Shown here: piece after piece, positions 1-64,000 of the stretch
How positions within the stretch are numbered: position 1 is the first letter of the stretch
Layout of the letters: the number at the start of each line of letters is the position of its first letter
Origin: Rhodococcus pyridinivorans
GTDB taxonomy: Bacteria > Actinomycetota > Actinomycetes > Mycobacteriales > Mycobacteriaceae
Length of the DNA: 64,000 bases
Reading direction: 5' to 3'
Assembly: GCF_900105195.1 (NCBI RefSeq)
Contig: NZ_FNRX01000002.1
Span: 2,232,001 to 2,296,000, forward strand
Program-made: the position numbers and the translations under genes
Notes under the pieces: generated by a model
Seen by the model: the letters and a program-made list of their open reading frames with translations, nothing else
The model's database searches: none
What the model was told of the DNA's origin: nothing

Positions 1-116
1 CCGCAGGGTCCGGCCGAGCCGCGGACGCTCCCCTCGTCGCTCGTCGCATCTCGACGGTTCGATGACGCCTGCAGCGGGAATGCCCCGAACACAGCCCACT
101 GTTCGGAGGTTTGCCC

Positions 117-710
117 ATGACAAGCGGGAACACGAGGACCGATACCGGCCACCGACCCGATCTCGACATAGTTCTCCACGTCGACGGGGTGGAGCGTCGC
201 GTCCCGATCGACGTCCGCACCACCGTGCTCGACGCACTGCGCGACCGCCTCGGGATCACGTCCCCGAAGAAGGGATGCGATCTCGGTCAGTGCGGAGCGT
301 GCACCGTGCTGATCGACGGCCGGCGCACCCTCTCGTGCCTGGCCCTCGCCGCCTCGCACGACGGCGCCGAGATCGTCACCGCCGCCGGACTCGGCGACGG
401 GGAGATGCATCCGCTCCAGGCGCAGTTCATCGAGGACGACGCCTTCCAGTGCGGCTACTGCACCCCCGGCCAGATCTGTTCGGCCGTCGGCATGCTCGAC
501 GAGTTCGCCGACGGGGCGCCGAGTCACGTAACGGCCGATCTCGAACAGGCACCCGAACTCGACGACGACGAGATCCGGGAACGCATGAGCGGCAATCTGT
601 GCCGCTGCGCCGCCTATCCCAACATCGTCTCGGCGATCCGAACCGTCGCCGCCGGTGACAGCCGAATCGGTGTCGGCGACAGCCGCCTCGATACGGAGGA
701 GACGCGATGA
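117..710 (+). CDS. Molybdenum hydroxylase, 2Fe-2S small subunit (XDH/PaoA type)
   Basis: This is the electron-transfer subunit of a three-subunit xanthine dehydrogenase/aldehyde oxidoreductase family enzyme, about 197 aa. The plant-type [2Fe-2S] site is visible as C54, C59, C62 and C74 (CDLGQCGAC then SC). The second, helical [2Fe-2S] domain has CGYC (C112, C115) and CRC (C162, C164). I chose the ATG at 117 because GGAGG at 105-109 sits 7 nt upstream; a TTG six bases earlier is too close to it. No Tat signal is seen, unlike the periplasmic E. coli PaoA, so a cytoplasmic enzyme is inferred. The stop overlaps the start of the FAD subunit by 4 nt. The 116 bases upstream show no other feature. 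The substrate cannot be told from sequence. Confidence 0.93.
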   Translation: MTSGNTRTDTGHRPDLDIVLHVDGVERRVPIDVRTTVLDALRDRLGITSPKKGCDLGQCGACTVLIDGRRTLSCLALAASHDGAEIVTAAGLGDGEMHPLQAQFIEDDAFQCGYCTPGQICSAVGMLDEFADGAPSHVTADLEQAPELDDDEIRERMSGNLCRCAAYPNIVSAIRTVAAGDSRIGVGDSRLDTEETR

Positions 711-1708
711 GCCCCCTCCGCTACGAGCGACCGGCAGATCCCGCCGCCGCCGTCGCCGTCGTGCACGAGACACCGGGTGCGGTCTTCCTCGCGGGCGGCA
801 CGAATCTGGTCGACCACCTCAAACTCGGCGTCGCGACCCCCGATCTCCTCGTCGACGTCTCGCATCTTCCGCTCGACGCCGTGGAGGAGACGGCCGACGG
901 GGGAATCCGGGTGGGCGCCAACGTCCGCAACAGCGACCTCGCGGCGCATCCCTTCGTGCGGCGCAACTACCCGGTGCTGTCGCGCGCACTGCTCGCCGGT
1001 GCCTCACCCCAGCTCCGGAACACCGCGACCACCGGCGGCAACCTGCTCCAGCGCACGCGGTGCTCGTACTTCCGGGACGTGAGCACCCCCTGCAACAAGC
1101 GCGAACCCGGCAGCGGCTGCTCCGCCATCGGCGGATACACCCGCTACCACGCGATCCTCGGCGCCTCGGAGCACTGCGTGGCCACCCATCCGTCCGACAT
1201 GGCGGTCGCCCTGCTCGCGCTCGACGCCGAAGTCCTGGTCCTCGGCCCGGACGGCGAGCGCGCCATCGCGGTAGAGGACTTCTACCGACTCCCCGGCGAC
1301 ACACCCGAGCGCGACACCGTGCTCGAACGCGACGACCTCATCGTCGGCGTGCAGATCCCCGCGGCGCAGAGTTCGCTGTCCACCTATCGCAAGGTGCGCG
1401 ACCGGGCGTCCTACGCCTTCGCGTTGGTCTCCGTAGCGGCCGAGATGACCGTTGCGGACGGGACGATCACCGGGTGCCGCATCGCATTCGGTGGGGTCGC
1501 ACACCGGCCCTGGCGGGCACACCGCGCGGAGGAAGCACTCCTCGGGCAACAACCCTCCGACGAGGTCTTCGCTGCGGCGGCCGAGGCCGAACTCGCCGAC
1601 GCGAGTCCCCTCGACGGCAACGCCTACAAGATTCCGCTGCTGCGGCGAACCGTGGTGGCGACCCTGCGCGAACTCGACGAACGACGGGAACGAGGTGGAT
1701 CCGCATGA
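707..1708 (+). CDS. Molybdenum hydroxylase, FAD-binding medium subunit (PaoB/YagS-like)
   Basis: This 333-aa subunit carries FAD and passes electrons from the iron-sulfur subunit to the final acceptor. The N-terminal FAD-binding signature FLAGGTNLVDHLK is followed by a TGGNLLQRTRC segment. An insertion with four cysteines (C119, C129, C138, C157; TPCNK, SGCSA, EHC) resembles the extra [4Fe-4S] site known in E. coli PaoB and in 4-hydroxybenzoyl-CoA reductase beta subunit; ordinary xanthine dehydrogenases lack it. The start overlaps the upstream stop (ATGA) and the end overlaps the next start, so all three subunits are probably translated in a coupled way. The product is likely a PaoABC-like aldehyde oxidoreductase, but specificity is inference. 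Confidence 0.92.
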   Translation: MSPLRYERPADPAAAVAVVHETPGAVFLAGGTNLVDHLKLGVATPDLLVDVSHLPLDAVEETADGGIRVGANVRNSDLAAHPFVRRNYPVLSRALLAGASPQLRNTATTGGNLLQRTRCSYFRDVSTPCNKREPGSGCSAIGGYTRYHAILGASEHCVATHPSDMAVALLALDAEVLVLGPDGERAIAVEDFYRLPGDTPERDTVLERDDLIVGVQIPAAQSSLSTYRKVRDRASYAFALVSVAAEMTVADGTITGCRIAFGGVAHRPWRAHRAEEALLGQQPSDEVFAAAAEAELADASPLDGNAYKIPLLRRTVVATLRELDERRERGGSA

Positions 1709-3828
1709 GCCCCGAGCCGATCCGAGCAGGTGGACGCTCCACCGCGCGCATCGACGGACCGGCGAAGGTCGCCGGGACGGCACCGTACGCCTACGAGCAC
1801 CCGGTCGACGATCCCGCCTACCTCGTACCGCTCACCTCCACCATCGCCCGTGGACGCGTCGACCGCATCGACACCGCCGCCGCAGAAGCGGTGCCCGGGG
1901 TGCTGAAGGTCCTCACTCCCTGGAACGCCCCACGTCTCACCGAAGAGGCCGAGGACGAGTACTCCGTCCTGCAGACACCCGACGTGCTGTACCGGGGTCA
2001 GATCATCGGCGCGGTCGTCGCGGAGACCTTCGAGATCGCCCGGGAGGCATGCTCGCTCCTGAAGGTCGAGTACAGCGAGGAACCGCACGACGCGCTCTTC
2101 CGCGCCGACCATCCTGACGCGTACACACCCGAGACCGTCAACGGCGGCTACGAACCCGACACCGAGCGAGGCGACGTCGACGCGGCGTTCGCCCGCGCCG
2201 AGACGGTGATCGATCAGTGGTACTCCACCCCTGAGGAACACAACAATCCACTCGAACCGCACACCGTGGTCGCGATCTGGCGGAACGACGTCGTGCCGTC
2301 GAACAGTGAGACCGACGGATACACTCTGACGCTGTACACCTCGACGCAACATCCGCACGGTGTCGTCGAGACCCTCGCGCCGGTCTTCGGTCTCGACGCG
2401 GCCCGGATGCGGGTGGTCTGTCCGTACATCGGTGGGGGATTCGGTTCCAAGGGCGGTCCTCACGCGCACGACGTCCTCGGCGGACTCGCGGCGCGGGCCC
2501 TGGCCGGGAAAGCGATCAAGTTCGCGGTCTCCCGACCAGACATGTTCGGTTACGTCGGGTACCGCGCTCCGACCGCCTCGCACATCCGGCTCGCGGCCGA
2601 CAGTGACGGCAAGCTCACCGGTCTCGTGCACGAGGCGTTCGCCCAGTCGTCCCGGGTCACCGAATTCGTCGAACAGGCGGGGGTGCCGCTGCGCAATCTC
2701 TACGACGTCGCCAACGCCCGTACGTCGCATCGCGCGATCACCCTCGACGTGCCGGCGCCGTTCTGGATGCGCGCGCCAGGTGAAGCGCCGGGCATGTTCG
2801 CCGGCGAGGTCGCGATGGACGAGCTCGCCGCCGAACTCGGGATCGACCCGATCGAACTGCGCATCCGCAACGAACCCGAGTCGGATCCGGAGACGGGAAA
2901 GCCGTGGTCGTCGCGCCGACTCGTCGAATGCCTCCGCGAAGGAGCGCAGCGATTCGGATGGGATCCGTCCGACCGCGAACCCGGCCGCCGGCGGCAGGGC
3001 AACACCCTGATCGGTACCGGCATGGCGGTCGCGACCTATCCCCACATGGTCAATCCCGGCTCGGAAGCCCAGATCCGGCACCTCGGGGAGGGGCGCTACT
3101 CCGTCCGTATCGGAGCGACCGACCTCGGTACGGGTGCGTGGACGACCCTGACCCTCATCGCCGCAGACGCACTCGGATGCCGACCGGAGGACGTGGACCT
3201 CGAGATCGGCGACAGCGCACTGCCCAACGGCACGGTGGCCGGCGGGTCGTCGGGCACCTCGTCCTGGGGAACCGCGATCGTCACGGCCGCAGAGCAATTC
3301 GGCAAACGTTTCGGCGACGACCCGCCGGTGGGTGCCGAACTGTCCGCGTCGGCAGCCGAGAACCGCGAACTCGAGCACTACACCGCGCAGTCCTTCGGTG
3401 TGCACTTCGCCGAGGTGCACGTCGACGCCGATACCGGCGAGATCCGGGTGCCCCGGATGTTCGGTCTGTTCTCCGTGGGACGGGTGATCAATCCGCGAAC
3501 CGCGCGTTCGCAGGTCATCGGCGGGATGTCCTTCGGGATCTCGATGGCGCTCTTCGAGGAGAGCATCCGCGACGCGCGTTTCGGGCACGTCGTCAACCAC
3601 GATCTGTCCGAATACCACGTGCCGACACACGCCGACATCCGCCGGGTCGAAGCGGATTGGCTCGATGACGAGGACCTGCACGCGACACCCATGGGGTCGC
3701 GGGGGATCGGTGAGATCGGGATCGTGGGCAGCGCCGCGGCGGTCGTCAACGCCCTGTGGCACGCGACCGGAGTGCGGGTCCGGAACCTGCCGGCCCACCT
3801 CGACGACCTGCTGGCCGGACTGCCCTGA
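1705..3828 (+). CDS. Molybdenum hydroxylase, molybdopterin-binding large subunit (PaoC/XdhB-like)
   Basis: This 707-aa catalytic subunit holds the molybdenum cofactor. An N-terminal aldehyde oxidase a/b-hammerhead domain (GRSTARIDGPAKVAGTAPYA) precedes the Mo-pterin domains, with GGGFGSKGG near residue 245 and a C-terminal GIGEIGIVG whose glutamate matches the catalytic base of the family. The ATG at 1705 overlaps the FAD-subunit stop. The frame stays open well upstream of this start, but that part overlaps the FAD gene and is not protein-like. No molybdenum cofactor maturation chaperone (XdhC/PaoD) lies next to it in the window. A strong hairpin terminator follows. Confidence 0.93.
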   Translation: MSPEPIRAGGRSTARIDGPAKVAGTAPYAYEHPVDDPAYLVPLTSTIARGRVDRIDTAAAEAVPGVLKVLTPWNAPRLTEEAEDEYSVLQTPDVLYRGQIIGAVVAETFEIAREACSLLKVEYSEEPHDALFRADHPDAYTPETVNGGYEPDTERGDVDAAFARAETVIDQWYSTPEEHNNPLEPHTVVAIWRNDVVPSNSETDGYTLTLYTSTQHPHGVVETLAPVFGLDAARMRVVCPYIGGGFGSKGGPHAHDVLGGLAARALAGKAIKFAVSRPDMFGYVGYRAPTASHIRLAADSDGKLTGLVHEAFAQSSRVTEFVEQAGVPLRNLYDVANARTSHRAITLDVPAPFWMRAPGEAPGMFAGEVAMDELAAELGIDPIELRIRNEPESDPETGKPWSSRRLVECLREGAQRFGWDPSDREPGRRRQGNTLIGTGMAVATYPHMVNPGSEAQIRHLGEGRYSVRIGATDLGTGAWTTLTLIAADALGCRPEDVDLEIGDSALPNGTVAGGSSGTSSWGTAIVTAAEQFGKRFGDDPPVGAELSASAAENRELEHYTAQSFGVHFAEVHVDADTGEIRVPRMFGLFSVGRVINPRTARSQVIGGMSFGISMALFEESIRDARFGHVVNHDLSEYHVPTHADIRRVEADWLDDEDLHATPMGSRGIGEIGIVGSAAAVVNALWHATGVRVRNLPAHLDDLLAGLP

Positions 3829-3839
3829 CACACCGGATC

Positions 3840-3883
3840 GGAGGCGGGACGAGCGCGCGGAAACGGTCGCTCGTCCCGCCTCC
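3840..3883 (+). terminator. Hairpin terminator after the molybdenum hydroxylase operon
   Basis: A perfect 16-bp inverted repeat (GGAGGCGGGACGAGCG at 3840-3855, its complement at 3868-3883) has a 12-nt loop and sits 12 nt after the stop codon. There is no long T tract, which is usual in high-GC actinobacteria. Confidence 0.8.
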
Positions 3884-4059
3884 GGTTTCCCCGCACAGGG
3901 CAGTCGGGAGGGTGTTCTCGCGGTGCCCTCGCGAAGTTGTCGGTGGCACCCGCCACACTGTGCTCGAGGTCTCTCTCGTGCGCGCTGCGGCGACACGCCG
4001 AGACACGCCCGAAACGCCGTGGAGGGAGGGGCGCGACCTGGGAATATCACCTTTGTAAG

Positions 4060-4107
4060 TCACAACATCCTGGGTTCTGTGTATCCGACGGACACAAGGT
4101 GTAGTGT
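4060..4107 (+). promoter_or_regulatory. Two candidate NrdR boxes and -10 of nrdHIEF
   Basis: ACACAAGGTGTAGTGT at 4092-4107 is close to the NrdR box consensus (ACACWATATYTWGTGT). A weaker partner, TCACAACATCCTGGGT, lies at 4060-4075. The two start points are 32 bp apart, about three helical turns, the spacing known for paired NrdR boxes upstream of ribonucleotide reductase operons. TAGTGT at 4102-4107 could serve as the -10 hexamer, so repressor binding would cover the promoter. A leader of about 120 nt runs from there to nrdH and ends in a small hairpin (4206-4219) just before the ribosome-binding site. Confidence 0.6.
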
Positions 4108-4237
4108 CTAGACCGCTGGAGGGCCACAAGTGCCGACGATCTCTCGGGGAAGCGGGATCGGACGGATGAGTGGGCTTCCGGGTAACGCACAGCAGTCAGT
4201 CGTCAGGCCGCCCACGGCCGTCGGAAAAGGGGCATTC

Positions 4238-4468
4238 ATGAACATCACCGTCTATACCAAGCCTGCCTGCGTCCAGTGCACCGCCACCTACCGCGCCCTC
4301 GACAAGGCCGGCATCGAGTACGACGTCGTCGACATCAGTGAGAACCCCGAGGCCCGCGACTACGTCATGGCGCTGGGATACCTCCAGGCGCCCGTCGTCG
4401 TCGCCGGCGACGACCACTGGTCGGGCTTCCGCCCCGATCGCATCAAGGCGCTTACCGTCGCTGCCTGA
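4238..4468 (+). CDS. nrdH: Glutaredoxin-like protein NrdH
   Basis: This 76-aa thioredoxin-fold hydrogen donor reduces the class Ib ribonucleotide reductase. The redox motif CVQC is at C11-C14, in MNITVYTKPACVQC. The C-terminal half has APVVV and SGFRPDRIK, which match NrdH and mark reduction by thioredoxin reductase rather than glutathione. The ATG at 4238 is preceded by GGAAAAGG at 4223-4230; an in-frame extension upstream to 4130 is not NrdH-like. It is the first gene of nrdHIEF, with 109 nt holding two hairpins before nrdI. NrdR control is probable from the boxes upstream. Confidence 0.96.
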   Translation: MNITVYTKPACVQCTATYRALDKAGIEYDVVDISENPEARDYVMALGYLQAPVVVAGDDHWSGFRPDRIKALTVAA

Positions 4469-4472
4469 GCCC

Positions 4473-4539
4473 GGGCCGCGTTCGCCGCGGCCCGATCGTC
4501 GTCGTCTCCGGGCGGACGTGTTCTTCCGTGTCCGCCCGG
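4473..4539 (+). other. Two GC-rich hairpins between nrdH and nrdI
   Basis: GGGCCGCG (4473-4480) pairs with CGCGGCCC (4486-4493) across a 5-nt loop. CCGGGCGGAC (4508-4517) pairs with GTCCGCCCGG (4530-4539) across 12 nt. They may be partial terminators or RNA processing/stability elements that set nrdH expression above nrdIEF. That role is inference. Confidence 0.5.
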
Positions 4540-4577
4540 GCCGGTCTTCGCAATCGAATGAAGAGTGGTGACTACCG

Positions 4578-5030
4578 ATGGCTTCGCTGGGGTCGATCCC
4601 GGGAACATCGCTGGTGTACTTCTCGAGTACATCCGAGAACACCCACCGATTCGTGCAGAAACTCGGGTTTCCGGCCAGCCGTATCCCATTGCACGATCGT
4701 GAGGGGAATTTCGAGGTCCACGATCCGTACGTGCTGATCGTGCCGACCTACGGTGGCGGGACGACCGCCACGGGCCGTGATACCCGCTACGTTCCCAGGC
4801 AGGTCATCCGATTCCTCAACAACGAGCACAATCGGGGCCTGATCCGCGGTGTCATCGCGGCGGGTAACACCAACTTCGGCGACTCGTACTGTTTCGCGGG
4901 AGACATCGTCTCGCGCAAGTGCAAGGTGCCGTATCTGTACCGGTTCGAGTTGATGGGCACGACCGACGACGTCGAGCGTGTCCGCGACGGTCTCGCCCGA
5001 TTCTGGGAGTCCGTTCTCCAGAACGCCTGA
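4578..5030 (+). CDS. nrdI: NrdI, flavodoxin-like activator of class Ib ribonucleotide reductase
   Basis: This 150-aa protein binds FMN and, in characterised class Ib systems, delivers oxidant to NrdF to assemble the dimanganese-tyrosyl radical cofactor. The N-terminal [15 protein letters not shown] is the phosphate-binding loop of the NrdI flavodoxin fold. VPTYGGG and the later [14 protein letters not shown] segment form the flavin-binding 50s and 90s loops. The length is typical (about 130-160 aa). It lies 83 nt upstream of nrdE, in the same operon. Confidence 0.96.
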
Positions 5031-5113
5031 GCCACATCCGTATCCGTATTCGACGCGCGTCGCGGACGTGACTGCGCGGCCGTTTCCTAACTCCGACAAG
5101 TGGGGACAGCACT

Positions 5114-8100
5114 GTGACCATTACCGATCCCGCTCCCGCCACGAGCGCACACCTCGACGATTCGCTCAAGGATCTCGACTACCACGCGCTCAACGCGATG
5201 TTGAATCTGTACGGCCCCAACGGCGAGATCCAGTTCGACAAGGATGTGGCCGCCGCCCGTCAGTACTTCCTGCAGCACGTCAACCAGAACACGGTCTTTT
5301 TCCACAACCTCGACGAGAAGCTCGACTACCTCGTCGAGGAGAACTACTACGAGCCCGAGGTGCTCGAGAAGTATTCGCGCGCATTCGTCAAATCGCTGTT
5401 CGAGCACGCATATTCGAAGAAGTTCCGGTTCCCGACCTTCCTCGGTGCGTTCAAGTACTACACCTCGTACACGCTCAAGACGTTCGACGGCAAGCGCTAC
5501 CTTGAGCGTTTCGAGGACCGTGTGTGCATGGTCGCGCTGACGCTCGCCGACGGCGACGAGATCCTCGCCCGGCACCTCGTCGACGAGATCATCTCGGGTC
5601 GTTTCCAGCCGGCCACCCCGACCTTCCTCAACTCGGGCAAGAAGCAGCGCGGCGAGCCCGTCTCGTGCTTTCCCGCCGGTACGCTCATCGACACGATCGA
5701 CGGGCAGCGGGCTATCGAGACCCTGCAGGCGGGGGATCTGGTCCTGTCGCACGACGGGGCGTACCACGCGGTCGAGGAGCTGATCGAGAACCCGAATGAT
5801 CAAGCCTTGGTGTCGATTTCGCACTTCGGGCACAAAGAGCCGATTCGGTGCACTCCGGAGCATCCTATCCTGGTGTGGACCGAGCGTGATGTCGAGACCT
5901 TGATCGACGGCGATGGAGCGGATCCCTTCAACGGTTTCGTATGGCTCGCTGCCCAGGACGTGCGCCCGACCGACTTCATTGTCACCGCGGCGCCGTTGGG
6001 TGAGCGCGACAAGCGCGTTTTCGACCTCATGGACCATGTTGGTAATGGACTGTACGAAGAGGTCGATGGTCTGATTCGTAAGGTGAACGTTGATGCCAAG
6101 CAGCGTCACAGTCAGCGCTTCGTCGGTGTCAACCGATACGTCGAGGAATCGTACGAGTTCGGACTGATTCTCGGCTGGTATGTTGCCGAGGGCTACGTAT
6201 CCAAGCGTGCGGGTGTCGATGGTGTGCAACCCAATGGTGTTCACTTCACTCTCGGTGCACACGAGGTCGAGTACCAGGCAGATCTGGCGGCGGCGTTCAA
6301 GCAAGTATTCGGCGTCGAACTCTCTCAGTCCACCAACCAGTCGGACCACTCGACCAAGATGGGTTGCAACAGCAAGGTGGTGGCGTCATTGCTGCTGTCG
6401 CTTGCCGGGACCGGTTACAGTACGAAACGCCTGACGCGCGATGTCATGACTGCCGATGAAGAGTTTCAGCGCGGTCTGCTTGCGGGCTTGTTCAGGGGCG
6501 ACGGCTGCAGCACCAATGGCGGCATGATCCTCGATCTCGTCAATCCGGAACTGGTGGATCAGGTGCAGTTGATCCTGCGCCGCCTGGGCATCGTGTCGGT
6601 CGTTCGCCAGTACATCAACCAGGCGGGCAATGTGACGGGCCATGTGTTCGTCCCCGGGGTGCCCGGCACCAACGAAGACTTCATCTTCGACGTCGGCAAG
6701 AACCTGCACAACTATGTCGGGCGGAAGGGCGCCAAGCGCACGACCTATCAGGTGGCGCACGGGCGTCATGTCTACGGAATCCGTGAGATCGCGAAGACCG
6801 ACGAGACGCCGAGCAAGGTGTATAACCTGCACGTCGAGGGCACACATACCTATACGATTCGCGGCGCTGTGGTGCACAATTGCTTCCTGCTCCGCATCGA
6901 GGACAACATGGAGTCGATCGGCCGCTCCATCAACTCCGCACTGCAGCTGTCCAAGCGCGGTGGCGGTGTCGCCTTGCTGCTCAGCAACATTCGTGAGCAC
7001 GGCGCTCCGATCAAGAAGATCGAGAACCAGTCCTCCGGCGTCATCCCGATCATGAAGCTGCTCGAGGACTCCTTCTCCTACGCCAACCAGCTCGGTGCCC
7101 GTCAGGGTGCCGGTGCGGTCTACCTGCACGCGCACCACCCCGACATCTACCGCTTCCTCGACACCAAGCGCGAGAACGCCGACGAGAAGATCCGCATCAA
7201 GACCCTCTCGCTGGGCGTCGTCATCCCCGACATCACCTTCGAACTGGCGAAGAAGAACGAGGACATGTACCTGTTCTCGCCGTACGACGTCGAGCGCGTC
7301 TACGGCAAGCCCTTCGCCGACATCGACGTCACCGAGAAGTACTACGAGATGGTCGACGACAAGCGCATCCGCAAGTCGAAGATCAAGGCGCGCGAGTTCT
7401 TCCAGACCGTCGCCGAGCTGCAGTTCGAGTCGGGCTACCCCTACGTCATGTTCGAGGACACGGTGAACCGGGCCAACCCGATCGCCGGCAAGATCACGCA
7501 CTCGAACCTGTGCTCGGAGATCCTGCAGGTCTCGACTCCCTCGGAGTTCAACGACGACCTGTCCTACAGCCATGTGGGCAAGGACATCTCGTGCAACCTC
7601 GGCTCGCTGAACATCGCGAAGACGATGGACTCGCCCGACTTCGCGCAGACCATCGAGGTCGCCATCCGCGGCCTGACGGCCGTCTCCGACCAGACGACGA
7701 TCTCGTCGGTGCCGTCGATCGAGCGGGGCAACAACGAATCCCACGCCATCGGCCTCGGCCAGATGAACCTGCACGGCTTCCTCGCCCGCGAGCACATCTT
7801 CTACGGGTCCGAAGAAGGCGTCGACTTCACGAACATCTACTTCTACACCGTGCTGTTCCACGCCCTGCGTGCGTCGAACAAGATCGCGATCGAGCGCGGC
7901 TCGTACTTCAAGGGCTTCCCGGAGTCGAAGTACGCCTCGGGTGAGTTCTTCGACAAGTACACCGATCAGGTGTGGGAGCCGGCGACCGAACGGGTCCGTC
8001 AGCTGTTCGCCGAGTCGGACATCGCGATCCCCACGCAGCAGGACTGGCGCGAGCTGAAGGAGTCCGTGCAGAAGCACGGCATCTACAACCAGAACCTGCA

Positions 8101-8494
8101 GGCGGTTCCGCCCACCGGTTCGATCTCGTACATCAACCACTCGACGAGCTCGATCCACCCGGTCGCGTCGAAGATCGAGATCCGCAAGGAGGGCAAGATC
8201 GGGCGTGTCTACTACCCGGCGCCCTACATGACGAACGAGAATCTCGAGTACTTCCAGGATGCCTACGAGATCGGCTACGAGAAGATCATCGACACCTACG
8301 CTGCCGCGACGCAGCACGTCGACCAGGGGCTGTCGCTGACGCTGTTCTTCAAGGACACCGTCACCACCCGCGACGTGAACAAGGCCCAGATCTACGCGTG
8401 GCGCAAGGGAATCAAGACCCTGTACTACATCCGCCTGCGGCAGATGGCGCTCGAGGGCACCGAGGTGGAGGGTTGCGTCTCCTGCATGTTGTGA
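5114..8494 (+). CDS. nrdE: Ribonucleotide reductase class Ib alpha subunit NrdE, intein-containing precursor
   Basis: NrdE reduces ribonucleoside diphosphates to deoxyribonucleotides together with NrdF. The encoded precursor is 1126 aa; removal of a 405-aa intein (residues 185-589) leaves 721 aa, the normal NrdE length. Extein landmarks are [12 protein letters not shown] before the insertion and [13 protein letters not shown] after it. Further on are [10 protein letters not shown] with the thiyl-radical cysteine, [11 protein letters not shown] with the partner redox cysteine, and a C-terminal CVSC that exchanges electrons with NrdH. The start is GTG 5114, with GGGGACAG upstream. The reading frame runs unbroken through the intein. 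Function requires protein splicing, because the intein sits immediately before the redox-active cysteine (E. coli NrdA Cys225 equivalent). Confidence 0.97.
5666..6880 (+). mobile_element. Intein with LAGLIDADG (DOD) homing endonuclease in NrdE
   Basis: This 405-residue in-frame insertion begins with Cys185 (block A, CFPAGTLI) and ends with His588-Asn589 before extein Cys590 (block G, AVVHN/C). The splicing block B is [10 protein letters not shown] (residues 246-255), with the usual TxxH histidine at 250. Block F is [16 protein letters not shown]. The central endonuclease has both dodecapeptide motifs: [12 protein letters not shown] (351-362, acidic E359) and [12 protein letters not shown] (455-466, acidic D463). 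All splicing residues are present, so canonical Cys/Asn-Cys splicing is expected. Codons in the insertion are visibly richer in A/T-ended forms (gat, aat, gtt) than the flanking extein, consistent with horizontal origin. The exact activity of the endonuclease cannot be judged. Confidence 0.95.
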
Positions 8495-8542
8495 CCCTGC
8501 TCCACGACAGTCTTTGCATCAGCACACAATTCAGGTAGGTAA

Positions 8543-9547
<1,005 letters not shown>

Positions 9548-9580
9548 CGTAGACGTTCTCTGTCACCGGCCCGAACGCAT

Positions 9581-9623
9581 CGATCCCGTACACCGGGCGC
9601 AGCAGCGCCCGTGTGCGGGATCG
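9581..9623 (+). terminator. Hairpin terminator after nrdF
   Basis: CGATCCCGTACACCGGGCG (9581-9599) pairs, with one or two bulges, with CGCCCGTGTGCGGGATCG (about 9606-9623). A short T run (cttttc) follows. It ends 45 nt before the arabinosyltransferase gene. Confidence 0.7.
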
Positions 9624-9653
9624 CGTGCTTTTCGCGGCCCGGCCCGTCCCCGA

Positions 9654-9659
9654 TAGCAT
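9654..9659 (+). promoter_or_regulatory. Candidate -10 (TAGCAT), leaderless promoter of the emb-like gene
   Basis: TAGCAT lies 8 nt before GTG 9668, and no Shine-Dalgarno sequence precedes that codon. This fits a transcript starting at or next to the start codon and supports 9668 over the earlier in-frame GTG at 9611, which lies inside the terminator. Confidence 0.5.
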
Positions 9660-9667
9660 CGCTCCTC

Positions 9668-12600
9668 GTGACCGAGACAAGAGAAGCGTCGGGCTCGCCT
9701 CGGCCGGTGACAATCGAACGCGTGCCGTCGGGCGGGCGGGCAGTCGAGCAGCGGACCCGTCTGTGGGCGGTGCTCGCCGCCGTCGTGGGGATCGTCGCAT
9801 CCATCGCGATGCCGTTCCTGCCCGTGACGCAGACCACTGCGACCATCGACTGGCCGCAGAGCGAGAGCAACGCAGGCATCTCGGCGCCGTTGGTGTCCTA
9901 CGCACCGGTCGATCTCGACGCCACGATCGAGTGCCGGTCCGTGCGCGACGCGCTGCCGGACGGCGGCACCGTCTTCTCCACACTTCCCGCAGGAGCTCCC
10001 GACCGTGAACGCTACGGGCTGATCGCCCGTGTCCGGCCGGCCGGTGACGACGGGCCGGCGGTGTTCGAGGTGATCTCCCGCAACACACTGCTCGCCTCCG
10101 CGCCGGTGGACGACCTGGCCGGGGACTGCTCGGTCACCCTGTCCTCGAACTCGGAACGCACCGTCGCCACGATCACCGGCTCGGCCGCGGCGTCAGGGGA
10201 GCGGACCTTCGACCGAGACCTGCGGCCCCAGCTCGTCGGCATCTTCACCGACCTGCCCGGTCCCGCACTCGACGGTGTCTCGGTCACCGCGACCGTCGAC
10301 ACCCGCTTCACGACGTCTCCGACGGTGCTGAAGATCGTCGCGATGATCGTCGCGGTGGTCGCCACGGCACTGGCGTTGTGGACGCTGGCCCGGCTCGATC
10401 GCGCCGACGGTCGTCGCCACCGCCGCCTGTTGCCGGCGTCGTGGTGGTCGTTCACCCGCATCGACGCGCTGGTCGTCGGAACGCTGCTCGTCTGGCACGT
10501 CATCGGGGCGAACACCGCCGACGACGGTTACCAGCTCGGAATGGCTCGCGCCGCGGGCGCGGCCGGGTACATGGCGAACTACTTCCGGTGGTTCGGTGTG
10601 CCCGAGGCACCCTTCGGCACTCCCTTCTACGACGTCCTCGCCCTGATGACCCAGGTCTCGACGGCGAGCATCTGGATGCGGCTACCGGCACTGACCGCCG
10701 GAATCCTGTGCTGGTGGGTGCTCAGCCGCGAGGTCGCTCCACGTCTCGGCGTCGCACTGCGTCGCAACCGGCTTCCGCTGTGGACCGGGGCGCTGGTGTT
10801 CCTGGCGTTCTGGCTGCCGCTCAACAACGGACTGCGCCCGGAACCGATCGTCGCGACGGGCGTCGTGCTCACCTGGTGCTCGGTCGAACGCGCGATCGCC
10901 ACCCGGCGTCTGCTGCCCGCGGCGGCCGCGATCGTCGTCGCCGCGCTCACCGTGACCGCGGGACCGTCGGGCATCATCTGTTTCGCTGCGCTGATCGCCG
11001 GTGCCCGCCCGATCGCCCGCATCCTCCATCGGCGTGCGCAGACCCTGGGATGGCTGCCGGTACTTACGCCGATGCTCGCGGCCGGACTGGTGATCCTGGT
11101 GCCGGTCTTCGCCGACCAGACCCTCGCGGCGGTGCTGGAGATGCAGCACGTGCACGGCGTCGGTCCGAACGTGCCGTGGTTCCAGGAGTATCTGCGCTAC
11201 CAGTACCTGCTGCAGATCACCGTGGACGGCTCGCTGGCCCGCAGGTTCGCGGTCTTCACCCTGGTGTTGTGCCTGGCGGTGGCGATCGTGGCGATGCTGC
11301 GCCGCGGTGGGCACATCCCCGGCACCGCGCAGGGACCGTCCCGCCGCATCGTCGGCATCACCCTCGGCGCGCTGGTGCTGATGATGTTCGCGCCCACCAA
11401 GTGGACCCACCACTTCGGTATCTACGCCGGTCTGGCCGCCGCGGTGGCGATGCTCGCCGCCGTGGCCACCGGACCCGCGGTGTTGCGTTCGCGACGCAAC
11501 CGCGCCCTGTTCGCCGCGGCGGTGTCGTTCGTGGTGACCATGTCGTTCATCGGCCCCAACGGCTGGTGGTACGTCTCGAGCTACGGGGTCCCGTGGTGGG
11601 ACAAGCCGCCGTCGGTCGCCGGATTCGGTTTCTCCACCGTCTTCTTCGCCGTGACGGTCGTCGCGTTGCTGCTGGCCGCGTGGTGGCACATCCACCCCGT
11701 CGCCTCCACCCGCACCGACACCCCGTCGCGGTTGTGGGCGGTGCCGCCGTTGACCGTCGCCGCCGCGGCGATGGTGCTGTTCGAGGTGCTGTCACTGGCC
11801 AAGGGCGCGATCTCGCAGTACCCGGGCTATTCGGTGGCACGGTCCAACGTCGACACGCTCACCGGCAACTCGTGTGCGCTCGCGAACGACGTGCTGCTCG
11901 AAACGGATCCGAACGCCTCGGTGCTCACCCCCATCGGTGCCGACGCGGCCTCCGCTCTCGATGCCGGGGGAGGGGACGGGTTCACGCCGGGTGGTGTCGC
12001 GCTCGATCTGACCCCGGACGACGACTCGGCCTCGGCCGGCACCGCCAACACCGTCGACACGAACGACGACCAGAGCTCGACCGGCGGTACCGGTGGCACC
12101 GGCGGCGGTACCGGCAGAGTCGGAATCAACGGCAGCACCGTCGCATTGCCGTTCGGCCTCGATCCGGTGACCACGCCGGTGCTGGGCAGCCACGGATCGT
12201 CCCTCGGCGACGTCACGAGCGCCTGGTTCCGGCTGCCCGAGCCCGACGCGACCGGATCGCGTGGGGATCTCGTCACGATCGCCGCGGCCGGCCGGATCTT
12301 CTCCGTCGACGCCGACGGCACCGAAACCTACGGTCAGCGGCTCGAACTCGAATACGGAACCACCGCTGCCGACGGCAGCGTGACCGCGCTGGGACGGGCG
12401 TTGCCGATCGACATCGGTCCGTCGCCCTCGTGGAGGAATCTGCGTGTCCCGATGGACACGCTGCCGGCCGAGGTCGACGCGGTGCGGATCGTCGCCTCCG
12501 ACAACGATCTCGCGCCCGAACAGTGGCTGGCGTTCACCCCGCCGCGCGTGCCGCAGACGCAGACTTTGCAGCAGGTCGTCGGGAGCGACACACCGGTCCT

Positions 12601-12943
12601 GCTGGACTGGGCTGTCGGTCTCAATTTCCCGTGCCAGCGGCAGATGGTGCACCGCAACGGCATCGCCGAGATCCCCGAGTACCGGATCCTGCCGGACCGG
12701 ATCGGTGCTATCTCCACGGATCTGTGGCAGGACCACAACGGTGGCGGTCCTCTCGGCTGGACCGACCAGCTGTTGCGGGCCCGCACGATCCCGTCGTATC
12801 TCGATCACGACTGGGACCGCGACTGGGGAGCGATCGAGCAGTACACACCGATCGATCCGTCGACGGAGACCGCGGAACTCGACACCGCCACGGTCACGCG
12901 CAGCGGTCTGTGGAGCCCGGGTCCGATCAACACTGCCTACTGA
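9668..12943 (+). CDS. Emb-family arabinosyltransferase (EmbB/EmbC-like)
   Basis: This 1091-aa polytopic GT-C enzyme uses decaprenyl-phosphoryl arabinose to build cell-wall arabinan and acts in the plasma membrane. One N-terminal membrane segment (about residues 30-50) precedes an extracytoplasmic domain. The catalytic loop is ANTADDGYQLGMARAAG (D285-D286), then NYFRWFG, as in mycobacterial EmbB; Met292 aligns with EmbB Met306, the ethambutol-resistance position. Multiple hydrophobic segments fill roughly 200-700. The C-terminal carbohydrate-binding part contains GINGSTVALPFGLDP, VLLDWAVGLNFPC and RSGLWSPG. A Gly/Thr/Asp-rich linker (about 784-822, TGGTGGTGGGTG) looks longer than in mycobacterial homologues. 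It stands alone beside nrdF, not in an emb/aft/glf cluster. Family is certain; which Emb paralogue is not. Confidence 0.93.
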   Translation: MTETREASGSPRPVTIERVPSGGRAVEQRTRLWAVLAAVVGIVASIAMPFLPVTQTTATIDWPQSESNAGISAPLVSYAPVDLDATIECRSVRDALPDGGTVFSTLPAGAPDRERYGLIARVRPAGDDGPAVFEVISRNTLLASAPVDDLAGDCSVTLSSNSERTVATITGSAAASGERTFDRDLRPQLVGIFTDLPGPALDGVSVTATVDTRFTTSPTVLKIVAMIVAVVATALALWTLARLDRADGRRHRRLLPASWWSFTRIDALVVGTLLVWHVIGANTADDGYQLGMARAAGAAGYMANYFRWFGVPEAPFGTPFYDVLALMTQVSTASIWMRLPALTAGILCWWVLSREVAPRLGVALRRNRLPLWTGALVFLAFWLPLNNGLRPEPIVATGVVLTWCSVERAIATRRLLPAAAAIVVAALTVTAGPSGIICFAALIAGARPIARILHRRAQTLGWLPVLTPMLAAGLVILVPVFADQTLAAVLEMQHVHGVGPNVPWFQEYLRYQYLLQITVDGSLARRFAVFTLVLCLAVAIVAMLRRGGHIPGTAQGPSRRIVGITLGALVLMMFAPTKWTHHFGIYAGLAAAVAMLAAVATGPAVLRSRRNRALFAAAVSFVVTMSFIGPNGWWYVSSYGVPWWDKPPSVAGFGFSTVFFAVTVVALLLAAWWHIHPVASTRTDTPSRLWAVPPLTVAAAAMVLFEVLSLAKGAISQYPGYSVARSNVDTLTGNSCALANDVLLETDPNASVLTPIGADAASALDAGGGDGFTPGGVALDLTPDDDSASAGTANTVDTNDDQSSTGGTGGTGGGTGRVGINGSTVALPFGLDPVTTPVLGSHGSSLGDVTSAWFRLPEPDATGSRGDLVTIAAAGRIFSVDADGTETYGQRLELEYGTTAADGSVTALGRALPIDIGPSPSWRNLRVPMDTLPAEVDAVRIVASDNDLAPEQWLAFTPPRVPQTQTLQQVVGSDTPVLLDWAVGLNFPCQRQMVHRNGIAEIPEYRILPDRIGAISTDLWQDHNGGGPLGWTDQLLRARTIPSYLDHDWDRDWGAIEQYTPIDPSTETAELDTATVTRSGLWSPGPINTAY

Positions 12944-13410
12944 CGGAACCAGGCCTCCGCACGCCCGGCGAGCGCCTTCCCGAGCCGCAGACGCGACGTC
13001 TCGGTGAGCGGCTCGGGAAGGTCGTCCGGCACGAACCACGCCACCTCGAGGTTCTCGTCGTCGGCAACGCGTGCGTCCCCGCCGGTCGCGCGGAGCAGGA
13101 AGCACACGTCGAGGTACTGCGCCACGTCGCCGTTGGGATAGGTGATCGGCGCGGTGACGTCGACGCTCGTCAGCCGCACGATCTCGGCGGCGACACCCGT
13201 CTCCTCGAGCACCTCCCGGACCGCGGCGACCGCCGGTTCCTCGCCCGGTTCGAGGATGCCGGACACCACGGCCCACATGCCGTTGTCGGCGCGGCGGGTG
13301 AGCAGGACGCGGTCGTCGTCGTCCGTGACTATCGCGCTCACCCCCGGCAGCCACAGGGGAGCGGTTCCTACGTGTGAGCGGAGCTGGACGACGAAATCGG
13401 GTATCGGCAC
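12937..13410 (-). CDS. Nudix hydrolase (MutT-like)
   Basis: This 157-aa pyrophosphohydrolase has the complete Nudix box GILEPGEEPAVAAVREVLEETGV (positions about 71-93, key residues G, E, REVLEE, G), which binds Mg2+ and cleaves X-linked nucleoside diphosphates. The N-terminal LPGVSAIVTDDDDRVLLTRR and GMWAVVSG strands are typical of the fold. The start is GTG 13410, with GAGGG very close upstream and a TATAGA hexamer 9 nt away. Its 3' end overlaps the tail of the arabinosyltransferase gene on the other strand by 7 nt, so the two are convergent. The substrate is unknown. Confidence 0.88.
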   Translation of the reverse strand: MPIPDFVVQLRSHVGTAPLWLPGVSAIVTDDDDRVLLTRRADNGMWAVVSGILEPGEEPAVAAVREVLEETGVAAEIVRLTSVDVTAPITYPNGDVAQYLDVCFLLRATGGDARVADDENLEVAWFVPDDLPEPLTETSRLRLGKALAGRAEAWFRQ

Positions 13411-13459
13411 GCCCTCGTTTCTATACCGGCAGGCGTGCTGCCGCCGGTCGAGCCGGCGA

Positions 13460-14518
13460 TCAGTTCGAATATCCGTTGAGGGTGTACGTCAGGTCGGTGA
13501 GGATCGCCCGCGCGGCGACCGGTCCGGGGGTCGACCACACGTCGTCGGTCACGGAGAACAGACGGTTGTCGCGCACGGCCCCGAGGTCGAGCCACTCGTC
13601 GGTCTGCATGTAGTCCTTGCCGGCCTCGAGCCCGTCCTCACCGGCGAAACGGACGAAGATCACATCGCCGTCCGCCGGGGCCGGGTCCTCCGTGTCGACG
13701 GCCTGCCACGGTTGTCCGTCGACGACCGCGAACCGCTGGGCCGGCGGCCGGGCAGCGCCGACGTCGCCGAGCACCTGCCCCGCGAACGACGCGGTGCCCT
13801 CCACGGTCGGGCCGTCGGCCGTGAACCGGACGATCGACGCCTGCGTCTGGGACGACACGAGCTCGCGGCCCAGATCGCGCGCGGCCGTCGCGTAGTCGTC
13901 GAGCACGCGACGTGCGGCCTCCGTGCGCCCGAGCGCCTCACCGACCCGCACGAACTGTTCCCTCCAGAAGACCGGATCGGACCCGACCAGCACGGTGGGT
14001 GCGATGCCGCTGAGGGAGGCGTAGACGTCCGGGGCGGTGGAGGAGCCGAGGATCACATCCGGCTGTGCGCGCTCGATCGCCGCGACGTCCGGGTTGCCCG
14101 CGCCACCCACGGGCGGGAGTTCGCCGATCCCGTAGCCGAGATATTCCGGCCGGCCGGTGAGCTCGGCGCTCGCTCCCACGACGCGCTCCCACAGCCCCAG
14201 GGCGCACACCGCGTCGAGCGCCGCGGGGTCGAGGACGACGATCCGCTGCGGGTCGGCGGGCACATCCGACCGGCCTGCAGTGTGCAGGACCGGCCGGGTG
14301 CCGGTGGTGGGCTGTCCCGGATCGAGCGGGGAGGGGAGTGCGCACGCGGTCGACGTGTCCCGGTCGATGCCCACGACCGACGCACCGGCGATGCGGGTCG
14401 TGGTGCGCACGATCTCCGATGCGTCGTCGTCGGGAGGTGTGGAGCATCCGGCCAGGGCTGTCGTCACCGCAGCGACGGCTGCGACGAGTACTGCTCGTGA
14501 CCGGTGCACGGAAAACAC
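13460..14518 (-). CDS. Iron-siderophore ABC transporter substrate-binding lipoprotein (FecB-like), copy 1
   Basis: This lipoprotein of about 352 aa should capture a ferric siderophore outside the membrane and hand it to an ABC permease. A hydrophobic signal (VLVAAVAAVTTALAGC) ends in the lipobox LAGC. The periplasmic-binding fold shows QRIVVLDPAALDAVCALG and DVILGSS, the two-lobe FecB/FhuD pattern. I chose GTG 14518 because AGGAG lies 10 nt upstream in the coding sense; the open frame continues further upstream into the neighbouring gene without protein-like features. It is 46 nt downstream of a paralogue in the same direction, so the two are probably co-transcribed. No permease or ATPase gene is adjacent. 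Confidence 0.9.
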   Translation of the reverse strand: MFSVHRSRAVLVAAVAAVTTALAGCSTPPDDDASEIVRTTTRIAGASVVGIDRDTSTACALPSPLDPGQPTTGTRPVLHTAGRSDVPADPQRIVVLDPAALDAVCALGLWERVVGASAELTGRPEYLGYGIGELPPVGGAGNPDVAAIERAQPDVILGSSTAPDVYASLSGIAPTVLVGSDPVFWREQFVRVGEALGRTEAARRVLDDYATAARDLGRELVSSQTQASIVRFTADGPTVEGTASFAGQVLGDVGAARPPAQRFAVVDGQPWQAVDTEDPAPADGDVIFVRFAGEDGLEAGKDYMQTDEWLDLGAVRDNRLFSVTDDVWSTPGPVAARAILTDLTYTLNGYSN

Positions 14519-14564
14519 GTCGGACCAACTCCTGTAGGACGCTGCTCGGATCGGACGGCTCAGG

Positions 14565-15572
14565 CTATCCGGTCGTGTGACGGTCGACGCCGAAGGTGTC
14601 CGCGAGGTCGTCGAGGATGCGGTGCGCACCCTGGATGCTCACCGGCATCATCCACACGCTGTCGTCGACCTCGACCTTCCTTCCCTGCAGGTTCTGCCAC
14701 AACGGATTGGTGACGAAGGGTTCGGCCGCCGCCTGCGCCTTGCCGTCGCCGAGGTCGTAGGTGGTGACGAAGATGACGTCCGCCTCGGCCTCGGTGATCA
14801 GTTCGGGGCTGATGGCGTTCATGATGCTCGACGGATCCGACGGATCGGGACCCTGGCTCGCGGGGCGGGCGAGACCGGCGTCCTCGAGCACGATGCCGCT
14901 GAACGAGGTGGTGCGGTACAGCCGGGCCGTCGGTTCACCGGCGAAGCGGACGATCGAGATCGTCGGGTTGCCGGCCTTTTCGTTGATGTCCGCACCGATG
15001 GCCGCGGCGCGCTCCTCGTACTCGGAGATCTTCTGCTCGGCGAGGTCCTCCTTGCCGATGGCCTGCGCGACGAGGCGGATGTTGTCCTTCCACGTCGGTC
15101 CGGTCGACTGGGAGAAGACGGTCGGGGCGATGGCGGACAGTTCCTCGTAGTTCTCTCCGTCGCGCACCTCCGCCGAGAGGATGAGGTCGGGTTCGAGCGC
15201 GGCCACCTGTTCGAGGCTCACGTCCGCGGTCTTGCCGACGGACACGGCGTCGGTCGCGTGCTGCCGCGAGTCGCCGAGATAGTCGGGGAACTCGTCGGTG
15301 CGGTAGTCGACGTACCCGACGAGAGGTGCCTCGAGGAGAAGCACGGCGTCGGAATAGCTCGTGTCGAGCGCGACGATGCGGGTCGGCTCGCTCTCGATCG
15401 TGGTGGAACCGCGGAAGTGTTCGACGGTCCGGGGGAAGCCGGCGGCCGAGTCGGACGCGGTGTCGGTGGTCGCGTCGTCGGAGGTGTCGGCCGAACTGCA
15501 GCCGGCGACGAGGAGTCCGGCGGTCAGCAGTGCTGCCGCGAACCGGGCTGGTCGGGAGGAGAGAACAGGCAC
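14565..15572 (-). CDS. Iron-siderophore ABC transporter substrate-binding lipoprotein (FecB-like), copy 2
   Basis: This 335-aa lipoprotein has a signal ending in the lipobox LLVAGC, then an Asp/Thr/Ser-rich linker and a FecB-type binding domain. Recognisable segments are TRIVALDTSYSDAVLLL, ALEPDLILSAEV and SIVRFAGEPTARLYRT. The GTG start at 15572 is preceded by AGAAGG about 7 nt away. It sits at the position of M. tuberculosis fecB (Rv3044), divergent from ctaD. It is the first gene of a two-gene unit with the related lipoprotein downstream. A weak IdeR/DtxR-like half site (GGTTAGG on the minus strand) lies 30-40 nt upstream, not convincing on its own. Confidence 0.92.
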   Translation of the reverse strand: MPVLSSRPARFAAALLTAGLLVAGCSSADTSDDATTDTASDSAAGFPRTVEHFRGSTTIESEPTRIVALDTSYSDAVLLLEAPLVGYVDYRTDEFPDYLGDSRQHATDAVSVGKTADVSLEQVAALEPDLILSAEVRDGENYEELSAIAPTVFSQSTGPTWKDNIRLVAQAIGKEDLAEQKISEYEERAAAIGADINEKAGNPTISIVRFAGEPTARLYRTTSFSGIVLEDAGLARPASQGPDPSDPSSIMNAISPELITEAEADVIFVTTYDLGDGKAQAAAEPFVTNPLWQNLQGRKVEVDDSVWMMPVSIQGAHRILDDLADTFGVDRHTTG

Positions 15573-15841
15573 GGGTCGTCCTTCTGTGATTGCGGGGGGA
15601 AGTGCACCCTAACCCGTGCTGTTCGCGCGTGGTGGGGTCACCTGCTGTCGCCCTGCGTGTGAAGTGCAGCACAAAATCCGATTGTGGTTGTCCGCTCCGC
15701 TCCAGGTAGCCTCGCGAGTCGAGTACGACAGTGAGTAGGACCCGGAGGGCGACCGTTTCGGGCAGGGTCTACGATTCGATGAGCGCAAGCCAGAGACCGT
15801 TCGCCTCCAGCCCGAGGTCGAGCGCGCATTCAGGAGGATTA

Positions 15842-17602
15842 GTGACTGCCGTAGCGCCCCAGCCAGTCCCAGAGATAGCTGCAGCAAGGCCGTACCCGCC
15901 GCGGCAGGGACCCAAGGGTTCGTTCATCTACAAGATGATCACGACCACAGATCCCAAGATGTTGGGGATCATGTACATGGTCACCTCGTTCGCCTTCTTC
16001 CTCATCGGCGGCCTGATGGCCCTGCTGATGCGCACCGAGCTCGCGGTCCCCGGCCTGCAGTTCCTGTCGAACGAGCAGTTCAACCAGCTGTTCACCATGC
16101 ACGGCACGATCATGCTGCTGATGTACGCGACGCCGGTCGTGTTCGCCTTCGCGAACTACATCCTGCCGCTGCAGATCGGCGCCCCCGACGTCGCCTTCCC
16201 GCGCCTGAACGCCTTCAGCTACTGGCTGTACCTGTTCGGCGCGACGATCGTCATGCTCGGCTTCGTCACCCCCGGCGGTGCCGCGGACTTCGGTTGGACG
16301 GCGTACACGCCGCTCACCAGTGAGATCCACTCCCCGGGTGTCGGTGCCGACTTCTGGATCCTCGGCCTCGGCGTGATGGGTCTGGGCACCATCCTCGGTG
16401 GCGTCAACTTCATCACCACCGTGGTGTGCATGCGTGCACCGGGCATGACCATGTTCCGGATGCCGATCTTCACCTGGAACATCCTGATCACCAGCCTGCT
16501 GATCCTGCTCGTGTTCCCGCTGCTGACCGCCGCCTTCATGGGCCTGTTCGTCGACCGTCACCTCGGTGGCCACATCTACGACCCCGCCACCGGCGGTGTG
16601 CTCCTGTGGCAGCACCTGTTCTGGTTCTTCGGCCACCCCGAGGTGTACGTCATCGCGCTGCCGTTCTTCGGCATCGTCTCGGAGATCTTCCCGGTCTTCT
16701 CCCGCAAGCCGATCTTCGGTTACACCGGTCTGGTCTACGCCACGATGGCCATCGCGGCGCTGTCCATCGCCGTGTGGGCGCACCACATGTACGCCACCGG
16801 CGCCGTGCTGCTGCCGTACTTCTCGTTCATGACCTTCCTGATCGCCGTCCCGACCGGTGTGAAGTTCTTCAACTGGATCGGCACGATGTGGAAGGGCCAG
16901 ATCACGTTCGAATCGCCGATGCTGTTCTCGGTCGGCTTCATCGTGACCTTCCTCTTCGGTGGTCTGACCGGTGTCATCCTCGCGAGCCCGCCGCTGGACT
17001 TCCACCTGCACGACTCGTACTTCGTGGTGGCGCACTTCCACTACGTGCTCTTCGGCACCATCGTGTTCGCGACCTACGCCGGCATCTACTTCTGGTTCCC
17101 GAAGATGACCGGACGCATGCTCGACGAGCAGCTCGGCCGCTGGCACTTCTGGCTGACCTTCATCGGCTTCCACACCACCTTCCTGGTGCAGCACTGGCTC
17201 GGTAACGAGGGCATGCCCCGTCGCTACGCCGACTACCTGCCGTCCGACGGGTTCACCACCCTGAACACGATCTCCACCATCGGTGCGTTCGTGCTCGGTG
17301 CCTCGACGCTGCCGTTCCTGTGGAACGTCTTCAAGAGCTACCGCTACGGCCAGGTCGTCACGGTCGACGACCCGTGGGGTTACGGCAACTCGCTCGAATG
17401 GGCCACCAGCTGCCCGCCGCCGCGGCACAACTTCACCGAGCTGCCGCGGATCCGCTCGGAGCGTCCCGCCTTCGAGCTGCACTACCCGCACATGGTCGAG
17501 AAGATGCGCGCCGAGGCGCACGTCGGCCCGGGCAGCGACAAGCACAACGTCAACGTCCTCGAGGGTGCCGACCGTACCCCCGGCGACCATCCGCGCGCCT
17601 GA
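15842..17602 (+). CDS. ctaD: Cytochrome c oxidase subunit I (aa3 type)
   Basis: This 586-aa catalytic subunit of the terminal oxidase reduces O2 and pumps protons in the plasma membrane, with twelve predicted transmembrane helices. Haem and copper ligands are visible: the low-spin haem His in [12 protein letters not shown], the CuB site WFFGHPEVY with its cross-linked His-Tyr, the HHM pair in [10 protein letters not shown], and the two histidines of [10 protein letters not shown]. The GTG at 15842 follows a strong AGGAGG (15832-15837); an upstream in-frame extension to 15731 is untranslated leader. No other cox subunit is adjacent, as in M. tuberculosis, where ctaD is separate from ctaC/ctaE-qcrCAB. 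A strong terminator follows. Confidence 0.97.
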
Positions 17603-17620
17603 GCGCAGATCGACGATCGA

Positions 17621-17655
17621 CCGAAGCCCCACCCGTTCACCGGGTGGGGCTTCGG
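17621..17655 (+). terminator. Hairpin terminator after ctaD
   Basis: A perfect 15-bp stem (CCGAAGCCCCACCCG at 17621-17635, its complement at 17641-17655) has a 5-nt loop TTCAC and is followed by CCTTT. Confidence 0.88.
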
Positions 17656-17711
17656 CCTTTCCGTGGGTCCGGACCCGCGAACGGGAGCGGCGGTTCGCCC
17701 TGCAACAATGA

Positions 17712-19839
<2,128 letters not shown>

Positions 19840-19866
19840 CCTCCACCGGCGTCGTGCCGCCGTGGA

Positions 19867-22029
19867 TCATCCTTGCTCGATGGGTCCGTCGTCCGCGATC
19901 CAGAAGATCAGCACCGTCGGACCGTCGACCGGGTACGAACTTCCCACCCGCATCGGGGAGGTGTCCGCGGGCCTGCCGTCGGGGGCACTCGAATCGAAGA
20001 CGCACACGATGTTGCCGCGATACCACTCGGGTCCGGCGAGGGTCACCGTGGCGGCGTCGCCCGAATGCAGAACGAACAGCCCGCTGCTGTCCTCGAGAGT
20101 GACGCCGGTGCGGGTCACGGTGCCGAGTTGCGAGCCGTCGACCCAGCCCTGCAGCGTGCGGCGACTGTCGTCCTGCCACGCATCCTCGTCGAGTTCGATC
20201 CCCTCGATGCCGAACCACACGAGATCGGGATAGCCCACGGACCGGGCGCGGCCCTCGAAGAAGCGTCGCTGCCGCAGCACCGGGACGCGCGTGCGCAGGC
20301 GGAGCAGTTCGCGCACGTAATCCGTTCGCGCACGGTCGGCGTGCTCCCAGTCCAGCGGCCAGGCGTCGCGGACGGGGACGTCCTCGGGGACGCAGTAGGC
20401 GTTGTTGTTGCCGTTCTGCGTGTGCCCGAACTCGTCGCCGGCGAGCAGCATCGGTGTGCCCGTCGACAACAGCAGCGTCGCGAGCATCGCCCGGATGTGC
20501 CGGTCGCGGGCGGCGAGGATCTCCGGATCGTCGGTCGGCCCTTCGACCCCGTGGTTCACCGACTCGTTGTTGTTCGACCCGTCCCGGCCCTCCTCACCGT
20601 TCTCGTCGTTGTGCTTGCGCTCGTACGAGACCGCATCGGCGAGGGTGAAACCGTCGTGGGCGGTGACGAAGTTGACCGACATCCACGGCTGCCGGATGTT
20701 CCTGTCGTAGAGGTCCTCCGAACCGGTGAGCCGCGACGCCATCTCGCGGATCCCGGAACGTCCCGCCCAGTAACGGCGGACCGTGTCGCGGTAGCGGTCG
20801 TTCCATTCGGCCCATTGCGCGCCGAAGTTCCCGAGCTGGTAACCGTGTGCGGTGGCGTCCCACGGTTCGGCGACGAGCTTGACGTCGCAGAGGACGGGAT
20901 CGGTGACGATCGCGGTGAGCAGTGCCGCTCGCGGATCGAAGGCCCCACCGCGGGGACGGGCCAGCGCACTGGCGAGGTCGAAGCGGAAGCCGTCCACCCC
21001 CATCACGTCCGCCCAGTACCGGAGGCTGTCGCACACCATCCGCACGACGATCGGTGAGGACGCGTCGAGGGTGTTGCCGCACCCCGTCAGGTCGATGTCC
21101 CGTCCGTGCGCGTCGAGCAGGTAGTAGCCGGGCGCGTCGAGACCGCGCCAGGACAGACTCGGACCGTCGACCGATGCTTCGCACGTGTGGTTGTAGACGA
21201 CGTCGAGCAGCACCTCGAGCCCGGCGCTGTGGAAGGCGTCGACCATCGTTCGGAACTCGGCGATCTCGTTGCCGGGCGTGACGGCGTAGGCGGGATGCGG
21301 CGCGAAGTACGAGGCGGTCGAGTAGCCCCAGTGGTTGCGCATCCCCCGCGCACGCACCGACGGCTCGGTCACGAAGGCCTGCACGGGGAGCAGTTCGACC
21401 GTCGTCACTCCCAGCCCCACCAGGTGGTCGATCACCGACCGGTGGGCGAGTCCGAGATAGGTGCCGCGCAGTTCCGGCGGCACGAGCGGGTGACGGGCCG
21501 TGTACGAACCGACGTGCAGTTCGTAGACGACGGTGTTCTCCCACGGCACGCTGGGTTTGTCGTGCATGGGCGTCAGGACGGGGGTCACCACCGACAGAGG
21601 TGTGTGGCCGAGCGAGTCGGTGCTCGACATCGCACCGAACGGGTCACCCTGGTGGGGGATCAGCCGGTCCGGATCACCGACGTCGCCGACGATCCGCCGG
21701 GCCCACGGGTCGAGCAGGATCTTGTGCGGATTGGTACGCAACCCCCACTGCGGCTGCCACGGCCCGTAGGCGCGGTAGCCGTACCGTTGCCCGGCGCCGA
21801 CGCCGGGGACCACCCCGTGCCAGACCCCGTAGGTGCGGTCGGGCAGGTCCACGCGGTGTTCGTTCCCGTCGTCGTCGACGAGACAGACCTGGACGCGGTC
21901 GCTGTGCGGGGCGTGGACGGCGAAGCGTGTCCCACCGTCGACCGGGGTGGGGCCGAGCGGGAAGGCGGCCCGGTCGGGGAGCGCGACCGAGCCGGACACG
22001 ACAGCAGATTCGGATGCGGAGGACGACAC
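19867..22029 (-). CDS. glgX: Glycogen debranching enzyme GlgX
   Basis: This isoamylase-type enzyme of about 720 aa (GH13) cleaves alpha-1,6 branches of glycogen or related alpha-glucans. An N-terminal CBM48-like domain (FPLGPTPVDGGTRFAVHAPHSD) precedes the TIM barrel. The catalytic regions are visible: GVDGFRFDLAS (nucleophile Asp), LVAEPWD (acid Glu) and FVTAHDGFTLADAVSY (third Asp). The extra GEEGRDGSNNNESVNHGVEG loop is characteristic of GlgX/TreX. I chose GTG 22029, with AGGAT 9 nt upstream. The frame is open 360 nt further upstream, but that part lies across the divergent ABC gene. It is convergent with the Pth2 gene. Glucan genes related in function occur near 31-34 kb. Confidence 0.94.
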   Translation of the reverse strand: MSSSASESAVVSGSVALPDRAAFPLGPTPVDGGTRFAVHAPHSDRVQVCLVDDDGNEHRVDLPDRTYGVWHGVVPGVGAGQRYGYRAYGPWQPQWGLRTNPHKILLDPWARRIVGDVGDPDRLIPHQGDPFGAMSSTDSLGHTPLSVVTPVLTPMHDKPSVPWENTVVYELHVGSYTARHPLVPPELRGTYLGLAHRSVIDHLVGLGVTTVELLPVQAFVTEPSVRARGMRNHWGYSTASYFAPHPAYAVTPGNEIAEFRTMVDAFHSAGLEVLLDVVYNHTCEASVDGPSLSWRGLDAPGYYLLDAHGRDIDLTGCGNTLDASSPIVVRMVCDSLRYWADVMGVDGFRFDLASALARPRGGAFDPRAALLTAIVTDPVLCDVKLVAEPWDATAHGYQLGNFGAQWAEWNDRYRDTVRRYWAGRSGIREMASRLTGSEDLYDRNIRQPWMSVNFVTAHDGFTLADAVSYERKHNDENGEEGRDGSNNNESVNHGVEGPTDDPEILAARDRHIRAMLATLLLSTGTPMLLAGDEFGHTQNGNNNAYCVPEDVPVRDAWPLDWEHADRARTDYVRELLRLRTRVPVLRQRRFFEGRARSVGYPDLVWFGIEGIELDEDAWQDDSRRTLQGWVDGSQLGTVTRTGVTLEDSSGLFVLHSGDAATVTLAGPEWYRGNIVCVFDSSAPDGRPADTSPMRVGSSYPVDGPTVLIFWIADDGPIEQG

Positions 22030-22081
22030 GGGAACCGATCCTGCCGCGTTTCGGGCTCGGGCGTAAGAGAAGATGGTCCGC

Positions 22082-22903
22082 GTGGCACAACCTGATCCCG
22101 ATTTGCTCATCGAATTCGACGACGTAGTGGTCCGACGCGGCGGGAACGTCCTCGTCGGTCCCGTGACCTGGAAGGTGGAACTCGACGAACGTTGGGTGGT
22201 TCTCGGACCCAACGGGGCAGGAAAGACCTCGCTGCTGCGGGTCGCGGCGGCCGAGACGTTCCCCACCTCCGGCACCGCGCACGTCCTCGCGGAGACGTTC
22301 GGAAAGACGGATCTGTCCGAACTACGACCCCGGATCGGATTGTCCTCCGCGGCCCTGGCCAACCGGGTGCCGAACGACGAGAAGGTCACCGATCTCGTGC
22401 TCTCCGCGGGCTACGGCGTGCTGGGCCGGTGGCGCGAGCAGTACGACGACATCGACACGAGCCGCGCGGTGGAGATGCTCGAGAGCCTCGGCGCGGAACA
22501 TCTCGCCGACCGTCTGTACGGGACGCTGTCGGAGGGCGAACGCAAGCGTGCGCTCATCGCCCGGGCGCTCATGACCGACCCCGAACTGCTGCTGCTCGAC
22601 GAGCCCGCGGCCGGTCTGGACCTCGGCGGTCGCGAGGAACTCGTGGCCCGGCTCGGGACGCTCGCGGCCGACCCGGATGCCCCTGCGATCGTGCTCGTCA
22701 CCCATCACGTGGAGGAGATCCCGCCGGGCTTCACGCACGCGCTGCTCCTGAAGGAGGGCGGTGTGGTCGCCCAGGGCCTGCTCGACGACGTGATCACCGC
22801 CGAGAACCTCAGCGCGGCGTTCAGTCAGTCCATCTCGCTCGACAAGGTCGACGACCGGTTCTTCGCCCGCCGCACCCGCCAGGCGGGACGGCACCGCCGG
22901 TGA
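22082..22903 (+). CDS. ABC transporter ATP-binding protein (Rv3041c-type)
   Basis: This ATPase of about 273 aa has Walker A GPNGAGKTS, signature LSEGERKRALIARAL, Walker B LLLLDEPAAGLDL and the H-loop in VLVTHHVEEIPPGF. All catalytic residues are intact. No permease gene is adjacent, so it either serves a distant transporter or is a stand-alone ATPase like ModF/YlmA proteins. The GTG at 22082 has AGAAG 9 nt upstream; an ATG at 22073 is possible but abuts that site. It is divergent from glgX, with only about 52 nt between starts, and heads the conserved run with Nudix, EchA and methyltransferase genes. Confidence 0.9.
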   Translation: MAQPDPDLLIEFDDVVVRRGGNVLVGPVTWKVELDERWVVLGPNGAGKTSLLRVAAAETFPTSGTAHVLAETFGKTDLSELRPRIGLSSAALANRVPNDEKVTDLVLSAGYGVLGRWREQYDDIDTSRAVEMLESLGAEHLADRLYGTLSEGERKRALIARALMTDPELLLLDEPAAGLDLGGREELVARLGTLAADPDAPAIVLVTHHVEEIPPGFTHALLLKEGGVVAQGLLDDVITAENLSAAFSQSISLDKVDDRFFARRTRQAGRHRR

Positions 22904-22935
22904 CTCCGGGTCGGGTGGTGCCGGGACCGATCGGT

Positions 22936-22941
22936 TAGGTT
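22936..22941 (+). promoter_or_regulatory. Candidate -10 (TAGGTT), leaderless promoter
   Basis: TAGGTT lies 6 nt before ATG 22948, and no Shine-Dalgarno sequence is seen between them. Confidence 0.45.
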
Positions 22942-22947
22942 GAGGCC

Positions 22948-23781
22948 ATGGCCAACAATCGCTCGGCATCCACCTTCGATCCCACCGCGGTACCCATCCG
23001 CGACGCGTCCACCGTGATGCTCGTGCGGGACTCTGCGCGCGGCGTCGAGGTGTTCCTGCAGCGTCGTGTCGTCGGCATGGACTTCGCCGGCGGCATGACC
23101 GTCTTCCCCGGCGGCGGTGTCGACACTTCCGACACCGACGCCGAGGTGCGGTGGACCGGACCGGACGTGACCTGGTGGGCCGAGCGGTTCGGTATCGGCG
23201 AGGCGCAGGCCCGTGCACTGGTGCTCGCGGCCGTGCGCGAGACCTTCGAGGAGTGTGGCGTGCTGCTCGCCGGACCCACCGAGGATTCGGTGGTGGCCGA
23301 CACCGGTGACTACGCGGAGGCGCGTCGTCTGCTGGAAGCGCGCGAGTTGTCCTTCGGCGACTTCCTGGAGAAGGAACAGTTGGTGCTGCGCGCCGACCTG
23401 CTGCGTCCCCACGCGAACTGGATCACCCCGCTGGGGGAGCGGCGCCGCTACGATACGCGGTTCTTCGTCGCCGCGGTACCGGAAGGACAGCGGGCCGACG
23501 GCAACACCAGCGAGACCGATCTGGTGCAGTGGCAGACCGCGGAGGAGGCCCTCGCCGACTGGCGGTCGGGCCGGTGCATCCTGCTCCCGCCCACGTGGAG
23601 TCAGCTGTCGATCCTGTCGGGCTTCGCCACGGTCGCCGACCTCATGGCGGCGGATCCGGTCATCGAGCCGATCCTGCCGATCATCAGCCGTCGCGACGGG
23701 GCGGTCCACATCGCGTTCGACGGGGACGAGGCCTACTACGAGGTCGGTACTCATCCGTGGGCCCAGCGCTCCGACATCTAG
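22948..23781 (+). CDS. Nudix hydrolase, NUDT19/RPP-like (Rv3040c-type)
   Basis: This 277-aa protein has a long, interrupted Nudix domain: RDASTVMLVRDSARGVEVFLQRR, then GGMTVFPGGGVD, an insertion, then AAVRETFEECGVLL as the catalytic helix (RE-EE core). That layout, with an insert between the glycine-rich part and the RETFEE helix, is typical of the NUDT19-like subgroup, some of which cleave CoA derivatives. The C-terminal half has WITPLGERRRYDTRFF, also conserved in that group. The gene ends in a TAG that forms part of the -10 hexamer of the enoyl-CoA hydratase gene 10 nt downstream. Adjacency to an EchA gene agrees with acyl-CoA-related chemistry, by inference. Confidence 0.87.
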   Translation: MANNRSASTFDPTAVPIRDASTVMLVRDSARGVEVFLQRRVVGMDFAGGMTVFPGGGVDTSDTDAEVRWTGPDVTWWAERFGIGEAQARALVLAAVRETFEECGVLLAGPTEDSVVADTGDYAEARRLLEARELSFGDFLEKEQLVLRADLLRPHANWITPLGERRRYDTRFFVAAVPEGQRADGNTSETDLVQWQTAEEALADWRSGRCILLPPTWSQLSILSGFATVADLMAADPVIEPILPIISRRDGAVHIAFDGDEAYYEVGTHPWAQRSDI

Positions 23782-23784
23782 GCT
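23779..23784 (+). promoter_or_regulatory. Candidate -10 (TAGGCT) overlapping a stop codon
   Basis: TAGGCT, whose TAG is the stop codon of the Nudix gene, lies 7 nt before ATG 23792. It suggests a leaderless promoter for the enoyl-CoA hydratase, although TGAGGA at 23784-23789 could also be a weak ribosome-binding site. Confidence 0.4.
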
Positions 23785-23791
23785 GAGGACC

Positions 23792-24571
23792 ATGGCTGAA
23801 TTCGTGACCCTCGACGTCTCCGACGGCATCGGCACCATCCGTCTCGACCGCCCTCCGATGAACGCGTTGAACCGGCAGCTCCAGGAGGAGATCCGGGCCG
23901 CTGCGCGCGAGGCGACCGTCCGGTCCGACGTGAAGTCGGTGATCGTCTACGGCGGCGAGAAGGTGTTCGCGGCCGGCGCCGACATCAAGGAGATGGCCGA
24001 CCTGAGCTACGTGCAGATGAGCGAGATCGTCGGCGACCTGCAGTCGGCCCTCGGGTCGATCGCCGACATCCCCAAGCCCACCGTCGCCGCGATCACCGGC
24101 TACGCCCTCGGTGGTGGCCTCGAACTCGCCCTCGGCGCCGACCGGCGCATCGTCGGCGACAACGTCAAGCTCGGCACGCCCGAGATCCTGCTGGGCATCA
24201 TCCCCGGTGGCGGCGGCACCCAGCGACTGGCTCGGCTCGTCGGCCCGGCGAAGGCGAAGGATCTCGTCTTCACCGGTCGTTTCGTCGGCGCCGACGAAGC
24301 CCTGTCGATCGGTCTGGTCGACGAGGTCGTCGCCCCCGACGACGTCTACGAGGCTGCGCGTCGCTGGGCCGGGCAGTTCACAGGCGCCGCCTCGCGCGCG
24401 CTCGCCGCTGCGAAGGCCGCGATCGACCAGGGCCTCGACACCGATCTGGATACGGGTCTGAAGATCGAACAGCACGTCTTCGCCGCGCTGTTCGCCACGA
24501 AGGACCGCACCATCGGCCTCGAATCGTTCATCGAGAACGGGCCGGGCAAGGCGAAGTTCGTCGGCGAGTGA
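23792..24571 (+). CDS. Enoyl-CoA hydratase (crotonase family, EchA-type)
   Basis: This 259-aa protein hydrates trans-2-enoyl-CoA in fatty acid beta-oxidation. Both catalytic glutamates of true hydratases are present: E111 in GGGLELALG and E131 in GTPEILLG. The oxyanion-hole region AAGADIKEMADL and the IPGGGGTQRL turn are standard. Its position matches M. tuberculosis echA17 (Rv3039c). The ATG at 23792 begins 10 nt after the Nudix stop. The long open frame upstream belongs to the Nudix gene in another phase and is not used. Confidence 0.94.
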   Translation: MAEFVTLDVSDGIGTIRLDRPPMNALNRQLQEEIRAAAREATVRSDVKSVIVYGGEKVFAAGADIKEMADLSYVQMSEIVGDLQSALGSIADIPKPTVAAITGYALGGGLELALGADRRIVGDNVKLGTPEILLGIIPGGGGTQRLARLVGPAKAKDLVFTGRFVGADEALSIGLVDEVVAPDDVYEAARRWAGQFTGAASRALAAAKAAIDQGLDTDLDTGLKIEQHVFAALFATKDRTIGLESFIENGPGKAKFVGE

Positions 24572-24612
24572 TGCCGACCGGCACCTGCACTTGTCCACAG
24601 CTTACCGATGAG

Positions 24613-24618
24613 TAGGAT
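24613..24618 (+). promoter_or_regulatory. Candidate -10 (TAGGAT), leaderless promoter
   Basis: TAGGAT lies 6 nt before ATG 24625, and no Shine-Dalgarno sequence is seen. Confidence 0.45.
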
Positions 24619-24624
24619 CACCGC

Positions 24625-25602
24625 ATGACTGCCAGCAGGACCGACGGGGTCGACCCCGCGCCGAATCCGCACGCCACTGCCGAAGAGGTCGCAGCCGCGC
24701 TCGAGGACACCAAGCTAGCCCAGGTGCTCTACCACGACTGGGAAGCCGAGACGTACGACGAGAAATGGTCCATCTCGTACGACGAGCGGTGCATCGACTA
24801 CGCCAAGGGGCGGTTCGTCGCCGCGGCCGGCGATCAGCCGCTGCCCTACGAGCGCGCACTCGAACTCGGCTGCGGCACGGGCTTCTTCCTCCTCAACCTC
24901 ATGCAGGGTGGGGTCGCGAAGACCGGTTCGGTGACCGACCTGTCGCCCGGCATGGTGAAGGTCGCGCTCCGCAACGCCGAGAATCTCGGCCTCGACGTCG
25001 ACGGCCGCGTTGCCGACGCCGAGACCATTCCGTACGACGACGACACCTTCGACCTCGTGGTCGGCCATGCCGTGCTGCACCACATCCCGGACGTCGAGCA
25101 GTCGCTGCGCGAGGTGCTGCGCGTGCTCAAGCCCGGCGGCCGTTTCGTCTTCGCCGGTGAGCCCAGCACGATCGGCAACTTCTACGCCCGCATGCTCGGC
25201 CGGGTCACGTGGGAGGCCACCACCAACATCACCAAGTTGCCTTTCCTGCGCGACTGGCGTCGTCCGCAGACCGAGCTCGACGAGTCCTCCCGGGCGGCCG
25301 CCCTCGAGGCCGTCGTCGATCTGCACACCTTCGATCCTTCCGATCTCGAGAAGCTGGCCTCCTCGGCCGGAGCCGTCGAGGTCAAGGCGTCGAGCGAGGA
25401 GTTCGCCGCGGCCCTGCTCGGCTGGCCGGTGCGCACCTTCGAGGCCGCCGTCCCGCAGGAGAAGCTGGGCTGGAACTGGGCGAAGTTCGCCTTCGGTGGC
25501 TGGAAGGCGCTGAGCTGGGTCGACGAGAACATCCTCGAGCACGTCGTGCCCCGTAGCTTCTTCTACAACGTCATGATCACCGGTGTGAAGCCCGGCAAGT
25601 AG
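24625..25602 (+). CDS. Class I SAM-dependent methyltransferase (Rv3038c-type)
   Basis: This 325-aa protein has the SAM-binding motif I ELGCGTGFFLLNL near residue 77, motif post-I TDLSPGM, ADAETIPYDDDTFDLVVGHAVLHHI (motifs II/III) and LKPGGRFVFAGEPS. The sequence falls in the UbiE/methyltransferase-11 group. A C-terminal extension of about 130 aa, rich in aromatic residues (GWNWAKFAFGGWKALSWVD), is not part of the catalytic core. The substrate is unknown. Its stop codon abuts the TTG start of the next gene, so the two are almost certainly co-translated; the pairing is the same in M. tuberculosis. Confidence 0.9.
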   Translation: MTASRTDGVDPAPNPHATAEEVAAALEDTKLAQVLYHDWEAETYDEKWSISYDERCIDYAKGRFVAAAGDQPLPYERALELGCGTGFFLLNLMQGGVAKTGSVTDLSPGMVKVALRNAENLGLDVDGRVADAETIPYDDDTFDLVVGHAVLHHIPDVEQSLREVLRVLKPGGRFVFAGEPSTIGNFYARMLGRVTWEATTNITKLPFLRDWRRPQTELDESSRAAALEAVVDLHTFDPSDLEKLASSAGAVEVKASSEEFAAALLGWPVRTFEAAVPQEKLGWNWAKFAFGGWKALSWVDENILEHVVPRSFFYNVMITGVKPGK

Positions 25603-26760
25603 TTGGGTTACGACTTCACCCTCGCCGACGTCGAGTACCTGACGTCGGACGACGGCCGCGACGCTCTCGCGAGCGTCGCCGACCGGGAGCTGTCGACGCG
25701 TACGCGCCTCGCCGACATCGGCTGGGCGCGTACGCGTTTCGGCGATCGTGCCGGAATGCTGGTCGAAACCGTCATCCTCCGACGCAAGACGGAGGCGAAG
25801 ATCGCAGGCGGCGGCGAGTGGGTGCTCACCGACGACGCTCTGCAGCAGTCCACGCCCACGCGCGTCGCGGCCCACCGCGCGAAGCGGTTGCGAGGGCGCA
25901 CAGTGCACGACGTGACGTGTTCGATCGGCGCCGAGCTCACTGAACTCGTCGGAGTCGCCGAGACCGTGATCGGCAGCGATCTCGACGACGTGCGGCTGGC
26001 GATGGCCGCGCACAACGTCCCCGGGGCGTACCTCCTGCGCGCCGACGCCCTGCGTCCGGTCACGCGAGGCACCACCGTCATCGCCGATCCCGCACGCCGT
26101 TCGGGCGGGCGACGGACCCATGATCCGGCCGCGCTGCAACCACCGCTGCCCGATCTCCTCGACGCCTACGCGGGCCGCGATCTCGCCGTGAAGTGCGCAC
26201 CGGGACTGGATTTCGACTCGTTCGACTGGGCCGGTGAGGTCGAGGTCGTCTCGCTCGACGGTGGAGTCCGCGAAGCGTGCCTGTACTCGCCGGGATTGAG
26301 CACTCCCGGCGTGCGCCGACGGGCTGCAGTACTGCGTTCGGACGGAACCGGTTTCGAGATCACCGACGCCGCGGACGACGACATTCCGGAACGGGAGCCG
26401 GGGGAGTGGATCGTCGACCCCGACGGCGCGATCGTGCGCGCCGGTCTCGTCCGCCACTACGCGGCAGCCCACGGACTGTGGCAACTCGACCCGCGGATCG
26501 CCTATCTCACCGGCGACAGCCTGCCCGACGGAGTACGGGGTTTCCGGATCGTCGAGCGTCTCAAGTACAGCGAGAAGACACTCCGTCAGGCGCTCGCCCG
26601 CCACGACTGCGGCGCGGTCGAGATCCTCGTGCGCGGCGTCGACGTCGACCCGGCGGTATTGCGTCCGCGCCTGAAACTGCGCGGGTCGGCCTCGCTCAGC
26701 GTGGTGCTCACCCGCATCGGCCGGACGCCGGAAGCCTTCGTCTGCACGCCGTCGCGCTGA
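25603..26760 (+). CDS. THUMP-like domain protein / class I methyltransferase (Rv3037c-type)
   Basis: This 385-aa protein combines a Rossmann methyltransferase-like region with a C-terminal THUMP-like domain. VHDVTCSIGAELTELVG and GSDLDDVRLAMAAHN occupy about residues 102-135, and VIADPARRSGGRR carries a DPAR motif like the DPPY-type loop. The C-terminal part includes EKTLRQALARHDCGAVEILVRG. Related proteins act on RNA, so an RNA-binding or modifying role is plausible but unproven. The start appears to be TTG 25603 directly after the previous stop; no better start is found before residue 50, and the N-terminal residues look native. It is convergent with the PQQ-domain lipoprotein. Confidence 0.82.
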   Translation: MGYDFTLADVEYLTSDDGRDALASVADRELSTRTRLADIGWARTRFGDRAGMLVETVILRRKTEAKIAGGGEWVLTDDALQQSTPTRVAAHRAKRLRGRTVHDVTCSIGAELTELVGVAETVIGSDLDDVRLAMAAHNVPGAYLLRADALRPVTRGTTVIADPARRSGGRRTHDPAALQPPLPDLLDAYAGRDLAVKCAPGLDFDSFDWAGEVEVVSLDGGVREACLYSPGLSTPGVRRRAAVLRSDGTGFEITDAADDDIPEREPGEWIVDPDGAIVRAGLVRHYAAAHGLWQLDPRIAYLTGDSLPDGVRGFRIVERLKYSEKTLRQALARHDCGAVEILVRGVDVDPAVLRPRLKLRGSASLSVVLTRIGRTPEAFVCTPSR

Positions 26761-26778
26761 CCGCCCTCACACGGGCGG
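26761..26778. terminator. Short hairpin between convergent genes
   Basis: CCGCCC (26761-26766) and GGGCGG (26773-26778) form a 6-bp stem with a 6-nt loop directly after the THUMP-like gene stop. It may end transcription from both sides. Confidence 0.45.
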
Positions 26779-26784
26779 CCGTCC

Positions 26785-28101
26785 TCACACGGACTGCGGT
26801 TCGCGCAGCACCACCACGTCCCCGTCGAGAGTCGTGATCACGAACTCCCCGCCCGGGCCGACGCCGGTGCCGACCGGCAATCCGGTGGCGGGATCGAGGG
26901 GTTCCTCCTCCATCGTCGCTCCGTCCGCGAGATCGAGCACCGCCGCTGCGAGACCCCGATCGCCGTCGACGACCACATAGGCCCGGCCGTCGGCGGTCAC
27001 CGCCGGCGCACCGTACGGAGTCACGTCCGCCCGCTCCCACTCGACTTCGACGCTGTCGCCGCCGTCGCGCAGGGCCGTCAGCGGGGCGCTGCCGTCGGCC
27101 GACGCGAGGAGCAGCAGTCCGTCCTCGGTGACGGCGGGACCGAGCGCCGTGGGACGGCCGGTCTCGTGGGTCCATCGCGCTTCGCCTGTCTCGGCGTCGA
27201 GCGCCCACAGGGCACCCTCCCCGTCGTGGACGTAGACGGTCGAACCGTCAGCAGACAGAACCGGACTCGTCACCGCACCTCCGGGGAGGTCGGGTACCGA
27301 CCACTCCTCGATGACCACGGCGTCATCACCGGCCGTGTAGCGCAGCGCCACGAGCGCCGACCTGTCCGAACCCGGACGCCACACGGTGACGAAGACACGG
27401 TCGGTGGCGGTGTCGACGGCCGGGGTGGTGGCGACCGGGCAGTCCTCCGAGCCCCCGAAGCAGGCGGGGAGGCCGTGATCGCTCGCGAGTCGCGGCAGGT
27501 TCTGCCCGTCCTCGAGGGTCGGCACCGGCACCAGATCGAACAGCGGTGCCTCGAGTTGTCCCGTCTGCGGGTCGACGACGTTGACCTGACCGAAATGCGT
27601 GACCACCAACAGGCTTCCGTCGGAGGTGAACTGTGCGCTGCGGGGGCTGCCGCTCACGGGAATGCGCCAGCGACGCTGGCCGTGCTCGTTGAACGACAGC
27701 AGTCCGCCGTCCTCACCGACGTAGATGTTCGCGACGCCGTCGGAGACGGGGGTGATCGTCGTGACGGCCGGGGCGAGACGCGTGCACCAGCGCTTGCGGC
27801 CTGTGTCCATCTGGAAGGAGAACAGATTGCATCCGGCCTCCGTCGCGGCCGCCACCGAGACCTGGCCGTTGGCCGCGATCCCGGCGGGGGAGCCGACCGG
27901 GCCGCCCAGCGGACGCGTCCAGCCGGGCGCGAGGTCGTCGACGCTCTCGGCGGTCGCGGTGTTGCTGTTGCGGGCATCGGAGTGCCGTCCCGGCCAGCCA
28001 CCGCTCGACAACACGTCGTCGGTGCCGGCCCCACCGCCGCACGCGCTCAGCGCGAAGACCACCGTCAGCGCCGGGACCGCGGTCCGCAGGACACCCCGCA
28101 T
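26785..28101 (-). CDS. PQQ-type beta-propeller lipoprotein (Rv3035-type)
   Basis: This 438-aa secreted lipoprotein has an N-terminal signal (TAVPALTVVFALSAC) with the lipobox LSAC. The mature part is made of repeated propeller blades resembling BamB/quinoprotein dehydrogenase repeats (GWTRPLGGPVGSPAGIAA, RKRWCTRLAPAV, WALDAETGEARWTHETG). No PQQ-dehydrogenase catalytic residues are recognised, so a scaffold or binding role on the outer face of the membrane is more likely than an enzyme. The ATG at 28101 is preceded by GGAGGAG 4 nt before an overlapping GTG and 7 nt before this ATG, which I prefer. It is divergent from the hexapeptide acyltransferase. Confidence 0.88.
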   Translation of the reverse strand: MRGVLRTAVPALTVVFALSACGGGAGTDDVLSSGGWPGRHSDARNSNTATAESVDDLAPGWTRPLGGPVGSPAGIAANGQVSVAAATEAGCNLFSFQMDTGRKRWCTRLAPAVTTITPVSDGVANIYVGEDGGLLSFNEHGQRRWRIPVSGSPRSAQFTSDGSLLVVTHFGQVNVVDPQTGQLEAPLFDLVPVPTLEDGQNLPRLASDHGLPACFGGSEDCPVATTPAVDTATDRVFVTVWRPGSDRSALVALRYTAGDDAVVIEEWSVPDLPGGAVTSPVLSADGSTVYVHDGEGALWALDAETGEARWTHETGRPTALGPAVTEDGLLLLASADGSAPLTALRDGGDSVEVEWERADVTPYGAPAVTADGRAYVVVDGDRGLAAAVLDLADGATMEEEPLDPATGLPVGTGVGPGGEFVITTLDGDVVVLREPQSV

Positions 28102-28182
28102 CACTCAACTCCTCCACAGGCGAACGATTCGACGTGTCAGCGTATCGGGCCGGGGGTCGTGAGCCGCGAACGAGGCGGACCG

Positions 28183-28188
28183 TAGGCT
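28183..28188 (+). promoter_or_regulatory. Candidate -10 (TAGGCT), leaderless promoter
   Basis: TAGGCT lies 6 nt before ATG 28195, and no Shine-Dalgarno sequence is seen. Confidence 0.45.
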
Positions 28189-28194
28189 GCCCCT

Positions 28195-28953
28195 ATGACG
28201 AGCATGTGGGGTGCACCTCTGACGGCGAGGTGGCGCGGGTCCCGTCGGAGGGATCCCGAACAGGTACGATTCCTGACGCTGTCCTCTCTGAAATGGGTGC
28301 TGGACAACAAGGCGTACACGCCCTGGTACCTGGTCCGGTACTACCGCCTGGCGAAGTTCCGGCTGGCCAATCCGCACGTGGTGCTGCGCGGCATGGTCTT
28401 CCTGGGCAAGAACGTCGAGATCCACGCGACGCCCGAACTGTCGCGCCTCGAGATCGGCCGCTGGGTCCACATCGGCGACGGCAACGCCATCCGCTGCCAC
28501 GAGGGTTCGCTCCGGATCGGCGACAAGGTCGTCTTCGGCAAGGACAACGTCGTCAACACCTATCTCGACATCGAGATCGGCGCGTCGACGCTGGTCGCAG
28601 ACTGGTGCTACATCTGCGACTTCGACCACCGCACCGAGGACATCACCTACCCGATCAAGGACCAGGGCATCGTCAAGAGCCCCGTCCGGATCGGTCCGGA
28701 CACCTGGATCGCCGCGAAGGTCACCGTGCTCCGCGGCACCCGGGTCGGCCGCGGTTCGGTGCTCGGAGCCCACGCGGTCGTCAAGGGAGACATCCCTGAT
28801 TTCAGTATCGCGGTGGGTTCGCCCGCCAAGGTCGTGAAGAACCGTAAGGTGGCGTGGGAGAGCGCCGCTGCCGAGCGTGCCGCCCGGGAAGCGGCGCTCG
28901 CAGATATCGCACGGAAGAAGTCGGGAGACACGCCCGCGGGCGTCCACCAGTAG
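28195..28953 (+). CDS. Left-handed beta-helix (hexapeptide) acyltransferase (Rv3034c-type)
   Basis: This 252-aa O-acyltransferase has hexapeptide repeats: VEIHATPELSRLEIGRWVHIGDG, LRIGDKVVFG, then PVRIGPDTWIAAKVTVLRGTRVGRGSVLGAHAVV (about residues 165-200). A DFDHRTEDITYP loop may hold the catalytic histidine. The terminal AVGSPAKVVKNRK is standard for this family (maltose/galactoside acetyltransferase type). In mycobacteria the equivalent gene lies beside the Rv3030-Rv3032 glucan genes and has been proposed to acylate methylglucose lipopolysaccharide; the same neighbourhood here suggests the same job. A second ATG at 28204 is a possible start. Confidence 0.9.
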   Translation: MTSMWGAPLTARWRGSRRRDPEQVRFLTLSSLKWVLDNKAYTPWYLVRYYRLAKFRLANPHVVLRGMVFLGKNVEIHATPELSRLEIGRWVHIGDGNAIRCHEGSLRIGDKVVFGKDNVVNTYLDIEIGASTLVADWCYICDFDHRTEDITYPIKDQGIVKSPVRIGPDTWIAAKVTVLRGTRVGRGSVLGAHAVVKGDIPDFSIAVGSPAKVVKNRKVAWESAAAERAAREAALADIARKKSGDTPAGVHQ

Positions 28954-28987
28954 CGACGCGGGCCGGGACACTGTCGGGGGACAGCAG

Positions 28988-30490
28988 ATGGACTACTCGG
29001 AGTATCGGAGTCACGACGCGACCGGCCTGGCCGAACTCGTCGCGACGGGGCAGGTATCGGCGAGCGAGTTGCTCGAGACCGCGATCGCGCGGCTCGACAC
29101 GGTCGAACCGACACTGAACACCGTCGTCCGCAGGCTCGACGACAAGGCCCGTGTCCTGGCACGCGAACCGCTCGACGGTCCGTTCGCCGGGGTGCCGTTC
29201 CTGCTCAAGGATCTGGGGCAGGATCTGGCCGGTGAGCCGACCTCGTGCGGGTCCCGTGTCCTCGCGGACCTGCCGATGGACGAGAACTCGGTGATCGTCG
29301 ACCGGTGGCTCGGAGCCGGCCTGGTCCCGTTCGCCAAGACCAACACCCCCGAGTTCGGGGCGAAGGGCATCACCGAGCCCGAGGCGTTCGGGGCCACCCG
29401 AAACCCGTGGGATCCGTCGGTGACGCCGGGCGGGTCATCGGGTGGTTCCGCCGCGGCGGTCGCGGCCGGCGTCGTTCCCGCGGCGGGAGCGAGCGACGGC
29501 GGCGGCTCCATCCGCATTCCCGCCGCCTGCTGCGGGCTCCTCGGGCTCAAGCCCGGACGCGGACTCGTGCCCACCGGTATGCGCGGCGGGGAACCGCTGC
29601 ACGGCGCGGCTACCAACGGGGTGATCTGCCGGACGGTGCGCGACGCCGCTGCCTTCCTCGACGTCATGGCGGGCCCGTACGCGGGTGGGCCGTATCTCGT
29701 CGAGCGTGCCCGGTCGTACGCAGAGGCCGCGCGCTCGGCGCCGAAGCGGTTGCGGATCGGATACGAGACCGCGTCACCGATCGGGACGCCGGTCGATCCG
29801 GAGGCAAAGGCCGCGGTGGACGCTGCCGTCGCGGTGCTCGAGGAACTCGGCCATCACGTCGAACCCGCCTCGACGGGTATCGACGAACGGCGTCTCGCAG
29901 AGGACTTCCTCATCATGTGGTTCGCCACGGCTGCCGCGGAGGTCGCCGAGGCCTGCCGCCTCACCGGAGCACGACCCGAGGACTTCGAGTTCGACACCCG
30001 CATCATCGCCGCCGTGGGCAAGGCGACCTCGGCGTCGGACTACATTGCGGCCCATGCCCGCTGGGCCGAGTACGCGAGCGGTCTCGCGCAGTTCCACGAA
30101 CGCTACGATCTGCTGCTCACGCCGACACTCGCCTTCCCGCCGTCGCGCATCGGCGAACTCGACACGCCCCGCTGGATGCGGCGTGCCGGCGAGGCGCTCC
30201 TGCGTACCCGCACCGCGTGGATCGCGACCCGGGCCGGTTTCATCGACCGGGTGGTGGACGACAATCTGGGGCGCACCCCCTACACGCAGCTGGCCAATAT
30301 CACCGGGCGCCCGGCGATCTCGGTGCCGTTGCACTGGACGGTGTCCGGTCTGCCGCTCGGGGTGCAGTTCGTCGGCCCACTCGGTGGGGAGAGTGTGCTC
30401 CTCGCCCTCGCAGGCGAACTCGAACAGGCCCGGCCGTGGTTCGATCGGCAGCCGCCGCTCGCTCCGGCCGAGTTGTCCGCTACCTCGTGA
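28988..30490 (+). CDS. Amidase signature family protein
   Basis: This 500-aa hydrolase has the amidase-signature Ser-Ser-Lys triad: K74 in PFLLKDLG, cis-Ser S150 in GGSSGGSAAA, and nucleophile S174 in GASDGGGSIRIPA. Length and the GLKPGRGLVP segment fit general amidases rather than GatA; a true gatA lies at 54.6 kb. Substrates in this family range from aliphatic and aromatic amides to peptide amides and cannot be predicted here. The ATG at 28988 is preceded by a GGGGGA run; the longer open frame upstream overlaps the acyltransferase gene. It lies 34 nt downstream of the acyltransferase and is convergent, with a 13-nt gap, with the GNAT gene. Confidence 0.92.
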   Translation: MDYSEYRSHDATGLAELVATGQVSASELLETAIARLDTVEPTLNTVVRRLDDKARVLAREPLDGPFAGVPFLLKDLGQDLAGEPTSCGSRVLADLPMDENSVIVDRWLGAGLVPFAKTNTPEFGAKGITEPEAFGATRNPWDPSVTPGGSSGGSAAAVAAGVVPAAGASDGGGSIRIPAACCGLLGLKPGRGLVPTGMRGGEPLHGAATNGVICRTVRDAAAFLDVMAGPYAGGPYLVERARSYAEAARSAPKRLRIGYETASPIGTPVDPEAKAAVDAAVAVLEELGHHVEPASTGIDERRLAEDFLIMWFATAAAEVAEACRLTGARPEDFEFDTRIIAAVGKATSASDYIAAHARWAEYASGLAQFHERYDLLLTPTLAFPPSRIGELDTPRWMRRAGEALLRTRTAWIATRAGFIDRVVDDNLGRTPYTQLANITGRPAISVPLHWTVSGLPLGVQFVGPLGGESVLLALAGELEQARPWFDRQPPLAPAELSATS

Positions 30491-30503
30491 GTCGAAGGTC
30501 GAC

Positions 30504-31046
30504 TCAGGGTCGGCCCAGTGGCTTCCGGTAGACGACCGTTTCACATAGGACCGCAAGAGCCGGAACGAGTTCCGGATGGCGCGTATCGAGCGGCGCGGGC
30601 TCCTCCGGCACGTACCCGAGCCGGGTGTAGAGCCGGTCGAGGAACACCTTCGACTCGTGTGAGGTGTCGCGCGGACGGATCACCTCGAGTTGCATTGCCT
30701 CGAAACCCCGCTCGGCGAACTCCGTCTCGACGGTGTCGATCAGGACGCGGCCGACGCCCGTGCCGCGGACCTTCGGGTCGGAGGCGAGCATCCCGAACTC
30801 GGCCGTCGTCGCGTCGACCGGGGTCACGCGGATACAGCCGACCACCCGGCCGTGCGAGCGGGCGATGCGAATGCTGCCCTCCCGCGCATATCGGGTGATC
30901 TCGTCCGTGTCGGTCCGTGTGGTGCCCGGTACCCACATGCCGTCCTCGGCCACCGCGTAGACCGCGTTGAGCAGTGCGGTGACGGCGACGATATCGGATT
31001 CGTGCGGTGCCAGGCGCTCGATTTGGAGCGTGTGCTGCTCGTTCAT
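30504..31046 (-). CDS. GNAT-family N-acetyltransferase
   Basis: This 180-aa acetyltransferase has the acetyl-CoA loop VRGTGVGRVLIDTVE (R/Q-x-x-G-x-G/A pattern) near residue 95, preceded by FGMLASDPK and by GCIRVTP (motifs D and A). The ATG at 31046 overlaps the TGA of the glycosyltransferase gene by 4 nt, so it is translated as the last gene of the glucan operon on this strand. The large open frame upstream belongs to that gene in another phase. I know of no equivalent coupled gene in the mycobacterial Rv3030-Rv3032 locus; acylation or acetylation of the same product or of a regulator is possible but speculative. Confidence 0.85.
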   Translation of the reverse strand: MNEQHTLQIERLAPHESDIVAVTALLNAVYAVAEDGMWVPGTTRTDTDEITRYAREGSIRIARSHGRVVGCIRVTPVDATTAEFGMLASDPKVRGTGVGRVLIDTVETEFAERGFEAMQLEVIRPRDTSHESKVFLDRLYTRLGYVPEEPAPLDTRHPELVPALAVLCETVVYRKPLGRP

Positions 31047-32290
31047 CCGCGGTCCGGGAGGGGACGTTGGGGGACAGTGGGGCGTGCGAGCGGGTGACGC
31101 ACCCGCCGCTTCGCCGACGAGTAGACCTGCGCGGTTTCTTCGGCGACGCGGCGCCAGTCGAAGTCGTCGGTCAGTCGTGCCCGAGCCGCCCGCGCGCGCA
31201 CTCGGGCGGCCTCGGGATCGTCGAGGGTTTCCCGGACGGCCGAGACGAGTCCGGCCACGTCGCCGGGCCGGAACGACAGTCCGGTCACGCCGTCGACCAC
31301 GGCTTCGCCCAGGCCGCCGGCGGTGGACGCGATGAGCGGGGTACCCGCTGCGGCGGCCTCGAGGGCGATGATGCCGAACGGCTCGTAGCGGCTCGGCAGC
31401 ACGATCGCGTCGGCGCCGTGCAGCCAGCCGAGCAGTTCGGTGTGGTCGAGGTTGCCGAGGAAACTCACCGAGCGTGCGACGCGGTGTACGCGTGCCTGCT
31501 CGTGCAGCCACTCGAACTGGGTGCCCTCACCGGCGACCACGAGGGTCGTGCCGGGATGCGAGCGGCGGATGCGGGGGAGCGCGGCGATCGCGTCCTGCAC
31601 ACCCTTCTCGTATTCGAGGCGGCCGACGTACAGCAGTCGTGCCGGCCCGGGACGCGGTTCGCGGTCGCGGTACGACCAGGTGGTGATGTCGATGCCGTTG
31701 CGGATCACGGAGATCTCCGGCAGGTCCGGACCGTACAACTCGGTGACCTCGTCGTGCATCGACGCCGAACACGTGATGAGACGGTCGGATTCGTTGGCGA
31801 GCCACCACTCGACGGAATGCACCTGGCGGTTGATCCGGCCCGACAGCCAACCGCTGTGGCGACCGGCCTCGGTCGCGTGCAGGGTCGACACGAGCGGCAC
31901 GTCGAAGTACTCGGCCAGCGCGATCGCGGGGTGGGCGACGAGCCAGTCGTGGGCGTGGACGACGTCCGGATACCAACCTTCGCCGATGCCGCCGCGGGTC
32001 AGCCCGATCCCGGCGCGGACCATCGCGTGGCCCATCGCCAGCGTCCAGGCGATCATGTCCTCGCCGAAGTCGAAGTGGGGTGCGTCCTCCGCGACCGCCA
32101 CCACGAGCACGCCGTCGGCGATGTGGCTGATCGTGGGGTGGGTCGACGCATCGGTGCCGGTCGGGCGACGTGACAGCACCACCACCTCGTTGCCCGCCGC
32201 GGCGAGTTCGGTGGCGAGATGATGGACGTGTCTGCCCAGGCCGCCAACGACGACGGGTGGGTACTCCCATGAGACGAGCAGAATCTTCAT
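31043..32290 (-). CDS. GT4 alpha-(1->4)-glucosyltransferase (Rv3032-type)
   Basis: This 415-aa retaining glycosyltransferase has the GT-B fold. The N-terminal glycine-rich loop ILLVSWEYPPVVVGGLGRHVHHL is typical of glycogen synthase-like GT4/GT5 enzymes, and the C-terminal EPFGIIALE is the E-x7-E donor-binding motif. M. tuberculosis Rv3032 (414 aa) elongates the alpha-1,4-glucan of methylglucose lipopolysaccharide and contributes to glycogen; this gene shares its neighbours. GGAGG lies 7 nt before the ATG at 32290, which overlaps the GH57 stop (ATGA). The stop in turn overlaps the GNAT start. Confidence 0.92.
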   Translation of the reverse strand: MKILLVSWEYPPVVVGGLGRHVHHLATELAAAGNEVVVLSRRPTGTDASTHPTISHIADGVLVVAVAEDAPHFDFGEDMIAWTLAMGHAMVRAGIGLTRGGIGEGWYPDVVHAHDWLVAHPAIALAEYFDVPLVSTLHATEAGRHSGWLSGRINRQVHSVEWWLANESDRLITCSASMHDEVTELYGPDLPEISVIRNGIDITTWSYRDREPRPGPARLLYVGRLEYEKGVQDAIAALPRIRRSHPGTTLVVAGEGTQFEWLHEQARVHRVARSVSFLGNLDHTELLGWLHGADAIVLPSRYEPFGIIALEAAAAGTPLIASTAGGLGEAVVDGVTGLSFRPGDVAGLVSAVRETLDDPEAARVRARAARARLTDDFDWRRVAEETAQVYSSAKRRVRHPLARPTVPQRPLPDRG

Positions 32291-33837
32291 CGCGGGCCTC
32301 CGTGGCGTCCGGGCAGTCGTCGGGCGTCGAGTCCTGGGAAGAGATTGTCGGCGCGGTTCCATCCGTCGGCCAGACGCCGTGCCGTCTCGGTGCGTCCGGA
32401 GTCGACCGCCTCGGCGATCTCACGCAGGGCGTGGGCGTGTTTGTGCGCGCGGTCGCGGGCATAGGCGGCGGCGGTGTCCTTGCTGACCATGAACGCCCAG
32501 TCGCTGGAGACCGTCAGCAGCGCTTCGCGCACCATCTGGTCGTGCACGCGGTTGCGGAGCGCGACCGACGACGTGCTCTGCTCGCGGGACTTGTCGATGC
32601 TGTCGAGGGTCGTGCGCACCACCTCGTCGTTGAGACGCACGAGATCGGCGACCTGGTCGCCGGCCCAGACCCGCCAGTCCTTGCCCGAACCCCACGACGA
32701 ATTCTCGAGATCGACGGAGGCGCCGACGTATCCGCGGTCGCGGGCATCGGCGAGGGTTCCCACCTCGATGCCGGCCTCGGGAAGCGCGCGGAGCAGTCGT
32801 TCGAGGAAGATCGGACCTTCGAACCACCAGTGGCCGAACAGTTCCGTGTCGAAGGCCGCGACGACGAGTGCGTCCCGGCCGATGCGGCCGGATTCGCTGC
32901 GCAATCGCTGCCGGACGGTCTCGACGAAGTCGGCGACGTGCCGGTCGACGGCGTGCGACGCGAGTTCGGGATCGTAGGGCGCCTTCTCGTGCGAGGGCAC
33001 CGTGCGGCCCGTGACGCGGGACGGTTTGAGTCCGGTGTCGTGGCAGTAGGTGTGGAAGTCGCGGTAGGCGGAGTGGCCGGGATAGCCGGACTTCGGCGAC
33101 CACACCCGGTACGAGACCTGCAGGTCGCGGCCGAAACACACGACGTCCGAGTCGCGGACCGTGCGGCCGAGCGAGGTGTCGCCGCGCAGCGCAGGACCGT
33201 CGACCATGAAGTGCTCGACTCCCGCTGCGGCGTAATCGTTCTCCATGCCCGGCGTGTAACCGCATTCCGGGCCCCAGATGCCGCGGGGGCGATGGTTCCA
33301 GCGGGCGTGCGCGTCGGCGAGACCTTCGGACAACGAGAAGGTGCGCAGTCGCGGGTCGAGGAGGGGCTGGAACGGATGGGCGAGAGGCCCACCGAGCAGT
33401 TCGATCGCGTCGGCGTCGATCAGCTGCCGCACGACGGGAGATCCGCCGTGGCGCCATTGGGTTTCGAAGTCCTCCAGTGCCGCGGTGGCGGCGCGGTGCT
33501 CGCGGGCGCCGAGTGCGCGGTAGGACTCCTCCCGCATGCCGGCCGCCTCGTGCGCGCGCAGTTGCCAGTTGCCGAGCCAGTGGTGCATCCCGGCGAGGCA
33601 GTGCGGGTCGTCGAGTTGCGCGGCCAGTACCGGGGTGATGCCGAGTGTGAGCATCCGGGTTCGGCCTTCGGCGGCGAGCCGCCGCAGCACGTCGGTGACG
33701 GGCAGATAGGTCGCTGCCCACGACTGGTAGAGCCATTCCTCGCCGACGGGCCACCGGCCGTGGTGGGCGAGCCACGGGAGGTGGGAGTGGAGGACGAGCG
33801 CGAACATCCCGGGTTCGCGGGACGATGCGGCACTCAC
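32287..33837 (-). CDS. GH57/DUF1957 alpha-glucan branching enzyme (Rv3031-type)
   Basis: This protein of about 516 aa is closely similar in pattern to M. tuberculosis Rv3031. The N-terminal FALVLHSHLPWLAHHGRWPV contains the HxH of family GH57, GIWGPECGYTPGME carries the catalytic nucleophile Glu, and VAAFDTELFGHWWFEGP the acid Asp. A C-terminal helical DUF1957 part follows. It introduces alpha-1,6 branches into the glucan made by the adjacent glycosyltransferase. The GTG at 33837 overlaps the methyltransferase stop (GTGA); a later ATG, at residue 12, would also fit. All four genes of this strand overlap by 4 nt, indicating strict co-translation. Confidence 0.92.
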   Translation of the reverse strand: MSAASSREPGMFALVLHSHLPWLAHHGRWPVGEEWLYQSWAATYLPVTDVLRRLAAEGRTRMLTLGITPVLAAQLDDPHCLAGMHHWLGNWQLRAHEAAGMREESYRALGAREHRAATAALEDFETQWRHGGSPVVRQLIDADAIELLGGPLAHPFQPLLDPRLRTFSLSEGLADAHARWNHRPRGIWGPECGYTPGMENDYAAAGVEHFMVDGPALRGDTSLGRTVRDSDVVCFGRDLQVSYRVWSPKSGYPGHSAYRDFHTYCHDTGLKPSRVTGRTVPSHEKAPYDPELASHAVDRHVADFVETVRQRLRSESGRIGRDALVVAAFDTELFGHWWFEGPIFLERLLRALPEAGIEVGTLADARDRGYVGASVDLENSSWGSGKDWRVWAGDQVADLVRLNDEVVRTTLDSIDKSREQSTSSVALRNRVHDQMVREALLTVSSDWAFMVSKDTAAAYARDRAHKHAHALREIAEAVDSGRTETARRLADGWNRADNLFPGLDARRLPGRHGGPR

Positions 33838-34634
33838 GGAGCGGTGTCCTTCGCTGCGGGGTCCTTCACGGCGATCGCGACCAGATCGAGGCTCGCATCG
33901 ATGTTCTCGGGGACGATGGCGAAGTCGTCGGTGGAGACCATCGCGACGTCGGCGGTGAGATCGTCCGGCCACGGCTGCCCGGCGAGGGCGCGCTCGATCT
34001 GGGCGTCGATGAACGATCCGCCGTGCTTGGCATCGAGTGCGCGCAGCGTGGGGCCGTGGTGCACGCCGGTCATGAGTTCGACGCGGAAGCCGGCGTCCTC
34101 GAGCAGTTCGGTCAGTTCGGCGGCGTTCAGCTCACGGGTGTGGAAGGGGTTGAGCGGGGTGTCGCGGCCGGGGGAGAAGGTGATCCGGTTGGGAGTACTG
34201 ATGAGCAATTCGCCGCCGGGGGTAAGAACGCGGTGACATTCGCGTAGGAACTGTGTCTGATCCCACAAATGCTCGATCACCTGGAAGTTCACGACCGTAT
34301 CGACCGATTCGTCCTCGAGGGGAAGTTCGGCGAGGTTTCCGTGCCGGATGTCCACGCGGGGGTAGCGCGCGCGGATGTGTGCGACGGCGCTCTCGTCGTA
34401 GTCGAGGCCGATCACGCGCGTCGCCACATCGGCGATCATGTCGGCCCCGTAGCCTTCGCCGGCGCCGGCCTCGAGCACGGCCCGGTTCACGCAACGGGGG
34501 AGAAAGTTCTGGTAGACGACCTCGTGACGTCGGAACCAATAGTTCTCCTCGGCGATGCCGGGGACCGTCCGTTCGCCGGTGAGGGGGAGGGCGTGCGCGT
34601 CATCGGCGCGGGCGGGGGTGTCGCTCACCGCCAC
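33834..34634 (-). CDS. SAM-dependent methyltransferase (Rv3030-type)
   Basis: This 266-aa class I methyltransferase has motif I LEAGAGEGYGADM, GLDYDESAV, then VDTVVNFQVIEHLWD and LTPGGELLISTPNR. It corresponds to M. tuberculosis Rv3030, proposed to methylate the glucan of methylglucose lipopolysaccharide. It is the first gene of the four-gene minus-strand operon. The GTG at 34634 has GGGGAGAGG 9 nt upstream; another GTG two codons later is possible. It diverges from etfB across 223 nt that hold an inverted repeat and a likely etf promoter. Confidence 0.9.
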   Translation of the reverse strand: MAVSDTPARADDAHALPLTGERTVPGIAEENYWFRRHEVVYQNFLPRCVNRAVLEAGAGEGYGADMIADVATRVIGLDYDESAVAHIRARYPRVDIRHGNLAELPLEDESVDTVVNFQVIEHLWDQTQFLRECHRVLTPGGELLISTPNRITFSPGRDTPLNPFHTRELNAAELTELLEDAGFRVELMTGVHHGPTLRALDAKHGGSFIDAQIERALAGQPWPDDLTADVAMVSTDDFAIVPENIDASLDLVAIAVKDPAAKDTAP

Positions 34635-34730
34635 GACATTAGACCTCTCCCCGGAGGGGTGGTCTCCGGTGTTCCAGATCACAGGTTTCGTCGTCCTTCC
34701 GTACGGCTATGGTGAACCGGGAATCCCGTC

Positions 34731-34765
34731 AAGTTACTGACTGGTAACTTAGCGGCTGATAATCT
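34731..34765 (+). promoter_or_regulatory. Inverted repeat and -10 upstream of etfBA
   Basis: AAGTTAC (34731-34737) and GTAACTT (34744-34750) form a perfect 7-bp inverted repeat with a 6-bp centre. GATAAT/TAATCT at 34758-34765 is a good -10 candidate, which puts the repeat over the -35/spacer region, where a TetR-type repressor would block transcription. About 90 nt of leader follow before AGGAGG and the etfB ATG. The regulator is unknown. Confidence 0.55.
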
Positions 34766-34857
34766 ATCGCACACGCCGTGCGAAAGACACGAGTGCTCGG
34801 TTCAGGCAGCGCCTTGCCGACCAAAGGCAGCTACACACAGGAGGTCGACGCAGACCC

Positions 34858-35643
34858 ATGACGAACATCGTCGTTTTGATCAAGCAGGTCCCCGACACGT
34901 GGTCCGAGCGCAAGCTCAGCGACGGCGACTACACGCTCGACCGTGAGGCCGCCGACGCCGTGCTCGACGAGATCAACGAGCGCGCCGTCGAGGAAGCTCT
35001 GCTCATCAAGGAGCGCGACGGCGGTGAGGTCACCGTTCTGACCGCCGGCCCGGACCGCGCCACCGACGCCATCCGCAAGGCGCTGTCCATGGGCGCCGAC
35101 AAGGCGATCCACCTCAACGATCCCGCCATGCACGGCTCCGACTCGATCCAGACCGCGTACGCGATCGCCGCTGCGCTCGGCCAGATCGAGGGTGTCGAGC
35201 TGGTCATCGCCGGTAATGAGGCCACCGACGGTCGCGTGGGCGCCGTGCCCGCGATCATCGCCGAGTACCTGGGCCTGCCCCACCTGACGCACCTGCGCAA
35301 GCTCACGATCGCGGACGGCAAGGCCGCCGGCGAGCGCGAGACCGACGAGGGCGTCTTCGGCATCGAGGCTCCGCTCCCCGCCATCGTCTCGGTCACCGAG
35401 AAGATCAACGAGCCCCGCTTCCCCTCCTTCAAGGGCATCATGGCCGCGAAGAAGAAGGAAGTTCAGACCCTCACCCTCGCCGACATCGGTCTCGATCCCG
35501 AGATCTTCGGTGTTGCGAACGCTGCGTCCACCGTCACCGGTGTGACTCCGAAGCCCCCGCGCACCGCGGGTGAGCGCGTCACCGACGAGGGCGACGGCGG
35601 CAGCAAGATCGCTCAGTACCTGGTCGGCCAGAAGATCATCTGA
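34858..35643 (+). CDS. etfB: Electron transfer flavoprotein subunit beta (FixA)
   Basis: This 261-aa subunit of the ETF heterodimer accepts electrons from acyl-CoA and other dehydrogenases; the beta subunit binds AMP. Visible features are MTNIVVLIKQVPDTW, the AMP loop region DRATDAIRKALSMGADKAIHL and VIAGNEATDGRVGAVPAIIAEYLGLP. A strong AGGAGG precedes the ATG. It forms an operon with etfA 45 nt downstream. Length and order match Rv3029c-Rv3028c. Confidence 0.97.
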   Translation: MTNIVVLIKQVPDTWSERKLSDGDYTLDREAADAVLDEINERAVEEALLIKERDGGEVTVLTAGPDRATDAIRKALSMGADKAIHLNDPAMHGSDSIQTAYAIAAALGQIEGVELVIAGNEATDGRVGAVPAIIAEYLGLPHLTHLRKLTIADGKAAGERETDEGVFGIEAPLPAIVSVTEKINEPRFPSFKGIMAAKKKEVQTLTLADIGLDPEIFGVANAASTVTGVTPKPPRTAGERVTDEGDGGSKIAQYLVGQKII

Positions 35644-35688
35644 TCGCGCCCCGCGACAACATCTGACATATCTAGGAGAGAAGTAGTA

Positions 35689-36645
35689 ATGGCAGAAGTA
35701 CTCGTGCTCGTCGAGCATGCCGAGGGCGCGCTCAAGAAGGTCAGCACCGAACTCATCACCGCCGCGCGTGTGCTCGGCGAGCCCTCCGCCGTCGTCGCAG
35801 GTGCCCCCGGCACCGCCGACGCGCTGCAGGACGCCCTCGCCGCCGCCGGTGCGGTCAAGGTCTACGCCGCCGAGTCCGAAGACGTCGACAACTACCTGGT
35901 GACCCCGAAGGTCGACGTCCTCGCGTCGCTCGTCGAGTCCACCAGCCCCGCCGCCGTCATCACCGCCGCGTCCGTCGAGGGCAAGGAGGTGTCGGGCCGC
36001 CTCGCCGCCCGCATCGGCTCCGGTCTGCTCGTCGATGTCGTCGACGTCAAGGCCGACGGCTCCGCCGTGCACTCGATCTTCGGTGGCGCGTTCACCGTCG
36101 ACGCCAAGGCCAACGGTGAGGTCCCCGTGATCTCCATCCGCCCGGGCGCCATCGAGGCCAAGCCCGAGGCTGCCGCCGCCGAGCGTGTGGCCGTCGAGGT
36201 TCCGGCCCAGGAAGAGAACGCCGTGAAGATCGTCTCGCGCGATCCGATCGTCGGCGGCGACCGTCCGGAGTTGACCGAGGCGTCGATCGTCGTCTCCGGT
36301 GGCCGCGGTGTCGGTTCGGCCGACAAGTTCTCCGTCGTCGAGGAGCTCGCCGACTCGCTCGGTGCCGCCGTCGGTGCTTCCCGCGCCGCCGTCGACTCGG
36401 GCTACTACCCGGGCCAGTTCCAGGTCGGTCAGACCGGTAAGACGGTCTCCCCGCAGCTGTACGTCGCGCTCGGCATCTCCGGCGCCATCCAGCACCGCGC
36501 CGGCATGCAGACGTCGAAGACCATCGTCGCCGTCAACAAGGACGAAGAGGCCCCGATTTTCGAGATCGCGGACTACGGCGTCGTCGGCGACCTGTTCAAC
36601 GTCGCTCCGCAGCTGACCGAGGAGGTCAAGAAGCACAAGGGCTGA
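35689..36645 (+). CDS. etfA: Electron transfer flavoprotein subunit alpha (FixB)
   Basis: This 318-aa FAD-binding subunit of ETF pairs with etfB and feeds electrons to the quinone pool through an ETF-quinone oxidoreductase. The C-terminal FAD domain shows [49 protein letters not shown] and [22 protein letters not shown], all diagnostic. AGGAGAG precedes the ATG. A strong terminator follows, so etfBA is a two-gene unit. Confidence 0.97.
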
Positions 36646-36670
36646 TCCGCTCCGGCAGATCGATCCCTGC

Positions 36671-36703
36671 GCGGCCCCGCTCCTTCGAAAGGAGCGGGGC
36701 CGC
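36671..36703 (+). terminator. Hairpin terminator after etfA
   Basis: A perfect 15-bp stem (GCGGCCCCGCTCCTT at 36671-36685, its complement at 36689-36703) with a tight CGA loop lies 25 nt after the etfA stop. Confidence 0.88.
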
Positions 36704-36793
36704 GTGCATTCTGCGGGAGTGTTCATCGGCGATGCATCGCCGCGACACCCCGTCGCCGCCGGCGCGCCTCCCACGGTCGTTACACCTTGGGGC

Positions 36794-37624
36794 ATGACCA
36801 CATCGCCGGTGCTGTACCGCCCGAGTGGGTTCACCGCTCCCGTCCTGTCCGGCCCCCACTACTCCCTCGTCGTGTCGACGGAAGCGTCGGATCGCCTGGC
36901 TGCGCAACGCCTTCGGTACCGGGTTTTCTCCGGTGAACCCGGCTTCCGGATCCCCGATGCGGGGGGCGCATCCGACGCCGACCGGTTCGACGAGTTCTGC
37001 GACCACGTGCTGGTGCGCGATCGGGTCACCGACGACGTCGTCGGCTGTTACCGGATGCTGCCGCCCGAAGCCGCCCGCGAGGCCGGTGGGTACTACACCG
37101 CCACCGAATTCGATCTCTCCGCACTCGACCCACACGGGCGAGGCCTGGTGGAGATGGGCAGGGCCTGCGTCGATCCAGCCCACCGTTCCGGATCGGTCCT
37201 CACCCTGATGTGGGCCGGCATCCTGCACTATCTCGAGGCGACCGGACACAACGAGGTCGTCGGATGCGTCTCGGTGCCCATGCGCACGACGCCCGACGAG
37301 CCCGAGGCGTCGAACGTTCGGGCCGTGCGCGACCTGCTGCTCGAACGACACGCCGTCGAACCCGCAGCGCGGGTCCGACCGCTGAATCCCGTGATGGTCG
37401 AAGGCCACCCGCTCGACGAGATCGCTCCGTTGCCGCGTCCCGTGGTCCCGCCGCTCCTGCGCGGATACCTGCGGCTCGGTGCCCGGATCTGTGGTGAACC
37501 GGCCCACGATCCGGACTTCGGGGTCGCCGACTTCGTCGCGATACTAGCCGTGGACCGGGCGGACACCCGCTATCTCGCCCGCCTGCGCGCGGCCGCCGAG
37601 CGTGCCGAGCGGGGGTCGCGGTGA
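36794..37624 (+). CDS. OlsB-like GNAT acyltransferase (Rv3027c-type)
   Basis: This 276-aa protein matches the hemolysin-like/ornithine N-acyltransferase group. Key stretches are AAQRLRYRVFSGEPGF, RFDEFCDHVLVRD, VVGCYRMLPPEAAREAGGYYTATEFDL, LVEMGRACVDPAHR and GCVSVPM. OlsB enzymes attach a 3-hydroxyacyl chain to ornithine in the first step of ornithine lipid synthesis. The start is ATG 36794; an upstream extension in frame runs into the etfA terminator and is not protein-like. The stop overlaps the next start (GTGA), pairing it with a PlsC-type O-acyltransferase, the same order of functions as olsB-olsA. The substrate here is inference. Confidence 0.82.
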   Translation: MTTSPVLYRPSGFTAPVLSGPHYSLVVSTEASDRLAAQRLRYRVFSGEPGFRIPDAGGASDADRFDEFCDHVLVRDRVTDDVVGCYRMLPPEAAREAGGYYTATEFDLSALDPHGRGLVEMGRACVDPAHRSGSVLTLMWAGILHYLEATGHNEVVGCVSVPMRTTPDEPEASNVRAVRDLLLERHAVEPAARVRPLNPVMVEGHPLDEIAPLPRPVVPPLLRGYLRLGARICGEPAHDPDFGVADFVAILAVDRADTRYLARLRAAAERAERGSR

Positions 37625-38511
37625 CTCGGGTCGGTACGACACGGGTGCACGCGTGGATGCCGTCGAGTCCGTGCGGGATCCGGTGCCTGCCGGACGGGAC
37701 GGATCGTGTGGGTCTGCCGACGGTGTGGTTGCGCATCGCGACGGTCGCGGTCGTGCTGACGGTGGTGCCGCTCCTGCTGGCAGGACGGATGATTCCCGCG
37801 GCGCGTCGGGAGAGCACGGTGCGGCGCAGTGCGCGCCTGTTGTTGTGGTGCGTAGGCATCCGTCCGACGATCGACGATCGGCGTGACCGACGGGCGCGCG
37901 CAGGGGGCGTGCTCGTCGTTGCACCGCACATCTCGTGGACGGATGTCCTCGTCCTCACCGCAGTCGCTCCCGCGGAGTTCGTCGCACGAGCGGACCTGCT
38001 CGACTGGGGCCTGCTGGGCGCGCTCGCACGCCGGATGCGTGTCATCCCCATCGAACGGGAACGACTGCGACTGCTGCCCGCCGTGATCGAGCGAGTACGC
38101 ACCCGCTTGCTGGAGGGCGGGTGCGTCGCCGTCTTCCCCGAGGGCACGACGCGATGCGGACGGTCCCACGGCGGTTTCCGCCCCGCCCTGCTGCAGGCGG
38201 CCGTGGACGCGCAGTGCCCCGTCCAGCCCGTCGGCCTGCGATACGGCGAGCGCGGGGGAGACCTCACCGCCGCGCCGGCCTTCGTCGGTGACGAGACGAT
38301 CGGTTCCTCGATCCGGCGGATGATCCGGAACCGCGGTGTCGTCGTCGAAGTCATGCTCGCTCCGCTCGAACATCCGGGTCGGGACCGGCACGATCTCGCA
38401 GCCCGATGCGCCCGCGCGGTCCGTGCCGAGCGCCCGGTCGAGGCCGTGACATTCCTGCCGGTCGGCGGCTCACCGGCCGGTGGAACGGCACGGACGGTGG
38501 ACGCCGCCTGA
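37621..38511 (+). CDS. PlsC-family 1-acylglycerol/lyso-lipid O-acyltransferase (OlsA/Rv3026c-like)
   Basis: This 296-aa membrane-associated acyltransferase has one N-terminal transmembrane segment (about residues 34-55, VWLRIATVAVVLTVVPLLLA). The catalytic HX4D motif is HISWTD, followed by the substrate-binding FPEGTTRCG and VQPVGLRYG. It could complete phosphatidic acid synthesis or, given its partner, O-acylate a lyso-ornithine-type lipid. The GTG at 37621 overlaps the upstream stop. A 58-nt gap leads to iscS. Confidence 0.88.
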   Translation: MTRVGTTRVHAWMPSSPCGIRCLPDGTDRVGLPTVWLRIATVAVVLTVVPLLLAGRMIPAARRESTVRRSARLLLWCVGIRPTIDDRRDRRARAGGVLVVAPHISWTDVLVLTAVAPAEFVARADLLDWGLLGALARRMRVIPIERERLRLLPAVIERVRTRLLEGGCVAVFPEGTTRCGRSHGGFRPALLQAAVDAQCPVQPVGLRYGERGGDLTAAPAFVGDETIGSSIRRMIRNRGVVVEVMLAPLEHPGRDRHDLAARCARAVRAERPVEAVTFLPVGGSPAGGTARTVDAA

Positions 38512-38554
38512 CGGGCGACCCCCCTGAGCGCGGCGGGCACCTGCGCCGACCCGC

Positions 38555-38560
38555 TATCCT
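38555..38560 (+). promoter_or_regulatory. Candidate -10 (TATCCT) for iscS
   Basis: TATCCT lies 9 nt before ATG 38570, and no clear ribosome-binding site is seen. The iscS transcript may be leaderless or nearly so. Confidence 0.4.
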
Positions 38561-38569
38561 GGATCGGTC

Positions 38570-39805
38570 ATGACCTCGCCCGCCGCCGGTCCCTCCGGTA
38601 CCTCCACGACCGTCTACCTCGATCACGCCGCGACGTCGCCGATGCTTCCTGCGGCCGTCGAGGCGATGACGTCGGTCCTCGCCACCGTCGGAAACGCGTC
38701 CTCCCTGCACGGATCGGGGCGCGCAGCGCGCCGGCGCGTCGAGGAGTCGCGGGAGTCGATTGCGGCCGCCCTCGGCGCCCGGCCCTCCGAGGTGATCTTC
38801 GTCTCCGGTGGCACCGAGGGCGACAATCTGGCCGTCAAGGGCATCTATTGGGGTCGCCGCGCCCAGGACCCCCGGCGTCGCCGGATCCTCGCGAGCGCGG
38901 TCGAACACCACGCCGTGCTCGACGCCGTCGAATGGCTCGTCGAGCACGAGGATGCCCAGGTGACGTGGCTGCCGGTGGACGGCTCCGGCCGCGTCGATCC
39001 CACCACGCTCCGCGAGGAACTCTCGCGCCACGCCGACGAGGTCGCCCTCGTGTCCGTGATGTGGGCGAACAACGAGGTCGGCACCGTCATGCCGATCACC
39101 GAACTCGCTGCGGTCGCCGCCGAGTTCGACGTCCCGATGCACAGCGACGCCGTGCAGGCGGTCGCGCATCTCCCAGTCGATTTCACCGCGAGCGGACTGT
39201 CGGCACTGACCCTGGCCGCTCACAAGTTCGGTGGTCCGCAGGGAGTGGGAGCGCTGCTGCTCGGCAGGCAGGTACCGTGCGTGCCGCTCGCCCACGGTGG
39301 GGGCCACGAACGCGACGTGCGGTCCGGGACGCAGGACACCGCGTCCATCGTGGCGATGGCCGCGGCGTTGCGCGAGGTCACCTCGGATCTGCCCGGCCGC
39401 ACCGCCGAACTCGCGCACCTGCGCGATCTTCTTGTCGCGGGTGTCGAGGCGGCGATCCCCGACGCGATCCTCAACGGTCCTCGCGAGGTCGGACGACTGC
39501 CCAACAACGCGCACTTCACGTTCCCCGGATGCGAAGGCGACTCGCTGCTGATGTTGCTCGACGCGGCCGGTATCGAATGCTCGACCGGTTCGGCGTGCAC
39601 CGCCGGGGTCGCGCGCGCGAGTCACGTACTCGTCGCGATGGGGGCGGACCCGATCACGGCACGCGGTTCGCTCCGATTCTCGTTGGGGCACACCACAACC
39701 CGCAGTGACATCGACAAACTGATCGAAACTCTCCCTTCCGTGGTGGACAGGGCTCGCGCCGCCGGACTGGCGAGCGCCGGTGGACGAGGAGGTGACCGGA
39801 GATGA
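38570..39805 (+). CDS. iscS: Cysteine desulfurase (NifS/IscS family)
   Basis: This 411-aa PLP enzyme takes sulfur from cysteine as a persulfide for tRNA thiolation and Fe-S assembly. Visible features are [10 protein letters not shown] at the N terminus, [26 protein letters not shown], the PLP lysine K219 in [13 protein letters not shown], and the persulfide cysteine C343 in STGSACTAG. It overlaps mnmA by 4 nt (ATGA), a pairing that suggests direct sulfur delivery to MnmA, as known for IscS and MnmA. It corresponds to M. tuberculosis Rv3025c. Confidence 0.96.
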
Positions 39806-40877
39806 GGATTCTTGCGGCAATGAGCGGCGGTGTGGACTCGGCGGTCGCCGCCGCCCGCATGGTCGAGGCCGGACACGACGTCGTGGGAGTGCATCTCGCG
39901 TTGTCGGCCGCGCCGGGCACACTGCGCACCGGCTCGCGCGGATGCTGCTCGAAGGAGGACGCCGGCGATGCTCGCCGCGCCGCCGACGTGCTCGGAATTC
40001 CCTTCTACGTCTGGGATTTCGCAGACCGCTTCAAGGAGGACGTGATCGACGACTTCGTCGCGTCCTATGCCGCCGGTGAGACCCCGAACCCGTGCCTGCG
40101 TTGCAACGAGAAGATCAAGTTCTCGGCGCTGGCCGACCGTGCCGTCGCGCTCGGCTTCGACGCCGTCGCCACCGGTCACTACGCGCAGTTGAACGACGGG
40201 GTGCTGCGCCGCGCCGTCGACGCCGACAAGGACCAGTCGTACGTACTCGCCGTGCTCACCGCGCAGCAGTTGTCGCGCGCGGTGTTCCCCGTCGGCGACA
40301 CCCCCAAGAGCCGGATCCGCGAGGAGGCCGCCGAGCGCGGACTCGCGGTGGCGAACAAGCCCGACAGCCACGACATCTGCTTCATCCCGTCGGGCGACAC
40401 CCGCGCCTTCCTCGGTGCCCGGATCGGTGTGCGTCCCGGCGCCGTCGTGGACGACCGTTCGGGTGAGGTGCTCGCGCAGCACGAGGGCGTGCACGGTTTC
40501 ACCATCGGCCAGCGCAAGGGACTCGGTATCGCCGGGCCCGGACCGGACGGACGCCCCCGCTACGTCACCGCGATCGAACCGGAGAGCGGCACCGTCCGGG
40601 TCGGCAGCGCCGAACAGCTGAAGGTCGAGTCGATCCGCGCCGAGCGCGCCGTATGGACCTCCGGCACCGCTCCTGTCGGACCGATCGAGTGCGTCGTCCA
40701 GGTCCGCGCTCACGGCGGCCTGGCCCCGGCCGTCGCCGAAGCGGTGGGTCCGGGCATCGAGATCTCGCTGCGCGAACCGCTCACCGGTGTCGCCGCCGGT
40801 CAGGCCGCCGTGCTGTACCGGTCCGACGCTGCGGGCGACATCGTCCTCGGCAGCGGAACCATCGCGGCAGGGGACCG

Positions 40878-40881
<4 letters not shown>
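39802..40881 (+). CDS. mnmA: tRNA-specific 2-thiouridylase MnmA
   Basis: This 359-aa ATP-dependent enzyme forms 2-thiouridine at position 34 of Lys, Glu and Gln tRNAs. The N-terminal P-loop is [11 protein letters not shown], the first catalytic cysteine lies in [16 protein letters not shown] and the second in [21 protein letters not shown] is also diagnostic. The start overlaps iscS and the stop overlaps the next gene (GTGA), so three genes are translationally linked. The mnmA-specific length (350-370 aa) is met. Confidence 0.96.
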
Positions 40882-44049
<3,168 letters not shown>

Positions 44050-44086
44050 GACGCTCTCCGCCGGGAGGTGCCCTGCCCGCGGATTC

Positions 44087-44728
44087 TCAGGAGGCCGTTG
44101 CGGATTCCGGTTCCTCGGCGCTGCGCCTCCCGAGGAATACCGCCGCGGCGAGCAGGAAGCAGATCGCCCCGACGAACGTGCCGGTGTTGGCAAGGCTCGG
44201 GTCGAGAGTGTTTCCGTCGTCGAGGACGAACGAACCGACGGCGGAGACCCCGAAAGCGATCGACCCGAGCATGTTCAGCCACCCGCTGATCCAGTCCTTC
44301 GAGCGCGGCGCCCAATGCGAGCCCGCTCGCCAGAGGACTGCACACGCGATCGCGCTCGACACCAGAAAGCACAGGGAACCTTCGAGATTGGGGTTCCACA
44401 CCAGGTGCTTCTCACCCTTGACGGTGTGGGCGTGCAGTGCGGCTCCCGTGCTGACGTTGAACAGCAGCGTACCGATGAACTGGATCAGCGACGCGAGCCA
44501 GTCGGCGCGGATCGCCGGGCTGCCCTTGTCCGTGACGGTGGCCGGCCCACTGAGCATCAATTGGACGAATGCTGCACCCGTGAAGAACCAGGAACCCACG
44601 AAGAACGAAGTATTTGCACCGGCGGTGCCGAGAAGCGTCGCAATTCCGGGCGCCGAACCCAATGCGAACAGGGCGGCGCCGATGACGAATCCCCAGGACT
44701 GCATGCGCAATGTCGGGTGAATCAGCAT
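44087..44728 (-). CDS. Multi-spanning membrane protein of unknown function
   Basis: I do not recognise this 213-aa protein. About five or six hydrophobic segments are visible: SWGFVIGAALFALGSAPGIA, TSFFVGSWFFTGAAFVQLM, WLASLIQFIGTLLFNVSTGA, GSLCFLVSSAIACAVLWRAG, WLNMLGSIAFGVSAVGSFV and FVGAICFLLAAAVFLG. No catalytic motif stands out; the pattern resembles YrhK-type or related small integral membrane proteins, with low certainty. A second start at Met9 is possible. It diverges from the amidohydrolase across 173 nt that are clearly richer in A/T than the rest of the window. It lies at the edge of the accessory block between ligA and the ACT-domain gene. Confidence 0.75.
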   Translation of the reverse strand: MLIHPTLRMQSWGFVIGAALFALGSAPGIATLLGTAGANTSFFVGSWFFTGAAFVQLMLSGPATVTDKGSPAIRADWLASLIQFIGTLLFNVSTGAALHAHTVKGEKHLVWNPNLEGSLCFLVSSAIACAVLWRAGSHWAPRSKDWISGWLNMLGSIAFGVSAVGSFVLDDGNTLDPSLANTGTFVGAICFLLAAAVFLGRRSAEEPESATAS

Positions 44729-44888
44729 TGGCGCAGTGTAAGTCGAAGATCGGAAATTTGTGTGTTTTCAAAAGAAACTATCCGATCGAATAGGTGCAGT
44801 TCAGAACGAACTTTCGAAAAGGGTGAACGGTTGGGGTGAATTGGTTCGGGATCCTTTCGGTTGGTCGGAAGTCGTGTTCGATGCGCGT

Positions 44889-44894
44889 TAGCGT
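44889..44894 (+). promoter_or_regulatory. Candidate -10 (TAGCGT), leaderless promoter of the amidohydrolase
   Basis: TAGCGT lies 7 nt before ATG 44902, and no Shine-Dalgarno sequence is seen. It favours this start over the in-frame ATG at 44881 and GTG at 44836. Confidence 0.5.
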
Positions 44895-44901
44895 CCCAGC
44901 C

Positions 44902-46182
44902 ATGACGGAAACCGGTAAGTCCACTCAGCGCCTTCTTTTTCGTAATGTGCGAGTTTTCGACGGAGTTTCCGGAGAGCTCGTCACCGGCGACGTACTGATC
45001 GACGGAGACCGCATCGTCGCCGTATCCGAATCGCCGATCGGCGACGAACCCGGCCGCGAGACCGACGTGATCGACGGCGGCGGGCGGGTCCTCATGCCCG
45101 GCATGTCCGACGCGCACGTCCACCTCGTCGGTAACGCGAACTCCTACATCGACATGGTGATGGGCAGCGAAGCGCACATCGCGCTCAACGGCCTCGCCGA
45201 GGCCCGCAACATGCTGCTGCGCGGCTTCACCGCCGTCCGCGACATGGCCGGCGACACCGGCAGCATCAAATCGGTGATCGACCGGGGATTGTTCGACGGT
45301 CCCCGCATCTACCCGTCCCAGGCCGCGATCTCGCAGACGTCCGGGCACGGCGACTTCGGCTTCGTCTACGAATGCCCCACAGCCCTCGGTGGGGATCAGG
45401 CCCGCGCCGAACAGATCGGCTTCATGCGGGTCGCCGATGGTGAGGACCGGGTCCTCGCAGCCGTGCGCGAGCAACTCAAGAAAGGTGCATCGCAGATCAA
45501 GCTGATGGTCGGCGGCGGAGCGGCGTCCATGTACGACCCGCTGTACACCGTCCAGTTCATCGACAGAGAACTGCGTGCCGCCGTCCAGGCCGCATCCGAC
45601 TACGGCACGTACGTGGCCACCCACGTCTACAACGTCACCGGGATCCGCCGCGCGGTCGCGGCCGGGGTGAAGTCGATCGAGCACGGCCACCTCGCCGACG
45701 AGGAGACCGTCGCACTGCTCGCGGAGAAGGAGGTGTGGTTGTCGATGCAGCCCTTCGCGCTCGGCGACCACCACTATCCCGACCCGGATCGCGCGGAGAA
45801 GGACAAGCAGATCTGCACCGGCACCGACCACGTCTACGAGTGGGCGCAGAAGCACGGCGTGAAGACGGCCTGGGGAACCGACCTGCTGCTCGAGCCGCAG
45901 ATCGCGCCGCGCCAGAGCGAGATGGCCGCGCGGCTCGGCGACCACTACAACAACCTCGACGCGCTGCGGATGCTCACCTCAGGAAACGCCGAACTGTTCC
46001 GGCTCGCAGGCGAACGCGATCCCTACCGTCAGGCCCGATGGGGTGTGATCGACAAGGGCGCCTGGGCGGACGTGCTCCTCGTCGACGGCAACCCGCTCGA
46101 GGATCTGAGTCTGATCGCCGATCCAGCAAAGAACCTGTCGGTCATCGTGAAGAACGGCCACGTCGTCAAGAACAGCCTGTGA
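44902..46182 (+). CDS. Metal-dependent amidohydrolase (imidazolonepropionase/prolidase-like)
   Basis: This 426-aa enzyme belongs to the amidohydrolase superfamily. Metal ligands are visible: HVH in PGMSDAHVHLVG, the bridging lysine in IKLMVGGGA, histidines in ATHVYN and EHGHL, and the final Asp in AWGTDLLLEP. N- and C-terminal segments (VRVFDGVSGELVTGDVLIDG; GAWADVLLVDGNPLEDL) form the small beta-sandwich. The lysine-type binuclear site matches the group that includes peptidases acting on Xaa-Pro, Xaa-Lys or Xaa-Arg and other cyclic amides. The substrate is unknown. It is followed, 58 nt later, by a pseudo-ABC/YhgE pair in the same direction, perhaps one transcript. Confidence 0.9.
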   Translation: MTETGKSTQRLLFRNVRVFDGVSGELVTGDVLIDGDRIVAVSESPIGDEPGRETDVIDGGGRVLMPGMSDAHVHLVGNANSYIDMVMGSEAHIALNGLAEARNMLLRGFTAVRDMAGDTGSIKSVIDRGLFDGPRIYPSQAAISQTSGHGDFGFVYECPTALGGDQARAEQIGFMRVADGEDRVLAAVREQLKKGASQIKLMVGGGAASMYDPLYTVQFIDRELRAAVQAASDYGTYVATHVYNVTGIRRAVAAGVKSIEHGHLADEETVALLAEKEVWLSMQPFALGDHHYPDPDRAEKDKQICTGTDHVYEWAQKHGVKTAWGTDLLLEPQIAPRQSEMAARLGDHYNNLDALRMLTSGNAELFRLAGERDPYRQARWGVIDKGAWADVLLVDGNPLEDLSLIADPAKNLSVIVKNGHVVKNSL

Positions 46183-46240
46183 CCGTGGCAGCGCATCGGA
46201 CACGGCACCACACCCCACTCGCTCGGCGCAAGGACAGTCG

Positions 46241-47116
46241 GTGACTCACTACGGGCAGCGCAGCGACGCAGAGGCCTGGGACGAGTTGTCGGACGAGCAG
46301 CTCGAGGATCCCTTCGTCGTGGACGGAAACTACGGCGGAACACCGGTGGGCACAGCCGAACCGGATGATGTCGGGACTCCGCCGTACGGCGCTCCGGTCG
46401 TGCAGCGGGCAACCGCCCGGCAGACGCCGGGCACACTCGTGTCGGCGCGCGGGATCGAACTCCACGGACCCTGGGGCCATGTCTTCGGCCCCCTCGACCT
46501 GGACCTCGACGCCGGGGGAGTGACGGTTCTGGCCGTGCAGGCCGGTGCTGCGCGTACCGCGTTGCTCATGGCTCTGTGCGGTCGCATGCGACTGACCCGG
46601 GGATCGCTGACGGTTCTCGGCGAGGACAGACCGCAGAAGATCATCGCGCGGTCGGCGATTGCGTGCATGAACGAGCTCGACGAGGTACGCCCGTCGGTCA
46701 CCGTGCGCGATCTCGTCACCGAGCAGAAGCGGTGGGATTCCCCGTGGTACAAGTTCGTTCCGCGGGTCCGTGAGGACGGTATCGCCGAGATGTGCGAGGA
46801 GATCTTCGGCGACGTACCGCTGCCACCGCTCGAGGCGTTCGTCGACGACCTCCCCGAACTCCAGCAACTGCTCCTGCGGATCTCGGTTGCGAACACCCGG
46901 CGTCCGCCACTGCTGGTGGTGGGCCGGATCGATCGGATCGCCGACGACGTCGAACGTGCCACCCTGCTCGGCCGGCTCGTCGCGCTCGGTGAGAACCAGG
47001 CGGTGATCATCGGCGACGTGAACCCTGTCGACCCCGATAGCGGGGTACGGGCCGTGGTGGACATGCACGATCTGCTCGGACCTGGTGACATCGGCGTCCT
47101 GACGAAGAGGAAGTGA
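46241..47116 (+). CDS. Degenerate ABC ATPase-like protein coupled to YhgE/Pip
   Basis: This 291-aa protein has an N-terminal acidic, low-complexity stretch of about 65 residues, then an ABC ATPase-like fold (LHGPWGHVFGPLDLDLDAG; RGSLTVLGED). The nucleotide motifs are lost. The Walker A position reads VQAGAARTAL (99-108, R105 in place of Lys). The Walker B position reads LLVVGRIDR (224-232) without Asp-Glu, and the signature position reads LPELQQLLLR. It is therefore unlikely to hydrolyse ATP. The GTG at 46241 has AAGGACA upstream. It ends 3 nt before the start of the YhgE/Pip membrane protein, so the two should act together. A role as a structural or regulatory partner is inferred. Confidence 0.83.
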   Translation: MTHYGQRSDAEAWDELSDEQLEDPFVVDGNYGGTPVGTAEPDDVGTPPYGAPVVQRATARQTPGTLVSARGIELHGPWGHVFGPLDLDLDAGGVTVLAVQAGAARTALLMALCGRMRLTRGSLTVLGEDRPQKIIARSAIACMNELDEVRPSVTVRDLVTEQKRWDSPWYKFVPRVREDGIAEMCEEIFGDVPLPPLEAFVDDLPELQQLLLRISVANTRRPPLLVVGRIDRIADDVERATLLGRLVALGENQAVIIGDVNPVDPDSGVRAVVDMHDLLGPGDIGVLTKRK

Positions 47117-47119
47117 CGA

Positions 47120-49105
47120 GTGCTCGCAGGCGTCTCTCTCGGTAGCGACTCGAAGCGATACTTCCGCGGCACGATGCCGCGCATCGCGATCGCGACGATC
47201 ATTCTCATGCCGTTGCTGTACGGGGCCATGTACCTGTGGGCCTTCTGGAATCCGTTCGGTGCGGTGAACAAGATTCCCGCGGCGATCGTCAACAACGACA
47301 CCGGTCGTTCGTCGACGGGGGAACAGGTCGACGCCGGCGATCAGGTCGTGAAGTCCCTCATCGCATCCGGTCAGCTCGATCTGGCGGAGGTGTCGGAAGA
47401 GGACGCCGTCGCGGGTCTGGTCGACGGAAAGTACTACTACACCATCACGATTCCGGAGAATTTCACCGAAGCGGTCGAATCCCCCAACGGCGACAACCCG
47501 GAGAAGGCGAATCTGGTCTTCACTTTCAACGACGCGAACAACTATCTCGCGACGATCATCGGGCAGGACGCGTCCGAACAGGTGATCGGACAGGTGAACT
47601 CCACGATCGGTGCCCAAGGTGTCGGGACCGTGCTCACCGGTCTCGAGAGCGCCGGCTCGGGTCTGAAGCAGGCCGCCGACGGTGCCGGGCAACTCGCCGA
47701 CGGCATCGACACGGCCAAGAGCGGCGCGGACCAGCTCGCTTCGGGATCGCAGGAGCTCGCGACGAACATGGTCACGGCGCGAGACGGGTCGGCGCAGCTC
47801 GCTACCGGCGCGAACGAACTCGCCACCGCGATCGACGGCGTGACGGGTCCGCTGCTCAGCGCGCTCGACAGCGGTGCCCTCTCGGGTGTCGCCGGGCAGG
47901 TAGCGGAGCTGCGGGCCTCGCTCGACGCCCTCGAATCGCGGGTACCGCAGACCACGCAGTCGACGGTGAACCAGGCCGTACAGCAGGTCGTCGACATCCT
48001 GAACCGGAGCTCCGATCCGGTCGTGCAGCAGGCGATCACCGCGTTGACACCGCTGACGGCGCAACAGGCGGCCTCCGATGCCGACGCCCTACGCGCTGAG
48101 ATCATGCGTCTGCAGGCAGGCGCCGAACAACTCGAGTATCAACTCGGCAACCCGAACAGTCCGCTACAGGGAGCCCTGGCGACGTTGTCGAACGGGGGAC
48201 TGGCGGCGGACGTGAACCGACTCCGCAGCGGTGTCGACGAACTGAGCTCCGGTGCCGCCACGCTGAACTCCGGTCTCGTCCAACTCACCGACGGCAGTGT
48301 CCAGTTGGCCGACGGAGCAGGAGAGCTGTCCTCGGGCATGGTCGAGTTGCAGTCGGGTTCGCAGGAACTCGCGCAGGCCCTGAGTCAGGGCGCCACCCAG
48401 GTGCCGAACTGGACGGACGAACAACGCACCGCCACCGCCGAGACGTTGTCGACTCCGGTTGCTCTGCAACAGAACTACACGAACGAGGCACCCACCTTCG
48501 GTACCGGTTTCGCCCCGTTCTTCCTGTCGCTCGCCCTGTTCGTCGGCGGCATCATCACCTGGATGCTGCTCACCCCGTTACAGTCGCGGCCCACCGTCGC
48601 GGGACTCGGTGCCTACCGCACGGTCCTCGCGTCGTACTGGCCGGCTCTGCTGGTAGGCATCCTGCAGGTGGTCGTGATGTACACGGTCGTCCATTTCGGC
48701 GTCGGACTGGACGTGAAGCACGTCGTGGGGACGATCCTGTTCCTGATGTTGATCTCCGCAACGTATCTGGCCATGATCCAAGCGTTCAATGCGATCTTCG
48801 GCGTCGCCGTCGGTCGGGTGGTGACCTTGGCCTTCCTGATGCTGCAACTGGTCTCGGCCGGCGGTATCTACCCCGTGCCGACCACGGCGAAGCCGTTCCA
48901 GTACATCCACCCGTTCGACCCGATGACCTACACCGTCAACGGTCTGCGGCAGCTCACCGTCGCCGAGAACATCGATTCGCGATTGTGGATCGCAATCGCT
49001 GTCCTGGCCGGAATCCTGCTCGTATCGTTGACGCTGAGTGCCCTGTCGGTTCGGCGCAACCGCCGCTACACGATGGAGAGGCTGTACCCGCCGATCGAGG
49101 TGTGA
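47120..49105 (+). CDS. YhgE/Pip family membrane protein
   Basis: This 661-aa protein has one N-terminal transmembrane helix (about 19-41), an extracytoplasmic domain (IPAAIVNNDTG; YYYTITIPENFTEAV) and a long heptad-repeat region (about 175-430) with LADGID, LASGSQELA, LSSGAATLNSG and LADGAGELSSG units likely to form a coiled coil. Five C-terminal helices of the ABC-2 type follow. This is the architecture of YhgE/Pip, known as phage infection protein in Lactococcus and as the EsaA-like core in type VII-related systems. GAGGAAG lies 6 nt before GTG 47120. Its partner is the degenerate ABC-like protein immediately upstream. Function in actinobacteria is undefined; export or envelope roles are plausible. 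Confidence 0.9.
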   Translation: MLAGVSLGSDSKRYFRGTMPRIAIATIILMPLLYGAMYLWAFWNPFGAVNKIPAAIVNNDTGRSSTGEQVDAGDQVVKSLIASGQLDLAEVSEEDAVAGLVDGKYYYTITIPENFTEAVESPNGDNPEKANLVFTFNDANNYLATIIGQDASEQVIGQVNSTIGAQGVGTVLTGLESAGSGLKQAADGAGQLADGIDTAKSGADQLASGSQELATNMVTARDGSAQLATGANELATAIDGVTGPLLSALDSGALSGVAGQVAELRASLDALESRVPQTTQSTVNQAVQQVVDILNRSSDPVVQQAITALTPLTAQQAASDADALRAEIMRLQAGAEQLEYQLGNPNSPLQGALATLSNGGLAADVNRLRSGVDELSSGAATLNSGLVQLTDGSVQLADGAGELSSGMVELQSGSQELAQALSQGATQVPNWTDEQRTATAETLSTPVALQQNYTNEAPTFGTGFAPFFLSLALFVGGIITWMLLTPLQSRPTVAGLGAYRTVLASYWPALLVGILQVVVMYTVVHFGVGLDVKHVVGTILFLMLISATYLAMIQAFNAIFGVAVGRVVTLAFLMLQLVSAGGIYPVPTTAKPFQYIHPFDPMTYTVNGLRQLTVAENIDSRLWIAIAVLAGILLVSLTLSALSVRRNRRYTMERLYPPIEV

Positions 49106-49171
49106 GAGCCGCCCCGTATGTCCTGAAGTCACCGGATCGACGAGTGTTCGATGCGGGAAATGGAGGAAACC

Positions 49172-50551
49172 ATGTCAGAGTCCAATGCTCCAGCCGAGAC
49201 ACTCGCACCTGCCTTCACCGGCAGACTCGGTACCGACCCGATTCCTGCTCTGCGACTTCCCAAGTCGGAGACCGATCCGGAGGCGACGTACCAGTTCATA
49301 CACGACGAGCTGATGCTCGACGGCAGCTCGCGGCTCAACCTGGCGACCTTCGTCACCACGTGGATGGATCCGCAGGCGGGTCGTCTCATGGCCGAGACGT
49401 TCGACAAGAACATGATCGACAAGGACGAGTATCCGGCCACGGCGGAGATCGAGACCCGCTGCGTCAACATGGTCGCGGCCCTGTTCCACGCCGAGAACCT
49501 CGATCCGGCCGATCCGTCGTCGGCCACCGGCGTCTCGACGATCGGTTCGTCCGAGGCCGTCATGCTCGGCGGTCTCGCGCTCAAGTGGCGCTGGCGTGAG
49601 GCCCGTAGGGCCGCCGGCAAGGACGCGTCGAAGCCGAACCTGGTGCTCGGCAGCAACGTGCAGGTGGTGTGGGAGAAGTTCTGCCGCTACTTCGACGTCG
49701 AGCCGAAGTACCTGCCGATGGAGCCCGGCCGTTACGCCATCACCCCCGAGCAGGTCCGTGAAGCGGTCGACGAGAACACCATCGGCGTCGTCGCGATCCT
49801 CGGCACCACCTTCACCGGTGAACTCGAGCCGGTGGCGGAGATCGCCGCCGCGCTCGACGAGCTCGCGGCCTCCGGCGGTCCCGACGTCCCGTTGCACGTC
49901 GACGCCGCCTCCGGTGGCTTCGTGGTGCCCTTCCTCCATCCGGACCTCGAATGGGACTTCCGTGTGCCGCGGGTCGTGTCCATCAACGTCAGTGGTCACA
50001 AGTACGGCATGACCTATCCGGGTATCGGTTTCGTCGTCTGGCGCTCGAAGGAACATCTGCCCGAGGACCTGGTCTTCCGGGTCAACTACCTCGGTGGCGA
50101 CATGCCGACGTTCACGCTCAACTTCTCGCGTCCTGGTAACCAGGTCATCGGCCAGTACTACAACTTCATCCGGCTCGGTGTCGCCGGGTACACGCAGATC
50201 ATGGAGACCCTGCGCGACACCGCGCTCATGCTGTCGAAGCAGATCTCCGAGATCGAGAACATGGCGATCATCACGGACGGCTCCGCCATCCCGGTCATCT
50301 CCTTCGAGGTGACGGGCGACCCCGGCTTCACGGTGTTCGACATCTCCCACGAATTGCGGGCCCGCGGATTCCAGGTTCCGGCCTACACGATGCCGGCCGA
50401 CGCGGAGGACGTCGCGGTTCTGCGAATCGTGCTTCGCGAGGGGTTCAGCCGGGACATCGCCCACAAGCTCGGTGAAGACATCGCCGATGTAGTCGGATAT
50501 CTCCGCGAGGGTGTCGGTCGCGGCCACACCGACCAGGCATTCGCACACTGA
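49172..50551 (+). CDS. gadB: Glutamate decarboxylase
   Basis: This 459-aa PLP enzyme converts glutamate to GABA, consuming a proton. The PLP lysine is K277 in NVSGHKYGMTYPG, equivalent to E. coli GadB K276. NLATFVTTWMDPQAGRLM, GSSEAVMLGGLALKWRWR and DAASGGFVVPFLHPDL are characteristic. GGAGGAAAC precedes the ATG. A strong terminator follows. No GadC-type glutamate/GABA antiporter is adjacent. The gene lies 66 nt downstream of the YhgE gene and may share its transcript. Confidence 0.95.
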   Translation: MSESNAPAETLAPAFTGRLGTDPIPALRLPKSETDPEATYQFIHDELMLDGSSRLNLATFVTTWMDPQAGRLMAETFDKNMIDKDEYPATAEIETRCVNMVAALFHAENLDPADPSSATGVSTIGSSEAVMLGGLALKWRWREARRAAGKDASKPNLVLGSNVQVVWEKFCRYFDVEPKYLPMEPGRYAITPEQVREAVDENTIGVVAILGTTFTGELEPVAEIAAALDELAASGGPDVPLHVDAASGGFVVPFLHPDLEWDFRVPRVVSINVSGHKYGMTYPGIGFVVWRSKEHLPEDLVFRVNYLGGDMPTFTLNFSRPGNQVIGQYYNFIRLGVAGYTQIMETLRDTALMLSKQISEIENMAIITDGSAIPVISFEVTGDPGFTVFDISHELRARGFQVPAYTMPADAEDVAVLRIVLREGFSRDIAHKLGEDIADVVGYLREGVGRGHTDQAFAH

Positions 50552-50562
50552 ACGAAGTCGCA

Positions 50563-50595
50563 GCGGGGGAGAAGCTCACCGAGTTTCTCCCCCGC
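50563..50595 (+). terminator. Hairpin terminator after gadB
   Basis: GCGGGGGAGAA (50563-50573) pairs with TTCTCCCCCGC (50585-50595), an 11-bp perfect stem with an 11-nt loop, 11 nt after the stop. Confidence 0.82.
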
Positions 50596-50708
50596 CGACG
50601 TGAAATCCGTTCGTGGACCGTGTGAATGGAGGTGCGGAGTTACTTCGATGTGATTCCTGGCGCGCGATCGGAGTTCCGGCGAAATCCGTCATTTCCCCCG
50701 CCGGCTGC

Positions 50709-50714
50709 TAATAT
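50709..50714 (+). promoter_or_regulatory. Candidate -10 (TAATAT) of the LuxR-family regulator gene
   Basis: TAATAT lies in an A/T-rich stretch about 64 nt before GTG 50778, after the gadB terminator. AAAGGGA at 50763-50769 is the matching ribosome-binding site. Confidence 0.4.
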
Positions 50715-50777
50715 TTGCACATACCTGTGAGTCCGTTTCGAGGGCGATGCTGCCCGGATGCGAAAGGGATAGTGGAC

Positions 50778-53261
50778 GTGCCGAGAACACTGCCTTTGTC
50801 CCGTCGCCGATTGTTCTCCGTTCTGTCCGCGCATTCCGAACTCGCCGTGATCCTCGGTGGCCCCTTCTCCGGCAAGACGACCCTCGTCGACACGTGGCTG
50901 GCGACCGACCCGTGTCCCGAGTGGGCGCCGGTGGTGATTCCCGAACCCGCGCACGACGTCACACCCGAGACCTACTGGGCGACGGTGGCATCGTCGCTGT
51001 GCACCTCCCTCGGAGTCGACGAACCCGTTGCGGCGGAAGGCTCCTTCGACTCGTTGTGTTCGATACTGGTCCGGCACCCCCGGCCCGTGATGTTCGTGCT
51101 CGACGGTGTCCGGTCGGTCGAAGCGATCGAAGACCGGGTCGGGCAGTTGCTGCGGCTCGGGCCGCAGGTGCGGATGGTGGTCACCAGCAGGGCCGCAGGC
51201 TCGTGGGCCGAACTTGTCGACGGACACCCGCACAGGACGATCGTCGGCGACGACGACCTGGCGTTCACCGTGGACGAGACCGCTGCACTGTGCCGGCTCT
51301 TCGGACTTGCGCGGGACCAACGCACCATCGAGTGGATCACCCGCCGCACCGAAGGATTCGCCGCATTCGTCGCGGCGGTGTGTGCGACGCTGCGTGCCGA
51401 GAAGCCGGATCGGGTCTACGGCACCGACGCCCTCGACGTCCTGGTCGACTCGACCGTCGATCTCGTCGTCATGCATGTCGTGGCCGCGGATCCCTCACTG
51501 GCACTGTCCTCCCGCTCGGTCCTCGTCTCCGCCGCACCCAACACGGTGACGGAGTCGTCGATTTCGGCTCTACCGCACATCGACGACAGCGACGCCTTCC
51601 TCACCGCGCTGACCGAGTCGGGACTGATCGAGGCCTGCTCGACGGACGAGGACTCCACGGACGGCGAGACCGCCTGGCGCTATCCCGAGGTCGTCCACAG
51701 ATCACTCCTGCGGGTGGGCAGCGCCGAATACCCGAAGGAGCTGCGGGATGCGCGGTCGGCTCTCATCGACTACTGGTTGCAGCGCTCGCGTCCGGACATC
51801 GCCCTCGAACATGCCGTGGAGCGGCGCGACTGGCGATGCGCGATCGACATCGTCGAGAAGAACTGGGTGGCGCTGTACGGAAGCGGATCGCTCCGCTCCC
51901 TGGGGATCGTGCTGCTCGAGCTGCTCCCCGACGACATGACGACCAACGATCGCACCGTCGCGTCGCTGCGGACGATCACCTGTGCCCGGAACAAGGCGGG
52001 AGAGCCGGAACAGTGGGCCTTCCCTCGATCCTTCGAAACGATCCTTCGCCTCGGAAGTCTCCGGATGCAGGGTGCCTACGACGAGGCGATGGAAGTGTGC
52101 GACGGCCTGGCCACCGAACCCGTGCCGAATTTCGAGACGCTGGACGACACGACCCGGCACGCCCACGGACTGAAATACCTCAACTTCGGCACCGTCTACC
52201 TCCTCGGCGGACGCACCACCGATGCCGGAACGATGCTGCGCCGTGCCCACACGGCGGGTCGCGGTGTGTTCGTCGAGCGAGAGGCCGCGGGCAAACTCGC
52301 GCTCCTCGAAGCCCTCCGGGGCCGGACCCACGAGGCGACCCGGTGGATCGAGGAGGAGCTCCGGCATCCGCCGATCATGGGAGAGGCCGAGGCCCTCATC
52401 CGTACGGCGGGCCTGGTCGCCACCGCGCTCGTGGCCCTCGACAGGCTCGACACCGGCACGGCCTTCCGCGCGCTCTCCGAACTCGGCACTCTCCGCCACA
52501 CGGAAGAGTTGTGGGCGGCCGTCATGTACGCGCGGGGGCGACTGGCGCTGCTGAGCGGTGTGCCCGCCGACGGCCTGCTGTACATCGATTCGGAACTTCA
52601 GCACTTCTCCCATCGCCTCACCGGTATCTCCGCGGTGTTGGTCGATGCCGCGCGTGCCGACCTGCACCTCGCGCTCGGCGAGGCCCGCGCGGCGTGCGAG
52701 CTGGTCGACAGCTCGACGCACCCCCTCACGGCTCCGGCCCGTGCGCGATTGCGTCTGCTCGGCGGCGATCCCGGAGGCGCGGAGGTGATCGTGCATCGTG
52801 GGGATGCCGCCCGTGAGCACTGTCCGGCCGTCGGTGCGGAACTCGCCCTGATCGGATCGGTGGCGTCTCTGAGACTCGGTCGCCGCACCGATGCGCGACG
52901 GCATCTCCAGCGGGCCGTGGTGCTGGCGGAACATGCCGGGGTGACACGGCCGTTCGTCGGAGTCCCGCCCTCGGCCGTGCGCGACATCCTGTCGCTCGGG
53001 GTCGACCTGCCGATCGATCTCGACCCGGCGATGGCCGAGTACGGCATCTTCCGCGAGATCCGTGTCGTCGTACGGCTGACCCCACGCGAGCGCGCGGTCC
53101 TCGACGCATTGCTCGCCGGCGGCACGGCGGGCACGATCGCCAAGGAACAGTTCGTCACCCTCAACACCGTCAAGACCCAATTGCGTTCCCTCTACCGGAA
53201 ACTGGGCGTGCATTCGCGTGAGGAAGCGATCGCGCAGGCACACAGGCTCGTCGTCGGCTGA
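50778..53261 (+). CDS. Large LuxR-family (MalT/LAL-like) transcriptional regulator
   Basis: This protein of about 827 aa begins with a STAND-type NTPase domain: Walker A GGPFSGKTT (27-35), Walker B-like MFVLDGV near 110, and VVTSRAAG as sensor. A long helical, TPR-like middle (about 330-720) follows. It ends in a LuxR helix-turn-helix domain (LTPRERAVLDALLAGG, then FVTLNTVKTQLRSLYRKLGV). The layout is that of MalT-type activators, which bind an effector and ATP before acting at promoters. The GTG at 50778 has AAAGGGA 8 nt upstream. It follows gadB in the same direction but behind a terminator, so it may regulate gadB and the neighbouring genes; the target is unproven. Confidence 0.9.
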   Translation: MPRTLPLSRRRLFSVLSAHSELAVILGGPFSGKTTLVDTWLATDPCPEWAPVVIPEPAHDVTPETYWATVASSLCTSLGVDEPVAAEGSFDSLCSILVRHPRPVMFVLDGVRSVEAIEDRVGQLLRLGPQVRMVVTSRAAGSWAELVDGHPHRTIVGDDDLAFTVDETAALCRLFGLARDQRTIEWITRRTEGFAAFVAAVCATLRAEKPDRVYGTDALDVLVDSTVDLVVMHVVAADPSLALSSRSVLVSAAPNTVTESSISALPHIDDSDAFLTALTESGLIEACSTDEDSTDGETAWRYPEVVHRSLLRVGSAEYPKELRDARSALIDYWLQRSRPDIALEHAVERRDWRCAIDIVEKNWVALYGSGSLRSLGIVLLELLPDDMTTNDRTVASLRTITCARNKAGEPEQWAFPRSFETILRLGSLRMQGAYDEAMEVCDGLATEPVPNFETLDDTTRHAHGLKYLNFGTVYLLGGRTTDAGTMLRRAHTAGRGVFVEREAAGKLALLEALRGRTHEATRWIEEELRHPPIMGEAEALIRTAGLVATALVALDRLDTGTAFRALSELGTLRHTEELWAAVMYARGRLALLSGVPADGLLYIDSELQHFSHRLTGISAVLVDAARADLHLALGEARAACELVDSSTHPLTAPARARLRLLGGDPGGAEVIVHRGDAAREHCPAVGAELALIGSVASLRLGRRTDARRHLQRAVVLAEHAGVTRPFVGVPPSAVRDILSLGVDLPIDLDPAMAEYGIFREIRVVVRLTPRERAVLDALLAGGTAGTIAKEQFVTLNTVKTQLRSLYRKLGVHSREEAIAQAHRLVVG

Positions 53262-53297
53262 GACCCTTTCCCGAAGCTACGACCGGAACCCCGGGGA

Positions 53298-53948
53298 CTA
53301 TCGGAGGACGGTGCCGACGATGCCCGCGAAGTAACCGATGCGTGCGATCTCGGACGGACGGAACTCCGGTCCGCCGGGGCGGCCGAGGACGAGGACACGT
53401 TCGGGCGAGCCGAGGGGAGCGGCCGCGAGCATCGTGTCCATGTCGCGCCAGAGCTGCGGCACCCACTCACCGTCGTGGTCGAGCAGGGTGGCCTCGGCGA
53501 GCGGCATCCAGGGGACGCCGTCGAGGTGGGTCTCCGGCGAACCCGGGCTCCCCGCGAGGCGGAAGATGCCGTTCGGGCCGACTCCGAGCACGGTCGCCCA
53601 ACCCACGCGGAGCACCCGGGGAGCACCGTCGACGAGGATCTGGATGCGGTCGTCGCGGGCGGCGGCGACGTGATCGATCAGTTCGAGTTCGCGATGGGTG
53701 TCGAGGATTCCGGCGTAGGGACGGATCGAGTCGACCGTCACACCGGGCAGGGCCTCGGCCGCGGTGAGGAGCGTGTCGGGGAGCTTGCCCGGCTCGACGT
53801 CGACGACGAGATCGTCGATCGCGAAGTCCGTGCCGCGTTCGACGACGTCGAGCGACAGGATGTCGGCGCCGACCGAACCGAGCGCCAGGGCGAGCGAGCC
53901 GAGGCTACCGGGACGATCGGGGAGCCTGACACGCAAGAGGTACGACAC
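53298..53948 (-). CDS. ACT-domain protein (Rv3013-type)
   Basis: This protein of about 216 aa starts with an ACT domain (YLLRVRLPDRPGSLGSLALALGSVGADILSLDVVER), then a VDSIRPYAG segment. The C-terminal half (TVLGVGPNGIFRLAGSPGSPE and RVLVLGRPGGPEFRPSE) has no known catalytic motif. ACT domains usually sense amino acids, so a regulatory protein is likely. The GTG at 53948 has AAAGGA 5-6 nt upstream; the frame continues further upstream without a protein-like sequence. It diverges from gatCA across 367 nt, the same arrangement as Rv3013/Rv3012c. Confidence 0.85.
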   Translation of the reverse strand: MSYLLRVRLPDRPGSLGSLALALGSVGADILSLDVVERGTDFAIDDLVVDVEPGKLPDTLLTAAEALPGVTVDSIRPYAGILDTHRELELIDHVAAARDDRIQILVDGAPRVLRVGWATVLGVGPNGIFRLAGSPGSPETHLDGVPWMPLAEATLLDHDGEWVPQLWRDMDTMLAAAPLGSPERVLVLGRPGGPEFRPSEIARIGYFAGIVGTVLR

Positions 53949-54315
53949 GTGAGTCCTTTCCCCAGTCGGTTTCCTGCCGTCGACGAACGCCACATCGACG
54001 GCACATGGTGCGCCGGCATCCGAGTGCCGGCCCAGGGGCCCGTGTCGACCTCTGGCAGACCACATCCTTGCACCTCGGCGCCGGCGTCCGGGACGGCGCA
54101 GATCCGAAATTATGCCGACCCCATCGATAATCCCCGGTCGCGACGGTGCATGTCACACGAACGCAACACAGCGTTGCGAAGCTTGCAACATCGGCGGACG
54201 GGACGCGACGCCGACCGGGCGACGAGTGATGTCGCCGAACCGCGTGCGCCGTCGCTTCCAGGACGCATTACCCTGGACAGGACGTTCACTCTCCATCGGA
54301 AAGGGGCCATTCACG
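53949..54315. promoter_or_regulatory. Divergent intergenic region between the ACT-domain gene and gatC
   Basis: This gap holds no convincing gene. TACCCT at 54269-54274 is a plausible -10 for gatC, giving a leader of about 35 nt with GAAAGGGG before GTG 54316. A short element has three related blocks: GCAAC (54163-54167), GTTGC (54173-54177) and GCAAC (54185-54189). The middle block can pair with either neighbour, so two mutually exclusive hairpins are possible. No T-box leader is recognised. Confidence 0.4.
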
Positions 54316-54615
54316 GTGCCTGCCATCTCCCGTGACGAGGTCGCGCATCTCGCCCGGTTGTCCCGGCTTGCGCTGACCGATGCCGAACTCGACGAGTTCG
54401 CCGGTCAGTTGGATTCGATCCTCAACCACGTCAAGGCGGTGTCGGAGGTGGCCGCGGACGATGTGGCTCCCATGGCGAACCCGAACGCCGTCACCAACGT
54501 GACGCGACCCGACGTCGTCGTCCCCGGTCTCACACCCGAGCAGGCGCTCTCCGGTGCGCCGGCCGTCGAGGAGGATCGCTTCTCGGTCCCGCAGATCCTG
54601 GGAGAGGGCGAATGA
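54316..54615 (+). CDS. gatC: Glutamyl/aspartyl-tRNA amidotransferase subunit C
   Basis: This 99-aa subunit stabilises the GatCAB complex that converts mischarged Glu-tRNA(Gln) and Asp-tRNA(Asn). [22 protein letters not shown] at the N terminus and [17 protein letters not shown] near the middle are diagnostic. The start is GTG 54316; an in-frame opening upstream to 54112 lies in the leader. The stop overlaps the gatA start by 4 nt. Confidence 0.95.
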
Positions 54616-56087
54616 GCACGGATACGACACGCCTCGACGCCGCGACTCTGGCGTCGAAGATCCATGCCGGCGAACTGTCGTCGGTGGAGGTCACCCAGGC
54701 CCACCTCGATCGCATCGCCGAGGTCGACGGCGAGTACAACGCCTTCCTGCACGTCGCCTCCGAGCAGGCGCTCGCCGCCGCGGAGGAGGTCGACCGTGCC
54801 GTCGCCGCGGGCGAGAAACCGGCCTCGGCGCTCGCCGGTGTGCCGCTCGCGCTCAAGGACGTGTTCACCACCACGGACATGCCCACCACGTGCGGTTCGA
54901 AGATCCTCGAGGGCTGGGTCTCGCCCTACGACGCGACGCTCACCACGAAGCTGCGCGAGGCCGGGATCCCCATCCTCGGCAAGACCAACATGGACGAGTT
55001 CGCGATGGGTTCGTCCACCGAGAACTCGGCCTACGGCCCCACCCGCAACCCGTGGGACACCAGCCGTATCCCGGGTGGCTCGGGTGGCGGTTCCGCTGCG
55101 GCGCTCGCGTCGTATCAAGCACCCCTCGCGATCGGCACCGACACCGGTGGCTCGATCCGCCAGCCCGCCGCTGTCACCGCCACCGTCGGCACCAAGCCCA
55201 CCTACGGCACGGTCTCTCGGTACGGCCTCGTCGCCTGTGCGTCGTCGCTCGACCAGGGTGGTCCCTGCGGCCGCACCGTCCTCGACACGGCGCTGCTGCA
55301 CGAGGTCATCGCCGGGCACGACCCGCGCGACTCGACGTCGGTGAACGCCCCCGTGCGTCCCGTCGTGGAGGCGGCGCGCCAGGGTGCGGCCGGCGACCTG
55401 AAGGGCCTGAAGGTCGGCGTGGTCAAGGAGCTGCACTCCGACAGCTACCAGCCCGGCGTGCTCTCGTCGTTCGATGCGGCGGTCGAGACGCTCACGAAGC
55501 TCGGCGCGGAGGTCGTCGAGGTCTCGTGCCCGCACTTCGAGTACGCGCTCGCCTCGTACTACCTGATCCTGCCGTCGGAGGTCTCCTCCAACCTGGCCCG
55601 CTTCGACGGGATGCGGTACGGCATGCGCGTCGACGACGGCACGATGAGTGCCGAGCAGGTCATGGCCGCGACCCGCGCCGCCGGTTTCGGCAAGGAGGTC
55701 AAGCGCCGCATCATGATCGGCACCTACGCGCTGTCCTCCGGCTACTACGAGGCCTACTACGGTCAGGCACTCAAAGTCCGGAGCCTCATCGCGCAGGACT
55801 TCGACAAGGCCTACGAGCAGGTCGACGTGCTGGTCTCGCCCACGAGCCCGTTCACGCCGTGGAAGCTCGGCGAGAAGGTCGACGATCCGCTGGCGATGTA
55901 CCTGTCCGACCTGTGCACGCTCCCGACCAACCTCGCGGGGCACTGCGCGATGTCGGTGCCGTCCGGCCTCTCGGCGGACGACGGTCTCCCCGTCGGTCTG
56001 CAGATCATGGCCCCGGCCCTGGCCGACGAGCGCCTGTACCGCGTGGGTGCGGCCTTCGAGGCGGCACGAGGACCCATCGTCGCCTGA
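54612..56087 (+). CDS. gatA: Glutamyl/aspartyl-tRNA amidotransferase subunit A
   Basis: This 491-aa amidase subunit of GatCAB releases ammonia from glutamine. The catalytic triad is visible: K82 in PLALKDVF, S157 in [10 protein letters not shown] and nucleophile S181 in [34 protein letters not shown] is specific for GatA against general amidases. The ATG overlaps gatC. gatB lies 5 kb downstream beyond an accessory block and pfkA. The 84 nt after the stop, towards the convergent hydrolase gene, hold no strong terminator. Confidence 0.97.
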
Positions 56088-56171
56088 TCCTTTCCCGCAC
56101 CACGACCCGTCGTGCCGTTCGTCGGCCGGCGGGTCGCGGTGTATCCGGACGCCGATCCGTGTGGGCGCGAT

Positions 56172-57452
56172 CTACCCGTCGGCGGAGGTGCACCGCGCCT
56201 GATCGTCGCCGTAGCGATGACCGTGACCGGGTGCCGCCTCGAGCGAGGTGAGCAGGTCCACCGTTGTGTTCACGAACGACACCACCGGCAGCCACGGCGG
56301 GGTCGGGGCATCGGCGCGCGCATGCGACAGATCGGGCGGCGACCACAGCAGCGACGGCCGCCACCACACCACCGGGTCGGAGGTGTTCGCCCGGACACTC
56401 GCACCGGCGGTGCGGACCCCCGCGGGTGGCCCCGCGAGGAACAGTGCACACGGCTCCGGTTCGTCGTCGAAGACGGCGCTCGCGCCGGACGCTCCCAGAG
56501 ACTGCCCGTAGACGTGCAGGGCGGGGCGTCGCTCGTCGGGCAGCGTGGACAGGTGCGCCCGCAAGGCGGTGACGAGCGCGCGGGCCTCCTCCTCCGCAGC
56601 ACCGCGATCGAGGACGAAGGTCACCCAGCTCGGCATGTCCGAGTACTGCTGGGCGACGATGGCGACATCGTCGCCCCACCGGTTCTCGAAGCCGCGAACC
56701 GCAGCGGCATCGACCCAGCCCGAGCCGGTCGGCACGGCCACCACGAGATGCGGTCGGTCGAAGGCTCTCGCCCGGCGGAGTTCGTCCACCGCGAACTCGG
56801 CGCGCGCAGACGGATCCGGCGCGGCCGACAACGGTATGTAGATCCGGATCGGTGACCTCTCGGAGGGCAGGGACACGAACTTCTGCCCCTCTCGACCCAA
56901 CCGGTTCCACAACACCGCCGATCCCACGCCACCCGACAATCCCGCCGAGAGCGCGGTGGGGGAGGCGACCGTGTCGACCGCCCCTCCGGGTGAGAAGGCC
57001 GCCGTGGTGCCGATCCCAACCGTGGCGCCGATTCCCAGCGTCGCGGCGACGGCCACCGCCACCCCGCGTCGCGACAGGAGGTGCACGAGGCGCGGAAGGG
57101 CGAGCAGCGCCGCGACGACCACGATCGCGACTGCCAGTGCCTCCAGCCACCAGCGCACATCCAGCGCCGGGACCGCCATCGCCTCCCGCAGACCGTTCTG
57201 CCACCGATGCGCACCGGCGGCCGTGACCAGCACGACGGATCCGCCGACGAGCGCGACGGGCACACGCAGTTCCGGTCTCGCCGGCCGCGGAGCCCGACCG
57301 GTCCGCCGCCTCGCGGTCACGACGAGACGGAGAACGGCCAGCGCGACCAGGACGAACACCCCTGTGACGACGCCCTGCACGACCGACTGTCGCGGCAGCA
57401 GGGGAGGGGCGAGGGAGATCACCGTCGCGAGAACCACCATGAGGATCGTCAT
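56172..57452 (-). CDS. Membrane-anchored alpha/beta-hydrolase
   Basis: This 426-aa protein has an N-terminal half with four or so hydrophobic segments (TILMVVLATVISLAPPLL, VVTGVFVLVALAVLRLVV, VALVGGSVVLVTAAGA, LEALAVAIVVVAALLAL). The C-terminal half is a hydrolase domain with nucleophile elbow HVYGQSLGASGA (S318). The layout fits the Abhydrolase_9 group common in mycolata, whose substrates are mostly unknown; lipids are the usual guess. The ATG at 57452 overlaps the stop of the upstream PLA2-like gene (ATGA), with AAAGG upstream. An in-frame opening beyond the start lies across that gene and is not used. Confidence 0.87.
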   Translation of the reverse strand: MTILMVVLATVISLAPPLLPRQSVVQGVVTGVFVLVALAVLRLVVTARRRTGRAPRPARPELRVPVALVGGSVVLVTAAGAHRWQNGLREAMAVPALDVRWWLEALAVAIVVVAALLALPRLVHLLSRRGVAVAVAATLGIGATVGIGTTAAFSPGGAVDTVASPTALSAGLSGGVGSAVLWNRLGREGQKFVSLPSERSPIRIYIPLSAAPDPSARAEFAVDELRRARAFDRPHLVVAVPTGSGWVDAAAVRGFENRWGDDVAIVAQQYSDMPSWVTFVLDRGAAEEEARALVTALRAHLSTLPDERRPALHVYGQSLGASGASAVFDDEPEPCALFLAGPPAGVRTAGASVRANTSDPVVWWRPSLLWSPPDLSHARADAPTPPWLPVVSFVNTTVDLLTSLEAAPGHGHRYGDDQARCTSADG

Positions 57453-58060
57453 CGCCGTACCTTTCGTGCCGTGAAGCCCAGAGCGACCGAGCCCGCAGCG
57501 ACGGCCAGGGCCCACGGCGATTCCGCGACAGGTGTCCGGTGACCCTGTCGCCACGAGTTGAATTCCACTGCTGCAGAAGAAATCCCTGCGATCGGCGTGC
57601 AGGAGGGGATGCCGGGTTCGGAACGGCAGACGGTGTCGAGATGCCGTGCGAACAGACCGTCGAGGTCGCGGCGGGCACCGGTGCCCAGCTCGCCACCGGT
57701 GGTGTGGGCGTACCGCAGGAGGTCGTACCCGAGATCGTGCACCCGGCATGCCGATTCGAACGCCGCCGGCAGCGGCACCGGGGCGGAGCAGTCACCTTCG
57801 GGGTCGGCGAGCACCGTCGTCCCGTCCGCCCACTGTTCGACGATCGGCGCATACCCCATCACGGCGGTGAAATCGGCCGGCAGGGACGACAGTGCTCCCT
57901 CCGCGTCGTCGGCGACGAGCGCCGTCACCGTCGCTGCGGCCGCGGCGTCCTCCGTCGGGGGCGCGGCGGAGTGGGCGAGCGCCCCCGGCACGGCGGCATA
58001 TGCTGCGGTGGCGAGGAAGGCGACCGACGCGACTCGGACCGCTGCGGATCTCACTGTCAT
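57449..58060 (-). CDS. Secreted, membrane-anchored phospholipase A2-like protein
   Basis: This 203-aa protein has a signal peptide (about 1-29, VASVAFLATAAYAAVPGALA) and a C-terminal transmembrane helix (about 182-198) followed by RKVRR. Between them, GDCSAPVPLP and CRVHDLGYDLLRYA carry the prokaryotic PLA2 signature, with catalytic-type H108-D109. DLDGLFARHLDTVC supplies the second Asp region, and C91, C105, C145 and C154 could form two disulfides. Streptomyces PLA2 enzymes share this CxxHDxGY core. It probably hydrolyses phospholipids outside the membrane, by inference. The ATG at 58060 is preceded by TAGCGT 7 nt upstream rather than a ribosome-binding site. It is translationally coupled to the alpha/beta-hydrolase. 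Confidence 0.83.
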   Translation of the reverse strand: MTVRSAAVRVASVAFLATAAYAAVPGALAHSAAPPTEDAAAAATVTALVADDAEGALSSLPADFTAVMGYAPIVEQWADGTTVLADPEGDCSAPVPLPAAFESACRVHDLGYDLLRYAHTTGGELGTGARRDLDGLFARHLDTVCRSEPGIPSCTPIAGISSAAVEFNSWRQGHRTPVAESPWALAVAAGSVALGFTARKVRR

Positions 58061-58067
58061 GCCGGTG

Positions 58068-58196
58068 ACGCTAGGAACGCGCAGCCCTGCACCGGACCCC
58101 GCGACGGAGCGATCTCGAGGAGACCGACACCACCCGCAGAGCTATGCGGATCTCACCCCCAGGTATGAGGACAGTCGAGACCCCGGCTCCTAGCGT
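58068..58196. promoter_or_regulatory. Divergent pair of matching leaderless promoters
   Basis: A perfect 9-bp inverted repeat, ACGCTAGGA (58068-58076) and TCCTAGCGT (58188-58196), places the same hexamer TAGCGT exactly 7 nt before ATG 58060 on the minus strand and 7 nt before GTG 58204 on the plus strand. Both are read as -10 elements of leaderless transcripts, one for the PLA2-like/hydrolase pair and one for the two-component system. Their identical 9-bp sequence suggests one shared sigma factor or regulator. Confidence 0.55.
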
Positions 58197-58203
58197 GGGT
58201 GAG

Positions 58204-59394
58204 GTGAAAGAGCTTGCGAAGTCCGGCGTGAGAACCGCGGGACGCCTGGGCCGGGGACGGTGGAGCGTCATCACCGTGGTCACCGTGACGTTGATCCTCT
58301 ATGCGATCGCGTGGCCGACGCTGCCCCTGACCCACGACGTCTCCCCACCCCTGTTGCCGCTGATCTCGGGGATGGCGGTGTTCCCGTTCCTCCTCGTGCT
58401 CGTCCGGCCGGCGCTCGGGTGGGCGGCGGCCGCGGCGGCGGGACTCGTCATCCCGATAACGTTCGACCTGGTCCCCGGCTACGACTATCCGTGGCAGGTC
58501 GTGCACATCATGGTGATGCTCGCGCTGGTGTTCGCCGTGGCGATCCGCGAGGAGATCCGGATCGTCCTCGTCGTCTGGGTCTCGACGGTTCTGCTCTTCG
58601 CGGCCTTCGTCCCCGGCAGCGACGGCTGGGGCTGGGGGATCGGGATCAGCGCGCTGGTGGTGTTCGGGCTGTTGGTGCGCTGGCTGGTGATCTCCCGACG
58701 GCAACTCGCCCAGCAGGAGGAAGCCAGCGAGCTCGAACGTGCACGGCGCGCCATCCTCGAGGAGAAGGCCCACATCGCACGCGACCTCCACGACATCGTT
58801 GCCCATCACATGTCGATGATCGTCGTGCAGGCGCAGAGCGCGCCCTACCGGCTCCCGGACGTGAACGACGACGTGCGCGCCGAATTCGACGCCCTCGGTG
58901 CGACCGCACGGGAGGCGCTGAACGAGGTCCGCACCCTGCTCGGAGTACTCCGCAGCGACGGGCAGCTCCCCGAACACGAACCGCAGCCCGACATCGACCG
59001 CATCGGTGAGCTGTTCGAGTCCTCCCGCCGAGCCGGGATGGCGCTCGAGACGGAGACGGTCGGCGTCCCCGCACCCGTCTCCGACGGTGTCGGACTCACC
59101 GTCTACCGGATCCTGCAAGAGTCTCTGGCGAACGCGGCCCGGCACGCACCCGGCGCCCGCGTGTCCGCACGACTGCAGTGGGAGCCGGCGACCGTCACGG
59201 TGGAGGTGACCAACGGGCCGGCCTCGCCCGGTCAGGTCGACACCACCGTTCGGCAGTCGGACCGCAGCGGCGGCAACGGAATCCTCGGCATGGTCGAACG
59301 TGCGTCCGTCGTGGGCGGGCAACTCGTCGCCCATCCCCGCCCCGGCGGCGGTTTCGAGGTCCGAGCGGTTCTCCCGGTGCTGACCGGGGCCTAA
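58204..59394 (+). CDS. Sensor histidine kinase, NarL/DesK type (HisKA_3)
   Basis: This membrane sensor kinase of about 396 aa has an N-terminal part with five or so transmembrane helices (about 20-165), a dimerisation/phosphoacceptor region EEKAHIARDLHDIVAHHMSMI with H196, and a HATPase domain with LQESLANAARHAPGA (N box) and GGNGILGMVERA (G box). GTG 58204 is chosen because TAGCGT lies 7 nt upstream; ATG 58144 and 58165 are alternatives lying upstream of that promoter. No separate ligand-binding domain is seen, so the signal is probably sensed in the membrane. The response regulator follows 12 nt later. Confidence 0.92.
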   Translation: MKELAKSGVRTAGRLGRGRWSVITVVTVTLILYAIAWPTLPLTHDVSPPLLPLISGMAVFPFLLVLVRPALGWAAAAAAGLVIPITFDLVPGYDYPWQVVHIMVMLALVFAVAIREEIRIVLVVWVSTVLLFAAFVPGSDGWGWGIGISALVVFGLLVRWLVISRRQLAQQEEASELERARRAILEEKAHIARDLHDIVAHHMSMIVVQAQSAPYRLPDVNDDVRAEFDALGATAREALNEVRTLLGVLRSDGQLPEHEPQPDIDRIGELFESSRRAGMALETETVGVPAPVSDGVGLTVYRILQESLANAARHAPGARVSARLQWEPATVTVEVTNGPASPGQVDTTVRQSDRSGGNGILGMVERASVVGGQLVAHPRPGGGFEVRAVLPVLTGA

Positions 59395-59397
59395 GGT
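59392..59397 (+). promoter_or_regulatory. Possible internal -10 (TAAGGT) at the kinase stop codon
   Basis: TAAGGT contains the TAA stop of the kinase gene and lies 8 nt before ATG 59406. It may allow separate leaderless expression of the response regulator. AAGGTGGG at the same place could instead be a ribosome-binding site. Confidence 0.3.
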
Positions 59398-59405
59398 GGG
59401 TGCCG

Positions 59406-60083
59406 ATGACCGAACCGCACCCTCCCATCACCGTGTTCATCGCCGACGACCAGGCAATGGTCCGGCAGGGCTTCGGAGCACTGCTCGGAGCCCAGCCCGA
59501 CATCAGCGTCGTCGGCGATGCCCCCGACGGTCGAGCGGCTGTCTCGGAGGTCGCGCGACTGCGGCCCGACGTCGTCCTCATGGACGTGCGCATGCCCGAG
59601 ATGAACGGTCTCGACGCGGCGCGGCACATCCTTGCCGACACCCGTGAGCCGCGGTCGAAGGTGCTCATGCTCACCACCTTCGACCTCGACGACTACGTCT
59701 ACGAGTCGCTCGGGATGGGAGCAAGCGGGTTTCTGCTCAAGGACGCCCCCGCCGACGAACTCGTGCGGGCCGTGAGGGTGGTCGCCGATGGTCAGGCACT
59801 GCTCGCGCCGACCGTCACCCGTCGCCTCATCGCCGACGTCACCAGCCGGCGCGGGCCGGCGAGAGGGCGCGACCGCGTCCTCGATCCGCTGACCCCGCGT
59901 GAACTCGAGGTGCTGGAACTGATCGCACACGGCCTGTCGAACACCGAGATCGCAGAACGATTGTTCGTCGCCGAGCAGACCGTGAAGACCCACGTCGGCA
60001 AGGTTCTCGCAAAACTGCACCTGCGCGACCGGGCACAGGCCGTGGTGCTCGCCTACGAGTCCGGTCTCGTCACACCCGGCTGA
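59406..60083 (+). CDS. NarL-family response regulator
   Basis: This 225-aa regulator has a receiver domain with phosphoacceptor D60 in VVLMDVRMPEMNG, the acidic pair in FIADDQAMVRQG and the conserved Lys in FLLKDAPADEL. It ends in a LuxR-type helix-turn-helix (LTPRELEVLELIAHGLSNTEIAERLFVAEQTVKTHV). It pairs with the kinase just upstream. The divergent PLA2-like/hydrolase genes are plausible targets, given the shared promoter sequence, and many such systems sense envelope stress. That link is inference. Confidence 0.95.
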   Translation: MTEPHPPITVFIADDQAMVRQGFGALLGAQPDISVVGDAPDGRAAVSEVARLRPDVVLMDVRMPEMNGLDAARHILADTREPRSKVLMLTTFDLDDYVYESLGMGASGFLLKDAPADELVRAVRVVADGQALLAPTVTRRLIADVTSRRGPARGRDRVLDPLTPRELEVLELIAHGLSNTEIAERLFVAEQTVKTHVGKVLAKLHLRDRAQAVVLAYESGLVTPG

Positions 60084-60186
60084 ATCGGGCTGCCGTCGCG
60101 CCGGTGAACGGGCAGGATGGCAATGCAGCAGCGGTCCGGGCGGTATCGGTCCGTGCGGTACGGAACCATGCGACGGGAGGTAGTGC

Positions 60187-61215
60187 GTGACGAGGATCGG
60201 AATTCTCACCAGTGGCGGGGACTGCCCCGGGCTCAACGCGGTCATCCGCGGTGCGGTGCTCAAGGGCACCGAGGTCCACGGACAGGAGTTCGTCGGATTC
60301 CTCGACGGCTGGCGCGGTCTCGTCGAGGGCGATGTGATCCCGTTGGACCGCAGCCGTGTTCGCGGTCTCGCCCAGCAGGGTGGCACGATCCTCGGCACGA
60401 GCCGGTTCGGTCCGTACCAGGGACCCGACGGTGGGGCACAGAACATCCAGAAGACCCTCGGCCGCCTCGGGATCGACGCGGTGATCGCCATCGGGGGAGA
60501 GGGCACCGCTGCCGCCTCGAAGCGACTGTTCGGTGAAGGGATCCGCATCGTCGGTGTGCCGAAGACGATCGACAACGACCTCAGCCACACCGACTACACC
60601 TTCGGTTTCGACACGGCCGTCGAGATCGCGACGGTGGCGATCGACCGTCTCCGCACCACCGGCAACTCCCACAAGCGGTGCATGGTGCTCGAGGTCATGG
60701 GCCGGCACGCCGGATGGATCGCATTGCACGCGGGTACTGCCGGTGGTGCACACGCCATCCTCATCCCCGAACACCCCGAGAGCCTCGAACAGATCTGCGA
60801 GTGGGTGACCAGCGTCCGCGACCGCGGGCGTTCGCCGATGGTTGTCGTCGCTGAGGGCTTCACACTGCCCGAGATGGAGGAGGCGTACTCCACCAAGGGG
60901 CTCGACGGATTCGACCGGCCGCGTCTCGGCGGTATCGCGGAGGTGCTCGCGCCGCTCATCGAGAAGCACACCGGCGTCGAGGCCCGCGCGACGGTGCTCG
61001 GTCACATCCAACGGGGCGGTGTCCCCACGGCATTCGACCGGGTGCTCGCCACGCGACTCGGCATGGCGGTGACCGATCTCGTCGCCGAGGAGGATTGGGG
61101 GCGCATGGTCGCCCTGCACGGCACCGACATCGCTCGGGTCGATTTCGACGAGCTCGCCGAACCGAAGTACGTGCCCGACGAGCGCTATCAGGAGATGCGG
61201 ATCCTGTTCGGGTGA
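60187..61215 (+). CDS. pfkA: 6-phosphofructokinase, group III (PfkA)
   Basis: This 342-aa glycolytic enzyme phosphorylates fructose 6-phosphate. ILTSGGDCPGLNAVIRG binds the donor, PKTIDNDLSHTDYTFGFDTA contains the catalytic TIDND Asp, and MGRHAGWIALHAG and GHIQRGGVPTAFDR are standard. Donor-determining positions are G106 (in GGEGT) and K126 (in PKTIDND), matching E. coli Gly104 and Gly124. Gly plus Lys is the group III pattern, in which both ATP- and PPi-dependent enzymes are known. The GTG at 60187 has GGGAGG upstream. It sits between the accessory kinase/regulator pair and gatB. Confidence 0.95.
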   Translation: MTRIGILTSGGDCPGLNAVIRGAVLKGTEVHGQEFVGFLDGWRGLVEGDVIPLDRSRVRGLAQQGGTILGTSRFGPYQGPDGGAQNIQKTLGRLGIDAVIAIGGEGTAAASKRLFGEGIRIVGVPKTIDNDLSHTDYTFGFDTAVEIATVAIDRLRTTGNSHKRCMVLEVMGRHAGWIALHAGTAGGAHAILIPEHPESLEQICEWVTSVRDRGRSPMVVVAEGFTLPEMEEAYSTKGLDGFDRPRLGGIAEVLAPLIEKHTGVEARATVLGHIQRGGVPTAFDRVLATRLGMAVTDLVAEEDWGRMVALHGTDIARVDFDELAEPKYVPDERYQEMRILFG

Positions 61216-61244
61216 GGCGGCGCGTCGGCACTGTCGGCGCCGTC

Positions 61245-61250
61245 TAAAAT
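61245..61250 (+). promoter_or_regulatory. Candidate -10 (TAAAAT), leaderless promoter of gatB
   Basis: TAAAAT lies 7 nt before ATG 61258, and no Shine-Dalgarno sequence is seen. Confidence 0.5.
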
Positions 61251-61257
61251 CGACACC

Positions 61258-62766
61258 ATGACTGCCTCCGTGTCCGCTGACCTGCTCGCCTACGACGACG
61301 TGCTCGCGAAGTTCGAGCCCGTGATGGGCATGGAGGTGCACGTCGAGCTGCACACCGCCACCAAGATGTTCTGCGGCTGCCCGACCACCTTCGGCGCCGA
61401 GCCCAACACGCAGGTGTGTCCGGTCTGCCTCGGTCTGCCGGGGGCGCTGCCCGTCGTCAACCAGGCCGCGGTCGAGTCCGCGATCCGCATCGGCCTCGCG
61501 CTGAACTGCTCGATCACCCCGTGGGGTCGCTTCGCGCGTAAGAACTACTTCTACCCGGATCAGCCGAAGAACTACCAGATTTCGCAGTACGACGAGCCGA
61601 TCGCCACCGACGGATATCTCGATGTCGTACTCGATGACGGCACCACCTGGCGGGTCGACATCGAGCGCGCGCACATGGAGGAGGACACCGGCAAGTCGCT
61701 GCACGTCGGTGGCGCCACCGGTCGCATCCACGGTGCGAGCCACTCGCTTCTCGACTACAACCGCGCCGGTGTGCCGCTCGTCGAGATCGTCACCAAGCCG
61801 ATCGTCGGTGCCGGCGAGCGCGCCCCCGAGGTCGCCCGCGCCTACGTCACCGCCCTGCGCGACCTGCTCGAGGCACTCGACGTCTCCGACGTCCGCATGG
61901 ACCAGGGTTCGATGCGGTGCGACGCGAACATCTCGCTGATGCCCATCGGCGCGAAGGAGTTCGGTACCCGCACCGAGACGAAGAACGTCAACTCTCTCAA
62001 GTCCGTCGAGGTGGCCGTGCGCTACGAGATGCGGCGCCAGGCGGCCGTACTGGTCTCCGGTGGTGAGGTGATCCAGGAGACCCGGCACTTCCAGGAGGCC
62101 GACGGCACCACCTCGCCCGGTCGCCGCAAGGAGACCGCCGAGGACTACCGCTACTTCCCGGAGCCCGACCTCGAGCCGATCGCGCCCGACGCCGCCTGGG
62201 TCGAAGAGCTGCGCGCGACGCTGCCCGAGCTGCCGTGGCTGCGCCGCGCCCGCATCCAGGCCGACTGGGGTGTCTCCGACGAGGAGATGCGCGACCTCGT
62301 CAACGCCGGAGCGCTCGACCTCGTCATCGCGACCACCGAGGCCGGCGCCCCCGCCTCGGAGGCCCGCTCGTGGTGGGTCGCCTACCTGGCCCAGCAGGCC
62401 AACACCCGCGGTGTCGAACTCGCCGAACTGCCTATCACACCCGAACAGGTCGCCCGCGTCATCGCGCTGGTGGCCGACGGCAAGCTGACGAACAAGCTGG
62501 CCCGTCAGGTCGTCGACGGTGTGCTCGCCGGTGAGGGCGAGCCCGACGAGGTGGTCGCCGCTCGCGGTCTCGAGGTCGTGCGCGACGATTCGGCGCTGCA
62601 GGCCGCGGTCGACGCCGCGCTGGCCGCCAACCCCGACATCGCCGACAAGATCCGTTCCGGCAAGGTCCAGGCGGCCGGCAAGATCGTCGGCGACGTCATG
62701 AAGGCCACTCGCGGACAGGCCGATCCGGCGCGCGTGAAGGAACTCGTCATCGCTGCGTGCAGTTGA
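61258..62766 (+). CDS. gatB: Glutamyl/aspartyl-tRNA amidotransferase subunit B
   Basis: This 502-aa kinase-like subunit of GatCAB activates the mischarged aminoacyl-tRNA and receives ammonia from Gat[20 protein letters not shown] and [14 protein letters not shown] supply the zinc-site cysteines. [29 protein letters not shown] and [14 protein letters not shown] are diagnostic. The C-terminal YqeY/tail domain (about 350-502) contacts tRNA. It is separated from gatCA by about 5 kb, here enlarged by the accessory block. Confidence 0.97.
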
Positions 62767-62777
62767 TCTTGCGCGGC

Positions 62778-62783
62778 TAGAGT
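62778..62783 (+). promoter_or_regulatory. Candidate -10 (TAGAGT), leaderless promoter of the antiporter gene
   Basis: TAGAGT lies 8 nt before ATG 62792, and no Shine-Dalgarno sequence is seen. Confidence 0.45.
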
Positions 62784-62791
62784 AGCGGCGC

Positions 62792-63997
62792 ATGGACGCT
62801 GCTGTCGCCACCTCGCTGTTCTGGATCGCCGTCGCGGCGGTGCTGGCACCGCTGATCGCCGGCGCCGTCCCGCGTCGGCTGGTGCCCGAGGTCGTGCTGC
62901 TGCTGGTGGCCGGTGTCCTCATCGGCCCCTACGCGTTCGACCTCGCGGAGACGGGCAGCGAGATCGGCATCCTGCGCGAACTCGGCCTGGGGATGCTCTT
63001 CCTGCTCGCCGGATACGAGATCGACCCCGCCGAGTTGCGCGGGCGGGGTGGGCGCCGCGCGATGCTCACCTGGTGCGTGTGCATGCTGTTGGCGCTCGGT
63101 ACCGTCGCCGCCCTGGGAGCGGTCGGCCAGGTGCACGCCGAGATTGCCGTGGCGATCGCCCTGACATCCACAGCGTTGGGGACGCTCCTGCCGATCCTCG
63201 CCGACCGCGGGCTCGTCGCGACCCCACTCGGACGGTCGGTGCTCAATCACGGTGCGTTCGGAGAACTGCTGCCCGTTGTGGCCATGGCAACCCTGCTCGG
63301 TGCGCGCGGCGCACTCGGCTCGCTGATCGTCCTGCTGGCGTTCGCGGTCGTGGCCGTCGCCGTCGCCGTGCTGCCGACCTGGATCCTGGGGGAGGGCTCA
63401 CGGTTCACCCAGTTCGTCCGGCTCGGCTCCGACACCACCGCCCAGATCCCGGTGCGCCTGACAATGTTGCTGCTCGTCGGACTCATCGCCGTCGCCGCCG
63501 TCTTCGATCTCGACATCATTCTCGGGGCCTTCGCGGCCGGCTTCATCCTGCGCCGCACGATCCCGGCGGGCGACGAGCGGCTCGAGAAGAAGCTCGACGG
63601 TCTCGGATACGGCTTCCTCATCCCGATCTTCTTCGTCACCTCGGGCATGGCGATCGACGTCGGTGCAGTTGCGAGTGCCCCGGGCATCCTGCTGGCATTC
63701 CTCGGACTGCTCGTCCTGGTGAGGGGTGTACCGGTGTTCGTCGCATCGCGCCTCGAACGCGACGAGACCGGCAACCGCATGTTCGGAACCGCCGAACAAC
63801 TGCAGATCGCCCTGTACTCCACTACGGGTCTGCCACTGATCGTCGCGGTCACCGGCGTCGCGGTGAGTGCCGATCAGATGACGAACGCGAGCGCGTCGAT
63901 CCTCGTGGCGGCGGGCGCCGTCACCGTCCTCGTTCTCCCGATGCTCGCGGGGCTGCTCCACCACCCCGCTGCGGCGCAGACACCGGGGCGGGCATGA
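62792..63997 (+). CDS. CPA2-family cation:proton antiporter
   Basis: This 401-aa integral membrane protein has about twelve hydrophobic segments. LVPEVVLLLVAGVLIGP, ILRELGLGMLFLLAGYEIDP, IALTSTALGTLLPIL and FDLDIILGAFAAGFILR match the Na+/H+ exchanger (KefB/GerN-like) fold, with the acidic residues of the transport site in the FDLDIILGAF helix. No C-terminal RCK/TrkA-N regulatory domain is present, as in short CPA2 members. K+ or Na+ specificity is unknown. The gene is complete and ends 3 nt before the window edge. Confidence 0.9.
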   Translation: MDAAVATSLFWIAVAAVLAPLIAGAVPRRLVPEVVLLLVAGVLIGPYAFDLAETGSEIGILRELGLGMLFLLAGYEIDPAELRGRGGRRAMLTWCVCMLLALGTVAALGAVGQVHAEIAVAIALTSTALGTLLPILADRGLVATPLGRSVLNHGAFGELLPVVAMATLLGARGALGSLIVLLAFAVVAVAVAVLPTWILGEGSRFTQFVRLGSDTTAQIPVRLTMLLLVGLIAVAAVFDLDIILGAFAAGFILRRTIPAGDERLEKKLDGLGYGFLIPIFFVTSGMAIDVGAVASAPGILLAFLGLLVLVRGVPVFVASRLERDETGNRMFGTAEQLQIALYSTTGLPLIVAVTGVAVSADQMTNASASILVAAGAVTVLVLPMLAGLLHHPAAAQTPGRA

Positions 63998-64000
63998 TCA

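Follow-up and report, generated by a model that had tools for sequence, protein, structure and literature searches.

The inteins of SPbeta (bnrdE) and Corynebacterium phage P1201 reside at a catalytic cysteine of NrdE, the large subunit of class Ib ribonucleotide reductase (RNR), and the NrdE of P1201 is reported as active (PMC3653736, excerpt). A LAGLIDADG intein at catalytic residues of an RNR is also found in Aquifex aeolicus, where it is located in the small subunit R2, between metal ligands (PMC8772380, excerpt). According to one review, inteins have a preference for catalytic and ligand sites (PMC7765530, excerpt), and RNRdb is reported to contain ca 80 curated RNR inteins (PMC2795772, excerpt). 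We analysed a stretch of 64,000 nucleotides from the genome of Rhodococcus pyridinivorans (hereafter, the window), in which nrdE is interrupted by an intein. As in SPbeta and P1201, the host protein is a class Ib NrdE and the insertion adjoins a catalytic cysteine; unlike those inteins, which precede the radical cysteine (mature C395 in the numbering used here), the window intein precedes C185 and is not inserted before C395. Neither SPbeta nor P1201 was among the seven phage records matched by the window intein at an E-value of 1e-5. We regard it as highly probable that the element works as a class 1 cis-splicing intein, carries a LAGLIDADG homing endonuclease and is an allele of the actinobacterial family found at the NrdE codon equivalent to Cys225 of Escherichia coli NrdA.

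The nrd locus and the anatomy of its intein

The genes nrdH, nrdI, nrdE and nrdF form one same-strand run in the window, and all positions given below for this run and for the intein refer to the forward strand. The first gene, nrdH (4238..4468), encodes the glutaredoxin-like reductant of class Ib RNR and scored 112.9 bits with TIGR02194 over residues 39-108 of an open frame that starts at 4130, with NrdH homology suggesting the ATG at 4238 as the start. It is followed by nrdI (4578..5030) for the flavoprotein of the system (TIGR00333, 167.1 bits; PF07972), by the whole nrdE frame (5114..8494, 1126 aa) for the large subunit, and by nrdF (8546..9547; TIGR04171, 489.2 bits) for the class Ib small subunit. 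Beside this run, inspection by eye revealed a gene set resembling the three subunits (FeS, FAD and molybdopterin) of a xanthine/CO dehydrogenase-type enzyme (111-3828) and a large membrane protein suggestive of an Emb-type arabinosyltransferase (9611-12943).

Two parts of NrdE, separated by a foreign stretch, matched the family model TIGR04170 (1244.3 bits, cut-off 750). The N-extein (5114..5665, 184 residues; RNR_N, Ribonuc_red_lgN and TIGR04170) ends in GEPVS, and the C-extein (6881..8494) comprises the barrel domain (PF02867, 531.9 bits), a C-terminal cysteine pair and the stop codon. The insert at 5666..6880 is 1215 nt long and reads in frame as 405 codons free of stops, from C1 to N405, with the junctions GEPVS/CFPAGT and VVHN/CFLLR and with Ser at position -1. 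The profiles and the S/C1 and HN/C590 junctions confirm the intein and its exact limits as proposed in an earlier note on this DNA, which had also estimated about 80 kDa for the mature enzyme and about 45 kDa for the intein; the computed masses are 82.07 kDa (721 aa after removal of the intein) and 44.55 kDa.

The extein cysteine at position +1 (codon 6881..6883) is C590 of the precursor and C185 of the mature protein. It aligned with Cys178 of Salmonella NrdE (1pem), and the alignment coordinates (588 to 223) place it at residue 225 of E. coli NrdA, so that the equivalence suggested previously holds. In E. coli NrdA, Cys225 and Cys462 form the active-site disulfide. The other catalytic cysteines are all present in mature NrdE, namely the radical cysteine C395 (codon 7511..7513), which corresponds to C439 of E. 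coli, C422 (codon 7592..7594), the equivalent of E. coli C462 and presumably the redox partner of C185, and C716 and C719. The disulfide of Aquifex R1 agrees with the pairing of Cys225 and Cys462 (PMC8772380, excerpt). An unspliced NrdE precursor would be expected to be inactive.

Conservation was assessed in 46 aligned inteins, i.e. the window intein and 45 of the 47 named loci described below (L054 and L081 were left out). The first splicing block (5666..5704) contains the nucleophile C1, the second (5840..5878) T63 and H66 with C62 beside them, a third splicing block (6815..6856; TIGR01443) H389 and T395, and block G (6857..6880, IRGAVVHN) H404 and N405. Each of these residues was found in 46/46 inteins, in agreement with the earlier reading of blocks A, B, F and G as intact. 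The homing endonuclease went unmentioned in that reading; its blocks C to E comprise a first LAGLIDADG motif (block C, 6161..6202) with the acidic residue E175, a block D region (6410..6433) with K254, and a second LAGLIDADG motif (block E, 6473..6508; PF14528) with the acidic residue D279. E175 and K254 are invariant in the alignment, as is C281; D279 is conserved in 45/46, with Ala in L077, and C234 likewise occurs in 45/46.

Searched alone, the insert matched the Pfam models LAGLIDADG_3 (43.2 bits), Hint_2 (36.7) and PT-HINT (35.9) above their cut-offs, whereas Intein_splicing stayed below (28.1 vs 35.8 bits); the C-terminal splicing model TIGR01443 was exceeded (22.5 vs 15.6), and intein_Cterm was matched too. 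The intein was modelled with AlphaFold2 together with ten extein residues per side. The model had a mean pLDDT of 90.4 and a pTM of 0.89, the extein tails being poorly placed, and its best matches in the PDB were the endonuclease-bearing TliVMA and PI-SceI inteins; the HINT fold is present in this predicted model. The sequence combines the features of a class 1 intein (C1, the block B T-x-x-H of T63..H66, and HN followed by the +1 cysteine) with those of a LAGLIDADG endonuclease, i.e. two helices with an acidic residue in each (E175, D279).

After translation, C1 would attack the S184-C1 bond, the extein cysteine would take over the chain as the +1 nucleophile, and N405 would cyclise, whereupon ligation of the exteins would leave a native S-C peptide and restore the redox cysteine. 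The endonuclease, for its part, would cut intein-free nrdE alleles, and repair would copy the intein in. Placement at the Cys225 codon can be understood as the usual intein pattern, because an invariant catalytic codon would offer the nuclease a conserved target, supply the cysteine needed for splicing and make imprecise loss harmful. The presence of the element would be accounted for by its homing endonuclease. In 11 chosen pairs, dN/dS ranged over 0.03-0.17 in the endonuclease part (where the pairs of the window with L036 and L040 are saturated, with dS > 2) and, for the two splicing parts, over 0-0.13 and 0.03-0.31, which shows purifying selection on both the splicing and the endonuclease parts.

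The window allele lacks a KHRN tetrapeptide through a 12-nt deletion between codons 144 and 145 (6095..6100). This tetrapeptide is found in 33/46 aligned inteins and in a variant form in 11/46, and the allele P0003 has it as well. AAGCA stands at both edges of the KHRN stretch in the three relatives examined (L036, L040 and L047), and loss by slippage is suggested for the window allele; the absence of KHRN could have weakened the window nuclease. A separate observation concerns L077 (5001-6146, Nocardia arizonensis), in which D279A is accompanied by a deletion in the endonuclease region and the splicing residues are intact. This looks like early endonuclease decay and might represent a natural step towards a mini-intein.

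Related inteins and their distribution

In a protein search with the intein region, 7992 candidates were scored and 135 of them matched at E ≤ 1e-3, and alignment of the junctions found the same codon filled in relatives; the weakest of the 120 matches listed are not RNRs. These 135 matches, along with the likeness of the AlphaFold2 model to endonuclease-bearing inteins, argue against a chance similarity. The named carriers comprise 47 loci (L036-L082; the weak matches L083 and L084 were set aside) from Nocardia, Mycobacterium, Mycolicibacter, Mycolicibacterium, Gordonia, Lolliginicoccus and one unclassified Mycobacteriaceae MAG. In 46/47 of them, both junctions can be seen, at the same codon and with Ser at -1; in L081 the contig ends within the intein, and the other 46/47 were matched over the whole intein. 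These inteins share the insertion codon and the motifs with the window intein, at 70-82% best-segment identity, but reside in other host genera, and the KHRN deletion sets the window allele apart. An NrdE of Nocardia farcinica with this intein is present in the protein database (P0019), and 'Nfa RIR1' is an InBase entry for N. farcinica.

The earlier note left it open whether site and host had been described. The insertion site is not new, its codon being filled in dozens of public genomes, and by this comparison the intein allele is an established one, with the window's genome as a further host of a known kind; the C225-equivalent site may be listed in RNRdb. Searches of open-licence papers found none that describes it for Rhodococcus or Nocardia.

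The genomes sampled show a sporadic distribution of the intein. Within the host family, 22/401 genomes carry it, in 5/31 genera, and a sample of the order (397 genomes) contained eight carriers, all of the host family. In Rhodococcus, the full intein was found in 1/18 genomes, the window's own, and one other row of this genus gave a weak match (29% identity, residues 241-375). NrdE is complete and uninterrupted in 16 of the other 17 Rhodococcus genomes, and in G009 an intein-free NrdE is present in two pieces. For the first 12 kb of each of the two smaller contigs of the window's genome, Rhodococcus plasmids make up 79/120 matching records for one contig and 31/31 for the other.

The intein of Enterococcus phage vB_Efa29212_3e (L095, 5506-7323) occupies the same site with both junctions and is 47% identical over its full length; differently from the window, the NrdE frame of this phage ends soon after the intein and its nrd genes are in pieces. 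As judged by eye, the N-side junction also precedes the equivalent cysteine in Tenacibaculum phage PTm1, in P0106 and in the viral contig L136, and in the two latter the C-side junction HN/CF fits as well. PTm1 is class Ia-like and P0106 and L136 are class II-like (again by eye), as opposed to class Ib in the window, and identities are 25-30%, measured in part to the Enterococcus phage intein. The frame of PTm1 ends inside the intein, and its extein has no BLAST match to window NrdE.

Double inserts occur in at least 8 of 120 proteins examined, all eight being among the 57 listed (P0066-P0122), namely P0072, P0074, P0076, P0078, P0080, P0094, P0100 and P0105; besides the intein at the C225-equivalent site, these have a second N-side junction SNL/C at the site of the radical cysteine; the C-side junction N/CSEIL of the second insert is directly visible in P0074 and P0105. 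Inteins of RNRs are thus found at two catalytic cysteines (the C225 and C439 equivalents), sometimes both in one protein, and each cysteine doubles as the +1 nucleophile. Apart from RNRs, the genome that contains the window encodes a DnaB helicase (L101, around G000:C2:497337-498305) with two apparent inteins as seen by eye. The first follows the GVGK motif and the second precedes SLEQD, and only the second was matched by Intein_splicing.

Gain and loss in Rhodococcus

In an extein tree of 54 rows, window NrdE nests in its own genus (95*) with the intein-free L010 and L012 as its closest relatives, the extein being 99% identical to that of L010. The intein tree, with 53 rows, places the window and P0003 on a separate branch (95*) beside the Nocardia and mycobacterial groups, the exact place of this branch being unsure in a quick tree with long outgroup branches. 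Outside the P0003 allele group, the nearest inteins among the matches listed are ~82-83% identical in protein, and no close donor was found. Over 60 nt to either side of the insertion, the window sequence does not differ from L010 or L012, and unbroken identity to L010 extends over 144 nt upstream and 65 nt downstream. Because the flanks match those of intein-free congeners base for base, the intein appears young in the window lineage, which probably gained it recently in a homing-type event. The opposite history, in which the genus had the intein from early on and the sampled congeners lost it, we consider highly unlikely: although neither the coexistence of empty and full alleles nor the trees alone tell gain from loss, it demands loss in 17/17 sampled congeners, some of them nearer to the window than to each other, and every one of these losses would have to be exact to the codon.

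A recent gain raises the matter of the donor. Composition was considered as a sign of foreign origin and dropped: GC3 is 0.758 in the intein and 0.931 in the extein, and the intein is the lower one in 67/68 intein-bearing sequences (the window and 67 loci, some genomes being represented twice; the exception, L054, is a misplaced junction). With intein GC3 below that of the extein nearly throughout the family, composition cannot date the transfer. A co-conversion tract was sought in the 492 nt of N-extein next to the insertion and in the adjoining 1500 nt of C-extein, and no foreign flank was seen there in comparison with congeners and 14 Nocardia loci; either the tract would have been short or the donor congeneric. 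The seven phage records retrieved by tblastn at E 1e-5 reached 47% identity at best, and the two plasmid records obtained each covered only part of the query. A first scan of viral contigs yielded 10 loci, with 22-24% identity where the matches were longer and 36% where they were short; in a second scan, for which the Enterococcus phage intein headed the query alignment, 80/110 loci were kept, the best full-length one being 29% identical to the phage intein. The exact 39-nt pattern of the empty site gave 0 matches. A scan with P0075 produced 31 loci, of which four are partial and 27 extend over 2097-2112 nt, which leaves no room for an intein.

Other reductases and the need for splicing

Outside the window, the same genome encodes an intact, intein-free class II NrdJ-like reductase of 927 aa (L002; G000:C2:1525443-1527047, minus strand), and a second, weaker RNR match is also present in the other 17 Rhodococcus genomes. 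As NrdJ is intact, strict dependence on NrdE is absent in the window host and loss of NrdE need not be lethal. A second intact reductase next to a non-functional nrdE had been named previously as the case that would overturn the view of a working intein; such a reductase exists, but no decay is visible in window NrdE. Taken together with the 12-nt deletion in the intein, the intact NrdJ would fit a splicing-defective or slow relic in an nrdE made dispensable by dNTPs from NrdJ. We consider such a relic extremely improbable, as all splicing residues are intact, the deletion is located close to the endonuclease part, in the stretch that separates the splicing blocks, and nrdH, nrdI and nrdF match their own families; furthermore, over the 1992 nt compared, the nrdE extein shares 98.8% identity with that of an intein-free congener, with 20/23 differences at third codon positions. 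The window copy is very probably a splicing and recently mobile element.

For many other hosts, splicing appears to matter more directly. In 16/21 other carriers, the interrupted NrdE is the sole large subunit found (class I/II), in genomes that are listed as 98-100% complete and in which a second enzyme may be missed or unassembled. Fifteen of these 16 have a single match, and the two matches in G391 represent one gene, the contigs sharing a 127-nt end. A further class II-like enzyme was detected in the remaining 5/21 (G098, G198, G216, G353 and G387), and NrdD in 0/22 genomes (the 21 carriers and the window genome), with 6/14 genomes positive in the control. Because no other large subunit was found in the 16 carriers, splicing should yield active enzyme there, and the simplest reading is that the intein family would splice well in vivo. 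NrdJ was also considered as a correlate of the intein, and no link is claimed: a class II-like enzyme was found in 5/21 carriers vs 2/19 non-carriers, the latter being the same-family ones among the genomes listed, and no match reached the cut-off of the class II model.

The position of the intein next to a redox cysteine also brings to mind a conditional intein, with splicing gated by redox state and NrdE maturing only in reducing conditions. The gate could be a reversible disulfide of C62, beside block B, with C1 or with the +1 redox cysteine, and C62 and C281 are present in all 46 actinobacterial inteins. As a precedent, the DnaB intein of a mycobacterium is inhibited when its catalytic cysteine is engaged in a disulfide (PMC6195587, excerpt), and the Aquifex R2 intein adjoins metal ligands in a protein for which a construct with higher iron content is reported (PMC8772380, excerpt); the window genome, in addition, has NrdJ as a backup. 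We nevertheless consider gating unlikely, as P0073 and P0074, two distant members, have Ser in place of C62, and a long block would be costly where, as in the 16 carriers above, no other large subunit was found. Slightly less likely again would be the complete scheme of a redox-gated maturation switch, with the redox cysteine as nucleophile, a C62 disulfide as lock, NrdE released when the NrdH thiol system is reduced, and NrdJ as backup.

Whatever the case, filled and empty sites within one genus form a clean natural pair, identical over 60 + 60 nt, on which homing of an intein at a catalytic cysteine is directly testable. Beyond Rhodococcus, splicing looks essential in many other carriers, which seemingly lack a further reductase large subunit.
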